Positions 1-58,627 of a stretch of 58,627 nt of DNA are shown here, in pieces. Both the position numbers and the translations under genes were made by a program. The stretch spans positions 1 through 58,627 of the forward strand of contig JAKOGY010000004.1 of the NCBI GenBank assembly GCA_028658405.1, in the 5' to 3' direction. Origin of the DNA: Dolichospermum sp. ST_sed8 (GTDB taxonomy: Bacteria; Cyanobacteriota; Cyanobacteriia; Cyanobacteriales; Nostocaceae). The notes under the pieces were generated by a model. It was not told the origin of the DNA. It was given only the letters and a program-made list of their open reading frames with translations, and ran no database searches. The stretch's first letter is position 1, and each line of letters begins with the position of its first letter.

Positions 1-75
1 CACGAAGGAAGAAGGAAGAAGGAAGAATCAAAATGGCAACGAATGAACCCGTCAATTAGTTCTTGACAGACTACT
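1..75. mobile_element. Partial MITE (121-bp family), cut by window edge
   Basis: These bases match the last part of the elements at 9492-9612 (reverse orientation) and 46004-46124 (same orientation). They contain the A/G-rich tract with repeated GAAGGAA, then CCCGTCAATTAGTTCTTGAC and the terminal repeat ending GACAGACTACT. The left end is outside the window. No coding capacity is seen, so movement would depend on a transposase elsewhere. Confidence 0.7.
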
Positions 76-116
76 AGATATATCCAAAAATTAAATATGC
101 GTTCTCGATAACCGAT

Positions 117-144
117 GTAGAGACGTTCCATGGAACGTCTCTAC
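117..144. repeat. 28-bp perfect palindrome
   Basis: A perfect inverted repeat with half-site GTAGAGACGTTCCA lies just downstream of the glgP stop. The identical palindrome is at 4749-4776. It could act as a bidirectional terminator-like hairpin for glgP, but it has no strong U-tract. The flanks (AAATATGCGT before, ATGTCTA after) resemble the flanks of the palindrome at 3090-3117, so the palindrome seems to sit inside a larger repeated element. Confidence 0.75.
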
Positions 145-169
145 ATTATTATTCATTATTCGGAAATGT

Positions 170-2734
170 CTACTCAGCCCAAGCGATTAATCTGGGTTCG
201 TAAGGACTAGAAAGGTATTGATTTCGAGGTAAGACACGCAAAGATAAACCTTGCAAACCAGAAGTTGTGTAAGTGATATTTACAGTATAAACACTTAAAT
301 TTTCTGCCTCTTGCCCTTGATAATCCATTACCACAGGTACAGCGTTAACGATATCACCATTGGCATCAATAGAACCTTGATATAGTTCTACCTGCACATC
401 ATCATTACTCAAAGTTGCTAAATCCACCTTAGCTTTCACAGCTACAGTTTGATTAACTTCAATATCTGATGCTGCGGATACGTCAATATCTTTGATTTTG
501 ATGTTAAACCAGTGTTCACCTAATTTTGCTCTCCAAGCCGCTAATTCCTTGGCTGGGGCATAATTATCAACTGTGAGGGTATGATAGCGATCGCTTGCCG
601 GGAAATAAGCTCTCATTGCATATTCTCGCACCATCCGGGCTGTATTAAAGAAAGGACAATTTAACCGAATTGCATCTTTCATTTTTGCTACCCAAGGACG
701 AGGTAAACCATCCTCATCACGATGATCATAGAACAGGGGGACAACTTCCTTCTCCAGCAACTCATAAAGGGCGTTAGCTTCTATCTCATCTTGATAGTTA
801 GGATCTTCGTAATTCTCACCATGTCCGATAGCCCAACCGGTGCGAACATAATCCGCTTCATCCCACCAACCATCAAGGACACTGAGGTTTGGTAAACCAT
901 TCATAGCCGCTTTCATGCCACTTGTCCCAGAGGCTTCACGAGGACGACGGGGAGTATTTAACCAGATATCACAACCTGCTACCATCAAACGGGCAATGTG
1001 AATATCATAGTTAGGGACAAACACCACCTGTTTTTCTAAGTGGTGTTCATGGATAAAGTGGTTAATATCCCGAATTAATTCTTTACCAGGGATATCTTTG
1101 GGGTGTGCCTTACCAGCAATCACAAACTGGACTTTGCGGTGTTTATTACTGAGTAAAATCCGTTTGATTCTGTCCAAATCACGCATCCATAAAGTAGCGC
1201 GTTTGTAGGTAGCAAAACGACGAGCAAAGCCAATAGTGAGAACATTAGGATCAAGCACTTCCTGTGCTTGGGCAATATCAGAAGCAGAAGCACCGCGATC
1301 GCGCAGATGTTTAACTAAATGTTCTCGCACGTATAACACCATATCCAAACGGCAACGTTCATGATTGCGCCATAACTCCTCATCGGGAATTGCATCCATG
1401 CGTTCCCATAATTGGTTTTCTGGTGGTGCTGATGACCAATTTGGACCAAGATAGCGATCGTATAACTCCTGGGTAGATTTACTCACACAACTGCGAGCAT
1501 GGACACCATTAGTAATCGCCGCAATTGGCACTTCTGCCACAGGAACTTTTTGCCACAAACCTTGGAACATTTCCCGGGAAACTACACCGTGCAACTGTGC
1601 CACACCATTGGAGAATGTCGCCATTTTCAGGGCTAATATTGCCATACTGAAGGGACTGGACAAATCACCAGTATTTTCTCTTCCCAAACCTAAAAACTGC
1701 TCTTTCGGTAAACCAAAGATATCTGCATAGTAACCCAGATAATGCAAAATCTTGTCGGGGGAAAATAAGTCAATCCCAGCAGGAACTGGAGTATGGGTAG
1801 TGAAGATATTACTAGAAGATACTACCTGTTTAGCTTCTCTGTAACTCAGCCCTTTTTCCTGAATGAAAGTGCGAATGCGTTCTAAAGCAGAGAAAGCCGC
1901 GTGACCTTCATTCATGTGGTAAGCAGTAACTTCATATCCTAATGCTTTCAGCATTTGCACCCCACCTATCCCCAGCATAATTTCCTGGTGGATACGCATA
2001 TCTATATCACCACCATACAATTGATCGGTGATATCGTGGTCATAAGCCTTGTTAGGTTCGATATTAGTATCAAGCATATACAAAGGTACTGTTCCCACCT
2101 GAACACGCCAAACTCTTGCATATACCTTGCGTCCGGGATAATCTACCGCAATCTGTAGTTCTGTACCATCGGGATTGCGTTCCAAATGCAAGGGCATATT
2201 ATAGAAATCATTAATCAGGTAGCGTTCCTGTTGCCAACCATCAGCATTAAGATACTGGGCAAAGTAGCCTTGTTGATACAGTAATCCTACCCCTACTAGT
2301 GGTAATCCCAGATCACTAGCGGATTTGAGATGATCTCCTGCCAGTACACCTAAACCACCAGAATAGACAGGTAGGCAATCTACTAACCCAAATTCAGCGG
2401 AAAAATAAGCGTAACATTCTTTTGGTTGCTGATTTCTTTGTTTATTATACCAAGTGCGCTCTTGCAAATAATCTTCTAATTGACGTGCTGCTCGATCTAG
2501 TTGTGCTAAAAAACCTTCATCTTCCACAACTTCTAAGAGTCGGCTTTGGCTGATAGTTCCCAGCATTAACACTGGGTTATGGTGGCTAGATTCCCACAAA
2601 TCGGGATCTAAACGCCGAAATAGGTCTTTACTCTCCACATTCCAATCAAAATGGAGATTATACGCCAGTTTCCGTAAAGGTTCTAGTCTGGACGGTAGCG
2701 AAGGAGATACGTTAAAGGTGCGAATTGGCTGCAT
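170..2734 (-). CDS. glgP: Alpha-glucan phosphorylase
   Basis: This is a glycogen/maltodextrin phosphorylase (GT35). It releases glucose-1-phosphate from alpha-1,4-glucans and would mobilise glycogen in the cytoplasm. The 854-residue product has the N-terminal DUF3417-type extension found in the short bacterial alpha-glucan phosphorylase branch (around residues 15-115). The PLP-binding region SGTSGMKAAMNG is near residue 605, preceded by WLNTPRRPREA. Residues GGLGVLAGDH near 126 are the usual phosphorylase N-terminal glycine-rich segment. The ATG at 2734 is the only sensible start and the length fits the family. The gene stands alone on the minus strand. Identification is firm; whether the natural substrate is glycogen or maltodextrin is not decided by sequence. 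Confidence 0.95.
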   Translation of the reverse strand: MQPIRTFNVSPSLPSRLEPLRKLAYNLHFDWNVESKDLFRRLDPDLWESSHHNPVLMLGTISQSRLLEVVEDEGFLAQLDRAARQLEDYLQERTWYNKQRNQQPKECYAYFSAEFGLVDCLPVYSGGLGVLAGDHLKSASDLGLPLVGVGLLYQQGYFAQYLNADGWQQERYLINDFYNMPLHLERNPDGTELQIAVDYPGRKVYARVWRVQVGTVPLYMLDTNIEPNKAYDHDITDQLYGGDIDMRIHQEIMLGIGGVQMLKALGYEVTAYHMNEGHAAFSALERIRTFIQEKGLSYREAKQVVSSSNIFTTHTPVPAGIDLFSPDKILHYLGYYADIFGLPKEQFLGLGRENTGDLSSPFSMAILALKMATFSNGVAQLHGVVSREMFQGLWQKVPVAEVPIAAITNGVHARSCVSKSTQELYDRYLGPNWSSAPPENQLWERMDAIPDEELWRNHERCRLDMVLYVREHLVKHLRDRGASASDIAQAQEVLDPNVLTIGFARRFATYKRATLWMRDLDRIKRILLSNKHRKVQFVIAGKAHPKDIPGKELIRDINHFIHEHHLEKQVVFVPNYDIHIARLMVAGCDIWLNTPRRPREASGTSGMKAAMNGLPNLSVLDGWWDEADYVRTGWAIGHGENYEDPNYQDEIEANALYELLEKEVVPLFYDHRDEDGLPRPWVAKMKDAIRLNCPFFNTARMVREYAMRAYFPASDRYHTLTVDNYAPAKELAAWRAKLGEHWFNIKIKDIDVSAASDIEVNQTVAVKAKVDLATLSNDDVQVELYQGSIDANGDIVNAVPVVMDYQGQEAENLSVYTVNITYTTSGLQGLSLRVLPRNQYLSSPYEPRLIAWAE

Positions 2735-2979
2735 AGTATACTAAAATAATTTACCAAAACTTTAAATTTAGTCATAGCAGGGAACGGGGAAAAGGAAAAT
2801 GGAAATTTAATAAAGAATAAATTATTTTGCTACCCGTTAACTGCCCTAACTACAGTTATTGTTGACTGTTTTTACCTAATCTTGCCAACTCTTTATCCTC
2901 TATTTGTGATGGTTTGGTGACTTTATGAAGAATTGAAAACTTTTTGATTTTTGTTCGGCGAAAATGGGTATCTGGGGGG

Positions 2980-3008
2980 TTGACAATTGATTTTAAATTT
3001 GTTATCAT
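2980..3008 (+). promoter_or_regulatory. Sigma-70 type promoter, cassette copy A
   Basis: A perfect -35 box TTGACA (2980-2985) is followed after exactly 17 bases by the -10-like box TATCAT (3003-3008). The same boxes and spacing recur at 4636-4664, where the flanks have diverged elsewhere. Transcription would begin near 3015 and give a leader of nearly 400 nt before the peptide ORF at 3407. Confidence 0.65.
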
Positions 3009-3089
3009 GAAATTGATAAGGAAGAATTATCTTTAAATTATATTTAATAGACATAGACCGAATTTAAATATGCGTAGCCTGAAACCTTT

Positions 3090-3117
3090 GTAGGGACAAT
3101 TCATGAATTGTCCCTAC
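3090..3117. repeat. 28-bp perfect palindrome (variant type)
   Basis: A perfect inverted repeat with half-site GTAGGGACAATTCA occupies the same place in cassette A as the different palindrome GTAGAGACGTTCCA occupies in cassette B (4749-4776). The flanking sequence is alignable between the two cassettes while the palindromes themselves differ. Confidence 0.75.
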
Positions 3118-3202
3118 ATTCTTTTTTACCAGATGTCTATTGAATTCTGTAGAACCGCCTACCATTACAGATGCAGTTGTTTTTTGGCATAAACAAACGA
3201 GA

Positions 3203-3304
3203 TATAGCAATCCTATTTGATTTGTGAACGTTGCAAGGTTTAGATCCCGACTTCTTAGAGAAGTCGGGGATCTAATTGTTCATAACTGATTTAGGATTGC
3301 TATA
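3203..3304. mobile_element. 102-bp MITE-like insertion
   Basis: The imperfect terminal inverted repeats begin TATAGCAATCCTA and end TAGGATTGCTATA, extending about 27 bp. The centre holds a second inverted repeat (GATCCCGACTTCTT / AAGTCGGGGATC). The homologous cassette B lacks it: there GTTGTTTTTTGG runs almost directly into TTTCGATAAAAC. It is therefore a recent insertion or a precise loss. A similar GATCCCCGACTTCTT core recurs at 17052 and 35811. Confidence 0.65.
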
Positions 3305-3406
3305 TGAGGGTTTTTGATAAAACTTTGTAAAAAAAAAGACAAAGTTATTATCGAGAGTATACTGATATATAGCTTAATTAAAACACGGATACAAAGATTT
3401 ATCCTC

Positions 3407-3526
3407 ATGAAACTATCTCAGATTCTGCCATTAGTTATTGTTAGTGGTGCTTTATCCACTAGCCTCGTCGCATGGGAAAAGCCAGCACAAGCAATCCAAG
3501 GATTCAATTTCAGTTTTAACAATTAA
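3407..3526 (+). CDS. Small signal-peptide-bearing peptide, truncated (cassette A)
   Basis: The 39-residue product begins MKLSQILPLVI, has a hydrophobic core and ends its signal peptide at PAQA, then only IQGFNFSFNN before the stop. Its first 11 residues equal those of the peptide at 4937. The paralogue continues into TWTLNNVQFQDG, a start typical of a cyanobacterial family of exported proteins that often carry a PEP-CTERM tail. Both window copies stop soon after the signal sequence, so they are probably remnants. The in-frame upstream start at 3314 is not used here because homology with the paralogue begins at the ATG at 3407. A role as a short secreted peptide cannot be excluded. Confidence 0.5.
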   Translation: MKLSQILPLVIVSGALSTSLVAWEKPAQAIQGFNFSFNN

Positions 3527-3606
3527 TACAGATTTGGGATGTGGGATGCGATCGCCATTACCCCAAAAATGTTAAATTAATATATGTATTAGCAAAAGTC
3601 GAATAA

Positions 3607-4542
3607 ATGACGAGATTTATACATGACCAATTCGCCAAAGATTATTTAGAAGAACTACTAAAACCTTATGGAAAAGTAGAAGCACCCAGTCATGTATCTG
3701 GAGAAATCCGAGAGATAGATGTATTATTTACACCATTTCCTGAACAAAAAGCCGATATAACATTATTAGGGTTATTAGGTAAACTAGCCACCACACCTGC
3801 CATATTTGAACCATTTCGCAATCCAGCCTCAACAGAAGAAATATGTGATTGTCTATTAAAATTATTAGAAGTTAGAGGTGCATTAAAACGAGAAGCAAAA
3901 CGTAATGCAACCAAAATAGCAGAAAGTAATTTTCCTAAATTATGGATTCTCACACCCACAGCGTCTAAGAAACTGCTATCAGGATTTCATGGTACATTGG
4001 CATCAGATTCTTTACCAGGAATATACTATTTACCAGAGTCTTTACGCGCAGCAATTATTGTCATTCATCAATTACCAACTATTTCAGAAACATTGTGGTT
4101 AAGACTTTTGGGCAGAGGAACGGTACAAAAACGAGCAATTGATGAATTAGCTGCGTTACCATCAAATCAGCCTTATGTGAAAATCACATTAGAATTACTT
4201 TACAACCTGCAACAGAATTTGAGAATAAATCAAAGTCCAGAAATAGAAACAGAAGATAGGGAGTTGATTATGAGATTAGCGCCACTTTACCAACAAGATC
4301 GAGAACTCGCTAGACAAGAAGGACTACAAGAAGGACTGCAACAAGGAGAACAACGAGGACTACAACAAGGAGAACAACTTCTGATTATCCGTCAGTTAAA
4401 TCGCCGAATTGGTGAAATGGACTCATCATTAATTCAACAAGTCCAAAAATTACCTGTTGAACAACTAGAGGAATTAGGAGAAGCCTTGTTAGATTTTACC
4501 TCAGTTACAGATTTACAAACTTGGTTACAATCTGTTAGCTAA
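3607..4542 (+). CDS. DUF4351 / Rpn-like PD-(D/E)XK nuclease family protein
   Basis: This 311-residue protein belongs to the large cyanobacterial set of putative nuclease/transposase-like proteins. The N-terminal half has the pattern HVSGEIREIDVLF (residues 31-43), which fits the acidic core of a PD-(D/E)XK fold. It is followed by a Gln/Glu/Gly-rich linker with QEGLQEGLQQGEQ repeats (about 238-258) and a C-terminal DUF4351 domain (QLNRRIGEMDSSL onward). The gene lies between two diverged copies of a promoter-leader-peptide cassette. The biochemical role of the family is unproven; related Rpn proteins promote recombination in E. coli. Confidence 0.75.
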   Translation: MTRFIHDQFAKDYLEELLKPYGKVEAPSHVSGEIREIDVLFTPFPEQKADITLLGLLGKLATTPAIFEPFRNPASTEEICDCLLKLLEVRGALKREAKRNATKIAESNFPKLWILTPTASKKLLSGFHGTLASDSLPGIYYLPESLRAAIIVIHQLPTISETLWLRLLGRGTVQKRAIDELAALPSNQPYVKITLELLYNLQQNLRINQSPEIETEDRELIMRLAPLYQQDRELARQEGLQEGLQQGEQRGLQQGEQLLIIRQLNRRIGEMDSSLIQQVQKLPVEQLEELGEALLDFTSVTDLQTWLQSVS

Positions 4543-4635
4543 TCTTTTTTATAAGACCGTTTATGACGTTTTCATGACTTTGTTAAGAATTGAAAACTTT
4601 TGGATTTTTGCTGCCGAAAATAGGTAGTTAGGTGG

Positions 4636-4664
4636 TTGACAATTGATTTTAAATTTGTTATCAT
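4636..4664 (+). promoter_or_regulatory. Sigma-70 type promoter, cassette copy B
   Basis: TTGACA at 4636-4641 and TATCAT at 4659-4664 are separated by 17 bases, identical in arrangement to copy A at 2980-3008. The surrounding bases GGTTGACAATTGATTTTAAA are also shared. The predicted leader to the ORF at 4937 is about 265 nt. Confidence 0.65.
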
Positions 4665-4748
4665 GAATCTGATAAGGAAGAACTATCTTAAAATTATATT
4701 TAATAGATATAGACCGAATTTAAAGATACTTGACATCAAACCCTTGTG

Positions 4749-4776
4749 GTAGAGACGTTCCATGGAACGTCTCTAC
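4749..4776. repeat. 28-bp perfect palindrome
   Basis: This is the same palindrome as at 117-144 (half-site GTAGAGACGTTCCA), inside cassette B. In the transcribed leader it would form a 12-13 bp hairpin. Confidence 0.75.
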
Positions 4777-4936
4777 TTTTTTGGAGATGTCTATTGAATT
4801 GTGTAGAACCGCTTACCATCACGGAGGCGGTTGTTTTTTGGTTTCGATAAAACTTTGTAAAAAAAAGACAAAGTTGCCATCGAGAGTATACTGAGGAATA
4901 GCTTAAATTGAAACACAGATACAAGGATTTATTCTT

Positions 4937-5083
4937 ATGAAACTATCTCAAATTTTGCCATTAGTTATTGGTAGTGCTGTTGCGGGTGTTGTTGCAAGTA
5001 TGTCTCCAGCACAAGCCATAACCTGGACTTTGAATAATGTCCAATTTCAAGATGGAGCGATAAAAAATTTATACCGAAAATAA
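4937..5083 (+). CDS. Small signal-peptide-bearing peptide, truncated (cassette B)
   Basis: The 48-residue product starts MKLSQILPLVIGSAVAG, has a hydrophobic core and the likely cleavage site SPAQA-I near residue 27. It continues as TWTLNNVQFQDG before diverging into AIKNLYRK and a stop. The TWTLNNVQFQDG block is the start of a common cyanobacterial exported-protein family (family recall, not a search), whose members are usually well over 100 residues. The abrupt end after DG suggests loss of the remainder. It is paralogous to 3407-3526 and shares its promoter and leader. Confidence 0.5.
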   Translation: MKLSQILPLVIGSAVAGVVASMSPAQAITWTLNNVQFQDGAIKNLYRK

Positions 5084-5257
5084 GTAATTGAGGTTACATA
5101 AAACCACAAAATTATGTATTTTGTTTAACCTAATTTTTTTTGATGAAACTGGTTCACTCTAGCCAAAATATGTTATGCTTAATAGCAATTGTTCTTAACC
5201 AACAATTCTGTAATTGAAATTGTAATTTAGTTAGCCTATAAATCATTTGTGTGCAAC

Positions 5258-5386
5258 ATGATTAGAGCCAGATACTCTACAAGTTATTTACAAGAAAGCC
5301 GCCATAGCAGTCGCGGTAGTGCTTTTTTGTTTGCACCAATGGTGAATTTTAACATCATGGCAGACGTGGGAGATACTCCACCTTAG
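5258..5386 (+). CDS. Possible small ORF, 42 residues
   Basis: An ATG-initiated frame encodes a Ser/Arg-rich peptide (MIRARYSTSYLQESRH...) ending in ADVGDTPP. There is no convincing ribosome binding site and I do not recognise it. Its middle overlaps a weak hairpin followed by six T's (5298-5326), so the region could instead be a terminator. It is listed as a candidate only because the codons look plausible and it sits alone in a long gap. Confidence 0.2.
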   Translation: MIRARYSTSYLQESRHSSRGSAFLFAPMVNFNIMADVGDTPP

Positions 5387-6005
5387 TAGCTTTTATTTAG
5401 AAATAATTATCCCAATTGAATAACGATTAAATTGTAACGCGAGAAAGGTGATTCTAGCACTACAAATACCTACGGAGATTTATTGTTGTTGAAACACAAC
5501 TATTTAATGCCATTTGTGATCAAAATATGGCAAAAATCTGCTGGTAATTTATCTGCAAGAACATTTCTTTATGCCTAGTTGCATTACCAACTGTCTCAAC
5601 TTTCCCGATCCAGTAAAATTTGATATGTTTACCCAATCAATCTCCTTGTTAGAGATTAACCACTGCTATGCACTGAGATGAGCTAGTGAATTTATGCAAC
5701 CAAGAAAAATGTAACTAAAGTTGCTGATTAATTCAATAGATGTGCATATAGAAATGATCCTAAAGTTAGGTGAAATAATTTAGCTGGGTATCATTTTAAA
5801 ACTGTTAAAAATCATGTTTTTTCAGTAATTGAGTAAACAATTTACAACTGTAGGCACATTTATACATTTGCCATAATCGGGAATTTTATAGATATTTTGG
5901 GATTTTTAGGGATAAACTTACTCGCTTCTAATATCGAGGAAAATCATTTTTGATCTTCCTTATCTCCAGCTTGACCAAAAATAATTTATTTACGAGAGAT
6001 GTACC
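5387..6005. other. Intergenic, nothing recognised
   Basis: About 620 bases of AT-rich sequence precede the acyltransferase. I see no ORF with family resemblance, no tRNA and no clear repeat. It probably contains the acyltransferase promoter, but no box pair stands out. Confidence 0.4.
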
Positions 6006-6695
6006 ATGATTAACCAAAAATATTCTGCAAAAATCCAAAGATTCCAAGAACTATTAATCACTACTTTATTAGGAGATATACCAACAATTGCTATGGGACT
6101 ACAGCTAAGAAAATTGGTATACAAAAATATTTTTGGCAGCATGGGTGATGAAGTTTTCATTCAACATGGAGTGGATATAACTGGAAGTTCATTTATCGAA
6201 ATTGGTAACGGAGTTAATATCTTTAAAGGTGTGCGCTTAGATGCCAAAGGACATCAAAACAATAGAATGTATATTAGTAATCAAGTTACAATTGAGCGAA
6301 ATGTAGATATCGGATGTATGGATAATACTTCTATATATATTGGCGAAAATACTTACATAGCTCCTGGTGTATGTATTTCTGGTCCTGGAGATATTTGCAT
6401 TGGTAAAAACTGCATGATAGCATCTCATTCTGGAATCTATGCCAACAATCATCTGTTTACAGATTTGTCAATACCTATAAGAGAGCAAGGTATTACCCGT
6501 GAGGGAATTATTATTGAAAATAATTGCTGGTTAGGGCATGGAGTTACTGTATTAGATGGAGTTACCATTGGTGAAGGTAGCATTATTGGTGCAGGTGCAG
6601 TGGTCAGTAAAAATATTCCCCCCTACTCTATTGCGGTAGGTGTCCCGGCAAAAGTTATCAAATGTCGAGTTGCAAACGTAACTTGTAATTCATGA
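6006..6695 (+). CDS. Hexapeptide-repeat acyltransferase (left-handed beta-helix)
   Basis: The 229-residue protein carries a run of [LIV]-G-x4 hexapeptides (for example IEIGNGVNIFKGV, VTIGEGSIIGAGAVV) that build a left-handed beta-helix, as in WcaF/CatB-like O-acetyltransferases. The acceptor-side His in ASHSGIYANNHLF (around 138-150) fits the catalytic loop of this group. The ending PPYSIAVGVPAKVI is the usual C-terminal coil-closing segment. It likely acetylates a sugar of exopolysaccharide or envelope glycan, but no glycosyltransferase genes lie beside it, so the substrate is open. The ATG at 6006 follows GAGAG with suitable spacing. Confidence 0.8.
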   Translation: MINQKYSAKIQRFQELLITTLLGDIPTIAMGLQLRKLVYKNIFGSMGDEVFIQHGVDITGSSFIEIGNGVNIFKGVRLDAKGHQNNRMYISNQVTIERNVDIGCMDNTSIYIGENTYIAPGVCISGPGDICIGKNCMIASHSGIYANNHLFTDLSIPIREQGITREGIIIENNCWLGHGVTVLDGVTIGEGSIIGAGAVVSKNIPPYSIAVGVPAKVIKCRVANVTCNS

Positions 6696-6740
6696 CTTAT
6701 AATTTTTAACACAGGGTTAATACTTAATACATAAAATATA

Positions 6741-6762
6741 CGTAGGGTGGGCATTGCCCACC
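6741..6762. repeat. Small palindromic repeat (GGTGGGCATTGCCCACC)
   Basis: A short palindrome with core GGTGGGCA/TGCCCACC. The same family occurs at 29048-29132 and 54576-54626, there as paired copies. Confidence 0.7.
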
Positions 6763-6902
6763 AAAATCAAGATATTATCGACAATACCCATGTTCTTTCT
6801 CTAAAGGTGCAAGATCCAGGTAAAATAAACTAGATATCCGTTCTGCATCGCAGAAAGTACATCTTCTATTTACTATTTGGCAAATTTTTGGGAGTTAGTT
6901 CT

Positions 6903-7019
6903 ATGTTGAGTTTAAAAATCGCTGTTTATATTGTTGTAGGCTTGTTTGTCAGCATTTTCATCTTCGGTTTGTTGTCCAATGACCCAGCCCGTAACCCTGG
7001 TCGTCGGGATTTAGAATAA
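6903..7019 (+). CDS. psbI: Photosystem II reaction centre protein I
   Basis: The 38-residue product begins [13 protein letters not shown] and ends [12 protein letters not shown], which is the highly conserved PsbI sequence. It is a single-span thylakoid membrane subunit (helix about residues 4-25) that sits beside D1 and the CP43 side of the photosystem II core and supports assembly and stability. The length is exactly that of the family. The gene is monocistronic here, with a strong hairpin directly after it. Confidence 0.95.
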
Positions 7020-7037
7020 ATTTCCAGAAATCACCCG

Positions 7038-7098
7038 TAGTGGCTGGAAGGTGGAAACAAGCTAATATGTAATTTAACCTTCCGGCTATTTTTTGCTT
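7038..7098 (+). terminator. Rho-independent terminator of psbI
   Basis: An inverted repeat TAGTGGCTGGAAGGT (7038-7052) pairs with AACCTTCCGGCTA (7076-7088) around a roughly 23-nt loop, followed by a T-rich run (TTTTTTGCTTTTT). It sits 18 bases after the psbI stop. The last part of the T-tract runs into the upstream region of the next gene. Confidence 0.7.
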
Positions 7099-7116
7099 TT
7101 TGGTCAGCTTGAAAAT

Positions 7117-9435
7117 ATGTTTCATCCAGTATTACCACCGCCTCAGCTACCTCCAAGTTTTGAAGATTCAAAACCTGTTGATCATCTCAATCTCGCTGCT
7201 GCTGCTGTTGTCAAGGTTAAAACTGATGGACGAAAATTGATAATTGTCGGTAAGAATCAAGATCACAATTATCAATCAAATATCAGCCCAATCAATGATG
7301 AAGTTAGTCATAAAAATCAATTATTTCCTGATCAATCGCCAGTTTTAGTAGAAACATCAACTCCCCCAGCGCAGCCTAGTAATGTGCATTTACAGGAATC
7401 AGAGGGAAAATTTCATCTGTCTATTGGTGAAAATAAACCTGATGTCGCACCAGTACAAAATATTATTGAATTTAAGCTGCGGAATTCCGAAAATCAAGAG
7501 TTAACACCTACTACTGGAGAATTTCCACCATCACCCTCACTTCCAGTACCAGAGAAGATTCCAGCGGGAAAAGGCAGGGTTGTTGAGGTAATTGCCGATC
7601 GCCAGGAGTATGATGAGAAAAGGCGAATTGTCACTGCTGATGGTCATGTTGTAGTTAGATTTGATGGAGCAGTAATTGATGCCGATACCATGCAAATCAA
7701 TTTGGATAATTTGATTGCGGTGGGGGAAGGTAATGTGGCTTTAACTAGAGGTAATCAGGTACTCCAAGGAAAACGTTTTACTTATAATTTTATTCAAGAT
7801 AATGGGGATTTAGAAAACGGTAAAGGAGAACTTTATATCCCCAGCGCAGCAACAGATTTTGCTTTTTCACCGCCGCTCCCTACAGATATTAGCGCGGGGG
7901 GTGTATCTAGCCAGCCTTTAAGTAATCGAATTCGCGCTAATCAACCTTTAACAGGTGTGAACAGTCCAGGGGGAATCCAATTTGGTGCTAGTGGTCAATC
8001 AGACGTGCAAAATGTGGCCACACCTAAATCTGGGGGGATGGTTAAACGGTTACGTTTTGAAGCCCAACGGATTGAATTTTATCCCCGTGGGTTTCAAGCA
8101 CAAGATGTGAGAATTACGAATGATCCTTTTTCACCTCCTGAATTAGAAGTCAGGGCAGATAAAGTGACTGTAACTCGAGAAGCACCGTTGATAGACCGGA
8201 TTACTACCCAGCGGCAAAAATTGGTTTTTGATCAAAAAGTTGTTGTGCGGATTCCTGTTAATAGTCGAAAAATAGATCGTCGGCCACGCCAAGTAAATCC
8301 TACTGTTGTCTCTCCTGGTTTTGATACTAGTAAACGGGGTGGTGTTTATGTAGAACGCAGTTTTGAAGCGATTAATACTAATCAGAAACGCTGGACTATT
8401 ACACCCCAGTTTTATATCCAAAGGGCATTGAACAATGGCGAGAATGTAGCTAGTTTATTTGGTGCAAAGACTAAGCTGAGTGCTGTTTTGGGGGCGAAAA
8501 CTATTCTAGAAGGTGCGGGAGAGTTAACTAGCTTTGATTTTAATCAGGTGGAAGACAGTTTGCGGGGAAGTTTGCGGTTACGCCAAATATTGGGTAATGT
8601 AAATCCTTATACATTGAGTTTAGAATCTAGTTACCGCGATCGCTTGTACAATGGTAGTATTGGGTATCAAACAGTACAAAGTAATATTGGTGGCATTATC
8701 ACTTCTCCAGTTATTCCTTTAGGTAAGAGCGGTATCAATCTTAGTTATCAAGGTGGCGCTCAGTATATAGATGCAAACACAGACCGTCAGGATTTACTCT
8801 CACCAGTGCGAAAAAATGATCGCATCTCTCTGAGTCGTTTACAAGGGAGTGTGGCCTTGAGTAGTGGTATCAATTTGTGGCAAGGAAAACCATTGCCAGC
8901 TACAGCTACAGAAGGATTAAAATATACCTCTAATCCTGTTGTACCATATTTGCAAGCGATCGCAGGTATCACGGGAACTACTAGCTATTATAGTAGCAGC
9001 GATAACCAAAGCACTTTAATTGGTACTATCGGTTTAGTGGGACAGATTGGGAATTTTTCTCGCCCTTACTTAGATTATACCGCCTTTAATCTCACCTATT
9101 CTCAAGGAACTAATAGCGGTTTATCACCCTTTCTCTTTGATCGTTCAGTTGATAATAAAGTCCTGAATGCAGGTCTTTCTCAGCAACTTTATGGACCATT
9201 GCGGTTAGGCTTGCAAACATTATTGAATTTAGACACAGGCAAAAGTACAAGTACGGATTATATTATGGAATACAGCCGTCGCACCTATGGTATTACCTTG
9301 CGTTATAATCCTGTTCTACAATTAGGCGGCTTTAATATTCGTATTAGTGATTTCAACTGGACAGGTGGTACAGATCCATTTTCTACTGGCGAACTTAAAC
9401 CCGTTGTTGGTGGTGTAATTCGTCAAGATAATTGA
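7117..9435 (+). CDS. DUF3769 / OstA (LptD-like) envelope protein
   Basis: The 772-residue protein has a proline-rich N-terminal region and then an OstA/LptD-N-like segment (roughly residues 155-260, with ADGHVVVRFDGAVIDADTM and VGEGNVALTRGNQVLQGKR). The long C-terminal half has alternating hydrophobic/polar strands typical of an outer-membrane beta-barrel (NLSYQGGAQY, ITLRYNPVLQLGGFNIRI). This matches the cyanobacterial DUF3769 family, thought to act in lipopolysaccharide transport or outer-membrane assembly. A TTG at 7093 extends the frame by 8 codons; the ATG at 7117 is preferred. No classical signal peptide is obvious at this start, which is unusual and leaves the start uncertain. Confidence 0.8.
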   Translation: MFHPVLPPPQLPPSFEDSKPVDHLNLAAAAVVKVKTDGRKLIIVGKNQDHNYQSNISPINDEVSHKNQLFPDQSPVLVETSTPPAQPSNVHLQESEGKFHLSIGENKPDVAPVQNIIEFKLRNSENQELTPTTGEFPPSPSLPVPEKIPAGKGRVVEVIADRQEYDEKRRIVTADGHVVVRFDGAVIDADTMQINLDNLIAVGEGNVALTRGNQVLQGKRFTYNFIQDNGDLENGKGELYIPSAATDFAFSPPLPTDISAGGVSSQPLSNRIRANQPLTGVNSPGGIQFGASGQSDVQNVATPKSGGMVKRLRFEAQRIEFYPRGFQAQDVRITNDPFSPPELEVRADKVTVTREAPLIDRITTQRQKLVFDQKVVVRIPVNSRKIDRRPRQVNPTVVSPGFDTSKRGGVYVERSFEAINTNQKRWTITPQFYIQRALNNGENVASLFGAKTKLSAVLGAKTILEGAGELTSFDFNQVEDSLRGSLRLRQILGNVNPYTLSLESSYRDRLYNGSIGYQTVQSNIGGIITSPVIPLGKSGINLSYQGGAQYIDANTDRQDLLSPVRKNDRISLSRLQGSVALSSGINLWQGKPLPATATEGLKYTSNPVVPYLQAIAGITGTTSYYSSSDNQSTLIGTIGLVGQIGNFSRPYLDYTAFNLTYSQGTNSGLSPFLFDRSVDNKVLNAGLSQQLYGPLRLGLQTLLNLDTGKSTSTDYIMEYSRRTYGITLRYNPVLQLGGFNIRISDFNWTGGTDPFSTGELKPVVGGVIRQDN

Positions 9436-9491
9436 AAATCTGTAGGGGCGCAAGTCCTGCGCCCAAAAACCCAAAAACTCACTTCAAAACT

Positions 9492-9612
9492 AGTAGTCTG
9501 TCAAGAACTAATTGACGGGTTCATTTGTTGCCATTTTGATTCTTCCTTCTTCCTTCCTTCGTGTTCTTCGTGGTTCGTTTCTTATCCGTCAAAATTTATT
9601 TGACAGACTACT
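9492..9612. mobile_element. 121-bp MITE with AGTAGTCTGTCAA ends
   Basis: The element begins AGTAGTCTGTCAAGAAC and ends TTGACAGACTACT, giving imperfect terminal inverted repeats of about 27 bp (ending in TTGACGGG / CCGTCAA). The interior is a T/C-rich tract with repeated CTTCC and TTCGTG words. It is the reverse-orientation sibling of 46004-46124 and of the partial copy at 1-75. It lies between the stops of two convergent genes, where insertion would be harmless. Confidence 0.8.
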
Positions 9613-9628
9613 AGACAGCAGGGCAGTT

Positions 9629-11134
9629 TTACTCCTGACTCCTGCTGTGTAATGGTAAAGAAATTGTAAATGTCGTCCCCACATTGATTTTACTTACCAT
9701 GTTAATTTGTCCTTTATGGGCATCAACACATCTTTTCACAATTACTAAACCCAGACCATCACCTTGAATTAATTCAACATTAGAAGCCCGATAGAAGGAA
9801 TTAAAAATCTTGTTTTGGTCATTTTGAGGTATGCCAATTCCTTGATCTTGAATCTTAAAAGTGGCTAATTTAGCTATATGATCACAACTAAGTTCAAAGT
9901 AAACCTTAGCATTTGCTGGTGAATATTTAATTGCATTAGAAATTAAGTTTATAAACAAGTGATATAATAGTCCTCCATCCATTACAGCATTTGTATTTTG
10001 ACTATTACAAGTAAAAACTATTTCATGTCTATTATCTTCAATGAGTTCAAAGTCTTCAATTAGCTCTTGACAAAATTTTTCTAAGTTAATTGGTTCAGGA
10101 TTACAAGTAAGCATTCCTGCTTCTGCTTTACCCACAAAAAGTACATCTTTCATGAGTTTTTCCATTGATTCTACAGCGCCATAGATGCGTGTTAAATATT
10201 TTTTTCTTTTAATTTCTGTTAAGTTATCACCTTGAATTTCTATCAGTTCTACTGCGGTTTGAATCACACTTAAAGGATTACGAAATTCATGGGAAACAGT
10301 AGAAATAAATAGGGATTTAAGGTGATTGAGTTCCTGTTCTTTTTTTAAAGATTGTTCTAAATATTCTCTTTGACGGCGCTCGCTTAAATCCCATAATACT
10401 AGCACAACACCACTAATTTCATGAGGTCGTCGCATCAACAAAGAAGCACTATTAGCAACGGGTAATTTTGTGCTATTTTTAGTAATTAAAAAAGCAACTT
10501 CTCTTAAAAGCAAAGACTGTTTCTGTCGTAGCACCTTTGTCACAGGATTTTCTATCATTTCACCTGTAACTTCATCAACCATATTGATGATTTCTGATAT
10601 ATTTTTACCAAGAGCCTCTATTTCTTGCCAACCAGTAATTTTTTCAGCAGCAGGATTAATAAAGGTGATGATTCCCTGTTCATTTGTAGCGACAACAGCA
10701 TCACTCATCGAATTTAATAGAGTTGCCAATTGATCTCTACTTTCCCGTAATTCACATTCTAGCTTGTGTTTTACTAAAGCAATTTCTATTGCTATCCGTA
10801 GATCTCTAATTGTAAATGGTTTAACAATATAACCAAAAGGTTGAGTAACTTTTGCTCGTTCTAAAGTATTTTCATCACCATAAGCCGTTAAGAAAATAAT
10901 CGGTATATCTAATTGTTCATGAATATGATTAGCAGTAGTAATACCATCCATATCACCTTTGATAACAATATCCATAAGAATTAAATCTGGTTTGTTATCC
11001 GCAGCTTGACTAATAGCAGCTTGTCCAGAAGAAACTTTACCTGTAACTATATATCCTAATTGATTAAGTTGACTAGCAATATTTCTAGCCACAATAACTT
11101 CGTCTTCAACTATTAAAATTTTAGCTATACCCAT
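9629..11134 (-). CDS. Hybrid histidine kinase: REC-PAS-HisKA-HATPase
   Basis: The 501-residue protein starts with a receiver domain (residues 4-120; phospho-acceptor Asp55 in LILMDIV, Lys105 in YIVKPF). A PAS domain follows (about 132-255), then a HisKA dimerisation domain with His282 in STVSHEFRNP and a HATPase_c domain (LINLISNAIKY, DQGIGIP, GLGL). An N-terminal receiver followed by a kinase is a common cyanobacterial arrangement in phosphorelays. It starts 7 bases after the stop of the large kinase gene upstream, so the two are probably co-transcribed, the large kinase perhaps feeding phosphate to this receiver. No DNA-binding output is encoded nearby. It appears to be cytoplasmic. Confidence 0.9.
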   Translation of the reverse strand: MGIAKILIVEDEVIVARNIASQLNQLGYIVTGKVSSGQAAISQAADNKPDLILMDIVIKGDMDGITTANHIHEQLDIPIIFLTAYGDENTLERAKVTQPFGYIVKPFTIRDLRIAIEIALVKHKLECELRESRDQLATLLNSMSDAVVATNEQGIITFINPAAEKITGWQEIEALGKNISEIINMVDEVTGEMIENPVTKVLRQKQSLLLREVAFLITKNSTKLPVANSASLLMRRPHEISGVVLVLWDLSERRQREYLEQSLKKEQELNHLKSLFISTVSHEFRNPLSVIQTAVELIEIQGDNLTEIKRKKYLTRIYGAVESMEKLMKDVLFVGKAEAGMLTCNPEPINLEKFCQELIEDFELIEDNRHEIVFTCNSQNTNAVMDGGLLYHLFINLISNAIKYSPANAKVYFELSCDHIAKLATFKIQDQGIGIPQNDQNKIFNSFYRASNVELIQGDGLGLVIVKRCVDAHKGQINMVSKINVGTTFTISLPLHSRSQE

Positions 11135-11141
11135 TTCTTAT

Positions 11142-13943
11142 TTATTCATGCAAGGTGGATTGTGAAAATTGAATATTAAATATAGTTCCTTGATTGCGTT
11201 CTATAGTAATAGAACCTTCTAGTTGTTCCGTAACTAAGTCATAAACTAGGGATAGACCTAAAGAAGATGTAGTATTCCAACCTATATTATCAGCTAAACC
11301 AATACCATTGTCTCGAATAATTATCTCAATATCATGATTCTTATTTTTATGTAAGCTAATACTAATTACACCATGCAGACTATTGGTAAAAGCGTGCTTT
11401 AAAGAATTTGATATTAATTCATTGATAATTAATCCACAGGGAATAGCTTGATCAATATTTAAAATAACTGAATCAATATCAGTTTGTAAACTAATCTGAC
11501 CAGGTGTTATCTGATAAGAAATTAGTATCCCTGTCACCAAATTATTAATATATTCAGCAATATCAATTTTCCCAATATTAGGATTAGTATATAAATTTTT
11601 GTGAATTAAAGATATTGATTCAATCCGATTCTGACTTTCTTGAATAGCTTTGAGAATTTGTGGATCTTTAATTGTCTGCGCTTGTAGGTGTAATAAACTG
11701 GAGACAATTTGCAAATTATTTTTAACTCGATGATGAACTTCTTTCAATAAAACTTCTTTTTCCGCTAAGGCACTTCTCAGCTTGACTTCGGCTTGTTCTC
11801 GTTGTTCAAGTTCACTTTTAGCTTGTTGTAATATATTTGATTGTTGAATAGCAATGGCAATTTGTACAGTTAGTTGATCAAGTAGATCTAATTGATTTTC
11901 TTCCCATTCACGAAAGTTAGAACATTGATGAGCAATGAGTAACCCCCAAAAGAAACAGCCTCTATTTTCTTCATTTACTTCTAAGAAAATAGGGACAACT
12001 AAATTGGCTTTAACTTCAAACTGTTCTAAAAGTTGAATATAACAATCAGTGAAACCAGCTTGATAAATATTAGAAATTGCCAGTTTACATCCTTGTTGAT
12101 AATGCAATATTCCTCTTTCTTGAAAACAAGTATCTTGAATATCTTTACCTAAAGAAACTGTCCATCCAGGTAATACAGATTCTGCCATAATTTTACCACT
12201 CATATCTGGATAAAATTGATAAATTACTACTCTATCAACAATTAGTAAATCTCGGACTTCTTCAACGGTTGCATTGAGAATATCTTGGAGATCAAGAGAT
12301 TGGTGAATTCGCTCAGAAATTTTTCGGATCAACTTTTCCCGTTCAGCTTGAGCTTTTAATATCCTTTCATTTTGCTTACGTTCTGTAATATCTTTACCAA
12401 TACCTATAATATCTCCATTGGGTAATTTCACATTAGTCCAAGATGTATCAATGATAGAGCCATCCTGTACACGAGTTCTAAAATCATGCCAAACGGGTTG
12501 TGCAGACTGAACAAAATCAATCACTTCTTGACGATATTCTGCATGAGGATATAATTTGGCAAAAATATTACGAGTTTGGAAATCTTGCAAAGAGTATTTT
12601 AGAGTTTCTTCTAAGTGTTGATTAACCCATTGCACATGATGATCATTATCAATTAGTGCAATCATTAAAGGAATATTCTGGAATATGGTCTGCAAAAACT
12701 CATTTTGTTCCTGAAGCTTAATTTCAGATTTTTTACGATCAGTAATATCATTAAATAATTGTAATACTGCTGGTTCATTATTGTATTTTAAATATCGCCA
12801 ATATGTAATTAGCCATAAATCAGTACCATCTGCTTTCTGTAATTTAATTTCATAGTTATGCAAAAATCCATTATGGTTAAACGTTGTTAACAATTTTTCC
12901 CACTCAGATTTATTATGATATAAATATGAAATTTTCCGCTGTAATAAATCATCTGAAGAAAACTTAAATATTTGTAAAAACTCTGGGTTAGCATATATGA
13001 TTATGTCATCAGATAATCGAGAAATGACTAAAGGAATCGGAATTGCTTGGGAAATTACTCGAAATTTAGCTTCACTATCTTGCAGTTTCAGTTCTATTTT
13101 TTGCCGCTCGCTCAAATCGTGGATGTGAACTAATACAGCATTTTGATTATCATAGTTAATAGTATTAGAAATAATTTCTACAAAAATAATTTTGCCATCT
13201 TTACAAGTATGTCGCCATTTTCCATGATTACATAAACCAGCCCGATTTCTAGCCACATAAGCCAGTAGCATAGGTATATCTTCAACGGGATAAATATCAA
13301 AAATTCGCTTTTGTAAAAATTCCAATTTTGAGTAGCCATAGTGAATTGTCGCTGCTTCATTCACATCTAAAAATTGCAGTGTATGACAATCATATATCCA
13401 TATAGGACTAGGATGATGAGTAAAGAGAAGATGATAATTCCATTGGCTATTTTCTAGAAATTTATGCTGGTGTAAATCCAAGAGTCTGATTACTTGTTTG
13501 CCCAAACCTTTCAAAGCTTTTGCTTGTGTGCTATTTAAAGTTCGCGGCATTGTATCCATAACACATAAAGATCCTAATGCAAAACCATGAGCATTAATCA
13601 GAGGAACTCCTGCATAAAATTGGCAATGGGAATGGGAAATAACAAGAGGATGATTAACAAATCTTTCATGTTGTAAAATATCGGGAATGATCAGAATTTC
13701 TCTTTCTAAAATAGTATAACTACCAAAAGCTAAATTACGAGAAACTTCTGATATATTCACCCCAATTTTTGACTTAAACCATTCCCTTTGTTCGTCAACT
13801 AAACTAATTAAAGCAATTGGTGTATCACAAATATCTGCGGCTAATTGAGCAATTTCATCAAATACAGTCTCTGATGGTGTGTTTAAAATTTGATATTGAT
13901 TCAGTAATTTCATGCGTTGACGTTCATTATTAGGTAAAAACAT
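11142..13943 (-). CDS. Multi-sensor histidine kinase (GAF-PAS-PAS-PAS-GAF-HisKA_2)
   Basis: From the ATG at 13943 the protein is 933 residues. In order it has a GAF domain (about 25-155), three PAS domains (about 165-280, 290-405, 410-523), a phytochrome-type GAF (about 550-700), a HisKA_2 histidine box (EVHHRVKNNLQ, His near 737) and a HATPase domain (NELISNSLKHAF, DNGIGL). The second GAF keeps the cyanobacteriochrome-like text GWTVSLGKDIQDTCF and a Cys in TDCYIQLLEQF, at the position where CBCRs attach bilin. The frame stays open upstream to 14060, but those 39 residues look non-homologous, so the internal ATG is chosen. It is followed 7 bases later by the REC-PAS kinase. Confidence 0.88.
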   Translation of the reverse strand: MFLPNNERQRMKLLNQYQILNTPSETVFDEIAQLAADICDTPIALISLVDEQREWFKSKIGVNISEVSRNLAFGSYTILEREILIIPDILQHERFVNHPLVISHSHCQFYAGVPLINAHGFALGSLCVMDTMPRTLNSTQAKALKGLGKQVIRLLDLHQHKFLENSQWNYHLLFTHHPSPIWIYDCHTLQFLDVNEAATIHYGYSKLEFLQKRIFDIYPVEDIPMLLAYVARNRAGLCNHGKWRHTCKDGKIIFVEIISNTINYDNQNAVLVHIHDLSERQKIELKLQDSEAKFRVISQAIPIPLVISRLSDDIIIYANPEFLQIFKFSSDDLLQRKISYLYHNKSEWEKLLTTFNHNGFLHNYEIKLQKADGTDLWLITYWRYLKYNNEPAVLQLFNDITDRKKSEIKLQEQNEFLQTIFQNIPLMIALIDNDHHVQWVNQHLEETLKYSLQDFQTRNIFAKLYPHAEYRQEVIDFVQSAQPVWHDFRTRVQDGSIIDTSWTNVKLPNGDIIGIGKDITERKQNERILKAQAEREKLIRKISERIHQSLDLQDILNATVEEVRDLLIVDRVVIYQFYPDMSGKIMAESVLPGWTVSLGKDIQDTCFQERGILHYQQGCKLAISNIYQAGFTDCYIQLLEQFEVKANLVVPIFLEVNEENRGCFFWGLLIAHQCSNFREWEENQLDLLDQLTVQIAIAIQQSNILQQAKSELEQREQAEVKLRSALAEKEVLLKEVHHRVKNNLQIVSSLLHLQAQTIKDPQILKAIQESQNRIESISLIHKNLYTNPNIGKIDIAEYINNLVTGILISYQITPGQISLQTDIDSVILNIDQAIPCGLIINELISNSLKHAFTNSLHGVISISLHKNKNHDIEIIIRDNGIGLADNIGWNTTSSLGLSLVYDLVTEQLEGSITIERNQGTIFNIQFSQSTLHE

Positions 13944-14108
13944 ACTTCTTGGTATAGTAAATTGATGGAAATAAAATCTAAGTATTGGTAAATATATGTA
14001 ACAAATTATAGTGCTAATTATGTATTTATACAATCTATCTAAAGATGGATGACAAAACATAAATATGTTAAATGATAGGTGTAATTTAAAACTTTAGGTA
14101 TTAACCTG

Positions 14109-14258
14109 ATGAAAATACATATTTCTCAAAGATTAAAACGCCGTCAATTCTTACTACAAGCCGCAATGACTACTGGTACTATGATCACAACAAATCTGTG
14201 GTCAAAATTAGCTGTAGCTCAAACACCCGCATTCATAAGAATACCCGGTAAGTGGTAA
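14109..14258 (+). pseudogene. phoD: phoD 5' fragment: Tat signal peptide
   Basis: The reading frame begins MKIHISQRLKRRQFLLQA. It has a twin-arginine motif (RRQFL at 11-15), a hydrophobic stretch and a likely cleavage site after AVA (residue 37), followed by QTPA. At 14,233 the frame enters the inserted element and ends at a TAA after 49 codons. The sequence resumes as LDKNRPAIPYGVASGD at 14,684. The left half is thus the export signal of the PhoD phosphatase encoded downstream. On its own it would make only a signal peptide. Confidence 0.85.
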
Positions 14259-14683
14259 ACTCAGCGGCTTTAGCCCTGAGAGGGAAACGACACGGGCGGT
14301 AATAAAGGCTTTGAATCTTTTTTCATTACCGCCTTGGAGTTAAGAAATTCGGGGTACTTTTGTAATGTACTTTCAACGGGACAATTACCGATTCAAATTT
14401 CTCAACTCTGTACGCATAATGTTTTGCTCCAAAGAGCCTCCCTTTCGGGGTGATGTTAGCAACGACTGCGTTATAAGAGCTTGTTATACTTGCAACACTG
14501 TTTCTGTTACCTTAAAACTGTTTAATTGCAAATGACAGAGCAAGGAACTAGCTTCGCATTCCGGGGTGTCGTGACTCAAATAACGGCTACCCTTCGACTA
14601 CGCTCAGGGTGGTCTGGTCAGCACGGCTTGCTTGATTACTCTTGCAAGCCCAGTCCCTTTAGGGCTGGGTTACTGACCACATT
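14234..14683 (-). mobile_element. Non-autonomous isrB/iscB-type element inside phoD
   Basis: Read on the minus strand the 450-bp insert has a left end hairpin (CCCAG..CTGGG, 14650-14670) followed by GGGCTTGCAAGAG, similar to the left end of the isrB element at 21778 (GAGCTTGTAAGAA). It reaches CTTTGGAGCAAAACATTATGCG, similar to the segment ending in the isrB start codon. The right end carries ACCGCCCGTGTCG, TTCCCTCTCAG, CACTTACCGG and TCTTATG, closely matching the isrB 3' end at 23060-23131. Only about 10 codons of a protein frame remain, so the protein gene was deleted. CATT occurs at both junctions (14230-14233, 14680-14683). An internal perfect 9-bp stem GGCGGTAAT/ATTACCGCC lies at 14293-14333. 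Confidence 0.8.
14418..14679 (-). ncRNA. Candidate omega-RNA of the non-autonomous element
   Basis: In IscB/IsrB systems the guide RNA is encoded between the left end and the protein start, with its guide taken from the sequence outside the left end. The matching interval here is rich in inverted repeats (ACCCCGAAAGGGAGG, CTTGCAAG..CTTG) and ends at the vestigial start codon at 14417. Its 5' neighbour on the minus strand is phoD sequence. The assignment rests on position and end similarity, not on a covariance model. Expression is unknown. Confidence 0.45.
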
Positions 14684-16142
14684 AGACAAAAACCGCCCTG
14701 CTATACCCTACGGTGTCGCTAGTGGCGATATTAACAATAATAGCGCAGTAATTTGGAGTCGTAGTAATCGCCCTGCCAGAATGATTATAGAATATGCTAC
14801 CGATGAAAGTTTCCGGAATGTGAACCGGATTATTGGCAAAGTTGCTACAGAATATACTGATTTTACCGCGAGAACTTACTTAGATAATTTACCCCCAGGT
14901 CAAGATATTTTTTACCGTGTCACTTTTCAGGATTTAGTTGATACTAACATTTACAGCGCTCCGGTAATTGGTCATTTGAAAACTGCACCCCAAACACGGG
15001 GAAAAGATATATTATTTGCCTGGTCTGGAGATACCGCAGGACAGGGTTGGGGAATTAATTCAGAATGGGGAGGAATGAAAATTTATGAATCTATTCGTCA
15101 ACTGAACCCCGACTTTTTTATTCATTCTGGAGATACTATCTATGCAGATAATCCTATTCAAGCAGAAGTAAAGTTAGAAGAAGGGAAGATTTGGAAAAAT
15201 ATCACCACAGAAGAAAAATCAAAGGTTGCAGAAACCCTGAAAGAATTTCGCGGTAACTATATTTATAACCTTTTAGATGAAAATATTCAACGATTTAATG
15301 CCCAAATTCCCCAACTGGTGCAATGGGATGATCATGAAGTCAGAAATAATTGGTATCCTGGGCAAATATTAGATGATAATCGCTATCAAGTTAAGGATAT
15401 TTCTCTATTAGCATCACGGGCAAGACAAGCATTTTTAGACTATACACCTATTCGCTATAATCCTCAAGACCCAAACCGAATTTATCGTCATTTTCATCAT
15501 GGTGAATTACTAGAAATTTTCATGTTAGATGAACGTAGCTACAGAGGTAAAAATTCTCCAAATAATCAAACAGTAGCTAGTGAAAAAACTGCCTTTTTTG
15601 GTAATTCCCAAATCAAGTGGTTGAAAGATAAATTAAAGAACTCAAAATCCACTTGGAAAATAATTGCTAGTGATATGCCAATTGGGTTAATGGTTAAAGA
15701 TGGAAAAACAGACTTTGAAAACTTTGCCAATGGTGATGGTAAACCCTTAGGAAGAGAATTAGAAGTAGCTGATTTATTGCAGTTTATTAAAAATAATAAT
15801 ATCCGCAATGTGGTTTGGTTAACCGCTGATGTCCATTATGCCGCAGCCCATTATTATCATCCCAATAAAGCCCAATTTACCGATTTTAAACCTTTTTGGG
15901 AATTTGTGGCTGGACCTCTCAATTCTGGAAACTTTGGACCAAATCAACTAGATAATACCTTTGGACCAGAAGTAAAGTTTCAAACTGCTTCTCCAGAAAT
16001 AAAACTCAATCAACCACCAAGTTCAGGGTTACAGTTTTTTGGAATGGTGAAAATTGACGGACAAACAGAAGTTTTAACAGTGACTTTACATAATTTAGCA
16101 GGGAAAAAAATCTATAGTCTAGATTTAGAACCAGAGGTCTAA
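14532..16142 (+). CDS. phoD: PhoD alkaline phosphatase, catalytic part without its signal peptide
   Basis: From codon 14,684 onward this is a PhoD-type metallophosphoesterase. Metal-ligand motifs are FAWSGDTAG, FFIHSGDTIYAD, VQWDDHEVRNNW and the C-terminal TADVHYAAAHYYHP. PhoD enzymes are Ca/Fe-dependent phosphodi/monoesterases exported by Tat, used to obtain phosphate from organic sources. The first 51 residues of the present ORF are antisense sequence of the inserted element, not PhoD. The first ATG of the frame is at 14532 (a TTG lies at 14526). If translated, the product would stay in the cytoplasm. Removing the 450-bp insert would give one 527-residue PhoD with its Tat signal. The catalytic region itself shows no stops or frameshifts, so the interruption looks recent. 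Confidence 0.85.
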   Translation: MTEQGTSFAFRGVVTQITATLRLRSGWSGQHGLLDYSCKPSPFRAGLLTTLDKNRPAIPYGVASGDINNNSAVIWSRSNRPARMIIEYATDESFRNVNRIIGKVATEYTDFTARTYLDNLPPGQDIFYRVTFQDLVDTNIYSAPVIGHLKTAPQTRGKDILFAWSGDTAGQGWGINSEWGGMKIYESIRQLNPDFFIHSGDTIYADNPIQAEVKLEEGKIWKNITTEEKSKVAETLKEFRGNYIYNLLDENIQRFNAQIPQLVQWDDHEVRNNWYPGQILDDNRYQVKDISLLASRARQAFLDYTPIRYNPQDPNRIYRHFHHGELLEIFMLDERSYRGKNSPNNQTVASEKTAFFGNSQIKWLKDKLKNSKSTWKIIASDMPIGLMVKDGKTDFENFANGDGKPLGRELEVADLLQFIKNNNIRNVVWLTADVHYAAAHYYHPNKAQFTDFKPFWEFVAGPLNSGNFGPNQLDNTFGPEVKFQTASPEIKLNQPPSSGLQFFGMVKIDGQTEVLTVTLHNLAGKKIYSLDLEPEV

Positions 16143-16203
16143 ATAATGATTGAGAATTGGTGTATAATATTGCTAAACCCCAAACACAAGAGCGAGGGTA
16201 TAT

Positions 16204-17028
16204 ATGATATTTACCACTGACCCCAGCACTTTAACTCCCTTTCCAGACCACACTCAACTTCCAGAGTCTGATGGTACATTTGTGAAAAATTTTCAAGAAC
16301 ATCCTCAAAGCATCTTAATAACAGAATCTATTAAACCAATATTGCAAAAACGTCATCCAGACGGGCAATATTGCATAGGTCAAGATAGTGGTATATACTG
16401 GCGGATGACTGATCCTCCAGAACGTGGCGCAGAAGCACCTGATTGGTTTTATGTGCCGAATGTACCACCCAGCCTAAATGGTCAATTCCGCCGTTCTTAT
16501 GTGCTTTGGCAAGAATATATTGCTCCATTAATTGTTTTAGAATTTGTTTCTGGTAGTGGTGCAGAAGAACGAGATAAAACTCCTTGGACTGGTAAATTTT
16601 GGGTATATGAACAGGTGATTCATCCGGCTTTTTATGGCATTTATGAAGTTAATAAAGCCAGTATAGAAGTTTATCATTTGATTGAAGGAAAATATCAATT
16701 ATTACCAGCAAATGAACGCGGACATTACCCTATTTCAGCTTTAGGAATTGAGTTAGGAATTTGGCAAGGTGAGTATCAAAATATGGAATTACCTTGGCTG
16801 CGTTTGTGGGATTTGGCAGGTAATTTGTTGTTAAGTGGTGAAGAAAGGGCAGAACAAGAATATCAAAGGGCAGAATTAGAAATGCAAAGGGCAGAATTAG
16901 AACGTCAGAAAGCTGAACAGGAACGTCAAAATGCTGAACGAGAATATCAAAATGCTGAACGAGAACGTCAGAAAAATGACCGCTTAATTGCCCAATTAAG
17001 ATCCCTTGGTATTGAACCAGAAGTCTAA
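16204..17028 (+). CDS. Uma2 family (DUF820) putative endonuclease
   Basis: The 274-residue protein has the Uma2/DUF820 PD-(D/E)XK-like core: PDWFYVPNVPP, then PLIVLEFVSGSG with the EFVS acidic strand near residue 117, and ELGIWQGEYQNMELPWLRLWD. These genes are extremely numerous in cyanobacteria and their function is not established. The last 65 residues form a charged heptad-like coiled coil of AELERQKAEQERQ-type repeats, encoded by imperfect direct repeats of about 21-24 bp. The gene follows phoD by 61 bases in the same direction. Confidence 0.8.
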   Translation: MIFTTDPSTLTPFPDHTQLPESDGTFVKNFQEHPQSILITESIKPILQKRHPDGQYCIGQDSGIYWRMTDPPERGAEAPDWFYVPNVPPSLNGQFRRSYVLWQEYIAPLIVLEFVSGSGAEERDKTPWTGKFWVYEQVIHPAFYGIYEVNKASIEVYHLIEGKYQLLPANERGHYPISALGIELGIWQGEYQNMELPWLRLWDLAGNLLLSGEERAEQEYQRAELEMQRAELERQKAEQERQNAEREYQNAERERQKNDRLIAQLRSLGIEPEV

Positions 17029-17051
17029 TTTAACACGCGGATTCCCTCCGC

Positions 17052-17270
17052 AGATCCCCGACTTCTTTAAGAGGATGTTTTAAGAGTCCTTCGTGGTGTA
17101 TCAAATATTTTTAGATCCCCCTAAATCCCCCTTAAAAAGGGGGACTTTGACTCTAGTTCCCCCCTTTTTAAGGGGGTTAGGGGGGAATGGCTTCGCCACG
17201 CAAGCTATCAGCAAGTGCCTAATATCACCACCCAAAACTTTTCAAACAACCTCTAAGAAATCGGGGATCT
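17052..17270. repeat. Nested inverted-repeat element
   Basis: An outer inverted repeat (AGATCCCCGACTTCTTTAAG at 17052; mirror ending AATCGGGGATCT at 17270) encloses a second, inner hairpin built from CCCCCTAAATCCCCCTT / AAGGGGGTTAGGGGG (17115-17185). Both are typical dispersed cyanobacterial repeats. It lies between the Uma2 and SagB genes, which converge. A 72-codon ORF through it is repeat-derived and not a gene. Confidence 0.7.
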
Positions 17271-17280
17271 TATTCCACTT

Positions 17281-18813
17281 TTACCTGGGTTTTCCTAATG
17301 TCGTAATGTAAATAACTGCTTCATCAGTAGGGATACCCAATACTTCATTTACTTGATCATCAAAAAAGCCAGCGATACCACTAACACCTAAATTCAGTCG
17401 AATGGCTGCTAAATTCAGCCTTTGTCCTAAAATTCCGGCATCTAGATGTAAATAACGGTAAACACGATCTCCATATTGAGCGATCGCATTTTTCAAATCA
17501 GCGGTATGAAATACTACTGCACCTGCATCTCTCCCTAATTCCTGTTCCAAACACAGAAAATGTAACTCTCGACGGAAATTTTTAAAGCGAATTTGCCGTA
17601 ATTCTTGGGCTTTAGGGGCGTAATAATAACATCCTACATCTAATCCTTGCACTCCAGAAACAGCCACAAACGTTTCTATTAAATTCAAATCAAAATAATC
17701 AGGATGAGGATCTAAATTTTGGTCAATATAATTTTGCGGTTGATAAGTAAAATCAAGTAATGCTTTAAGTTCCTCAAAACTTAAATTATCACCACTATAA
17801 GCACGGGTTGAACGACGTTTATAGATAGTATTTGATAAATCTGCTAAATTTTCTCCCCAAAAAATTGGTGTAGTCCGAGTTGAAACTTTCTCACAAAAAG
17901 GAAAATTATATTTGTCTTCCAAAGACTTTTCTGGTTGCATAGGTGGTGAATTTAACTTACCACTGCTATTAGCTGGAATTTGGGTGTTTAGATGAAAATA
18001 TTTCAGCAATTCACTATCAGGAATAGATGGATAATTGGTTTCAGTTGTAGAAGGTAAAGCCGTGCATCCTAGTGGTAAATTTTGGTTTACATCTAACAAA
18101 TCTGCCAAAGCTAAAACAGCCGTTGTTCCTTCTTGTTCATGATCAATATAAAGTAAATCATTAACAGCTTCATCTACAAAACCGCCAATTAAATGAGCGC
18201 GATAATCAGCAATATTAGCAGCTAATTCAATATTACTTAAAAGATGCCCAGTATCGAGGAAAATTCGCCGATAAGCCCTATTTTCATAACGCCAAACAGA
18301 ACGATAAAAAACCGCAGTGGTAATAATAGCTAATTGGGTACTTTCTAGGGAAGGATGCCAAAAACAAGCAGCTTGTAAAGTTTGCCAAACATCACTTTCC
18401 CAAAAGTGCATTAAAGAATGAGTTCGACATTGATAGTTATAGAGTCCCGGTGGTAATAATGGCGTACCACGAGAAACTAAATATACTTCAGCCGGATATA
18501 ATCCCCCGGCACTCGGAGCAGATCGTAGGTATACAGCACTACCCATAGAAGGCATTTTTGCCGTTAGTCCATAACTGTGAAATAATAGCTGAGAAAGTCT
18601 CCACCACCATTTGGCATCCTGTTTATTAGCAACAGTTTCTGCTGTTTCTTGGAGATAGGGTTTGAGGTCAATATCAGAACCAATTTTATACTCTTTGAAC
18701 GGTACTGGTTGTTTATTCCAGTCTAAATTATGACTTTTAGAAGCCAGGGTTTCCGAGTGGTACTTAGTCTGGTCGTGATAGTATTGGGCTATGGATTGCT
18801 TGATTTCTGACAT
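17281..18813 (-). CDS. SagB/ThcOx family dehydrogenase (double nitroreductase fold)
   Basis: This 510-residue protein has two nitroreductase-like halves. The first spans about residues 60-235, with SAGGLYPAEVYLVSRG; the second about 335-510, beginning IYKRRSTRAYSGDNLSFEELK. The pattern is that of SagB-type FMN dehydrogenases, which oxidise azolines to azoles in RiPP maturation, but stand-alone members are common in bacteria and have no proven substrate. No precursor peptide, cyclodehydratase (SagC/D-like) or protease gene is visible nearby. It is divergent from the hydrolase gene at 18962 with 148 bases between the starts. Confidence 0.85.
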   Translation of the reverse strand: MSEIKQSIAQYYHDQTKYHSETLASKSHNLDWNKQPVPFKEYKIGSDIDLKPYLQETAETVANKQDAKWWWRLSQLLFHSYGLTAKMPSMGSAVYLRSAPSAGGLYPAEVYLVSRGTPLLPPGLYNYQCRTHSLMHFWESDVWQTLQAACFWHPSLESTQLAIITTAVFYRSVWRYENRAYRRIFLDTGHLLSNIELAANIADYRAHLIGGFVDEAVNDLLYIDHEQEGTTAVLALADLLDVNQNLPLGCTALPSTTETNYPSIPDSELLKYFHLNTQIPANSSGKLNSPPMQPEKSLEDKYNFPFCEKVSTRTTPIFWGENLADLSNTIYKRRSTRAYSGDNLSFEELKALLDFTYQPQNYIDQNLDPHPDYFDLNLIETFVAVSGVQGLDVGCYYYAPKAQELRQIRFKNFRRELHFLCLEQELGRDAGAVVFHTADLKNAIAQYGDRVYRYLHLDAGILGQRLNLAAIRLNLGVSGIAGFFDDQVNEVLGIPTDEAVIYITTLGKPR

Positions 18814-18961
18814 AGTAATTTTAATATCCTTGTAGTTCTACTCTTGATTTTGACATTGATTAGTTCCATTAATTCATGTTTATCAGTACAATTTTAAACA
18901 ATTTAAAATTGATTGTTTCTGATAAAATTTCCAATCATCTATCCTGGAGAAAATTAACCAA

Positions 18962-19801
18962 ATGATGCCTGTACGTCAAACTCTATTAACATCAGATATT
19001 CAACTTTCTTATTTAGAATGGAATCAAGGTCAAGAACCATTACTGTTATTACATGGTATGGCTGATCATGCTTTGGTTTGGTCTAGTTTGGGAGATTATT
19101 TAGCAGCAGATTACCATATAGTTGCACCAGATATGCGTGGTCATGGTGAAAGTAGTAAGCCAGAAAAAGATTATACCTTTACCAGTGCAATTTCTGATTT
19201 GGAAGCATTAATGGATAAATTGGGATGGTCTACGGCTCATATCGTCAGCCACTCCTGGACAGGGAAATTAGCCGCTATTTGGGCTAGAGAGAACCCAACC
19301 AGATTAAAAAGTATCACATTAGTAGATCCCATTTTCATCTGGAAAATGCCCAGTTTCCTGAAAATCGCATTCCCTTTGTTGTATCGCGTCTTACCTTTCC
19401 TCAAAAGTATGGGACCTTTTGCTAGTTACGAAGAAGCTGAACAAAAAATTAAACAACTCAGCCAATATCAAAATTGGAGTCCTTTGCAACAGCAAGTTTT
19501 TCAAGCCGCTATTGAACAAAAAGCCGACGGTACTTGGGGTAGCAAATTTACCATTGCTGCCCGTGATGGTATTTTTGACGCAGTAATGGAAGTACCAGGT
19601 TTTATTCATTCAGTTGATACACCTGCCCTCTTTATACAACCAGAGAAAGGTGTGAACCGCCAAAATTGGCAAATTCAACCCTACAAAACCAACTTAAAAA
19701 ACTTAAATTTGTGTCAAGTTCCCGGAAATCATTGGCCATTTTTAACCAACCCCACAGAATTTAATCAAACAGTTGCCGCTTTTTTAGCCACACAAACATA
19801 A
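18962..19801 (+). CDS. Alpha/beta hydrolase
   Basis: The 279-residue protein has a typical alpha/beta hydrolase layout: oxyanion segment LLLHGMADHALVW, DMRGHGESSKP, nucleophile elbow VSHSWTG (Ser near residue 97, with Ser in place of the usual first Gly), acid TLVDP and catalytic His in VPGNHWPF. The substrate cannot be told from sequence. Two ATG codons are adjacent at 18962 and 18965; a GGAG lies at suitable spacing upstream. The gene is followed 59 bases later by a Ser/Thr kinase on the same strand. Confidence 0.85.
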   Translation: MMPVRQTLLTSDIQLSYLEWNQGQEPLLLLHGMADHALVWSSLGDYLAADYHIVAPDMRGHGESSKPEKDYTFTSAISDLEALMDKLGWSTAHIVSHSWTGKLAAIWARENPTRLKSITLVDPIFIWKMPSFLKIAFPLLYRVLPFLKSMGPFASYEEAEQKIKQLSQYQNWSPLQQQVFQAAIEQKADGTWGSKFTIAARDGIFDAVMEVPGFIHSVDTPALFIQPEKGVNRQNWQIQPYKTNLKNLNLCQVPGNHWPFLTNPTEFNQTVAAFLATQT

Positions 19802-19860
19802 GATAATCATCTCACCACAGGCATTCTCTTTTTTTCAATTCTAAATTCTAAATTCTTTTT

Positions 19861-21567
19861 ATGAGCCTTTGTATTAATCCAGTTTGTCCTCAACCCAACC
19901 ACCCAGATAATGACGAAAATCGCTTTTGTCAAAGTTGTGGTTCTCAATTGGAATTGATAGGACGTTATCGGGTATTACGTTTATTGAGTGATAAAACTGG
20001 CTTTAGTAAAGTTTATGAAGCCTACGAACAAGACACGCCAAAAATTCTTAAAGTTCTCAAAGAAGAATTAGCTAATGATCCTAAAGCCGTCTCCCTATTT
20101 CAACAAGAAGTAAATGTTTTAGAACAATTAAATCATCCTGGCATTCCCATAGCTGAGGGTTACTTTCCCTATCAAACCAGAAATAATGTTATCTTGCATT
20201 GTATGGTTATGGAAAAGATTGAAGGACCCAATTTAGAACAGTGGTTAAAGCAACAACAAAACCGTCCGATTTCTGAAGCTCAAGCTATAAACTGGTTAAA
20301 ACAATTATTAGAAATATTAGATTTAGTTCATCACAAACAATATTTACATAGAGATATTAAACCATCAAATATCATGATTCATCCTGATGGACAATTAGTA
20401 TTAATTGACTTTGGTACAGCCAGAGAAATTACCCGAACCTATCTAGCAAATGGTGGCGGAATGACAGCAATTTCATCATCAGGTTATAGTCCTCTAGAAC
20501 AAATGCGAGGACAAGCCATACCCCAATCAGATTTCTTTGCTTTAGGACGAACTTTTGTATTTTTATTAACGGGATTTCCCCCCGGACAATTATATGATCC
20601 TCATTTAGATATTTTACAATGGCGAGATCATGCAAATCATGTTTCTCCATTATTATTGGATTTCATTGATTGGTTAATGTCAACAGAAGTAAATCAACGT
20701 CCTAGCAATGCTGAAGAAATTTCCAGAAGATTAGTAGAAATTGAATTTCAACTTACAGGAAATACATCAGTAACTGTGAATATTGGCGGGAACATAAAAA
20801 CAGAAATAGTTAATCAAACAACTAATAATCATCCGCTTATTCCCCCCCCAAAACAACCTGAAAAATTACCGTTATTAGCTTGGTTGTCCGCTTTAATAGT
20901 TTCCCTATTACTACTTTGGTGGATAGCATTAGCCTTTAGGAGTAACAAATTTGCCGCCTTACCTCCTGACTATGGACAAGCACCAGTTAAACAAGGCAAA
21001 GTTGATTATTTTCCCTATGAAGAAGGGAAAGATAGTCAAGGGAGAGTTGCAGAATTTAACATTGCGGTTTTATCAGTCGAATACAAATGGCAATTAGGCA
21101 GCACCTACCAAATTAAATATAATGATCAAACTATTACCCTAGATTCCTTAAAATCTAATTTAGAACAAGAAGGTATTCAGAAAATTATGGAAAATCCCAG
21201 CGAAATTATTTCCGTGGGAACAGCATCTTGTGAAGGTAATATTACCGCCGAACAAAGTCGCGCCTTAGAACGTTCTCAACAAATTCAATTATTAGGAAAA
21301 AAGATATTTAGTGGTACAACCAGCGTTAAAGGTTATCGCTTATTAAATTTAGGACAATTTCAAAGAAAAGATTGTCAAGCTAGTCAAGATTCAACAGCTT
21401 ATCAACGTAGTATTATTATCATTGGTGTTAAAAAACAAGCGGAAGGTGTAATATTAGATGAAGCCTTGAGAGATAGATTGGAGAAAAAACCTTTTGCTGA
21501 TTTTAAACTAGAAGATTATTCTCTGGGTTCAACAGATAAATTTAAAACAATTCCCAGTAATTTATAG
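19861..21567 (+). CDS. Membrane-anchored Ser/Thr protein kinase with zinc-ribbon
   Basis: The 568-residue protein starts with a Cys-rich zinc-ribbon-like module (CINPVCPQPN...FCQSCG, residues 4-27). A Hanks-type kinase domain follows (about 35-295), with catalytic loop HRDIKPSN (163-170) and DFG (183-185). The glycine loop is degenerate (SDKTGFSKVYEA), but the Lys in KILKVLKEE is kept. One membrane span lies at about 337-359, followed by a C-terminal extracytoplasmic or periplasmic domain of about 200 residues that I do not recognise. This organisation is common in cyanobacterial kinases of the SpkB/Pkn group. It starts without a clear ribosome binding site. The broken PD-(D/E)XK gene begins only 9 bases after its stop. 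Confidence 0.88.
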   Translation: MSLCINPVCPQPNHPDNDENRFCQSCGSQLELIGRYRVLRLLSDKTGFSKVYEAYEQDTPKILKVLKEELANDPKAVSLFQQEVNVLEQLNHPGIPIAEGYFPYQTRNNVILHCMVMEKIEGPNLEQWLKQQQNRPISEAQAINWLKQLLEILDLVHHKQYLHRDIKPSNIMIHPDGQLVLIDFGTAREITRTYLANGGGMTAISSSGYSPLEQMRGQAIPQSDFFALGRTFVFLLTGFPPGQLYDPHLDILQWRDHANHVSPLLLDFIDWLMSTEVNQRPSNAEEISRRLVEIEFQLTGNTSVTVNIGGNIKTEIVNQTTNNHPLIPPPKQPEKLPLLAWLSALIVSLLLLWWIALAFRSNKFAALPPDYGQAPVKQGKVDYFPYEEGKDSQGRVAEFNIAVLSVEYKWQLGSTYQIKYNDQTITLDSLKSNLEQEGIQKIMENPSEIISVGTASCEGNITAEQSRALERSQQIQLLGKKIFSGTTSVKGYRLLNLGQFQRKDCQASQDSTAYQRSIIIIGVKKQAEGVILDEALRDRLEKKPFADFKLEDYSLGSTDKFKTIPSNL

Positions 21568-21576
21568 TAGTTATTT

Positions 21577-21777
21577 ATGGTCAAAAAAGCCGATATCAGC
21601 ACCAAAAAACTAATTAGCCTCGCTCCTGAAAATTGGGTAAAATGGGTAACACAAATCCCCGACATTACCGCCGGAGAAATTCTCAATTCCGAATTTCAGT
21701 GGATAAGCAGAGAAAGTGATGTATTAATCAAAGCTACCAGTCCTCAGTACGGCGAATTTCTTGTTCTCAGTCAATAA
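21577..21777 (+). pseudogene. 5' fragment of a PD-(D/E)XK (Rpn-like) gene broken by the isrB element
   Basis: The frame starts MVKKADISTKKLISLAPENW and reads QWISRESDVLIKATSPQYGEFLVL, the N-terminus of a familiar cyanobacterial putative nuclease family (recalled, not searched). After GEFLVL it enters the left end of the isrB element and stops within two codons. The C-terminal part of the same kind of protein resumes at 23134. About 130-150 residues of the usual middle are absent from both fragments, so sequence was lost as well as interrupted. Confidence 0.7.
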
Positions 21778-21983
21778 CTCAGGGCTTAAGCCACTGAGCT
21801 TGTAAGAAATCAAGGCTTACGTGATTGACTAGCCTATTGAGACGTAATTTGGTACGAACTTCCAGATACTTCCCCAGTCTGGATTATCTTCAAGCTATCT
21901 TGTAATAGCGTTGGGTAAAGCCAAGACATCTTAGTTACGTTAGGCGAGGGGACTTTAAACTTTGCTCCAAGGATTATCTCTTA
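21768..21983 (+). ncRNA. Candidate omega-RNA of isrB
   Basis: The roughly 215 non-coding bases between the element's left end and the isrB start occupy the place where IscB/IsrB omega-RNAs are encoded. They contain several complementary arms (GGCTTAAGCC; CCAGATACTTCCCCAGTCTGG; AAGCTATCTTG) and GGCGAGGGGACTTT close to the start codon. By family rule the guide would be copied from the DNA immediately left of the element, here the end of the broken nuclease gene (GCGAATTTCTTGTTCT). No covariance model was applied. Confidence 0.55.
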
Positions 21984-23131
21984 ATGCGAGTACCCGTAAT
22001 TTCAGTAGACAACACACCATTAATGCCAACTAAACCAAGTCGGGCAAGACGGTGGATTAAAGACGGCAAAGGCATCGGCAAATTCGACAAACTTGGCATT
22101 TTCTATGTCCAGTTGTTATCCGAACCAAGCAATGTCGAAACACAAGAAATAGTTATTGGTTTAGACCCTGGCAAACTCTTTTCAGGCATAGCGGTTCAAT
22201 CAAAAAAGTTTACCTTACAAATGCTACATTTAGTCCTTCCATTTAAAACAGTCAAAGACCGGATGGAAACTCGGTCAATGATGCGACGCAATAGGAGAGG
22301 AAGGCGAATTAATAGGAAGATACCCTTCAATGTCCGTAATCATCGCCAAGCCAGATTTGATAATCGTCGCGGCTCAAAATTGCCTCCAAGTATTAGGGCA
22401 AACAAAGATTTGGAATATCGAGTAATTAGTTTACTCCTCCAACTTTACCCAATAAAAACACTTGTCATTGAGGAAGTTGAAGCACGAGGTAACAAAGGCT
22501 TTAGTCCTGTAATGGTTGGTCAAAGATACCAGATTAGCCGACTATCAGAACTTGCTGATGTAGTTTTAAAGAAAGGCTGGGAAACATCAAACCTTCGTAA
22601 ACACCTGGGATTACATAAAGAAAAATCCGATAAGTCTTTACAAATACCAGAAACCCACGCTGTTGACGCGGTGACATTAGCAAGCTCTGAATTTGTTAAA
22701 TACAAGACTTGGGCAGGAGCTAAAAATCATGGTGCATCTTGGGTAGGATCTGTAGATATCACTGAATCACAATTCACTATTGTGCGCCGTCCACCAATCA
22801 GCCGTAGACAACTCCATTTGATGACATTTAGCCAGGGTGGTAATCGTCGGAAATATGGCGGATCTACAACCCGTCATGGTTTTAGAAAAGGTGACTTTGT
22901 AAAAGCCAGTCAGGGCAGTAAAACATTCTTTGGCTGGGTTAGTGGAGATACTGAAAAACAAGTCTCTGTCAGTGACGCTAATTGGAAAAGACTAGGACAA
23001 TGCACTGTTAAAAAAGTTAAGTTGATACAAAGATCGACAGGTCTAATTATCACTGCGGTTAAAACCGCCCGTGTCGCTTCCCTCTCAGCACGCTTTGTGA
23101 CTGAGTTTCCCACTTACCGGAAGGTCTTATG
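21768..23131 (+). mobile_element. isrB-containing OMEGA / IS200-IS605-like element (no TnpA)
   Basis: The left end has a subterminal hairpin with CTCAG..CTGAG arms around GGCTTAAGCC (21778-21798). The right end has a matching CTCAG..CTGAG hairpin (23084-23105) followed by TTTCCCACTTACCGG and TCTTATG. The same end structures occur in the phoD insert at 14234-14683, which sets the boundaries to within a few bases at the right end; the left boundary is less sure. Subterminal hairpins without terminal inverted repeats fit IS200/IS605-type elements. Only the RuvC-like gene is carried; no TnpA HUH transposase lies in the window. Confidence 0.7.
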
Positions 23132-23132
23132 A
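21984..23132 (+). CDS. isrB: IsrB RNA-guided RuvC-like nuclease (OMEGA, no HNH)
   Basis: The 382-residue protein begins with the RRXRR/PLMP domain of the IscB-IsrB family (TPLMPTKPSRARRWIKDGKG, 11-30). It then has RuvC-I (GLDPGKLFSGIAV, Asp61), an Arg-rich bridge helix (MMRRNRRGRRINRK, 99-112), RuvC-II (TLVIEEVEA, Glu163/164) and RuvC-III (ETHAVDAVTLA, His225, Asp228). Only about 60 residues separate RuvC-II and RuvC-III, too few for the HNH domain of IscB, so this is IsrB, a family characterised as an omega-RNA-guided nickase. The C-terminal part (RRQLHLMTFSQGGNRRKYGG, RKGDFVKA) matches the target-interaction region. The stop codon lies in the right end of the element. All RuvC residues are intact. 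Confidence 0.88.
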   Translation: MRVPVISVDNTPLMPTKPSRARRWIKDGKGIGKFDKLGIFYVQLLSEPSNVETQEIVIGLDPGKLFSGIAVQSKKFTLQMLHLVLPFKTVKDRMETRSMMRRNRRGRRINRKIPFNVRNHRQARFDNRRGSKLPPSIRANKDLEYRVISLLLQLYPIKTLVIEEVEARGNKGFSPVMVGQRYQISRLSELADVVLKKGWETSNLRKHLGLHKEKSDKSLQIPETHAVDAVTLASSEFVKYKTWAGAKNHGASWVGSVDITESQFTIVRRPPISRRQLHLMTFSQGGNRRKYGGSTTRHGFRKGDFVKASQGSKTFFGWVSGDTEKQVSVSDANWKRLGQCTVKKVKLIQRSTGLIITAVKTARVASLSARFVTEFPTYRKVL

Positions 23133-23133
23133 A

Positions 23134-23466
23134 AAATTAAGCCAGTTAGAAACAGTTATGGCTTTTTTTGCTACGTTCGTATTAGATAGCGCCTTAGTTC
23201 AACAAATTATGAGGTGGGATATGGCAATTTTACAAGAGTCTCCTTGGTATCAAGAAATTTTTGCAGAAGGTGAACAACGGGGTGAACAACGAGCTATACT
23301 GTCATCTATTGAACTAATTTTAGAGATGAAATTTGGTCAAGAAGGTTTACAACTCATGCCAACAATATCACAAGTTGCTGATTTAGAACAGTTAAAAAAT
23401 CTTCAAAGGAGCATTTTAACTGTTAATACTTTTGATGAATTGCAGAAGTTTATGCCGAGAAATTAA
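23134..23466 (+). pseudogene. 3' fragment of the broken PD-(D/E)XK (Rpn-like) gene
   Basis: The frame resumes directly after the isrB right end as EKLSQLETVMAFFATFVLD and continues QQIMRWDMAILQESPWYQEI, then EGEQRGEQR and a DUF4351-like tail. The first ATG available is at 23158, giving a 102-residue peptide if expressed. Together with 21577-21777 it represents one gene of the common cyanobacterial putative nuclease family. It may still be transcribed from the element. Confidence 0.65.
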
Positions 23467-23558
23467 ACTTCTGTTTTTTAGGATTATCCCCCTAATCAAG
23501 GGGGAAATAATCTCGGATTAACAATACCTTAGTCAAATCAAAAAATTCCTTGATTCGT

Positions 23559-23646
23559 AGGTTGGGTTGTTAGCGTTAGCGTTGCGAAGCAATAGCAAGA
23601 AACCTAACAAATGCGTTGGGTTGCGCTGTCGCTTAACCCAACCTAC
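23559..23646. repeat. Inverted-repeat element (GTAGGTTGGGTT ends)
   Basis: The ends GTAGGTTGGGTTG and TAACCCAACCTAC are inverted copies. The interior has smaller complementary blocks (TTAGCGTTGCG / CGCTGTCGCTTAA). It lies between two convergent genes and encodes nothing. Confidence 0.7.
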
Positions 23647-23671
23647 AAAAAAACGGCTAAGGTATTGCTAT

Positions 23672-24460
23672 TTAAGCTCCCATTCCTGAATATTGTTTCA
23701 AACCCTTACGCCATAAAAAGCGATTAATACCTAAAAACATGAGAAACCAACCTAAAGTTGACAAAAATCCTCTGGTTAAATCCACAGGTAAGCCAACTAA
23801 AATACTAGCTGGAAAGTTAATGATATAAGGGAAAGGTGTTAACATCACGATGTTTCTGACATTTTCGGGAAAAATATCTAAAGGTGCTATTAAACCTGAT
23901 AAAAATATAAAAAACAACAACCATGAATTTTCTAAAGCTGCCGCTCTTTCTGTCCAAAATGCAAACATCGCAAAGGTATATTGAATTATAAATCTTAAAG
24001 CAAAAGCCATAGTTGTTGCTAATATAAATAGGAATAAATTAGCTATACTTGGCAGCCAAAAAGCCTGGGGATATAAAACAAAAAAGAATATTAATAAAAG
24101 GAATACGAAAGGTATTCGAGCTATCCTTTCACCAACATGATTAGCTACATGATGCCAAACTGGATCTAAAGGCTGTAATAATTTCAGGGAAAGTTTACCT
24201 TCTAATACTTGTTTTTCAAATTCATAAATTACCCAAACAACAGTGAGTTGTCTAACCAGAAAAACCGCTAAAAAATACCGAGCAAAATCTATAGATTTAA
24301 AAGCAAATTTACCACTTTCAGCAGCTTGTACCCAAATACCCAACATAATAATTGGTAGAGAACCTGCTAAAATCCATAATATTAATTCTGACCTATATTC
24401 CAACATATAAGCATAGTTTACTGATAGTAAAGTTGAGAATTTTCTGATAGTTTTTTTCAT
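23672..24460 (-). CDS. ABC-2 type transporter permease
   Basis: The 262-residue protein has about six hydrophobic spans (for example LILWILAGSLPIIMLGIWV, VFLLLIFFFVLYP, LLFFIFLSGLIAPLDIFP, TLGWFLMFLGINRFLW) and fits the ABC2_membrane_6 type of exporter permease. It begins 5 bases after the stop of the ATPase gene, so the two form an operon. Related exporters often use two different permease genes; only one is present here, so it may work as a homodimer or with a partner elsewhere. The substrate is unknown. Confidence 0.85.
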   Translation of the reverse strand: MKKTIRKFSTLLSVNYAYMLEYRSELILWILAGSLPIIMLGIWVQAAESGKFAFKSIDFARYFLAVFLVRQLTVVWVIYEFEKQVLEGKLSLKLLQPLDPVWHHVANHVGERIARIPFVFLLLIFFFVLYPQAFWLPSIANLFLFILATTMAFALRFIIQYTFAMFAFWTERAAALENSWLLFFIFLSGLIAPLDIFPENVRNIVMLTPFPYIINFPASILVGLPVDLTRGFLSTLGWFLMFLGINRFLWRKGLKQYSGMGA

Positions 24461-24465
24461 GTTTA

Positions 24466-25449
24466 TTAATTGTTAAATCCTGTATGAAAAATTCTGCCAA
24501 TTATCTCTTCTATAGGTGGTTCTGTGACTGTTAAATCTACCACTTCCAAATCGGCTAAAATCTGGGAAACAGTGCGAGTCATCGCTTCTTGTTGCACAAT
24601 AAATCTGACCCTTCTTCCTTCTAGCATTTGCACATCACCATAGGACGTAAGTTGTTCTAATGGTAATGCTTGAACTAACTCCACATAAATTTCTCGATAA
24701 GGAGCAAAACTTTCCAATAATCCAGCTAATTTACCATCATACATGAGTTTCCCTTGATGAATTAATAATACCCGTTGACACAAAGCTGTAATATCAGCCA
24801 TGTAATGACTTGTTAATAATATGGTTGCTTGATATAGCTGATTATATTCCTTTAAAAATTCCCGCACTCCCACTTGAGCATTAACATCTAATCCTAAAGT
24901 TGGTTCATCGAGAAATAAAACTTGGGGACGGTGTAAAAGTGCTGCTAACAGTTCAGCTTTCATCCGTTCACCTAATGACAATTTTCGCACTGGTTGAGTC
25001 AGTTTACCTTCTAAAGCCAGCATTTCTGTTAATTCCCCAACTCGACGTTGAAATTCCTTATCAGAAATATTATAAACAGCAGCGTTAATTCTCAAAGAAT
25101 CTAGGGCTGGTAAATCCCAAATTAATTGCTGTTTTTGTCCCATGACTAAAGTGATTTTTTGCAAAAATGCTTGTTGACGATTGAAGGGAACAAATCCACT
25201 AACTTTGACTGTACCACTAGAAGGATGAATTAGCCCTGTGAGCATTTTTAAGGTGGTAGTTTTACCTGCGCCATTGGGACCCAAAAAACCGACCATTTCC
25301 CCAGGTTCAATGCTAAAAGTGACATCCTGAACGGCGTTAATATTGCGATAAGTCCGGTGGAAAAAATGGTTAATAGTTCCCCGTATCCCTGGATTTTTAA
25401 TCGCTACTGGATAGGATTTACTGAGGTTTTCTGCTATGATAATTGACAT
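24466..25449 (-). CDS. ABC exporter ATP-binding protein
   Basis: The 327-residue protein has Walker A GPNGAGKTTTLK (near residue 55-66), Q-loop region GQKQQLIWDLPA, signature LSLGERMKAEL, Walker B VLFLDEPTLGLD and H-loop LLTSHYM. The last 90 residues form the extra C-terminal domain of drug/lipid-exporter ATPases. It energises the permease encoded 5 bases downstream. The N-terminal insertion after KSYPVAIKNP is typical of the subgroup whose partner is an ABC2_membrane_6 permease. Confidence 0.92.
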   Translation of the reverse strand: MSIIIAENLSKSYPVAIKNPGIRGTINHFFHRTYRNINAVQDVTFSIEPGEMVGFLGPNGAGKTTTLKMLTGLIHPSSGTVKVSGFVPFNRQQAFLQKITLVMGQKQQLIWDLPALDSLRINAAVYNISDKEFQRRVGELTEMLALEGKLTQPVRKLSLGERMKAELLAALLHRPQVLFLDEPTLGLDVNAQVGVREFLKEYNQLYQATILLTSHYMADITALCQRVLLIHQGKLMYDGKLAGLLESFAPYREIYVELVQALPLEQLTSYGDVQMLEGRRVRFIVQQEAMTRTVSQILADLEVVDLTVTEPPIEEIIGRIFHTGFNN

Positions 25450-25491
25450 AAATATTTATTTTACCTCTTTTTGATAAATTTCCCTCCTCTA

Positions 25492-28400
25492 CTAATAATT
25501 GCACAAATTACGAGTAGAAAGCTTGTCTTGAGGAGAATCTTTTTTGTTTAATTCCAGATTATTCTGTAAGTAATCTTTTAACCACTTACAAGCATAATCT
25601 AATTCATTTAGCTTCAAGCTTTTTGGTAAGTTCCAGATAATGATAGTGCGATCGCGGCTACCGGAAAATAAAGTTTTACTATCAGCACTAAAGGCTAAGG
25701 AAGACAAAGGCGCAGAATGTCGAAATAGTGTAATTATTGGTTTTCCTTCAATATTAAATAGGTGAATTGCATTCTCTCCATCTCCACTACCAGCAGCAAT
25801 TATTTTGCCATCTGGACTAAATGCTATGGTTTGGAAGGTAATTTTTGGATCTACTAATGTCTTTAAAAATTTGCCATCACGTTGCCATAACTTGATGGTG
25901 CGATCATCGGAAATGGATGCTATCAACTGTCCATCTGGACTAAAGACGGCATCCAAAACCCCTAGCTTATGACCTTTTAGAGTCTTCAAAAGTTTACCCT
26001 CTCGACTCCACAGATGGATGGCTTTATCATAACTACTAGTTACCAATAGTTGACCATCAGAACTAAAATCTATACTATTAATTGGCTCACTGTGTGCTTT
26101 AGTCGTTTTTTGCCATCGGAAACTGAACGGTTTTTTTTCATCTCGTTGCCATAACCGCAGAGTTCGATCATAACCAACTGAAGCGAGAGTTTTACCATCT
26201 GGACTCAGTACTATATCTAGAATTGCTCCAGTGTGACCTAATAGCTGGCCTATAAGAGTGCCATCAATTTTCCAGATTTTGATAGTTTTATCCTGACTCC
26301 CAGTTGCTAAATACTGGCTATTAGGACTAAAAACAACAGAGGTTACGCCATTTTTATGTCCTTTAAGACTTCTGAATAATGTACCATCAGATTTCCAAAG
26401 ATTGACGACGTAATCCCAAGCCGTGGTAGCAATAATTTTACCATTGGGACTAATAGCAACTCTGTCCACGTCGGATTGATGATCTCTTAAAATTGTGACT
26501 AAGGGATTTTCCAATTTCCAAAGTTTCACACTATTATCCATACTGGCCGTAGCTAGAATTTTACTATCAGGACTCCAAGCGATCGTCCAAACAGCTTCTT
26601 TATGTCCTGCCAAAGTAGCCAAATCTTTACCATCAAGACTATAAAGTTTCACCTCTTTATCCCAACTAGCAGCAGCCAGCATTTTATTATCAGGACTAAA
26701 TGCCATAGCTATAATTGAATATCCCGTTTGAATGCTTTTGAGTTTTTCACCATTGATGCTCCAAAATTCAATCTTTTTATTATTACCACTTGTAGCCAGC
26801 AATTTTCCATCAGCAGAAATTGCCAAACCCCGCACACCATCTTCACCACGATTGAAATTAACTAATTTTTTACCATTGAGACTCCAAAGGGTTGCTTGGC
26901 CATCAACACTACCCGTCACTAATTTTTGACCATCGGGGGTAAACAAAACTTTAGAAATAGTCCCTGAATGCGCTTTAATAGTTGTGAGTTTTTTGTCTGC
27001 TAACTGCCATACTCCTAAAGTACCGTCATTCACACCAATTGCCAGTCGTTGCCCATCAGGACTAAAAGCTATACTTTTAACTTCTTCACTAACGGTGATA
27101 GTTGCTAACTCCTGACCATGTAATGACCAGAGTTTGATAGTTTTATCAGCACTACCGGAGGCAATTATTTTACCATTAGGACTAAAAGCAATTGCCCAAG
27201 TAGTGGAATTGTGAGCTTTAAATTTGCGAATTAATTTGCCATTTTTTTGCCATAACCAAATTTCATTATTACTAGCAAGTGCTACCATCTGTCCATTAGG
27301 GCTCCAGGCTAGATCCCAAATCCAACTAAGATTGTCATCTGAGAGCTGATTCCATTCTTGCGCTCCATAACTCGTTTGACGCAGAACATTATTTGTTAGT
27401 TGTTCCAGTTCAGGATTGTTAATTTTCAGACGGTTTAATTTAATTTTAGCTTTAATCGCACCCTGGAGAGCTTCTAATTCTTGATGGGAATTTAATTGAG
27501 CCTCTGATGAAGATACTAGGGCGGCAATTTCACTAATTTTTGCTAGGTTTTCATTTTGGAGAGATTGACGATATAACCAGAAAGTTATCCCTCCTAAGCT
27601 AACAGCAGTTAAAAAAGCTGTACTAATTACTCCCAAAACGAGTTTTTGTAAGCGAGCATTTTTTTGTTGTTCCAGAAATTGAATTTCAATATTTTTAGCT
27701 TTTTCTGCTCCTAAAATAAGCTGTTGTTCTTGTCGTTCTAATTTTGCACTTTTAGCTAAAAATTGATTATCTAAATTTGTTAAACTTTTATCCCAAGCCC
27801 AAGCTTGAGCATCTGCTAATGCTTGTCCTCTTAATAAGCGAGATTCATCAGTTTGTTGAGACATTAACCACGCATCAAAAGTTTGAGAGTAGGGACGTAA
27901 ATTAGCTAATTGTTTTTCTACCCAATCTAAGTTAAATACTTGGGTATAAATGCGATTTTTAACAATTAATAATCCCCCTTGTTTAACTACTAAGCCTGAG
28001 AGCAATAATTCTATTTGTTCTCTACTATCATCACTTGTTACTTTTACACCTTGCAAAATTTGCTGGTAAATTCCCAATAATCTACCTGCAAGCTGTTTAT
28101 TATAAAGTAGCCGATCTCGGATAGTTCTTAAATGTTCTGGTTCGTCTTGAGATTCCCAATTTTCAATAATATATTCATTAACAATATTATCTAGCCAAAA
28201 CTCTTCATAACCTTGAGCAAAATCCAGGTGATCACCACTTATTTTAAAATTAGTGATGAGATTACATAACTTTTGTGTTAAAAAAGGCTGCCCTCCTGTC
28301 CAATCTAAAATTTGTTTCATGACTGGGTGTGGATTAGGTATCACTAACTCTAATCCTCTAATTAAAGAATCCACTTCTTGTATTTGAAATCCTTTTAACT

Positions 28401-29013
28401 CAATTGCCTGACCAATATTAAAAGGTGTTCTTTTCATGTCTTGAATTAAATCTGATGGAGTAGTGACTCCAAAAATTGCAAATGTCAACCGCTTATATTC
28501 TGGGTCTATTGCTCTTTGATTATAGCAGTATCTAATTAATGCAAAAAAATCATCCACGGGAAAACTTAAACTAAGTATGCTATCAATTTCATCTATAAAA
28601 ATAATTAATTTTTCTTCTGGGAATTGAGTTAATAATTCAGCAATAAACCGACTTAAGTTTTGTAGTAAAGAAATATCATCTCCCGTTTGCCACCATGATT
28701 TTAAATTAAATTTGCCTAAAAGTTTAAATCCTCTCCATAAATCGGTAATGATTCCCTTATACCATTGACTTGGGGTAATATTCTCACTACCAATATTCGT
28801 CATATCAATAGATGTGCATTTCCATCCTTCTTGTTCTAAATGATGTTTAGTTCTCACTAACAGGGATGATTTACCCATTTGCCGACAGTTGAGAACATAA
28901 CAAAATTCACCCTGTTTTAAAGCATTGTATATTTTTATATCTGCTTGTCTTTCTACGTAACTAGGGGCATTATTTATGAGACTTCCACCGACTTGATATG
29001 CATGAGTGTTCAT
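25492..29013 (-). CDS. AAA-like NTPase with 14 WD40 repeats
   Basis: From the ATG at 29013 the product is 1173 residues. An AAA-like (AAA_35-type) NTPase comes first, with Walker A RQMGKSSLLVRT near residue 45 and Walker B KLIIFIDEIDSI near 145. A linker, one membrane-like hydrophobic segment (LGVISTAFLTAVSLGGITFW, about 490) and 14 WD40 blades follow, each ending in a motif such as IKLWSL, VKLWKL or IIIWNL. This suggests two seven-bladed propellers. Such proteins are typical of multicellular cyanobacteria and act as STAND-like signalling scaffolds; the target is unknown. The frame is open to 29127, but those extra 38 codons are translated palindromic repeat, so the inner start is chosen. It follows a second AAA-like gene at 29133. 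Confidence 0.88.
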   Translation of the reverse strand: MNTHAYQVGGSLINNAPSYVERQADIKIYNALKQGEFCYVLNCRQMGKSSLLVRTKHHLEQEGWKCTSIDMTNIGSENITPSQWYKGIITDLWRGFKLLGKFNLKSWWQTGDDISLLQNLSRFIAELLTQFPEEKLIIFIDEIDSILSLSFPVDDFFALIRYCYNQRAIDPEYKRLTFAIFGVTTPSDLIQDMKRTPFNIGQAIELKGFQIQEVDSLIRGLELVIPNPHPVMKQILDWTGGQPFLTQKLCNLITNFKISGDHLDFAQGYEEFWLDNIVNEYIIENWESQDEPEHLRTIRDRLLYNKQLAGRLLGIYQQILQGVKVTSDDSREQIELLLSGLVVKQGGLLIVKNRIYTQVFNLDWVEKQLANLRPYSQTFDAWLMSQQTDESRLLRGQALADAQAWAWDKSLTNLDNQFLAKSAKLERQEQQLILGAEKAKNIEIQFLEQQKNARLQKLVLGVISTAFLTAVSLGGITFWLYRQSLQNENLAKISEIAALVSSSEAQLNSHQELEALQGAIKAKIKLNRLKINNPELEQLTNNVLRQTSYGAQEWNQLSDDNLSWIWDLAWSPNGQMVALASNNEIWLWQKNGKLIRKFKAHNSTTWAIAFSPNGKIIASGSADKTIKLWSLHGQELATITVSEEVKSIAFSPDGQRLAIGVNDGTLGVWQLADKKLTTIKAHSGTISKVLFTPDGQKLVTGSVDGQATLWSLNGKKLVNFNRGEDGVRGLAISADGKLLATSGNNKKIEFWSINGEKLKSIQTGYSIIAMAFSPDNKMLAAASWDKEVKLYSLDGKDLATLAGHKEAVWTIAWSPDSKILATASMDNSVKLWKLENPLVTILRDHQSDVDRVAISPNGKIIATTAWDYVVNLWKSDGTLFRSLKGHKNGVTSVVFSPNSQYLATGSQDKTIKIWKIDGTLIGQLLGHTGAILDIVLSPDGKTLASVGYDRTLRLWQRDEKKPFSFRWQKTTKAHSEPINSIDFSSDGQLLVTSSYDKAIHLWSREGKLLKTLKGHKLGVLDAVFSPDGQLIASISDDRTIKLWQRDGKFLKTLVDPKITFQTIAFSPDGKIIAAGSGDGENAIHLFNIEGKPIITLFRHSAPLSSLAFSADSKTLFSGSRDRTIIIWNLPKSLKLNELDYACKWLKDYLQNNLELNKKDSPQDKLSTRNLCNY

Positions 29014-29047
29014 GGTATAAAAATCTAATTTAATTTTTGAAACATAC

Positions 29048-29132
29048 GTAGGGTGGGCATTGCCCACCATGGACGGGTTTGGGTGGTCTATGCACACAGT
29101 GAAAGGGTTTTGGTGGGCATTGCCCACCCTAC
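29048..29132. repeat. Paired palindromic repeat (GGTGGGCATTGCCCACC)
   Basis: Two copies of the palindrome (GTAGGGTGGGCATTGCCCACC at left, its mirror ending GCCCACCCTAC at right) flank a short spacer, making a large hairpin. It fills the gap between the two AAA-like genes and would lie in their common transcript. It extends the downstream gene's open frame artificially. Confidence 0.75.
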
Positions 29133-30761
29133 TTATGATTCATAATAGCCAAAGTTAAATTTAGAACTTAAAATAGTGCAATCGCACCCTAATTGATTAG
29201 CTTGATACAGTGCTTTCTCAGCAGCTTCCATAAATTCTGTTAAAGAAAAATCTATTGAAGGAATGACACAGGTAATTCCTAAGCTTATGGTTAAGCTAGT
29301 CATGTTTGTTGTTTGAGTTTTTTTGGTTAATTCAGAAATTTTAATTTTCAATATTTTTACTAGTTCTCTAATTTCTTCAGCAATTAATATGGCTGTTCCT
29401 GCCTCAATTTGTGGCAGAATTAAAATAAATTTTTTACCAGTATAACGAGCAACTAAATTATCTGGACATTTGATTACTGAATTAATTACTTGAGCAACTT
29501 GATGTAAGCAATCATCACCAACCTGATACCCGTAAACATTATTGTAATTTTCAAGATTATCTATATCTAATAATATTAAAGATATAGGTTTTTGAATGCG
29601 CGTCATTCTTTGCCATTCTAATTCAAATCTATCATCAAAATATTTACGATTGGCAACTTGAGTTAGTTGATCAATATTAACTGACTCAAGTTGTAATTGT
29701 TCATTTTCTTTTTTTGATCTATTCGGACTCAAATCATTATTTTCTATAAGTAAATTTTGTTGAAAAAATACGCGATACATTTCACAAAAAGGTTGATAAT
29801 TATAACCATTTAATTTAATTAACCCTAAACTATTTAATTTATAAACCAAATCCGGCGACAAACATATATTACTATCTGTGGAATTTATAACTTGATTATA
29901 TGCCTGAGATAATTCTGCATTTTTTTGTAATATATTGAGTAAATTTCTTAAATGTCCGCTATAAATACCATTATTAAGCTCACGATTATCTAGCAGTTCT
30001 GGTAAAGAAATTTTCTGGTGGTGGAGATAATAGAAAGCCTGATGAATTAAATAGGGCTGTCCTCCCACCTGATGCATTAAGCTTTTCACAGATTGACTAT
30101 CACACCAATCTAGTTCGTATCGTCTAGCCAATTCTGTCACTTGCTCGACTGTAAATTCTGGTAATTTCAATGACAAACCAACATTAAACGGAGATTGATT
30201 AATATTTAAAGGAATATAAACTTCGGTGGAGTGCAATAATACCAAACGGACTTTTTGCCAAATTGGAGTTTGTTTAGCTTGTTCATGCCAACTGCGAAGC
30301 ATAAGTAAAAAATCTTGGGCAACTTGTTGATGTTGAAAAATATAATCTACATCATGCAAAATTAAAACTAATGGATTCTTAATTTGCTCTAATAAATAAC
30401 CCTCAAAATAAATTGAAGCACTAATTTTACTACCAATTTCCTCATCCCAATAATCATTTAGACGTGATGCAAGTGACAACTTCCGAGTCACATTCATACA
30501 AAACCAGCGCAAAAAGTTATTCAAACTAAAAAAAGTTTGGCTATCTACTAGTTTGAAGTCTATAGTAACTACTGAATATTTCTGTGTCTGAGCTTGGTGA
30601 ATTAGCTGTAACATCAAAGAACTTTTGCCCATATATCGAGGTGCTTGAATACGAATTAAACTCCCTGGTTTGAGTAATTCTGTATAACCATCGCTTTCAA
30701 TTGGTGGGCGTTCAATATAAAATGGGGAGTTGGCTGGCAGTGGATCACCCGGTAAAGTCAT
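29133..30761 (-). CDS. AAA-like NTPase fused to a degenerate GGDEF domain
   Basis: The 542-residue protein starts with an AAA-like NTPase related to the neighbour's (LPANSPFYIERPP, Walker A APRYMGKSSLMLQ, Walker B-like LVLILHDVDYIF). It ends in a GGDEF fold (about residues 370-530: LDIDNLENYNNVYGYQVGD). The signature loop, normally GG(D/E)EF, reads TGKKF here, removing the catalytic acidic residue, so c-di-GMP synthesis is not expected. The domain may bind nucleotide or act as a regulator. The upstream gene start is clear (ATG at 30761 with GGAAAAT before it). It is probably co-transcribed with the WD40 gene. Confidence 0.87.
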   Translation of the reverse strand: MTLPGDPLPANSPFYIERPPIESDGYTELLKPGSLIRIQAPRYMGKSSLMLQLIHQAQTQKYSVVTIDFKLVDSQTFFSLNNFLRWFCMNVTRKLSLASRLNDYWDEEIGSKISASIYFEGYLLEQIKNPLVLILHDVDYIFQHQQVAQDFLLMLRSWHEQAKQTPIWQKVRLVLLHSTEVYIPLNINQSPFNVGLSLKLPEFTVEQVTELARRYELDWCDSQSVKSLMHQVGGQPYLIHQAFYYLHHQKISLPELLDNRELNNGIYSGHLRNLLNILQKNAELSQAYNQVINSTDSNICLSPDLVYKLNSLGLIKLNGYNYQPFCEMYRVFFQQNLLIENNDLSPNRSKKENEQLQLESVNIDQLTQVANRKYFDDRFELEWQRMTRIQKPISLILLDIDNLENYNNVYGYQVGDDCLHQVAQVINSVIKCPDNLVARYTGKKFILILPQIEAGTAILIAEEIRELVKILKIKISELTKKTQTTNMTSLTISLGITCVIPSIDFSLTEFMEAAEKALYQANQLGCDCTILSSKFNFGYYES

Positions 30762-30928
30762 ATTTTCCTTGATTTGAAATCTATCTTATTGGTTAGGCAT
30801 TAATCTTTGCTTCTATTGATGAAGTTTGAGGTAATAAAGACTATACGTAGACTTATTTATTATTTAACGTCCGTCAGCTTTTTGAGAAATTTAGTTATAA
30901 AAATTAATACTTCCCTAACTTAATTTAG

Positions 30929-32557
30929 CTACCTTAAACGACCTGAGCGCAGAATATTAATAACTAACCACAATCCTAATAAACTAGCAGCAGTAAAGAG
31001 GATAATACTAATAAATGATAACTCAGATGTTTGCGCTTGATTAGAAATAATAGCAGCACCCATAATCAGAGAACCGACTAAGATACTAAATGAAAGACGA
31101 TTAGCGGCATCATCTAATGTGCGACGCATTCCATCTAATCCATTTAATGATAGATTCCATTGTAAAGTTTCTGAAGTTACCCGATCTAATAATAGTTCAA
31201 TTTGTCGAGGAGATTGTAAAGATAAACTTTTAATATCTAAGGCTGTGCGTAAGAGCGATCGCACTGGACTATCTCCCAATAACTGACGACGAAATAAATC
31301 TGTAATTAAGGGTTTAATTTCCGCAAATAAATTCACCTCTGGATTAAAACTTCGGGTTACTCCTTCCAAATTCGCTAAGGTTTTTGCATATAAACCCATA
31401 TTACTAGGCAATCTAATTTGATTATTTCTGGCAATTTGCAAAATTTCATAAATTACCTGACTAAAATTCATTTCTGTTAAACTAACATTATGATACTTTC
31501 GTAACATCCGATCATAATCACTTTCCAACCTAGCTAAAATAACTGGCTGTGCCGAATCTGAAAGTTGAATAGTTAATTGAGCGCATCTTTGAGCATCTAA
31601 ATCAACAATTGCTAATAACATTTCTGTTAATATTTGTTGAGTGCGGGGATCAAGTCTACCCATCATTCCACAGTCTAAAATCGCAATGCGACCATCTATC
31701 AAATAGAATAAGTTACCAGGATGGGGATCAGCATGAAAGAAACCATCAATATATATTTGCTGAAAAAAGGCGCGAAATAGTAAAGTCGTAATTTCTTTTC
31801 GCTGATTGCTATCACGACTCAAATCTGCTGCAAGTAAAGGTACACCGTCTAACCATTCCATGACTAACACTTTTTTTGTCGTTAAATGCCAGTAAATTTC
31901 CGCAACTACTATTTGCTGGGGATCATACCAACGACTTTGGGATAAATTACGGCGTAATTGATCTGTAAAACCTGCTTCGCGGGTAAAATCTAATTCAGCT
32001 TCTAAAGCTTTGGTAAATTCCTCTGCAATAGATTTAATATCAGCAGTTTGTCCAAAATCTGTCAGAGCCACCAAATCTGCAATCCCTTGAATCAAAGTGA
32101 TATCTTGGGCAATAGTCTCATCAATTCCCGGACGTTGCACCTTGATAGCTACTTCTCTACCATCTGTTAAAGTAGCGCGATGGGTTTGGGCTATTGATCC
32201 CGCTGCTACAGGAATATGATTAATAGTAGTAAAAGTTTCTTCTAGTGGACTTTTTAGTTGTTTACGAATAAGTATTTCTACTTCTAACCAAGAAACTGGA
32301 GGAACTTGATCTTGGAGAGTTGACAATTCCTCAATATAAGCAGCACTGAGTAAATCAGGACGGGTAGAAAGTAGCTGACCAAGTTTAACATAAACAGGTC
32401 CTAGATCTATCAAAATATTTTTCAACACAGCTGGGGGAGGTAGCTGAGGTTTATCAGCCTTACCACCAGTTAACAGTGTTCTCATGTAGTCCCAGCCATT
32501 GCGAAGAACTACTTCAATAATTTCTCGTTGACGAGGAACGGTTTGGGTTAAGAACAT
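30929..32557 (-). CDS. ABC1/UbiB (AarF) family protein kinase-like
   Basis: The 542-residue protein carries the ABC1 atypical kinase hallmarks: KxGQ motif [15 protein letters not shown] (near 55), Ala-rich loop [22 protein letters not shown] with the nucleotide-binding Lys, FHADPHPGN (catalytic loop) and [10 protein letters not shown] (DFG equivalent, here DCG). Two hydrophobic C-terminal helices ([31 protein letters not shown]) anchor it in a membrane. Cyanobacterial ABC1 kinases are linked to quinone and tocopherol metabolism and stress responses; which one this is remains open. Confidence 0.9.
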
Positions 32558-32945
32558 TTTTGGTAATTGGTAATTGGTAAGTAAATGAGCTTAAATAATA
32601 TCAAAAGAATATTGTCGACTCTGGGCAGGCTAGAAGCCCACCCCACAATAAATATAATATTCTTGTGGGGTGGGCATCTTGCCTGCCCATATTGTATTTA
32701 ATTGTACCTACCTACTTAATTGATAATTGGTAATTGGTAATATTCGGCTACCCTGTTTCTACCCCTTTTTTATTACTTTGAGGAACAAATATGATGTTTT
32801 TGATCAGCAATAATAAAGTTTGATTGCGATCCCCAAAAAAAGAGGCTCAAATCTGTTAATTGACATATACTGTCACAAAATACCATCAACAGTCTAGTTA
32901 TAATCAAGAACAAGACTTTGAGCCATCTACCAAGAGTTTTAACTT
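32558..32945. other. Intergenic region with a long hairpin repeat
   Basis: It contains heptamer runs (GGTAATT) on both sides of a large inverted repeat. The arms GGGCAGGC and GCCCACCCCACAA (32623-32648) pair with TTGTGGGGTGGGC and GCCTGCCC (32663-32688). A related unit lies at 52551-52608. No gene is seen in the remaining AT-rich 250 bases. Confidence 0.6.
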
Positions 32946-34010
32946 TTACAATAAGTCCGTAAATCGCTCATCATTTTGCAGAATTTTGAGGATCTGCTTG
33001 ATTTCTTGAGTACGGTCTTTTTTAACTACTAGGGTAACATTGCGATCGCGGACAATTACCACATCTTCTAAACCAATAGTTACAATTACATCATCAGGAT
33101 TGGAGGCATAAACAATTGCACCTTGGGTATCTAACCCCACATGGGTAGCAAGTTCTACGTTAGGCTTATCGGACTGCTTCAGTAACCGTTCAATAGCATT
33201 CCAATCACCCAGATCATCCCAACCAAATGCTACTGGCAAAACATAAGCTAGACTGGTTTTTTCCATCAGCGCGTAATCTATACTTTTCTTAGGCAACTGG
33301 GGATAAATATCAGGCCCTTGTTGTTCCAAAGGTTCAATAATTTCTGGTGCATGGGTACGTAATTCCTCCAGAACAACACCAGCTCGAAAAACGAACATCC
33401 CACTATTCCAGCTAAACCGTCCCGTTGATAAAAAAGTTTCCGCCGTTTCCCGGTCGGGCTTTTCAGTAAAACGGTTAACATGATAGGCACAGCAATTATT
33501 AAAGCTACCTATTTTTTCACCTTGTTCAATATAACCATAACCAGTTGATGGGAAATTAGGTTTAATACCCAAAGTCACAATTGCTGGTTTGTTAGTTGCC
33601 AAATCCCTAGCAGCAGCTAAAGTTTCTGCAAATAGCTCCTTGTCAGCAATCCAGTGGTCAGCAGGAAAAAAGCCGATAATAGCATCTTCCCCGTAACGCT
33701 TTTTAATTTCTAAACTTGTCCAAGCAACAGCCGCAGCAGTGTCTCTACCCTGTGACTCAACCAGTAAATTTGACTCTGGCAAATCTGGAAGTTGTTCTCG
33801 CACCCCTTGAGCAATGGGACTAGAAGTAATAACCCATAAGTTTTCCCAACCGCCAACCAGAGTTAATAACCGATCAGCAGTGGCTTGTAGTAAGCTTCTA
33901 GAGCTACCATCGAGGCTTAAAAATTGTTTAGGTCGGTCTAGTCGGCTCAAAGGCCAAAAACGCTCACCTTTACCACCAGCCAGAATCACAGGAAAAAATA
34001 AATTATTCAT
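32946..34010 (-). CDS. manC: Mannose-1-phosphate guanylyltransferase
   Basis: The 354-residue enzyme makes GDP-mannose from mannose-1-phosphate and GTP, for exopolysaccharide and glycan synthesis. It shows the nucleotidyltransferase signature VILAGGKGERFWPLSRLDRPKQFL (start), FFPADHWI, the sugar-binding FTEKPDRETA and GRFSWNSGMFVFRA, and VAFGWDDLGDW. It has the short form without the C-terminal isomerase domain. The ATG at 34010 begins MNNLFFPVILAGG; the frame is open 16 codons further, but those residues do not look like the family. It is divergent from the LCP gene. Confidence 0.92.
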   Translation of the reverse strand: MNNLFFPVILAGGKGERFWPLSRLDRPKQFLSLDGSSRSLLQATADRLLTLVGGWENLWVITSSPIAQGVREQLPDLPESNLLVESQGRDTAAAVAWTSLEIKKRYGEDAIIGFFPADHWIADKELFAETLAAARDLATNKPAIVTLGIKPNFPSTGYGYIEQGEKIGSFNNCCAYHVNRFTEKPDRETAETFLSTGRFSWNSGMFVFRAGVVLEELRTHAPEIIEPLEQQGPDIYPQLPKKSIDYALMEKTSLAYVLPVAFGWDDLGDWNAIERLLKQSDKPNVELATHVGLDTQGAIVYASNPDDVIVTIGLEDVVIVRDRNVTLVVKKDRTQEIKQILKILQNDERFTDLL

Positions 34011-34178
34011 GTTGCCACTCAGGTAATTCAGAACAATAATAAGTGTACATTCATTCAATTTTAAATTGTCTCTACCGTTAAAGAGGTAAGAGAGAACAGA
34101 GTATTTTGAGTTTTAACTCGCAATATTTTTAGATTGTATTAACATACCTTTAAGGAGTGGTTGAGTGGGGAGAAAATT

Positions 34179-35684
34179 ATGATTAAACAAATTCAATGGT
34201 CAGAAAGTCAGGTAGCACCTCAACAAGTACCAACTTCAGAACAGGAGGTTAAACAGCCACCAGTTCAAAAATTGGAAAATCAGGTAGAACCTCAACAAGT
34301 CCCAGCGCCAACTTCACCGGTGAAACCAAAACAATCAGTCAACTCTTCTCATAACGTCGTTGAATCCGTGGGCGCTATTCCCAACGAAATCTATGACCGC
34401 TTAGGCTTAACAGTTCCCCGCTGGTTATTGTGGGTATTAACAGTTGTTTTAGGGATAATTTTATCTGGATTACTCGCCTCAAGTTTGGCACTATGGACTC
34501 CGCTATGGAGTAATCTAGACCAAGCGAAAGATGATGAATTCGGTTCTAATAAACAAGACCAAATAAAAGTACCTGGGGATTTATGGACTAAGCTTTCTCA
34601 GTACAAACTATCAAAACCCATGAATATTTTAATTATGGGTATTGAACCAGTTCCAGGGACTGTAAATGGTTCACCAGAAAGTTTTGCTGGTAGCAGTGAT
34701 ACCATGATGTTGGTTAGACTAAATCCTAGTGATAAATCTATTCGTCTCCTGTCAATTCCTAGAGGGACAATGATTGCAATTCCTGAACAGGGATTAACTA
34801 AGGTATCTGAAGCTAACGCCAAAGGTGGTCCAGTTTTAGCCGCTAGAGTAGTTAGCCGTAGTTTAAATAATGCTCCCATAGATAGGTATATCCGCATTTC
34901 TACCAGCGGCTTTCGGGAATTAGTGGAACAGTTGGGTGGGGTAGATGTATTTGTCCCCCAAACCATGAATTATCAAGATCAGGCTAGTGGCTTTGCCGTG
35001 AATTTAACCAGTGGTTGGCAAAGTCTCAACGGTGAACAAGCCGAACAATTTGCCCGCTTTCGTGAAGAAGGTATGGGAGATTTACCCAGAGTCCAGCGAC
35101 AACAAGCATTAATAACTGCGTTAATGCAACGCCTCAACAGTCCCACCATTTTACCCAGGTTGCCCCAATTAACTCGTTTAATGCGAAAGTATTTTGACAC
35201 CAACCTAAAAATGGAAGAAATGATGGCATTGGCGAATTTTTCCGTCAATGTAGAACGGGATAATTTTCAAATGGCCATGTTACCTGGTACTTTTAGCAAA
35301 TTCAGTCAAGATGCTAATAGCTACTGGTTGAATATGACTGGGCAACAAAACTTATTAAATGATTATGTTGGGGTAAATATAACTGGTATTAAATCAGACA
35401 CCAGACCAGTTTCTATCCGAAGAATTGCCGTTCAAAATACTACTAATCAACCTCAACTCACAGAAAAAGTAATTACCTATCTCAAACAAAAAGGTTTTAC
35501 TAATGTTTATGCAATCCCAGATTGGCCAGATACTCAACGCCAAACTCAGATTATTGTCCAAAAAGGCAACCGAGAACCAGGAATTGACTTGCGACAAGTT
35601 TTAGGTTTAGGACAAATCGAAGTTTCTGGAAATGGCGATTTGGAATCTGACCTGACAATTCGCATTGGTAAAGATTGGAAATAG
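34179..35684 (+). CDS. LytR-CpsA-Psr (LCP) family protein
   Basis: About 500 residues: a proline/glutamine-rich cytoplasmic N-terminus, one membrane span (WLLWVLTVVLGIILSGLLAS, about 85-105), the LCP catalytic domain (NILIMGIEPVPG, SDTMMLVRLNP, IRLLSIPRGTM, the RVQRQQ arginines) and a LytR_C domain at the end (VSIRRIAVQNTT...). LCP enzymes transfer lipid-linked glycans to peptidoglycan or other acceptors. A TTG at 34161 also has a near-consensus AAGGAG but with only 3 bases spacing, so the ATG at 34179 with GGGGAG is preferred. It is transcribed divergently from manC, which may supply a precursor pathway. Confidence 0.88.
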   Translation: MIKQIQWSESQVAPQQVPTSEQEVKQPPVQKLENQVEPQQVPAPTSPVKPKQSVNSSHNVVESVGAIPNEIYDRLGLTVPRWLLWVLTVVLGIILSGLLASSLALWTPLWSNLDQAKDDEFGSNKQDQIKVPGDLWTKLSQYKLSKPMNILIMGIEPVPGTVNGSPESFAGSSDTMMLVRLNPSDKSIRLLSIPRGTMIAIPEQGLTKVSEANAKGGPVLAARVVSRSLNNAPIDRYIRISTSGFRELVEQLGGVDVFVPQTMNYQDQASGFAVNLTSGWQSLNGEQAEQFARFREEGMGDLPRVQRQQALITALMQRLNSPTILPRLPQLTRLMRKYFDTNLKMEEMMALANFSVNVERDNFQMAMLPGTFSKFSQDANSYWLNMTGQQNLLNDYVGVNITGIKSDTRPVSIRRIAVQNTTNQPQLTEKVITYLKQKGFTNVYAIPDWPDTQRQTQIIVQKGNREPGIDLRQVLGLGQIEVSGNGDLESDLTIRIGKDWK

Positions 35685-35686
35685 GT

Positions 35687-35733
35687 AATGGGTAATGGGT
35701 AATGGGTAATGGGTAATTGGTAATTGGTAATAT
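35687..35733. repeat. 7-bp tandem repeats (GGTAATG / GGTAATT)
   Basis: About six consecutive heptamers GGTAATG/GGTAATT follow the LCP stop codon. This is the short tandemly repeated repetitive (STRR) type known from heterocystous cyanobacteria. Confidence 0.75.
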
Positions 35734-35804
35734 TTACTATTGCCTTTTGCCTATTCCCTCTTACATTCTACAAATTAAAAATTGTGTAAGAATTCAGGTG
35801 AGGC

Positions 35805-35926
35805 AATAAGATCCCCGACTCCTTTTATTAATTATGTCCATCAATGATAAATTGAATAAGATCCCCGACTTCTTTTATTAATTATGTCCATCAATGATAA
35901 ATTGATTACAGAAGTCGGGGATCTGA
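35805..35926. repeat. Two 50-bp direct repeats closed by an inverted arm
   Basis: The unit starting AATAAGATCCCCGACT and ending GATAAATTG occurs twice in tandem (35805-35854 and 35855-35904) with one base change. AGAAGTCGGGGATCT (35910-35924) is the inverse of the unit's GATCCCCGACTTCT. It looks like a hairpin repeat whose left half was duplicated. Confidence 0.75.
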
Positions 35927-35963
35927 GTATGAACGATTTCCATAGCTGAATACTTACAAATTT

Positions 35964-36470
35964 ATGAACAAGATTTTTTTTAACCTTTTCAATTTGATAT
36001 TAATTTTTATTGGTGTGGGATTTTTAGTAATTATTAATCCCCAACTAACTTTGGCTCAAGTTAATACGATTAACTACAATAATGCCAGTTTACAAAATCG
36101 TGACTTTTCCTATGCTGATTTAGTGGGTGGAACCTTTGTCGCAGCCGAAATGCGGGGAACAAATTTCCAAGGTGCGAATTTAACTAATGCAATTTTTACC
36201 AAAGGCGTTTTGTTAAAAGCCAACTTAGAATCTGCAAATTTAACAGGTGCTTTGGTTGATCGTGTTACCTTAGATAGTGCTAATCTAAAGAACGCTATTT
36301 TTACAGAAGCAACTTTAACCCGTAGCCGTTTTTATGATGCTGATATCACTGGTGCTGATTTTACCGACGCACTAATTGACCGTTATCAAGTGTCGCTACT
36401 TTGTGAAAGGGCTAATGGTGTTAATCCAGTAACTGGTATTTCTACAAGAGATAGTTTGGGTTGTCGGTAG
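35964..36470 (+). CDS. Secreted pentapeptide-repeat protein
   Basis: The 168-residue protein has an N-terminal signal peptide (hydrophobic [13 protein letters not shown], cleavage near LTLAQ) followed by about 15 pentapeptide units of the A(D/N)LxX type (for example [24 protein letters not shown]). These form a right-handed quadrilateral beta-helix. The C-terminal tail [24 protein letters not shown] has two Cys and is common in cyanobacterial lumenal pentapeptide proteins. The likely location is thylakoid lumen or periplasm; the function is unknown. Confidence 0.85.
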
Positions 36471-36511
36471 AAAATTGACAACTGACCACTAACAACTGAC
36501 CAATAATATTC

Positions 36512-38110
36512 GTGACTGAACAAAAACAAGAACAAAAACCTGCGCGTTCTTTCGCCGGCATTGCTGGTATAGTTGCCGCAGCGACATTAATTAGTAAAGT
36601 ATTTGGTTTAATTAGACAGCAAATAATTGCGGCTGCTTTTGGTGTAGGTGCAGCGGCTACAGCTTATAGTTATGCCTATATTATCCCTGGTTTTCTCTTG
36701 ATTTTACTTGGTGGTGTCAATGGACCTTTACATAGTGCTATTGTCAGTGTTTTAGCTAAACACAAAAAAGAGGAAGCAGCACCGATAGTAGAAACTGTAA
36801 CAACTCTTGTGGGTGGGTTGTTACTAGTGGTAACATTTGTGCAGATTTTTTGCGCTGAGTCCATTATTGATCTAGTTGGTCATGGCTTAGAAGCAACTAC
36901 AAGAGCGATCGCTATTCGTCAAATCCAAATCATGGCACCGTTGGCTTTATTTGCCGGCTTAATTGGTATTGGTTTTGGAACTTTAAATGCAGCTAATCAA
37001 TATTGGTTACTATCAATTAGTCCTTTATTATCTAGTATTACTGTTATTATCGGTATTGCTATTTTAGCCTTCCAACATGGCAAAGAAATTATTAATCCAG
37101 AATATGCTTTAATCGGTGGCATGGTATTAGCATGGGGGACTTTAGCTGGCGGAATTTTACAATGGTTAGTCCAGCTAATTGTTCAATGGCGCTTAGGATT
37201 AGGGAAATTACGCCTAAGATTTGATTTTAAATCCCCTGGTGTGCAAGAAGTAATTAAAATTATGACTCCAGCGACAATATCATCAGGAATGATGCCGATT
37301 AATGTCGCTACGGATCTTTATTTTGCCAGTCCTATTGTCGGTGCAGCCGCAGGTTTTAACTATGCTAATCTTTTAGTTCAAACTCCTTTAGGCATTATTT
37401 CTAATATTATTTTATTGCCTTTATTACCAACATTTGCTAAACTTTCCCACCCAGACGATTGGGAAGAATTAAAATTACGTATTCGGCAAGGACTTTTACT
37501 GACTGCCGTTACCATGTTACCTTTAGGGGCATTAATGGTGTCCTTAGCTGTGCCAATTGTCCAGATAGTTTATCAACGGGGAGCATTTAAACAAGAAGCC
37601 ACTCAGTTAGTATCTTCTCTATTAGTTGCCTATGGAATTGGAATGTTTGTCTATTTAGGACGTGATGTTTTAGTTAGGGTATTTTATGCTTTAGGTGATG
37701 GACAAACACCTTTTAAAATTAGTATATTTAATATTGTTCTCAATGCTGTATTAGACTTAATATTAGTTGAACCTTTTGGTGCGCCCGGTTTAGTTTTAGC
37801 TACAGTTGGAGTTAATTGTAGTTCAATGTTAATGTTATTATTTTTGCTCAACCGTAAATTAAATGGCTTACCTTGGCAAGAATGGTGTGTGCCTATTTTG
37901 GGTTTAACATTTGGTAGTATTCTCGCTGGAGGAGCTAGTTTTGCAACTTTAATGGCTTCCCAGCAGATGTTAGGTAAACAAGATTTAATTAGTTTACTAA
38001 TAGAATTATCTATATCTGCTTTAGTGGGAATTGGGGTATTTGCTATAATTGTTTCTAGAATGAATATTCCTGAAGTGAATACTTTTGTAATGAAGATTAG
38101 ACAAAAGTAG
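36512..38110 (+). CDS. murJ: Lipid II flippase MurJ (MviN family)
   Basis: The 532-residue integral membrane protein has about 14 hydrophobic spans and the MurJ signatures ATLISKVFGLIRQQIIAAAFG at the start, GGVNGPLHSAIV, PLLPTFAKLS and VYQRGAFKQEAT. It flips lipid II across the plasma membrane for peptidoglycan synthesis. The start is GTG at 36512; no ATG fits upstream. It lies 41 bases after the pentapeptide gene, the gap being made of GACAACTGACC-type heptamers. Confidence 0.92.
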   Translation: MTEQKQEQKPARSFAGIAGIVAAATLISKVFGLIRQQIIAAAFGVGAAATAYSYAYIIPGFLLILLGGVNGPLHSAIVSVLAKHKKEEAAPIVETVTTLVGGLLLVVTFVQIFCAESIIDLVGHGLEATTRAIAIRQIQIMAPLALFAGLIGIGFGTLNAANQYWLLSISPLLSSITVIIGIAILAFQHGKEIINPEYALIGGMVLAWGTLAGGILQWLVQLIVQWRLGLGKLRLRFDFKSPGVQEVIKIMTPATISSGMMPINVATDLYFASPIVGAAAGFNYANLLVQTPLGIISNIILLPLLPTFAKLSHPDDWEELKLRIRQGLLLTAVTMLPLGALMVSLAVPIVQIVYQRGAFKQEATQLVSSLLVAYGIGMFVYLGRDVLVRVFYALGDGQTPFKISIFNIVLNAVLDLILVEPFGAPGLVLATVGVNCSSMLMLLFLLNRKLNGLPWQEWCVPILGLTFGSILAGGASFATLMASQQMLGKQDLISLLIELSISALVGIGVFAIIVSRMNIPEVNTFVMKIRQK

Positions 38111-38628
38111 GGGCAAACCCCCCGTGGTTGCCCTCTCACAATTATCAGGTTGATAATCAATTCTACATGGGTTTTGGTTTCATCGCCCAAATAATCAATT
38201 TATTGATCAATACAAATATCGGGTCAATCACATGATTACCACACGTAGGGGCAATCATGTGGTAATCATAATTAACGGGGCAACCACGGGGGGATTGTCC
38301 CTACACACACACAACCCGAAAACCGATACAGGAGTAATGTTAGGTGTTGATAAGTGTTGTAAAAAAAGAGTTTTTATATAATAAATGATTTCATTTGGGG
38401 ATGTCTATATGTGTTCATTGGGTATGAAAAGTGCATCCTAAAAATGTGAGATGGCATCTATCAAAAAACTGAATTCCGGGCTAAACTAATCAGTTAGCAA
38501 TGCTTTTACTTTCGACATTCAATTTTACAAGAGGTTATGGACAAAAGTCCAACAGATGGCAGTATTACCCTCCTCTAAGCTGGCGAGGCAGTCTCCCAGC
38601 GCGGGGGAGACTTTAGGAGATTTCTATT
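38111..38628. other. Intergenic region with several hairpin repeats and the mgtE leader
   Basis: It contains GGGGCAAACCCCCCGTGGTTGCCCT (38110-38134), which follows murJ as a hairpin and may terminate it. A perfect 12-bp stem ATGATTACCACA / TGTGGTAATCAT (38232-38269) overlaps a second inverted repeat GTAGGGGCAA / TTGTCCCTAC (38245-38304). The remaining 250 bases before mgtE hold the hairpins described separately. No gene is seen. Confidence 0.6.
38540..38625 (+). promoter_or_regulatory. Structured leader just upstream of mgtE
   Basis: Three consecutive short hairpins precede the start codon: GGACAAAAGTCC (38539-38550), CCTC..GAGG (around 38571-38587) and the strong AGTCTCCC..GGGGAGACT (38590-38612). 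AGGAG lies 12 bases before the ATG, just after the last stem. I could not match it to the M-box or another known metal riboswitch. A structured leader is plausible for a magnesium transporter gene. Confidence 0.35.
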
Positions 38629-39978
38629 ATGCTTACACAGGAAATTCGCAATTCCTTAGATATTGCTGACTTAAATCAGCTTAAATGTGACTTGAACTGT
38701 CTACAGCCCGTAGATGTAGGGGAATATATTACACAATTGCCTGAAAAACAAAGAGCGATCGCTTTCCGGTTACTCAACAAAGATCAGGCCATAGATGTAT
38801 TTGAATATTTACCCACAGAAGTACAGGAAGACCTCATAAATTCCCTCCATGATGCCCAAGTAGTTGACCTCGTTGAAGAAATGAGTCCTGACGAACGGGC
38901 AGAATTGTTTGATGAACTACCAGCGGGAGTAGTCAAACGCCTATTACAACAACTCAGTCCCGAACAAAGACAAGCCACAGCAACGATTCTCGGCTATCCC
39001 GAAGGGACTGCGGGACGGGTAATGACGACTGAATATGTCCGCTTACGACGCGGCTTGACTGTTGGTGAAGCCCTCAGTAAAATCCGCTTGCAAGATGAAG
39101 ATAAGGAAACAATTTACTACGCCTATGTTACTGACGATAATCGTAAATTAGTCAGTGTTGTTTCTTTGCGTCAGCTATTATTTACCTTTCCCGATGTTTT
39201 AATTAAGGATATTGCCAGTCCCCACGTCGTCAAAGTCAAGACAGAAACCCCACAGGAAGAAGTCGCCCGGATTATGCAGCGTTACGATTTAATCGCTATG
39301 CCTGTAGTTGATAGAGAAGATAGATTAGTTGGTATTATTACGATTGATGATGTAGTAGATATTTTAGAAGAAGAAGCTACAGAAGATATTCAAAAATTGG
39401 CAGGGGTAAGTGGTGACGAAGAAGCTTTATCTTCCCCACTAATGACCATTCGCAAACGCTTACCTTGGTTACTGGGGATTATGGGATTGTATATTGGTGC
39501 TGCCAGTGCGATCGCTCCCTTTCAACAAGTCATCGCGGCTGTACCAGTTCTCGCCGTGATTATGCCCATATTTTCTAATACAGGTGGTACTGTCGGTATC
39601 CAAGCTTTAACCGTAACTATTCGCGGTTTAGGAGTAGGAGAAGTCACACCCGAAGATACGGTCAAAATTCTCCGCAAAGAACTTTTAGCAGGTTTAGGAA
39701 CAGCATTAGCTTTAGGGATAGCAATGATAGCCCTTTCCCTGATTTGGGCTAAACCCCAGGAAAGATGGGTGGCTTTAATCGCAGGGGTAGTTATGGCTAC
39801 TAATACAATGGTAGCTGTTACCTTGGGAACTCTACTACCAATGGGTTTAAAGTACCTCAAACTAGATCCGGCTTTAATGAGTGGTCCACTAGTGACAACA
39901 ATGCTAGATACAATTGGTTTTTTAACCTTCCTCAGTATGATTTCTTTTGCTTTGAACGTATTTCATTTACAATCTTGA
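38629..39978 (+). CDS. mgtE: Magnesium transporter MgtE
   Basis: The 449-residue protein shows the MgtE architecture: an N-terminal superhelical domain (about 10-125, LPEKQRAIAFRLLNKDQ), paired CBS domains (about 130-260, with YYAYVTDDNRKLVSVVSLRQL and VVDREDRLVGIITIDDVVDIL) and five C-terminal membrane helices (starting LPWLLGIMGLYIGAASAIAP). It includes the pore-region NTGGTVGIQALTVTIRG. MgtE is a Mg2+-gated channel in the plasma membrane whose cytosolic domains close it when Mg2+ is high. It is followed by pyrB after 41 bases in the same direction, an apparently unrelated neighbour. Confidence 0.93.
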   Translation: MLTQEIRNSLDIADLNQLKCDLNCLQPVDVGEYITQLPEKQRAIAFRLLNKDQAIDVFEYLPTEVQEDLINSLHDAQVVDLVEEMSPDERAELFDELPAGVVKRLLQQLSPEQRQATATILGYPEGTAGRVMTTEYVRLRRGLTVGEALSKIRLQDEDKETIYYAYVTDDNRKLVSVVSLRQLLFTFPDVLIKDIASPHVVKVKTETPQEEVARIMQRYDLIAMPVVDREDRLVGIITIDDVVDILEEEATEDIQKLAGVSGDEEALSSPLMTIRKRLPWLLGIMGLYIGAASAIAPFQQVIAAVPVLAVIMPIFSNTGGTVGIQALTVTIRGLGVGEVTPEDTVKILRKELLAGLGTALALGIAMIALSLIWAKPQERWVALIAGVVMATNTMVAVTLGTLLPMGLKYLKLDPALMSGPLVTTMLDTIGFLTFLSMISFALNVFHLQS

Positions 39979-40019
39979 CAGGTTGGTAATTAATAATCGT
40001 CTAATCATCTAATATCTCA

Positions 40020-41033
40020 ATGCCTACTACTACCTCTACCTGGAATCGTCATCATATTCTCACACTCGCTGACTTCACAACGGCTGAATATAACGCCGTT
40101 TTACAAACTGCTGCTTCCTTTCAAGAGGTACTATCACGACGGACAAAGAAAGTCCCCACATTACAGGGACAGGTGGTAGCAAATTTATTTTTTGAACCTT
40201 CTACCCGCACCCGTAGTAGTTTTGAAATTGCTGCAAAAAGACTTAGTGCGGATACTTTGAACTTTGCTGCCGCTACATCTTCCATGACAAAGGGAGAAAC
40301 AATTCTTGACACAGCAAAGACTTATTTGGCTATGGGAACTGATATTATGGTAATCCGCCATAAAGAAGCAGGAGTACCGCAAGCGATCGCCCAAGAGATG
40401 GATCGTTTAGGTGTAAAAGTTAGCGTCCTTAATGCCGGTGATGGACAACATGAACATCCATCTCAAGGATTACTTGATTTATTTACAATTTGTAGTTTAA
40501 TTGACCCTACACAACCCAGAATTGAATTATTACAAGGTAAAAAAATTGCTATTGTTGGGGATATTTTACATTCTCGCGTAGCCCGTTCTAATATTTGGAG
40601 TCTCATCGCTAGTGGGGCAGAAGTTCATCTAGCCGCACCTCCCACATTATTACCTAAATTCTTCGCTGAATATTTGGGTGTAACAGACCCAAAAAACTTG
40701 AAATCTCCACGATTATTTACTCATTGGCAACTAGAACCAGCTTTAGAAAATGCTGATTTTGTTATGACTTTGCGATTACAAAAAGAACGCATGACAGCCC
40801 ATTTATTACCCAGTTTACGAGAATATCATCAACTATTTGGTATTACCCGCAATAAGTTAAAATTGTGTAACCCCAATGTTAAAGTATTGCATCCAGGTCC
40901 AGTGAATCGGGGTGTAGAAATTAGTTCTGATTTAATGGATGATCCTGAATTCAGCTTAATTCAATCTCAGGTAACTAGTGGTGTAGCAGTACGAATGGCA
41001 CTTTTGTATTTTATTGGTAGTGGTAGGGCTTGA
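40020..41033 (+). CDS. pyrB: Aspartate carbamoyltransferase, catalytic chain
   Basis: The 337-residue enzyme joins carbamoyl phosphate and aspartate, the committed step of pyrimidine synthesis. Diagnostic motifs are [19 protein letters not shown] (carbamoyl-phosphate site, near 60), [12 protein letters not shown] (near 143), [14 protein letters not shown] and [13 protein letters not shown]. No pyrI lies nearby, as usual in cyanobacteria. The ATG at 40020 follows a run of TA-rich sequence without a strong ribosome binding site. Confidence 0.95.
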
Positions 41034-41339
41034 TTAATCATCATAGTGCAGTAAGTACATTGCTCAACGTAATGTTTAACCTCGATAATCCGTTTAAATA
41101 TAAATACTAATTTATAAATGGAAACTGGAAGCGAGAGGACAAGATTTAATTATATTGAATTGCTATATTATAAATAGTGAAATTTTATAGGATTTTCGCG
41201 TTCAGTTTTACCCGTCTGCTCGGACTTTAGATCTTTTTATAAACTTATATCAAACTTGTACTACCCAACAGTGTACTAATCCAGCTATAATTTATTACTA
41301 TTCCTACTATTAGATACTTGTACCGGAGATATACTGATA
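41034..41339. other. Intergenic, nothing recognised
   Basis: About 306 AT-rich bases lie between pyrB and the repeat-containing gene. CCGGAG lies 10 bases before the next start. No repeat, tRNA or conserved leader was seen. Confidence 0.4.
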
Positions 41340-42281
41340 ATGACTCTATCTAGTTTTGATGAAATAGCGAAATATTTAGAACAGCATGAAAACTCACAAC
41401 GGATTAAAAAATTAATATTCTTTGCTTGTAAAAATGAGTGGGAAAATGATCAAGATACGCTAAATAGATTTAAATTACAAGAATTAATTCAAGAATTATC
41501 TAGTTTAAATCCCACAATAGATCACTTAAACTCAAGTTTATCTATTGCCGTTAAAAGTCTTAGCAAACCAAAACAATACTCTATAATTGCTAGTATCATT
41601 ATCAAAGAAATAAAAAAATTATATGTAACATCCGAAGAACAAACCGGGATAATATTAAATCCACCTCACCAAGAAGAACAAACCGGAATAATATTAAATC
41701 CACCTCACCAAGAAGAACAAACCGGAATAATATTAAATCCACCTCATCAAAATAGCCCTATATTTTATAGTGCTGAACAAAGATCATCAAATCCCCCAAC
41801 AAAAACTTCAAGCAGTTCAAAAAAATCTCAATATAATCAATTTGATTTACGACAAAATCTGATGAGATTGACTAACCCGTTGAGAGTTAAAATAATTTTA
41901 TTTTCTGCGCTTTATAGGAAATTTACTTTCAGTGAAGAAGACTGGTTGAAACTGAAAACAGAAAAACTTGATAGTTTATTACAGCTATTATTTAATTCTT
42001 GTTCAACTATCAGAGAACTGGAATCTAAAATCAATAATGCTGTGATCTCTTTAGGTAAACCAGACAAAAATGCTCGAGCAGCGGGTGCAATCATTCGAGT
42101 TATGCGAGTTTTATATAGTGATATATCAACCAGCCTCAATTCATATAAACCACCTAACAGTTCTTTATCTAAAGAAACTAGTCCACCAACTAATTTTAAT
42201 TATCAATCTGCACAAACTGAAAATGATAGTTTAGATGGTGATGACAATAATACCTGTCAACTTACAGTACCACATACTTAA
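41340..42281 (+). CDS. Unknown protein with two related domains joined by a triplicated linker
   Basis: I do not recognise this 313-residue protein. Its first 100 residues and residues about 175-262 look like copies of one all-alpha domain. Both share the plan LRxKKLIFFACKxEW / VKIILFSALYRKF, then LQELIQELSSLNPTIDHL / LDSLLQLLFNSCSTIREL, then LSIAVKSLSKPKQYSIIASII / INNAVISLGKPDKNARAAGAI, then IKKLY / MRVLY. The linker holds three perfect or near-perfect copies of EEQTGIILNPPHQ, encoded by a 39-bp tandem repeat (41634-41750). The C-terminal tail is Ser/Asn-rich and disordered. It is followed by a pentapeptide gene 83 bases later on the same strand. It could be an effector-associated or death-like helical domain protein, but that is only a guess. 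Confidence 0.7.
   Translation: MTLSSFDEIAKYLEQHENSQRIKKLIFFACKNEWENDQDTLNRFKLQELIQELSSLNPTIDHLNSSLSIAVKSLSKPKQYSIIASIIIKEIKKLYVTSEEQTGIILNPPHQEEQTGIILNPPHQEEQTGIILNPPHQNSPIFYSAEQRSSNPPTKTSSSSKKSQYNQFDLRQNLMRLTNPLRVKIILFSALYRKFTFSEEDWLKLKTEKLDSLLQLLFNSCSTIRELESKINNAVISLGKPDKNARAAGAIIRVMRVLYSDISTSLNSYKPPNSSLSKETSPPTNFNYQSAQTENDSLDGDDNNTCQLTVPHT
41634..41750 (+). repeat. 39-bp coding tandem repeat, three units
   Basis: Units 41634-41672, 41673-41711 and 41712-41750 are nearly identical (GAAGAACAAACCGGAATAAT start; one G/A and one C/T difference). Each encodes 13 residues, so copy-number change keeps the frame. Confidence 0.9.
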
Positions 42282-42364
42282 GATATAGGTAATAATAAAT
42301 AATGAAGGCAGTTTTTGACTATTTTTAATTTTGTAAAATTTGTAACAATAATTGAGAGAAAAAT

Positions 42365-43357
42365 ATGGATGCTAAAGAACTTCTGAAACGATATGCAAAT
42401 GGAGAAACAACATTTATCAACGCCAGGTTAAATGGGGTAAATTTATTTGATGCAGATTTAATCGGCATAGGTTTGGATCAGGCAAATTTGTCTAATGCTA
42501 TCTTAACTTTTACCTATCTAAATCAGGCTATTCTTAATAATGCAAATCTAACTCGTGCAAATCTCCGTGGTGCAAACCTAACTCAAGCAAAATTACAAAA
42601 TGCCAACTTGCATGATGCTGATTTGCATGGTGCAACTTTGCAAAGTGCTGATTTGCGTAATGCTAATTTAACTTTGGCACATTTGCAAGATGCTAACTTA
42701 ATGGGTGCTGATCTACGTGGTAGTGATTTGAGTATTGCTAACCTAACAGGCGCTTGCCTCCGGGGCGCTAACCTGCGAGAAGAAAAAAGAGTCTGTTCTA
42801 CAACTCTCAAGGGTGCTAACCTGCATAAAGCTGATTTGCGAGGTGCTAATTTAACGGGTGCGAACCTAGCCAATACAAATCTAAGTGGTGCTAATTTAAG
42901 TGAGGCTATGCTGCATGGTGTGGATCTGAGTGGAGCTAATCTCAGTGGGGCAATTTTACAAAATGCTACTTTAACTGAGACTAATCTAGAGGGTGCTAAT
43001 TTAAATAGTGCTAACCTGATCAATGCTAGGCTGGCAAAAGCAAATTTCAATGAAGCTGAATTGATAGGTGCTAATTTGCATGGTGCAATTATGCCACAGG
43101 CTACACTGATTAAAGCCAAGATGAATCGAGCCAACCTCAGTTTTGCTAGACTGAGTAAAGTTAACTTAACTCGAGCTGATCTAACTGAAGCTGATCTAAC
43201 TGAAGCCGAATTCATAGATGCAATTCTTGCTATGACAGACCTTACCAATGCTAATTTAACCAAGGCAAATCTGCTCAGAGCAGAAATTAGTACGACAAAT
43301 CTCACAGGTGCAAATTTAGATGACGCAGTAATGCCTGACGGGACAAGTGGCTACTAA
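42365..43357 (+). CDS. Long pentapeptide-repeat protein
   Basis: The 330-residue protein is almost entirely A(N/D)LxX pentapeptides (about 58 units), which fold into a right-handed quadrilateral helix. It has no signal peptide, so it is probably cytoplasmic. One break in the periodicity occurs near residues 138-148 (NLREEKRVCSTTLKG), which would form a loop projecting from the helix and contains one Cys. The antisense strand is open for 240 codons only because of the repeat; that frame is not a gene. The molecular role is unknown. Confidence 0.88.
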   Translation: MDAKELLKRYANGETTFINARLNGVNLFDADLIGIGLDQANLSNAILTFTYLNQAILNNANLTRANLRGANLTQAKLQNANLHDADLHGATLQSADLRNANLTLAHLQDANLMGADLRGSDLSIANLTGACLRGANLREEKRVCSTTLKGANLHKADLRGANLTGANLANTNLSGANLSEAMLHGVDLSGANLSGAILQNATLTETNLEGANLNSANLINARLAKANFNEAELIGANLHGAIMPQATLIKAKMNRANLSFARLSKVNLTRADLTEADLTEAEFIDAILAMTDLTNANLTKANLLRAEISTTNLTGANLDDAVMPDGTSGY

Positions 43358-43460
43358 AAATCGGGAGATTTATGAGTAATTTCCTGGATTAAATGCTCTT
43401 TTCAATTATTCTATCCCATGGGAATTAAACCAAAAACTTTTACAAAAACTGGTAACAAAT

Positions 43461-44102
43461 ATGCCTACTTTAAAAGTCAACCATCTTACTTCTTTAGCCA
43501 TACTTTCCTTGCTGATAAGTGGCAGTTGGATGTTTGTATGTGAATATAGTCCAATTCAGGCTCAAATACCTAATAATAGTCAAGACAACCAAAATTTTGA
43601 TCGATATTTTGTTTATGTTGATAGCAGTAATTTACAACTTTTACAGCGAGTTCGGCAAGTTGAACCTAATGCCTATATCCGCAATTATAATGGACGTAAA
43701 GTGATCCAATCTGGCGTTTTTAATGGACAATCTAATGCTCAACAGCGAGTAAAAGAGTTGGAATTTAATAGTATTACTGGCGCTCGCATTGTTAATTCTG
43801 AAAACACAGAATTAACACCTAATTATTCTGCATACAATACGCAAAACTATGCAAATAACTATCAACAGGAAAAAAGAGATTCCTATTATGTAGTTATTCC
43901 TAGTAATGCTAATAATTTACGTTCATTAGGTACAGAAATTCGCCAGAGAATTAGCATCAATATTAATGTATTTAGGAGAAATCAACCACTAGGAACGCAC
44001 ATAGCTGTAGGACCATTTAGCGATCGCTTAGAAGCAGAACAATGGAATAGCTATTTGAAAAATCTAGGTTACGGTAATGCCAGAGTTTATTATGGAAAAT
44101 AA
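43461..44102 (+). CDS. Exported SPOR-like protein
   Basis: The 213-residue protein has an N-terminal signal segment (LAILSLLISGSWMFV, cleavage possibly near IQAQ). It has two SPOR-like halves: YFVYVDSSNLQLLQRVRQVEPNAYIRNYNGRKVIQSGVFN (about 48-88) and YYVVIPSNANNLRSLGTEI...HIAVGPFSDRLEAEQWNSYLKNLGY (about 140-208). SPOR domains bind glycan-denuded peptidoglycan at division sites. The similarity is by pattern, so the domain call is moderate. The proposed location is periplasm or outer membrane. Confidence 0.7.
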   Translation: MPTLKVNHLTSLAILSLLISGSWMFVCEYSPIQAQIPNNSQDNQNFDRYFVYVDSSNLQLLQRVRQVEPNAYIRNYNGRKVIQSGVFNGQSNAQQRVKELEFNSITGARIVNSENTELTPNYSAYNTQNYANNYQQEKRDSYYVVIPSNANNLRSLGTEIRQRISININVFRRNQPLGTHIAVGPFSDRLEAEQWNSYLKNLGYGNARVYYGK

Positions 44103-44131
44103 TTCTGAACTATGATTTTTATGATTTTTAT

Positions 44132-44178
44132 GATGAAGATGATTAATTAATTTGTTAAAGCAATTAATCATCTTCATC
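44132..44178 (+). terminator. Perfect 17-bp hairpin after the SPOR-like gene
   Basis: GATGAAGATGATTAATT (44132-44148) is the exact inverse of AATTAATCATCTTCATC (44162-44178) with a 13-nt loop. It lies 30 bases after the stop codon. It has no T-run after it, so termination is a possibility rather than certain. Confidence 0.45.
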
Positions 44179-44180
44179 AA

Positions 44181-44425
44181 ATTAATCAGATAAATCATAG
44201 TTTAGAATAATTAATCAGATAAATCATAGTTCAGAATAATTAATCATCTTCATCAAATTAATCAGATAAATCATAGTTCAGAATAATTAATCAGATAAAT
44301 CATAGTTCAGAATAATTAATCAGATAAATCATAGTTCAGAATAATTAATCACAAAAATCATAGTTCAGAATAATTAATCAGATAAATCATAGTTCAGAAT
44401 AATTAATCACAAAAATCATAGTTCA
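44181..44425. repeat. 29-bp tandem repeat array, about eight units
   Basis: The unit ATTAATCAGATAAATCATAG + TTCAGAATA is repeated about eight times. One unit pair is separated by an extra 18 bases (ATTAATCATCTTCATCAA), and two units have CACAAA in place of CAGATA. The array ends 8 bases before the nnr start. The reverse-complement form (TCTGAACTATGATTTGTTTG) recurs at 58545-58627. Confidence 0.85.
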
Positions 44426-44433
44426 AACTTTTT

Positions 44434-45993
44434 ATGACAACTAAAGCAATGACTAAAGAACAATTTATTGTAACCGCAGCCCAAATGCGGGAAATAGAAA
44501 CCCGAATATTTACTGCGGGAATGCCTGTAGCTGCTTTAATGGAAAAAGTAGGAGGATTAATTTCCCAACGATTACAAGCTCTTATTTCCCCAGAACAATG
44601 TGTAGGAATATTAGTCGGTCCTGGTCATAATGGAGGAGATGCCTTAGTAATAGCCCGTGAATTGCATTTTCATGGTTATGAAGTTTGGATTTATCAACCT
44701 TTTTCTAAATTAAAAGAATTAACTTCCCAACATTTCCAATATGCAGTAAGTTTAGGGATTCCCTGTTATCAAGAAATTTCCCAATTACCAAATAGTGATT
44801 TTCTAATTGATGGTTTATTTGGATTTGGGTTAGAAAGAGAAATTACTGATTCTGTAGCTGCGGCAATTAATCATTTTAATGCTAGAAATCAGCCCATTAT
44901 TAGTATTGACATACCTTCAGGTTTGCATACAGATACAGGAGAAATTTTAGGAACAGCTATTCAGGCAAATTATACATTTTGCTTGGGTTTATGGAAACAA
45001 GGTTTATTGCAAGAACAAGCATTACCTTATATTGGTAAAGCTGAATTAATTGATTTTGATATTCCCTCTTCAGACATTCATGCTGTTTTAGGTAATATTC
45101 CCCAAATAAAACGCATTACAAAAACCACAGCATTATCTACTTTACCCTTACCCCGTTCCCTAACTACTCATAAATACAAACAAGGACATTTACTATTAAT
45201 TTGTGGTTCTCAACGTTATGCCGGTGGGGCAATTTTAACAGCTTTAGGTGCGCGAGCTTCCGGTATAGGAATGTTATCAATTGCTGTCCCAGAATCCCTG
45301 AAAATGTTGCTAGTTTCCCATTTACCAGAAGCACTAATTATAGGTTGTCCAGAAACCAAAACCGGAGCAATTGCAAACTTACCAATCGTAGGGTGTGTTA
45401 GCGACAGCGTAACGCACCTCATAGATTTAAATTCATTTACCACAATCGCGTGCGGACCCGGTTTAACAAAAGATAATATTGATCTTATTCCCGAAATAAT
45501 TAAATGTGAATGTCCTCTAATTCTTGATGCTGATGCTTTAAATATTTTGGCACAATTAGGAACTATCCCCACCTTAAAACAGCGCCAAGCAGCCACCATA
45601 CTCACACCCCATAGTGGGGAATTTCAACGGTTATTTCCGAATATTCCTCACACAGATAGAATCAAAGCAGTGCAAACAGCAGCCCAAGAAAGTGGGGCTA
45701 TAGTCCTATTGAAAGGGGCAAGAACCGCTATTTCTAATCCCCAAGGTGATATTTGGATAAATCCTGAAAGTACCCCAGCCTTAGCCCGTGGGGGCAGTGG
45801 TGATGTATTAACAGGCTTATTAGGGGGACTATTAGCGCAAATGATGAATAAAGAAATTTTTATAGAAGATATAGTAGCAACTGCGGCTTGGTGGCATTCT
45901 CAAGCAGGGATTTTAGCAGCAGAAACAAGAACAGAATTAGGAGTTGATGCTTTTACACTGACGCAATATTTACTACCAGTCCTGAAACAATAA
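44434..45993 (+). CDS. nnr: Bifunctional NAD(P)H-hydrate repair enzyme
   Basis: The 519-residue protein joins the NAD(P)HX epimerase domain (YjeF_N, about 1-230; VGPGHNGGDALVIARELHFHG, DGLFGFGLER) to the ADP-dependent NAD(P)HX dehydratase domain (YjeF_C, about 235-515; PRSLTTHKYKQGHLLLICGS, LDADALNILA, LTPHSGEFQRLF, ARGGSGDVLTG). It repairs hydrated nicotinamide cofactors. A hairpin repeat (45387-45418) is inserted in frame and encodes IVGCVSDSVTHL (about residues 318-329), extra to the usual enzyme. The start ATG follows a 29-bp repeat array with no Shine-Dalgarno sequence. Confidence 0.93.
   Translation: MTTKAMTKEQFIVTAAQMREIETRIFTAGMPVAALMEKVGGLISQRLQALISPEQCVGILVGPGHNGGDALVIARELHFHGYEVWIYQPFSKLKELTSQHFQYAVSLGIPCYQEISQLPNSDFLIDGLFGFGLEREITDSVAAAINHFNARNQPIISIDIPSGLHTDTGEILGTAIQANYTFCLGLWKQGLLQEQALPYIGKAELIDFDIPSSDIHAVLGNIPQIKRITKTTALSTLPLPRSLTTHKYKQGHLLLICGSQRYAGGAILTALGARASGIGMLSIAVPESLKMLLVSHLPEALIIGCPETKTGAIANLPIVGCVSDSVTHLIDLNSFTTIACGPGLTKDNIDLIPEIIKCECPLILDADALNILAQLGTIPTLKQRQAATILTPHSGEFQRLFPNIPHTDRIKAVQTAAQESGAIVLLKGARTAISNPQGDIWINPESTPALARGGSGDVLTGLLGGLLAQMMNKEIFIEDIVATAAWWHSQAGILAAETRTELGVDAFTLTQYLLPVLKQ
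45387..45418. repeat. Palindromic repeat translated inside nnr
   Basis: GTAGGGTGTGTTAGCGACAG with CGTAACGCACC forms an inverted repeat (GGTGTGTTA / TAACGCACC, one G-T pair). This is a common dispersed repeat of cyanobacterial intergenic DNA, here inside a coding region without breaking the frame. Confidence 0.75.
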
Positions 45994-46003
45994 TAATAAC
46001 CTA

Positions 46004-46124
46004 AGTAGTCTGTCAAATAAATTTTGACGGATAAGGGAATGAACCACGAAGGCACGAAGAACACGAAGGAAGAAGGAAAGAAGAAAAATCTATTTACCCG
46101 TCAATTAGTTCTTGACAGACTACT
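46004..46124. mobile_element. 121-bp MITE with AGTAGTCTGTCAA ends
   Basis: Left end AGTAGTCTGTCAAATAAATT and right end TTCTTGACAGACTACT, same family as 9492-9612 and 1-75, with the GAAGGAAGAAGG interior. It lies between the convergent nnr and rplL genes. Confidence 0.8.
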
Positions 46125-46214
46125 AAGTTACTAATTAGGAAAAAGGCAAAAAGTGAAAGGCAAAAGGTAAAAATTTTACCAATTACCAATTACCAATTAC
46201 CTAATAACAATTAA

Positions 46215-46601
46215 TTACTTAACTGTTACCTTACCACCAGCTTCTTCAACACGCTTCTTGATATCTTCAGCAGCTTCTTTAGTTACAGCTTCCTTAATCG
46301 CTTTAGGAGCAGCTTCTACTAAATCTTTAGCTTCTTTCAGACCTAAACCTGTGATTTCACGGACAATCTTCAAGACAGCAATCTTCTTATCTGCGGGTAC
46401 AGAATCCAAAATTGCATCAAATTCGGTCTTCTCTTCGACTACTTCAGCAGCAGCACCAGGAGCAGCCATCATCATCATGCCACCAGCAGCAGGAGCAGCA
46501 CTAACACCAAAAGCTTCTTCGATTTGCTTAACTAATTCAGAAGCTTCTAATAAAGTCAGAGATTTTAATTGTTCTAAAATTGTTTCGGTTGCAGCAGACA
46601 T
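46215..46601 (-). CDS. rplL: 50S ribosomal protein L7/L12
   Basis: The 128-residue protein forms the L7/L12 stalk that recruits translation GTPases. It has the N-terminal dimerisation part ([22 protein letters not shown]), the Ala/Gly-rich hinge ([16 protein letters not shown]) and the C-terminal domain [39 protein letters not shown]. It is last in the minus-strand cluster, 76 bases after rplJ. Confidence 0.97.
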
Positions 46602-46677
46602 GGATATAACTCCTAAAGAATTTTTGATTTGTTTGGGTTAAAAGAACCCGTGAGGGTTATTTGTTACTTGTCAGTGA

Positions 46678-47247
46678 TTAATCTTCACTGACTACCGCTG
46701 ACTCAGCAGCACTTTCAGAACTATCGCTATTTTCCTTTTCAGCGACAGCTTGCAAAGCGCGAGCCAAGGAAGTGGGAACTTCGTTGATACCAACAGCCAG
46801 CTTGGTAGCCAGAGCGTTGATAGCACCAGCAATTTGAGCCATGAGTTGTTCCTTAGATGGCAAGTCTCCTAGAGCCTTGACATCAGCTTCACTCAGGACA
46901 CGACCTTCCATGACACCACCGCGAATTTCTGATTTCTTGGTGGCTTTTTGGAATGCTTGGTAAGCTTTAATCGCAGATAAATCTTCTTTAACTAGCAGAA
47001 AGGCCGAAGAACCGTTAAGTAATTCCGACATTGGCTGCCATTTTTCCTGATCCTTAATCGCAATGCCCATAAAGGTGTTTTTTGTCACCTTACAGATAGC
47101 ACCACTAGGACGGAGTTGCCGACGCAAATCTGTGATTTCAGCAACTGTTAGCCCCTGATAATCAATTACCAGTGCTAAAGTTGATTCACTCAAAGAAACT
47201 TTAAGATCAGCAACTATTTCTTTTTTGTTTTCTAACGTTCTTCCCAT
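46678..47247 (-). CDS. rplJ: 50S ribosomal protein L10
   Basis: The 189-residue stalk base protein binds 23S rRNA and L7/L12 dimers. It begins [22 protein letters not shown] and carries [23 protein letters not shown] and [11 protein letters not shown]. The C-terminal tail is Ser/Glu-rich, as in cyanobacteria. Upstream lie an L10-type leader (47492-47580) and a terminator-like hairpin (47443-47479), suggesting autoregulation by L10. Confidence 0.97.
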
Positions 47248-47264
47248 ACTTATCTCACCTCCAA

Positions 47265-47398
47265 TGTCAGTTGTCAGTGGTCAGTTGTTAGTTGTCAGTT
47301 GTCAATTGTTAGTTGTCAGTTGTCAGTTGTCAGTTGTCAATTGTCAGTTGTCAGTTGTCAATTGTTAGTTGTCAGTTGTCAGTTGTCAGTTGTCAGTC
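47265..47398. repeat. Heptamer tandem array (TGTCAGT/TGTCAAT/TGTTAGT)
   Basis: About 19 consecutive 7-bp units, mostly TGTCAGT with TGTCAAT and TGTTAGT variants, fill the DNA between the attenuator and the rplJ start. They would be part of the rplJ leader RNA. A smaller array of the same kind occurs at 48420-48478. Confidence 0.85.
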
Positions 47399-47442
47399 TT
47401 TAATCTATTTACTGTCACCTGTCACCTTTTTGCTGACACCCG

Positions 47443-47479
47443 GAAAAAACTTAACCCCAGCTATCTTAGCCAGGGTTTC
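47443..47479 (-). terminator. Attenuator-like terminator upstream of rplJ
   Basis: On the minus strand AACCCTGGCTA..TAGCTGGGGTT forms a stem followed by AAGTTTTTT. It lies directly downstream of the L10 leader and about 195 bases before the rplJ start, the layout expected for L10-controlled transcription attenuation. Confidence 0.7.
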
Positions 47480-47491
47480 AAAGGAGTATTT

Positions 47492-47580
47492 TTAAAGCCG
47501 TAGTTATTAAACTTCAGGCGGTTAAAATTACAACCTCGGCAGGGTATTAAGCTATTAGCACCTGCTGTCTCCGGCTTTGC
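47492..47580 (-). ncRNA. Ribosomal L10 leader
   Basis: On the minus strand the sequence reads AAAGCCGGAGACAGCAGGTG, then TTAATACCCTGCCGAGG, matching the conserved core of the bacterial L10 (rplJ) leader. The outer stem AAAGCCG (47572-47578) pairs with CGGCTTT (47494-47500). L10 (or the L10-L12 complex) binds this leader to repress its own operon in other bacteria. The Rfam model was not run. Confidence 0.8.
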
Positions 47581-47646
47581 TTATTTAATTTTGGTTATTG
47601 GTAATTACTGATGATATTCATCTATTACCAATTACCCATTACCAAA

Positions 47647-48363
47647 TTACGCAGCGTCAGTCAGTTTTAAATCCCGTAGGGCGCTGATGTCAATGGCAAT
47701 TGATGGACCCATTGTTGAGGAAATATACAATGACCGCCAATAACGACCTTTAGCACCTGAAGGACGGTTACGGTCAACTGACTCTTGTAATGCCTTCAGG
47801 TTTATTAATAAATCTTCAGGTGAAAAAGCAGTCTTACCAAACATAACATGGACAATCCCAGTCCGATCAGCCCGATATTCTAATTTACCAGCTTTGAATT
47901 CAGCGATCGCACTAGCAACATCAAATGTCACTGTTCCACCCTTAGGTGAAGGCATCAAACCCCGTGGACCGAGTAATTTACCCAGCTTTGCTACCTGTGG
48001 CATCACATCTGGTGTAGCAATCAGCTTATCAAAGTCCATGAAGCCTTTCTGAATCTGTTCAATTAGTTCTTCTGAACCAGCTAAATCAGCACCAGCATTA
48101 GTTGCTTCTGTGACTTTTTCACCTCTAGCGATAACAGCTACCCGAATTATCTGTCCTGTTCCTTTGGGTAGTGCTACCGTTGTCCGCAACTGTTGGTCTG
48201 TATACTTAGGGTCAATTCCTAACCGGATATGAGCTTCAGCAGCTTCGGCAAATTTAGCGGTTGCTGTTTCTTTTAACAGAGCTAATGCTTCTAAGGGAGT
48301 ATAATCCCGATCTTCTACTTTTTCTAGTAACGCCTGTAAGCGGCGTGATACTTTTTTTGCCAT
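47647..48363 (-). CDS. rplA: 50S ribosomal protein L1
   Basis: The 238-residue L1 stalk protein shows [19 protein letters not shown], the rRNA-binding [30 protein letters not shown] region (near 130-158) and the C-terminal [17 protein letters not shown]. It directs E-site tRNA release. It lies between rplK and the L10 leader on the minus strand. Confidence 0.97.
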
Positions 48364-48475
48364 TTTTTTCTCCTGGGGTGATCTCGAAGCCGTGCTTCTC
48401 CCCCGATAATTTTTTTGTTAGTAGTCAGTTGTCAGCTTTTATTTGTACTGTCACCTGTCACCTGTCAACTGTCAC

Positions 48476-48901
48476 CTATTCTGTGATAGTTACGCCCATA
48501 TTTTTAGCAGTTCCTTCCACGATATTCATGGCTGCATCAATATCATTAGCGTTGAGGTCAGGAAGCTTGGTTTGAGCAATTTCGCGTAATTGCGTTCTAC
48601 TAATGCTACCAACTTTGGTTTTGTTGGGTTCATTTGAGCCTTTTTCAATCTTCGCTGCCTTGCGAATTAACACTGATGCTGGTGGAGTTTTGAGGACAAA
48701 CGTAAAACTTCTATCTTCATAAACAGAAATTTCCACAGGTATTACCATTCCAGCTTGGTCTGCTGTTTTGGCATTGTACTCCTTGCAGAACATCATGATA
48801 TTAACACCATGTTGACCCAGTGCGGGACCAACTGGCGGTGCTGGGTTGGCTTTCCCAGCATTCAGGGCCAACTTAATGACCGCTACTACTTTCTTCGCCA
48901 T
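48476..48901 (-). CDS. rplK: 50S ribosomal protein L11
   Basis: The 141-residue protein has [38 protein letters not shown] at the start and the C-terminal rRNA-binding domain ending [14 protein letters not shown]. It forms part of the GTPase-associated centre. It is separated from nusG by only 6 bases and is almost certainly co-transcribed with it. Confidence 0.97.
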
Positions 48902-48907
48902 TTGTAT

Positions 48908-49540
48908 TTAGCTCTGTTTTTTAACCTGATTAAATTCCAATTCTACTGGTGTATCTCGTCCAAAGATTGAAAGTAGAGCTTTTAGTTTACTCCGTTCTGG
49001 GGAAACTTCAATCACCTCGCCTTCAAAATCCTTAAATGGACCAGAAAGCACAACTATCTTATCACCTGTAGCCATATCAATTATGACTACTGGTTCTTGT
49101 TCCAGGGCTTGCTTGAATATGCGTTCAACTTCCGAAGGATTCAGGGGAACTGGCTTAACGTGGCCACGACCTCTGCCGCTACCGCGTTTTTGCTCTGCAC
49201 CCACAAAGTTAATGACGTGAGAGGTGTTTCTTACCACCTGCCATGTATCATCACTCATCACCATTCGTACTAACACATAACCAGGAAAAACCTTTTCTTC
49301 TGAAGGTAGACGTTTACCATCCTTACGGATTTTCACCGTTGGAGTGTGGGGAATTTCCACTTGGATGATTTTGTCAGCGACATCAAAAGTTTGGATCCGT
49401 TGCTCTAAATTTGTCTTTACCCGTTTCTCACAGCCAGAGGCTACTTGCACTGCATACCAGCGGGCTTCTTTAATCGCTGTTAAGAGTGTTTCCTCTAACT
49501 GCAACTCGGAGTTGCGCGGTTCGTCTGTTGCAGAAGTCAT
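48908..49540 (-). CDS. nusG: Transcription termination/antitermination factor NusG
   Basis: The 210-residue protein has the NGN domain (ARWYAVQVASGCEKRVKTNLEQR, VFPGYVLVRMVM) and the C-terminal KOW domain (GDKIVVLSGPFKDFEGEVIEV). It couples RNA polymerase with Rho or the ribosome. The ATG at 49540 overlaps the secE stop in a TGATG arrangement, supporting translational coupling; the frame is open 8 codons further, but the overlap start is preferred. Confidence 0.95.
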   Translation of the reverse strand: MTSATDEPRNSELQLEETLLTAIKEARWYAVQVASGCEKRVKTNLEQRIQTFDVADKIIQVEIPHTPTVKIRKDGKRLPSEEKVFPGYVLVRMVMSDDTWQVVRNTSHVINFVGAEQKRGSGRGRGHVKPVPLNPSEVERIFKQALEQEPVVIIDMATGDKIVVLSGPFKDFEGEVIEVSPERSKLKALLSIFGRDTPVELEFNQVKKQS

Positions 49541-49761
49541 CAGAACACCTGTTTTGCTGCCCAAGCGAACAATCCATCGACCAAATATATTAAAAATGCG
49601 GAGAGTGTAACCATTAATAGCACAGCGGCTGATTCACTCACCAACTGTTGCCGACTGGGCCAAATTACTTTTTCAAGTTCTTCCTTTGTTCCTTGGAAAA
49701 AATTGTTTAAGTTAAACCCATTTTCGGTTTCTGGCATTTCTGCTTCATTTTTTTTGGCCAC
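49540..49761 (-). CDS. secE: Preprotein translocase subunit SecE
   Basis: The 73-residue protein has the short single-span cyanobacterial form: a hydrophilic N-terminus, FFQGTKEELEKVIWPSRQQL and one membrane helix (AAVLLMVTLSAFLIYLVDGLF). The start is taken as GTG at 49761, giving (M)AKKNEAEMPE; the frame is open to 49794, but the added residues do not resemble SecE. Its stop overlaps the nusG start. Confidence 0.9.
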   Translation of the reverse strand: MAKKNEAEMPETENGFNLNNFFQGTKEELEKVIWPSRQQLVSESAAVLLMVTLSAFLIYLVDGLFAWAAKQVF

Positions 49762-49947
49762 AGTCGTTATACCCCCGTTTCTAAAATAGCCCAACCTTGT
49801 GATTTTATTTTCAAGGTTTACAGCTTCGGCCTCAATTAACTAGCAACATGAAAGCTATATTTTAAAAAAATTATACCCGAAATAATTAACGCTTTCTGCT
49901 ATTTTGGCAGTGACGTTATTGCTTCGGGCAATATTTTTCTTTTTTAG

Positions 49948-50020
49948 CGCGCCCTGGAGGACTTGAACCCCCGACATCAGGTTTTGGAGACCTGCGTTCT
50001 ACCAACTGAACTAAGAGCGC
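49948..50020 (-). tRNA. trnW: tRNA-Trp (CCA anticodon)
   Basis: The 73-nt minus-strand cloverleaf has acceptor GCGCTCT / AGGGCGC, D arm TTCAGTTGGTAGAA, anticodon loop TCTCCAAAA with CCA, and T arm GGGGGTTCAAGTCCTCC with discriminator G. The terminal CCA is not encoded. It lies between rplS and secE, as in other cyanobacteria. Confidence 0.95.
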
Positions 50021-50170
50021 ACAAGCTTTTCTCGTTACAGTCATTGCGCTGAACTTTTTTTAGTATAACGCAATTTCGACTCTGATTGTAACTTATTTTT
50101 TTTCTTTTGGCAAGTTAGCGGCGGATGCCGCTTGCAGACTGGGTTTTATCTGTTAATTCACCATTGGCAA

Positions 50171-50533
50171 TTACAGAGGGCGGTCAAATCTTTGTTTAAT
50201 CCGGGTTGCCTTACCGACTAAATCGCGTAGATAGTAAAGTTTAGCACGTCTAACTTTACCACGACGCAATACTTTAATGCTTTCAACTAGAGGAGAATGG
50301 AGTAAAAATACTCGTTCCACACCCACACCTTGGAAAACTTTACGGACTGTGATAGTTTCGTTGATGCCGCCATTGCGTCTAGCTATAACTACACCTTCGT
50401 AAGGTTGCACACGGAATTTAGTGCCTTCCTGAATTTTCACTCCTACCTTAACTGTGTCACCGACATAGATATCGGGTAAATCAGATTTCATCTGTTCCGC
50501 TTCAATTGAGCGGATAATCTCTTGCGCGTTCAT
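50171..50533 (-). CDS. rplS: 50S ribosomal protein L19
   Basis: The 120-residue protein is recognised by [58 protein letters not shown] and the C-terminal [24 protein letters not shown]19 sits at the 30S-50S interface. The N-terminal extension [19 protein letters not shown] is usual in cyanobacteria. Confidence 0.97.
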
Positions 50534-50769
50534 TACTCTTTATCTTTTTTGAAAAAACTCACAATCGTCTATTATAAATCCATAATTGCCTGAGAGTTTA
50601 AAAATTTCCATTATTTAAATAAAAATTACTCTAAATAAAAATTATTTACAAATTTCCAAAACCTTTTAACTGACAACTGACAACTGACAACTGACAACTG
50701 ACCAATTAGTGTTGTAAAATAGACAGTGTAAGGATTCAGGGGGAACCAGGTAACTGGTCATAAACGCCT

Positions 50770-52506
50770 ATAGAGACTATCTTTGGCAATATTCAAGGTT
50801 TGAAGTCCAGTCAGCTAAAACAACTCCAGCGGCTGTACCACCAACGCATATCTGGTGATTGCATTACTACAACTGAGTTTGCTCAACGTTTAGCAGCAAT
50901 TAGTACAGAAATTAATCAACCTGTTTGTACTTACATTAACCGTCGCGGACAAGTGATTCGGGTCGGTGTAGGTAATCCGCGTCAAACCCAAATTCCGCCT
51001 CTAGAACTGCCTCGTTATGGTGCAGAACGTCTGAGCGGTATTCGTTGTTTATCTACTAATCTCAAGTCAGAACCACCGAATGAGTCAGCATTGACAGCGA
51101 TGGCTTTACAAAGGTTGGATGTCTTAGTAGTTTTAAATATTACTGGGGGAGGATTTACTAAACGTGGTGGTGGTTCAACTGGATACGTGAAAGAAGCTTA
51201 TTTAGCGCATCTGGTAGCCAATAATAGACAGTTAGTGACTACTCAATCCTCTGGTATGAGTATTCCAGAGGCCGGAATATATTCCCACATATCACCACCT
51301 TTAAGTTTAGATGCTTTAGCCGATCAGGATTTTCTAGACTTAGTGGCAGGTTTAGAAGAGGAATTTAGTCGGGAATATATAGCTCAAGAAGTAGATGATG
51401 ATCATGATCGAGTGCTGGTTGTTGGGGTGTTAACGGAAAACACCAATCAGCAACAATTCCAAGATATCATGGTGGAATTGACACGGTTAGTGGATACGGC
51501 TGGAGGTGTTGTATTACAAATATTACAACAAAAGCGATCGCGCATTCATCCCCAAACAGTCATCGGTGAAGGTAAAGTCCAAGAAGTTGCCCTGACGGCG
51601 CAAACTTTAGGTGCTAACTTAGTAGTGTTTGATCGTGATCTTTCACCTTCCCAAGTCCGCAACTTAGAAGCGCAAATTGGTGTCAGAGTCGTTGACCGCA
51701 CCGAAGTAATTTTAGATATCTTTGCCCAACGCGCTCAATCTGGTGCAGGTAAATTACAGGTAGAACTAGCACAGCTAGGGTATCTGCTGCCACGACTCAC
51801 TGGCAGAGGTCAATCCATGTCCAGATTAGGGGGTGGTATTGGCACAAGAGGACCTGGTGAAACCAAACTAGAAACAGAACGCCGAGGTATTCAAAAACGG
51901 ATTTCTCGACTGCAACACGAAGTCAATCAATTACAAGCGCATCGTTGCCGATTACGTCAGCGGCGACAACATCAAGAAGTTCCTTCGGTGGCTTTGGTGG
52001 GTTATACCAACGCTGGTAAATCTACTTTACTTAACGCCCTCACCAATTCAGAAGTATACACGGCTGACCAACTGTTTGCCACTCTTGACCCCACAACCCG
52101 ACGCTTAACACTTCCCCATGCGGAGACGGCCGCACCCCAGGAAACTCTAATGACGGATACTGTAGGGTTCATCCATGAATTACCTGCATCTCTAATGGAT
52201 GCCTTCCGGGCAACTTTAGAAGAAGTTACAGAAGCGGATGCTTTACTGCACTTAGTAGATTTATCTCATCCTGCTTGGTTAAGTCATATTCGCTCAGTTC
52301 GGGACATACTCGCGCAAATGCCGATTACACCAGGACCGGCATTAGTTGCTTTTAATAAAATTGATCAAGTTAATAGTGAAACACTGGCTTTGGCTAGAGA
52401 AGAGTTTCCTTTAGCAGTGTTTATTTCTGCTAGTCAGCGTTTAGGACTGGAAACTCTGCGTCAGCGGTTATCCCTATTAATTCAGTACGCTGTTGGTGAT
52501 GATTAG
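50770..52506 (+). CDS. hflX: GTPase HflX
   Basis: This ribosome-associated GTPase rescues stalled ribosomes. It has the cyanobacterial N-terminal extension, the HflX domain (TVIGEGKVQEVALTA, VVFDRDLSPSQVRNLE, DIFAQRAQSGAGKLQVELAQL, GRGQSMSRLGGGIGTRGPGETKLE) and the G domain (G1 GYTNAGKST, G3 DTVGFI, G4 NKID). The only conventional start is a TTG at 50800 (568 residues) with a badly placed ribosome binding site. The same frame upstream reads ETIFGNIQGLKSSQ, resembling the usual N-terminus, and begins at an ATA (50770), just after an in-frame TAA. I extend the call to the ATA; the true start is unsettled. Confidence 0.88.
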   Translation: METIFGNIQGLKSSQLKQLQRLYHQRISGDCITTTEFAQRLAAISTEINQPVCTYINRRGQVIRVGVGNPRQTQIPPLELPRYGAERLSGIRCLSTNLKSEPPNESALTAMALQRLDVLVVLNITGGGFTKRGGGSTGYVKEAYLAHLVANNRQLVTTQSSGMSIPEAGIYSHISPPLSLDALADQDFLDLVAGLEEEFSREYIAQEVDDDHDRVLVVGVLTENTNQQQFQDIMVELTRLVDTAGGVVLQILQQKRSRIHPQTVIGEGKVQEVALTAQTLGANLVVFDRDLSPSQVRNLEAQIGVRVVDRTEVILDIFAQRAQSGAGKLQVELAQLGYLLPRLTGRGQSMSRLGGGIGTRGPGETKLETERRGIQKRISRLQHEVNQLQAHRCRLRQRRQHQEVPSVALVGYTNAGKSTLLNALTNSEVYTADQLFATLDPTTRRLTLPHAETAAPQETLMTDTVGFIHELPASLMDAFRATLEEVTEADALLHLVDLSHPAWLSHIRSVRDILAQMPITPGPALVAFNKIDQVNSETLALAREEFPLAVFISASQRLGLETLRQRLSLLIQYAVGDD

Positions 52507-52778
52507 GGTATGAAACTTCCAAATAAAAAAATATCCCAAATTCTTTTGTGGTGCAGGCATCTTGGCTGCTAATAATACAAGGACGGGCAGGATGCCCATC
52601 CCACAAGATTGGAACATTTTTTTGTGAAGTTCTCTATATAGAAGCAAGAGCAGGAACAAGAATCTTGGGGTAGGAAAGCAATTTATGTGTTTTTTCTCTC
52701 TTTCTTCCTTCTTCCTTCTTCCTTCTTCCTTCGTGTACTTCGCTCCTTCGTGGTTCATTCACTCCTAACTCCTAACTC
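52507..52778. other. Intergenic region with hairpin repeat and GAAGGAA tract
   Basis: 52551-52608 contains GCAGGCATC, GACGGGCAGG and ATGCCCATCCCACA, related to the hairpin at 32623-32688. 52690-52760 repeats CTTCCTTCTTCC and CTTCGTGGTTCATTC, resembling the interior of the 121-bp MITE but without its ends. No gene is seen. Confidence 0.6.
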
Positions 52779-53324
52779 CTATTCCTGTTTCATTAAAGTC
52801 AGTTCAATATAATTTTCACTGGGTTGTTTAATGCTCACTTCTACATTAGGACCAAAATATTTGGTCATTTTTTCCTGCTTTTGTTGCCAGGTATCAAAGG
52901 TGATTAGTGGTGAATCAAATTCTAGAATTAGGGTATAAGCTCCATTAATTTCGGTTTCTCGCAAACCGGTGACGACTGGTCTGACTTCGTCTGTGGGACT
53001 TAAACCTAGATAAGCCAGGGCTAAATCTAGATGGGATTTTTGCCCATAACAGAAGCGGGTGATGTCCTTGCGGATTTTAGTCTGTGTGACTGTTGCTTGT
53101 TGCTTTCTGAGTTCTAGGATTGATGGTGTGGTAATTTTGCTGAAGGGGATAGGTTTAAGCTCATTAGCTTTGAGGGCTAAACCTCCCAGTAATAGCGGAA
53201 AACCATAGAAAAAGCCCACTAGATTGAGGGTAGCATTATCCGCAAAGTATGCTACAAAACCCGTGATAGTCAGTATACTACCTATTGTTAACCCAAGTGT
53301 TCCCAAAGAAATTCCGCCAAACAT
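52779..53324 (-). CDS. DUF2854 membrane protein
   Basis: The 181-residue protein begins MFGGISLGTLGLTIGSIL and has two N-terminal membrane spans (about 6-24 and 33-50, FFYGFPLLLGGLALKANEL), followed by a soluble domain. This pattern matches the DUF2854 family of cyanobacteria and chloroplasts; some plant homologues are chloroplast membrane proteins of unclear function. It is a single gene converging on hflX. Confidence 0.8.
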   Translation of the reverse strand: MFGGISLGTLGLTIGSILTITGFVAYFADNATLNLVGFFYGFPLLLGGLALKANELKPIPFSKITTPSILELRKQQATVTQTKIRKDITRFCYGQKSHLDLALAYLGLSPTDEVRPVVTGLRETEINGAYTLILEFDSPLITFDTWQQKQEKMTKYFGPNVEVSIKQPSENYIELTLMKQE

Positions 53325-53462
53325 AAGTTAAGATTTGTATAATTTATTTTCATCTTTTATTATCATCGCTGATTAGCGACAGATTGGGGAAGGGAAATAT
53401 TGAGATTTTTCCTTTTTGCGTTAAGTTTAGATTTGAAGTGTTTCAAAACTGGAAGCAAAAAA

Positions 53463-53645
53463 ATGGATATTCAGATAATTAAAGACCGAATTAGCACTGT
53501 TAAAGTTAAACGTGAACGGTTGCTGAGTTTATTAGAACAACCCAACTTAGGGACTTTAAGAGTTGATGTCAATCAAGCTTTGGAAGAGTTAGATGATTTA
53601 ATTGATGAGTTTAAACGAACTATTCCCGAAGCAGGAAATAATTAA
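53463..53645 (+). CDS. Small coiled-coil protein
   Basis: The 60-residue protein MDIQIIKDRISTVKVKRERL continues with LLSLLEQPNLGTLRVDVNQALEELDDLIDEF, a helical, charged and probably coiled-coil pattern. The ATG at 53463 has GGAAG at good spacing; a longer frame from 53400 (TTG start) lacks one. I do not recognise the family. Confidence 0.6.
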   Translation: MDIQIIKDRISTVKVKRERLLSLLEQPNLGTLRVDVNQALEELDDLIDEFKRTIPEAGNN

Positions 53646-53804
53646 CTTAAGTTGTTAGTTATCTAAATTGAAGCTGGTAATTGATAATTGTAATTATCAA
53701 TTACCTTTGGATTGATACGGTATATTACAGGTAAATGCGGTACTAATTCTAATCACAGAGCAATTATAAAACAAGTATTTTACCACTGATACGTAAATTT
53801 GTCA

Positions 53805-54239
53805 TTAAGCAGAGTGCAATCTTTCTTCTGGAAATGAAGAATATCTACCTCTGTTCCCTAACTGTCTGACTAAAGCAATAAGTTCCTTTGTGGGAATATC
53901 TTTTGTGCAAACTTTATCAAAGTGGTGCTGAGTTTTATTGTTCTGAAATGATGATTCATCTACAGATGAATAAGCCAAAATCTGGGTATTTGGGGATATG
54001 GCTTTGATGTAATTAGATGCTGACCAACCATCCATAATTGGCATTTGTAAATCGAGAATGATCACGTCAGGTCGATAGATTTGAACCATTTCTATAGCTT
54101 CTTGACCATTACTAGCTAACCCAACAACGTGAATATTTTCTTGAACAGAAAAAACTAGTTGTAGGCTTAAACGAGTGAGTTCATGATCATCAACTACAAG
54201 AACGCGCAACTTAGAAGAATCATGGGACAACATTAACAT
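53805..54239 (-). CDS. Single-domain response regulator
   Basis: The 144-residue protein is a receiver domain only: acidic pair VLVVDDHE (near 14-21), phospho-acceptor Asp in VIILDLQMPIMDG (near 60), Ser/Thr switch region ILAYSS and Lys in VCTKDIPTKEL. It has no output domain, so it probably works in a phosphorelay or by protein-protein contact. The receiver is of the NarL/LuxR type by its start. The sensor partner may be one of the window's kinases, but no sequence links them. Confidence 0.88.
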   Translation of the reverse strand: MLMLSHDSSKLRVLVVDDHELTRLSLQLVFSVQENIHVVGLASNGQEAIEMVQIYRPDVIILDLQMPIMDGWSASNYIKAISPNTQILAYSSVDESSFQNNKTQHHFDKVCTKDIPTKELIALVRQLGNRGRYSSFPEERLHSA

Positions 54240-54758
54240 TCCAGAAAAATAATAAATTGGAATCCTTACAGTTTATGAGTAAAGGTTAAATAATTCACTC
54301 TATCCCATGGGTGAATTTTAGGCATTAAAAGCTGATTTTGATGCAAAAATCGCATTAAAAAAATGTTCTTTTCGTATATTGCTGGTATGACAGATTGACA
54401 ACTTAACAAACTGGCATACTATCCTACTACATCATCTCCAAAATATGTTAATTATCACCGGATATCAATCCTAATGCCCTTAAAAATATACATTTAGTTT
54501 CATACTTGTGTAATTCCGAAGATTATTTTCTAAAATGTATCTAGGACTAATATTTGATTTTTGAAATATACTTTTGGTGGGCAATGCCCACTGGATAAGG
54601 GTTTTGGTGGGCATTGCCCACCCTACACTACTTAAAATTTTTCAAATATCATTTATGATTCCTAGATATATTGACTGAAGAAGAATTTACAAAACGGTAT
54701 GTAAATTCCAATCCAGAATTTAAGATTATTATTCACCTTTGCTGCAACTAATGAGAAT
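54240..54758. other. Intergenic region with a paired palindromic repeat
   Basis: 519 bases without a recognisable gene. 54576-54626 holds two copies of the GGTGGGCATTGCCCACC palindrome around a short spacer, as at 29048-29132. CTCTATCCCATGGG at 54298 resembles TTCTATCCCATGGG at 43409. Nothing else stands out. Confidence 0.55.
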
Positions 54759-56930
54759 TTAATTTATGCCAGCAGAGCGTAAAGTCATAGACATAATAGT
54801 TTTTTGAGAATTAGCTTCTGGACAGTTTTCACCAGGGCATCTTTGGATATAATTACCATCAGGTTGTAAGTCCCAAGCATGACGATTATCTGCCAACATA
54901 ATTCCTAAGATTTCTTGGAGATCTTTGGCAATTTCTTGGTCTTTAATGGGGGTAATTACTTCAACTCGGCGATCTAAATTGCGACGCATCCAGTCTGCAC
55001 TGCCAATATATATTTCTTCTTGACTATTGTTGTAGAAGTAAAATATGCGGGAGTGTTCCAAAAAGCGGCCAATAATGCTGATAACGCGAATATTGTCGCT
55101 AATATTTGGTAGTCCGGGACGTAAACAACATATCCCCCGAATAATCAGGTCAATTTTGACTCCAGCCCGAGAAGCTTCGTATAGAGCAAAAATGATTTGT
55201 GGATCAACTAGGGCGTTCATTTTGGCAACTATGCGCCCAGAAAATCCATTATGGGTATTTTCAATTTCGCGGTGGATTAATTCCAGAAAGCGATCGCGCA
55301 TATTCACAGGTGCTACCATAATTTCTCGATAGGATTTTTGGCGAGAGTAGCCTGTTAAGAAGTTAAACACATCTGTTAAATCTGCACCTAATTCTTCTCG
55401 ACAACTAAATAAGCCTAAATCTGTATAGAGTCGTGCGGTTTTCGGGTTATAATTACCAGTCCCAATATGTACATAACGGCGCATTTTATCTTTTTCCCGT
55501 CGCACTACTAGGACAATTTTGCTATGGGTTTTTAAACCGACTAAACCATAGACAACATGAACCCCAACTCTTTCTAAACGCCTTGCCCAATAAATGTTAT
55601 TTTCTTCATCAAATCGGGCTTTTAATTCCACTAATACGGAAACTTGTTTCCCATTTTCAGCCGCAGCAATTAAAGCATTAACTATGGGTGAGTCTCCAGA
55701 AGTCCGGTAGAGAGTCATTTTGATGGCTAGGACATTGGGATCATGGGCGGCACTAGTAATAAAGCGTACCACTGTACCAGAGAAGGATTGATAGGGATGA
55801 TGAACTAGTAAATCTTTTTCACGAATGATGGAAAAAAAGTCTTTTCCTTCTTCTGGTTCGAGAACTTCAGCATCAATATTCGGTTCTCTTAGTCGTTGTA
55901 AGCGGGAAGGAACGACGGATTGACGTGGGGAATCTTTAAGTTCTGGTAATGGTAGTGCCAGAAAATACATTAAATCTCGCAGTGCCAAAAGACCATCAAC
56001 TTCATAAATATCGCTTTCGGTTAATCCCAAATCTTCTAAGAGACGGGAACGCACTGATTGAGGGGTTTGGGAGCGAATTTCTAACCTGACGGTATTCCCA
56101 CCCATGCGACGTTTGCGAAGTTCCTGTTCAATGGCTAATAACAGGTCATCTGCTTCGTCTTCTTCCAATTCTAAATCAGCGTCACGGGTAATGCGGAAGG
56201 GGTGATATTCTTGAATATTCATCCCTGGGAATAGAGATTCTAGGTTATGAGCGATCGCTTGTTCTAAAGGAATCCCTGTCCAGTTAGCAGTTTTACCATT
56301 GTCTTGAATCCTCAACTCTGGGGGTAAGGGCAAAAATCTTGGTAAAACTTGAGGAACTTTGACTCTGGCAAAAAATTCCTCTTCGGTATCGGGATTTTTT
56401 ACCATCACGGCTAGATTTAAACTGAGATTAGAAATGTGGGGAAAGGGATGACTAGGATCAACAGCGAGAGGAGTCAGAACTGGAAAAACCTGTTCTTGAA
56501 AATAATTATCTAAGTAACTACGCTGTTTTTGATTGAGTTCTATGTAATCCAGAATATAAATTCCCTGTTGTACTAACAGTGGTTGAAGAATGTCCTCAAA
56601 TTCGGCGTTCAGTTTTTTGAGTTGAGGAATTAGTTGCAGACGGATATCATCTAGTTGTTGTTGTGGTGTGCGGCCATCGGGGGTTAATAAATTAACAGTA
56701 GCTTCTACCTGTTGCTTTAAAGCTGCTACTCGCACCATAAAGAACTCATCCAGGTTGGAACTAAAAATGGCCAAAAATTTCAGCCTTTCTAATAGAGGAG
56801 TTCTGGAGTCACAAGCTTCATGTAACACCCGATGATTAAATTCTAGCCAACTTAACTCACGGTTGATGTAGTATTGTGGATCACTCAAATTCATGGAAGC
56901 AGAATTCTTTTTTGGTTTCGGCATGATCAC
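54759..56930 (-). CDS. ppk1: Polyphosphate kinase 1
   Basis: The 723-residue enzyme reversibly polymerises the ATP gamma-phosphate into polyphosphate. It has the N-terminal PPK domain (YYINRELSWLEFNHRVLHEA), the middle domain (LAVDPSHPFPHISNLSLN), DLLVHHPYQSF, the phosphohistidine region LKTHSKIVLVVRRE and YVHIGTGNYNPKTARLYTDLGL, and the C-terminal SADWMRRNLDRRVEV. The start is MIMPKPKKN at 56930, with a second ATG two codons later. In the same window as phoD, it points to phosphorus storage and scavenging, though the two genes are distant. Confidence 0.96.
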   Translation of the reverse strand: MIMPKPKKNSASMNLSDPQYYINRELSWLEFNHRVLHEACDSRTPLLERLKFLAIFSSNLDEFFMVRVAALKQQVEATVNLLTPDGRTPQQQLDDIRLQLIPQLKKLNAEFEDILQPLLVQQGIYILDYIELNQKQRSYLDNYFQEQVFPVLTPLAVDPSHPFPHISNLSLNLAVMVKNPDTEEEFFARVKVPQVLPRFLPLPPELRIQDNGKTANWTGIPLEQAIAHNLESLFPGMNIQEYHPFRITRDADLELEEDEADDLLLAIEQELRKRRMGGNTVRLEIRSQTPQSVRSRLLEDLGLTESDIYEVDGLLALRDLMYFLALPLPELKDSPRQSVVPSRLQRLREPNIDAEVLEPEEGKDFFSIIREKDLLVHHPYQSFSGTVVRFITSAAHDPNVLAIKMTLYRTSGDSPIVNALIAAAENGKQVSVLVELKARFDEENNIYWARRLERVGVHVVYGLVGLKTHSKIVLVVRREKDKMRRYVHIGTGNYNPKTARLYTDLGLFSCREELGADLTDVFNFLTGYSRQKSYREIMVAPVNMRDRFLELIHREIENTHNGFSGRIVAKMNALVDPQIIFALYEASRAGVKIDLIIRGICCLRPGLPNISDNIRVISIIGRFLEHSRIFYFYNNSQEEIYIGSADWMRRNLDRRVEVITPIKDQEIAKDLQEILGIMLADNRHAWDLQPDGNYIQRCPGENCPEANSQKTIMSMTLRSAGIN

Positions 56931-57086
56931 CTAGATTAAGGCAGATATTGCCCATAGAGCATGAATATAAATATCTTAATTGCTACTGCATAGATTTTGA
57001 CAATTCTTGATCTAGAAACCTGATTAAGTTTTCAATCAAGGATAACTTCGTATAAAAAATTACATTAAAACTTGCCATTACTAATT

Positions 57087-58502
57087 ATGTTTCAAGCCAC
57101 TCGTCGCCGTTTAGCGATTTGGTACACGGCTATAACTGCAATTCTACTACTATTATTTGCTAGTGGAGTATATTTGTATGTTCGCAGTACATTAATTGAG
57201 AGAATTGACGATACATTAGATCACGTGGTGGAAGTTGTCGAGCGTTCTTTAGTAATTGAACCCATAAACTTACAACCTAATCAACTGCGAGTAAATGTAA
57301 AAGCTAGTTTTCCTAATAATGCCGAAAATGCTGAAGATGATCGCATTGATTTAGAGTGGTTTAGTCCGAATGGTCAATTAATGTGGTCAACTTTTTCGCA
57401 AATATTAGATATTCCTATTCATACCTATCATACTGGTGAAACTGTGCGAATAGAGGGAATAGGAGGATGGGGAGAATCTGCACAGTTATTTAGACAAGTT
57501 ACGAAAAGGATAGAAATAGGCAGACAGGTTTTAGGATATTTGCGAGTGAGTCATCCTTGGTTTGAAGTGACAAAACCCAGCCGAGAATTAATTTTTGATT
57601 TAGCTTTAGGGATTAGTTTAATGGTATTGGCTGTAGCTGCTAGTGGTTGGTTTTTATCTGGAAAGGCAATGGAACCAGTGGGGGAATCTTACCAACGCTT
57701 GAAACAATTTACTGCCGATGCTTCCCATGAATTAAGAAGTCCTATTGCTTTAATTCAAACTAATGTCCAAATTGCCTTAGCTGATTTAGATGCAGGGGAA
57801 GACAAAAATACAGTTGAATATAAACAACAATTAAAAGTTGTAGAAAGACTTACCCAAAGATTAGGAAAGTTAGTTAACGATTTGCTATTTTTAGCTAGAC
57901 AAGATAGTGGTATAAGCATGGATTTATTTTCATCTTGTCCTCTTGATGCTTTATTGATGGAAGTTGTCGAAGAACAACAATTTGTAGCTAGAGAAAAACA
58001 AATTAATCTGGTTTTGAATTTAGTTGATTCTCCTTTGACGGCAGTTAATCCTGAATTACTAGAAAACTGGTTTACTCTCACGGGGAATTGGGAGCAATTA
58101 GTGAGATTATTTACAAATTTAATTGGTAATGCTTTGCAATATACTCCAGCACAGGGAGTAATAAAAGTGGAGTTAGAAAGAATAGAGGGGATAAATCGAG
58201 TTACAGGAATGCGTTATACTAATTCTTGTTTACAAATAAACGTCAGTGATACGGGAATTGGTATTCCTGCGGATGCGCTACCAAAACTATTTGACCGCTT
58301 TTATCGAGTTGATCCAGCACGAACCCATAGAAACGAGAAAACGGCTACAGCTAAAACTACTGGTTCAGGATTAGGATTAGCGATAGCTATTGCTATTATC
58401 GAACATCATCAAGGACAAATTCAAGTGGCCAGCAATCTGGGAGAAGGTACTACTTTCACCGTTACCCTACCCATTTTACCCCCAAATAATAATCAAGTCT
58501 AA
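57087..58502 (+). CDS. Membrane sensor histidine kinase
   Basis: About 471 residues from the ATG at 57087 (MFQATRRRLAIW). It has two membrane spans (about 11-33 and 172-193) flanking a roughly 135-residue extracytoplasmic sensor domain, a HisKA domain with DASHELRSPIALIQ (His214) and a HATPase_c domain (LIGNALQYTP, DTGIGIPADAL, GSGLGLAIA). There is a short HAMP-like link. The frame also opens at a TTG (57072), but the ATG is preferred. No response regulator is adjacent; the next gene is beyond the window. It is divergent from ppk1. The stimulus is not known. Confidence 0.9.
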   Translation: MFQATRRRLAIWYTAITAILLLLFASGVYLYVRSTLIERIDDTLDHVVEVVERSLVIEPINLQPNQLRVNVKASFPNNAENAEDDRIDLEWFSPNGQLMWSTFSQILDIPIHTYHTGETVRIEGIGGWGESAQLFRQVTKRIEIGRQVLGYLRVSHPWFEVTKPSRELIFDLALGISLMVLAVAASGWFLSGKAMEPVGESYQRLKQFTADASHELRSPIALIQTNVQIALADLDAGEDKNTVEYKQQLKVVERLTQRLGKLVNDLLFLARQDSGISMDLFSSCPLDALLMEVVEEQQFVAREKQINLVLNLVDSPLTAVNPELLENWFTLTGNWEQLVRLFTNLIGNALQYTPAQGVIKVELERIEGINRVTGMRYTNSCLQINVSDTGIGIPADALPKLFDRFYRVDPARTHRNEKTATAKTTGSGLGLAIAIAIIEHHQGQIQVASNLGEGTTFTVTLPILPPNNNQV

Positions 58503-58627
58503 ACTATGATTTGTTTGATTCATGTGATTTTTATGACTAATGACCAATCAAGTCTGAACTATGATTTGTTTGATTTTTATGACCAATGACCAATGACTAA
58601 TCAAGTCTGAACTATGATTTGTTTGAT
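58503..58627. repeat. Tandem repeat array related to 44181-44425, cut by window end
   Basis: Units containing CTGAACTATGATTTGTTTGA occur three times, separated by CCAATGACC-type heptamers. The shared core CTGAACTATGATTT is the reverse complement of the core of the 29-bp array upstream of nnr. The array runs off the window. Confidence 0.7.

Follow-up and report, generated by a model that had tools for sequence, protein, structure and literature searches.

A short insert interrupts the phoD gene of Dolichospermum sp. ST_sed8 in the 58,627-nucleotide stretch of DNA analysed here (the window). It carries a guide-RNA region and no protein gene, which raises the question of what kind of element it is, how it reached its site and which protein, if any, could use its RNA. 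The first-pass annotation regarded it as a protein-less relative of the isrB element 7 kb away that could use the IsrB protein in trans, a parasitic or regulatory arrangement said to be rarely described. The analysis supports the view that the insert is a non-autonomous, omega-RNA-bearing relative of IsrB/IscB elements. That it is a mobile HEARO element unable to move by its own means is very likely, and any function that it has therefore rests on proteins supplied in trans.

The element, whose parts are listed in Table 1, starts at its left end with GTCAGTAACCC at position 14677 and finishes at its right end with ..CCGGGTATTCTT, followed by ATGA. The limits proposed at first, 14234 to 14683, enclose the insert itself together with most of the TCAT target and six bases of phoD flank. 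Covariance-model scoring bore out the predicted guide-RNA region, with positions 14450 to 14677 matching model positions 1-211 of RF02033 (HEARO) at 131 bits and E 6e-27, which is full coverage and above the gathering score of 83 bits. A profile search found no RRXRR match at this locus, which thus does not qualify as an autonomous IscB/IsrB element. At the motif 'ATTATGCG', which marks the position of the old start codon, the ATG of the phoD copy opens 10 codons, so the protein gene is nearly gone, as had been read from the sequence. The element resembles known HEARO RNAs (IscB/IsrB omega-RNAs) in matching the full model above its gathering score beside a mobile-element left end, and differs from them in having no RRXRR/HNH ORF behind the RNA. 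A guide-like 5' flank and an NTG(A)-type tetranucleotide on the 3' side, the latter a putative TAM, are found across the element family. The insertion splits phoD after codon 42, with the element antisense to the gene, and the severed first 42 codons presumably encode a Tat-like signal.

Table 1. Coordinates of the element in phoD, its host gene and the isrB element of the window
Feature	Position	Strand	Remarks
ORF-less HEARO (IscB/IsrB-type) element	14237..14677	-	441 bp, both ends
Omega-RNA (HEARO) scaffold, left-end hairpin at 5' end	14448..14677	-	RF02033; compensatory changes in ORF-less copies
Remnant inside the element: context of the former start codon (CATTATGCG) plus non-coding filler of the deletion derivative	14331..14447, approximate	-	Copy alignment
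Right end with hairpin, common to IscB, IsrB and a congeneric tnpA/tnpB IS605 element	14237..14330, inner limit approximate	-	
ATGA (TCAT on +), TAM-like tetranucleotide of the host site, adjoining the right end	14233..14236	-	
Host flank, would-be guide of about 16-20 nt (length inferred)	14678..14697	-	Differs between copies
phoD 5' part, first 42 codons, severed by the insertion	14109..14236	+	Sequence, uninterrupted orthologues
phoD remainder	14678..16142	+	Reading frame extends upstream into the element (TTG at 14526)
Complete isrB element of the window, more distant relative	21770..23128	+	ATGA 23129-23132 overlaps the isrB stop
isrB, 382 aa, RRXRR domain	21984..23132	+	Nearest solved chain IsrB 8dmb, E 1.4e-50

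Short elements of this kind are widespread. The source genome (G000) contains at least 47 matches to the 441-bp element (40 of 153 candidates scored), and its 43 HEARO matches stand against nine RRXRR matches, representing eight IscB/IsrB genes and one fragment. No RRXRR accompanies 34 of the 43 HEARO, seven of which (C519, C497, C498, C257, C259, C528 and the second C26) lie too close to contig ends to be judged. Four complete congeneric genomes hold 123 HEARO in total (70 in G011, 29 in G004, 20 in G009 and 4 in G007); an RRXRR match lies within 100 nt in 16 cases and about 2.2 kb downstream in three more, and there is none in the remaining 104. Searching for a 24-base pattern that spans the old start codon brought up 25 named loci, spread over Dolichospermum, Anabaena, Nostoc, Calothrix, Cylindrospermum and Tolypothrix, six genera of cyanobacteria. 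At all 25 the ATG opens 5-41 codons and never more, and with the patterns used the left end was found in 22 and the right end in 14. In the alignment of the copies, ORF-less elements fall into two or more layouts, one containing the 'ATTATGCG' filler and another lacking it, and these two retain the whole RNA. The search of related genomes suggested in the first-pass annotation thus returned ORF-less relatives in abundance, in congeners and in other genera. In some genomes the ORF-less elements, a multicopy, MITE-like family, number in the dozens, and elements that have lost the RNA are under-counted because the census began from HEARO matches.

Similar DNA is present on seven of 72,556 plasmid records, and just one of these, from a Dolichospermum, covers most of the element, spanning 99% of it at 91% identity. 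A survey of 148 genomes of the order, in which at most 14 candidates per genome were scored so that copy numbers are lower bounds, found HEARO in 78, RRXRR in 82 and both in 74, a co-occurrence that is partly built in because the RNA also adjoins the protein gene. Exceptions to it are G087, where at least 13 HEARO stand beside no more than a weak RRXRR fragment (E 2e-9), four genomes (G044, G061, G062 and G164) with one to four HEARO each and no RRXRR, and eight genomes with RRXRR and no HEARO.

The insertion point was analysed in 142 elements, comprising 24 from the source genome with both ends and 118 of the 123 congeneric HEARO, the other five (E > 1e-5) having been dropped. The right end could be parsed in 96 of them and is followed by ATGA in 94 and by GTGA in two, one real (L230) and one a mis-parse (L330); the 46 elements that gave no right end with the patterns used stand outside this count. 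Empty sites were sought in eight congeners for 20 of the 24 predicted sites of the source genome (C56, C166, C26a and C530 being left out), and 30 matched loci, corresponding to ten sites (C500, C274b, C133, C148a, C47, C20, the phoD copy, C523, C12 and C148b), were kept and realigned. Nine of the ten align without gaps up to 12 nt from the junction, which indicates that no target duplication is made; the exception is C523, where the relatives have a gap at the junction, of 6 nt in the best match (G011). In eight of the ten, ATGA occurs in the empty allele of at least one relative, and as a rule it belongs to the target. At C47 (ATTA or GTGA) and at phoD the empty alleles read other tetranucleotides, so that for these two sites a recipient ATGA can only be assumed. 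Judged by the listed matches alone, C427, C89 and C253a also look contiguous, and no clear empty site was seen among the eight congeners for C11, the window isrB element, C274a, C171, C264, C144 and C416b. The host sequence 5' of the left end varies from copy to copy and, in empty alleles, runs directly into the tetranucleotide, as expected if the guide is taken from the insertion site. Two copies, L228 of G011 and C264 of the source genome, agree in their left flank and not in their right one, which points to a deletion next to one of the two or to a rearrangement there.

A search with the phoD remainder gave matches in 11 of 41 genomes, the source genome included. The site is uninterrupted in all eight relatives examined (L079-L086), whose alignment is likewise unbroken up to 12 nt from the junction, and its tetranucleotide is ATAA in six, ATCA in one and ATTA in one, with ATGA in the source genome alone. 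The insert could be conceived as a dead relic, an isrB or iscB element that lost its gene in place, and the gene is indeed absent; but the idea deserves next to no credence in view of the uninterrupted phoD of the relatives and of the many further sites, other genera included, that have the same ORF-less layout and shared junction. From these two observations, the element most likely arrived already gene-less. The regulatory role once suggested for this copy likewise finds no support, since the element interrupts phoD in antisense and the site is empty in all eight relatives; as part of the best explanation, an ordinary gene-breaking insertion is proposed.

Short elements without a transposase are well known as non-autonomous derivatives of the IS200/IS605 family, namely MITEs and PATEs. 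These share a hairpin end with a tnpA element, make no target duplication and have a fixed tetranucleotide at one end, in all of which they are like the ORF-less elements described here; the latter differ in carrying a whole guide-RNA gene. A possible source of the transposase was found through the right end, which as a query against the complete genome G009 gave 30 matches, several of them without a nearby HEARO, and 15 such places were examined. One of them, L358, is a two-gene IS605 element encoding a 133-aa Y1 transposase (PF01797, E 3e-37) and a divergent TnpB (PF01385, E 9e-13). Its tnpA-side end is the same sequence as the right end of the ORF-less element, ATGA included (82.6% over 69 bp, E 1.6e-12), and its far-end hairpin resembles the left end, by eye only. 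In the source genome, locus C405 is a C-terminal tnpA remnant with the same right end; no intact tnpA with a matching end was found among the 10 of 12 Y1 loci examined, and no end of this kind was seen in the 220 nt that follow the tnpA genes of C61 and C9. Given this common right end, the ORF-less elements are probably moved by a TnpA acting in trans.

Other places in G009 have the same end. Four of them (L353-L356) carry an identical 75-base version (..GCGCTCGTTTCCCACTTACCGCGAGGTCTTATG), with no left end by the patterns used, no common ORF in the preceding 3 kb and, at L353, no Rfam match; they are perhaps a second, RNA-less MITE using this end. At L357 the right end adjoins a divergent TnpB-like ORF of 455 aa, and no Y1-like ORF was seen upstream. 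Short MITEs are also on record for a related cyanobacterium, Anabaena sp. 90, for which PMC3542288 gives 147 MITEs of 77-541 bp, classed as type II since no IS shared their ends. If these include the ORF-less HEARO family, the IS605-like end would supply the missing transposase link.

The protein that could use the RNA was at first sought in the neighbouring isrB gene, a nickase encoded 7 kb away that would load the RNA of the phoD element. The outer ends of the two elements do match, as the first-pass annotation had noticed, with 36 of 45 aligned bases equal at the left end (where BLAST alone gave no match) and 75% identity over 85 bp at the right end (E 4e-11). The isrB gene is an open 382-aa frame, with catalytic motifs that we take to be intact, and the congener G007 has three ORF-less HEARO and, as sole candidate partner, an isrB-like gene. 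Against the pairing stands the RNA core, in which 138 of 185 aligned bases (74.6%) agree between the two elements and shuffled sequences average 72.5% and reach 80.3% at most, so that pairwise alignment found no likeness beyond the shuffle level. The window isrB RNA is shorter than that of the phoD element and matches HEARO weakly, at 54 bits, below the 83-bit cut-off. The IscB elements of the same genome are nearer to the phoD element, both in the RNA part (C11, 80% over 231 bp; C56, 77% over 247 bp; C12, 73% over 248 bp) and at the right end (83%, 88% and 90%, respectively). The window isrB element, which represents a separate subfamily, was rejected as nearest parent on its RNA-core identity, and a pairing of its product with the RNA of the phoD element is, on this evidence, distinctly unlikely.

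Judged by stop-to-stop frames, the iscB genes of C12 and C28 look complete, that of C56 is broken by a stop, C94 is a fragment and C11 is without part of the HNH region. The C11 gene (L039) has an internal in-frame deletion in this region that leaves a 365-aa frame, and its product appears to have reached an IsrB-like state by deletion. In the window isrB element, ATGA at 23129-23132 provides the TGA stop of the gene, so that the host site completes the gene end. Another isrB element, L169 (G011:C1:4389800-4394800), contains, between the omega-RNA and the isrB start, a group II intron at 1281-2940 (RF00029, 50 bits) whose ORF of 524 aa is reverse-transcriptase-like. Three more isrB copies of G011 have gaps of 2.2-2.3 kb, and at 1613953 the gap is inside the gene.

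Movement by TnpA would also be expected of a purely cis-acting MITE, in which the hairpin ends alone matter and the omega-RNA is a passenger of recent amplification. Such a reading is in keeping with the likeness of the copies, which reaches 94-96% so that much of the conservation may be due to youth, and with the right ends of G009 that have no nearby HEARO. It is harder to reconcile with the retention of RNA beyond the left-end hairpin in different deletion layouts, with the start-codon motif of the derivative in six genera and with compensatory changes in the RNA. The latter were assessed in 36 ORF-less RNAs, the phoD copy and 35 picked by hand from 60 congeneric RNAs of fitting length, using the Rfam structure, which was derived independently of them. 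Under this structure 87.2% of cells pair, compared with 30-41% when it is slid by 1-3; ten pairs are changed on both sides, compared with a shuffled mean of 5.2 (a value that 1 of 500 shuffles reached was as high as the observed one); and covariation scores 0.107, compared with 0.071 (0 of 500 as high). Further pair types, one of five measures, were not raised (24, compared with 25.1 in shuffles). RNAalifold gave 54 pairs for the same RNAs, nine of them with changes on both sides. Pairing is kept by compensatory change in the ORF-less copies, although gene conversion, or descent from different parents, may account for part of this covariation. An RNA that is only carried along is rather unlikely in the light of these data.

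The explanation that we consider probable is a non-autonomous IS200/IS605-type element that combines ends moved by TnpA with a complete omega-RNA gene whose product is used by IscB in trans. The two ends would be kept for movement by a Y1 transposase (TnpA) in trans, with the complete omega-RNA gene at the left end. The TnpA of an L358-like IS605 element would excise the element and insert it as a single strand 5' of ATGA, with no target duplication, whereby the host sequence directly upstream would become the guide and ATGA the TAM. Transcription reading through from the flank would yield guide and scaffold in one transcript, and IscB made elsewhere in the genome could load it. Loaded IscB might then cut a re-emptied site, and repair from the sister copy would restore the element, leading to its retention. 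The conservation of the RNA, the TAM-like ATGA and published trans function make use of the RNA by IscB in trans moderately likely.

The element in phoD is real and well formed, and its kind is already known. The 2009 description of HEARO is said to have noted ORF-less copies and ATGA/GTGA integration sites, and the OMEGA work on standalone omega-RNAs reportedly dates from 2021. According to PMC9581776, standalone omega-RNAs functioning with IscB are documented in earlier OMEGA work cited there, and to call the arrangement rarely described was too strong; the same paper gives a measured NTG TAM for a Dolichospermum IsrB. Standalone omega-RNAs and the present family have in common an omega-RNA without its own nuclease gene and an IscB in the genome, whereas the family is distinguished by a complete two-ended mobile element, a copy number that in some genomes runs to dozens and an internal layout common across genera. 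It provides a natural high-copy setting for asking whether standalone omega-RNAs acting in trans help an element to survive, and a single genus offers its parents, its empty sites and a candidate transposase.

The aspect most worth following, and new to us, is an excess of insertions at start codons. A start site was defined by an in-frame stop at most 35 codons upstream in the rejoined site and an ORF of at least 100 aa; by this definition a start codon immediately follows the element in 35 of 86 ORF-less copies, ATG in 34 cases and GTG in one. The control consisted of 4202 ATGA in 458 kb (the window and 20 stretches of G011), of which 4.3% open such an ORF, as do 111 of the 1101 at non-coding positions (10.1%). 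The corresponding binomial p-values, 2e-25 against all ATGA and 1e-13 against non-coding ATGA, are optimistic because related copies are not fully independent, and the same holds for the p of 4e-12 obtained with the 33 of 86 strict start sites, which have no in-frame upstream ATG on the element side. By genome, start sites account for 5 of 18 copies in G000, 17 of 39 in G011, 9 of 12 in G009, 4 of 16 in G004 and 0 of 1 in G007. None of ten ORF-bearing elements is at a start codon (Fisher p 0.012, optimistic in the same way); in that count C12, shortened by its locus, opens 51 codons. Two insertions are common to G000 and G011 (C530/L280 and C47/L239), neither of them a start site.

Among the 35 genes behind these copies, 20 were scanned; they include aroB (TIGR01357, 407 bits) and hemA (NF000744, 546 bits, from residue 1) as well as genes for peptidase S41, COP23, PspA-like and Uma2 proteins, and for four of the 20 no family was found at the thresholds used. 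A right end that supplies a Shine-Dalgarno sequence (GAGG before ATG) was considered and rejected: the first 24 sites had hinted at a link to start codons, but it is gone over the 86 ORF-less sites, with GAGG at 11 of 35 start sites and 16 of 51 others (p 1.0). The excess reflects either better survival of such insertions or a preference for the start region. A literature search of titles and the openings of abstracts, whose range did not extend to the 2009 HEARO and 2021 OMEGA papers, brought up none that deals with HEARO elements inserted at start codons.

As a tentative suggestion, these copies may represent a guide-RNA MITE that lands on start codons. The omega-RNA would become the 5' leader of a host gene, be transcribed with its guide from the host promoter and serve IscB in trans, with the host protein spared; the exact landing between host leader and start codon would follow from ATGA (or GTGA) being the TAM and target. 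If this is true, the host gene replaces iscB in the transcript and keeps the guide RNA expressed. The excess, which extends to genes usually thought essential (aroB and hemA), suggests how a guide-RNA element could remain both transcribed and tolerated. Co-option of the start-codon copies as omega-RNA-bearing regulatory leaders, with or without IscB binding, could draw on the same 35 of 86 copies, those at aroB and hemA among them, yet it is very improbable. No start-codon site common to genomes was found by N-terminal similarity (42 sites, each of at least 60 aa), and the start-codon sites C133, C274b and C148b are empty in relatives, which looks like recent landing and not like conserved regulation; the phoD copy, not being a start-codon insertion, is of a different kind. 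Elsewhere in the window, ordinary features include a ribosomal protein L10 leader at 47440-47592 (RF00557, 65.6 bits) and a tRNA at 49948-50020.
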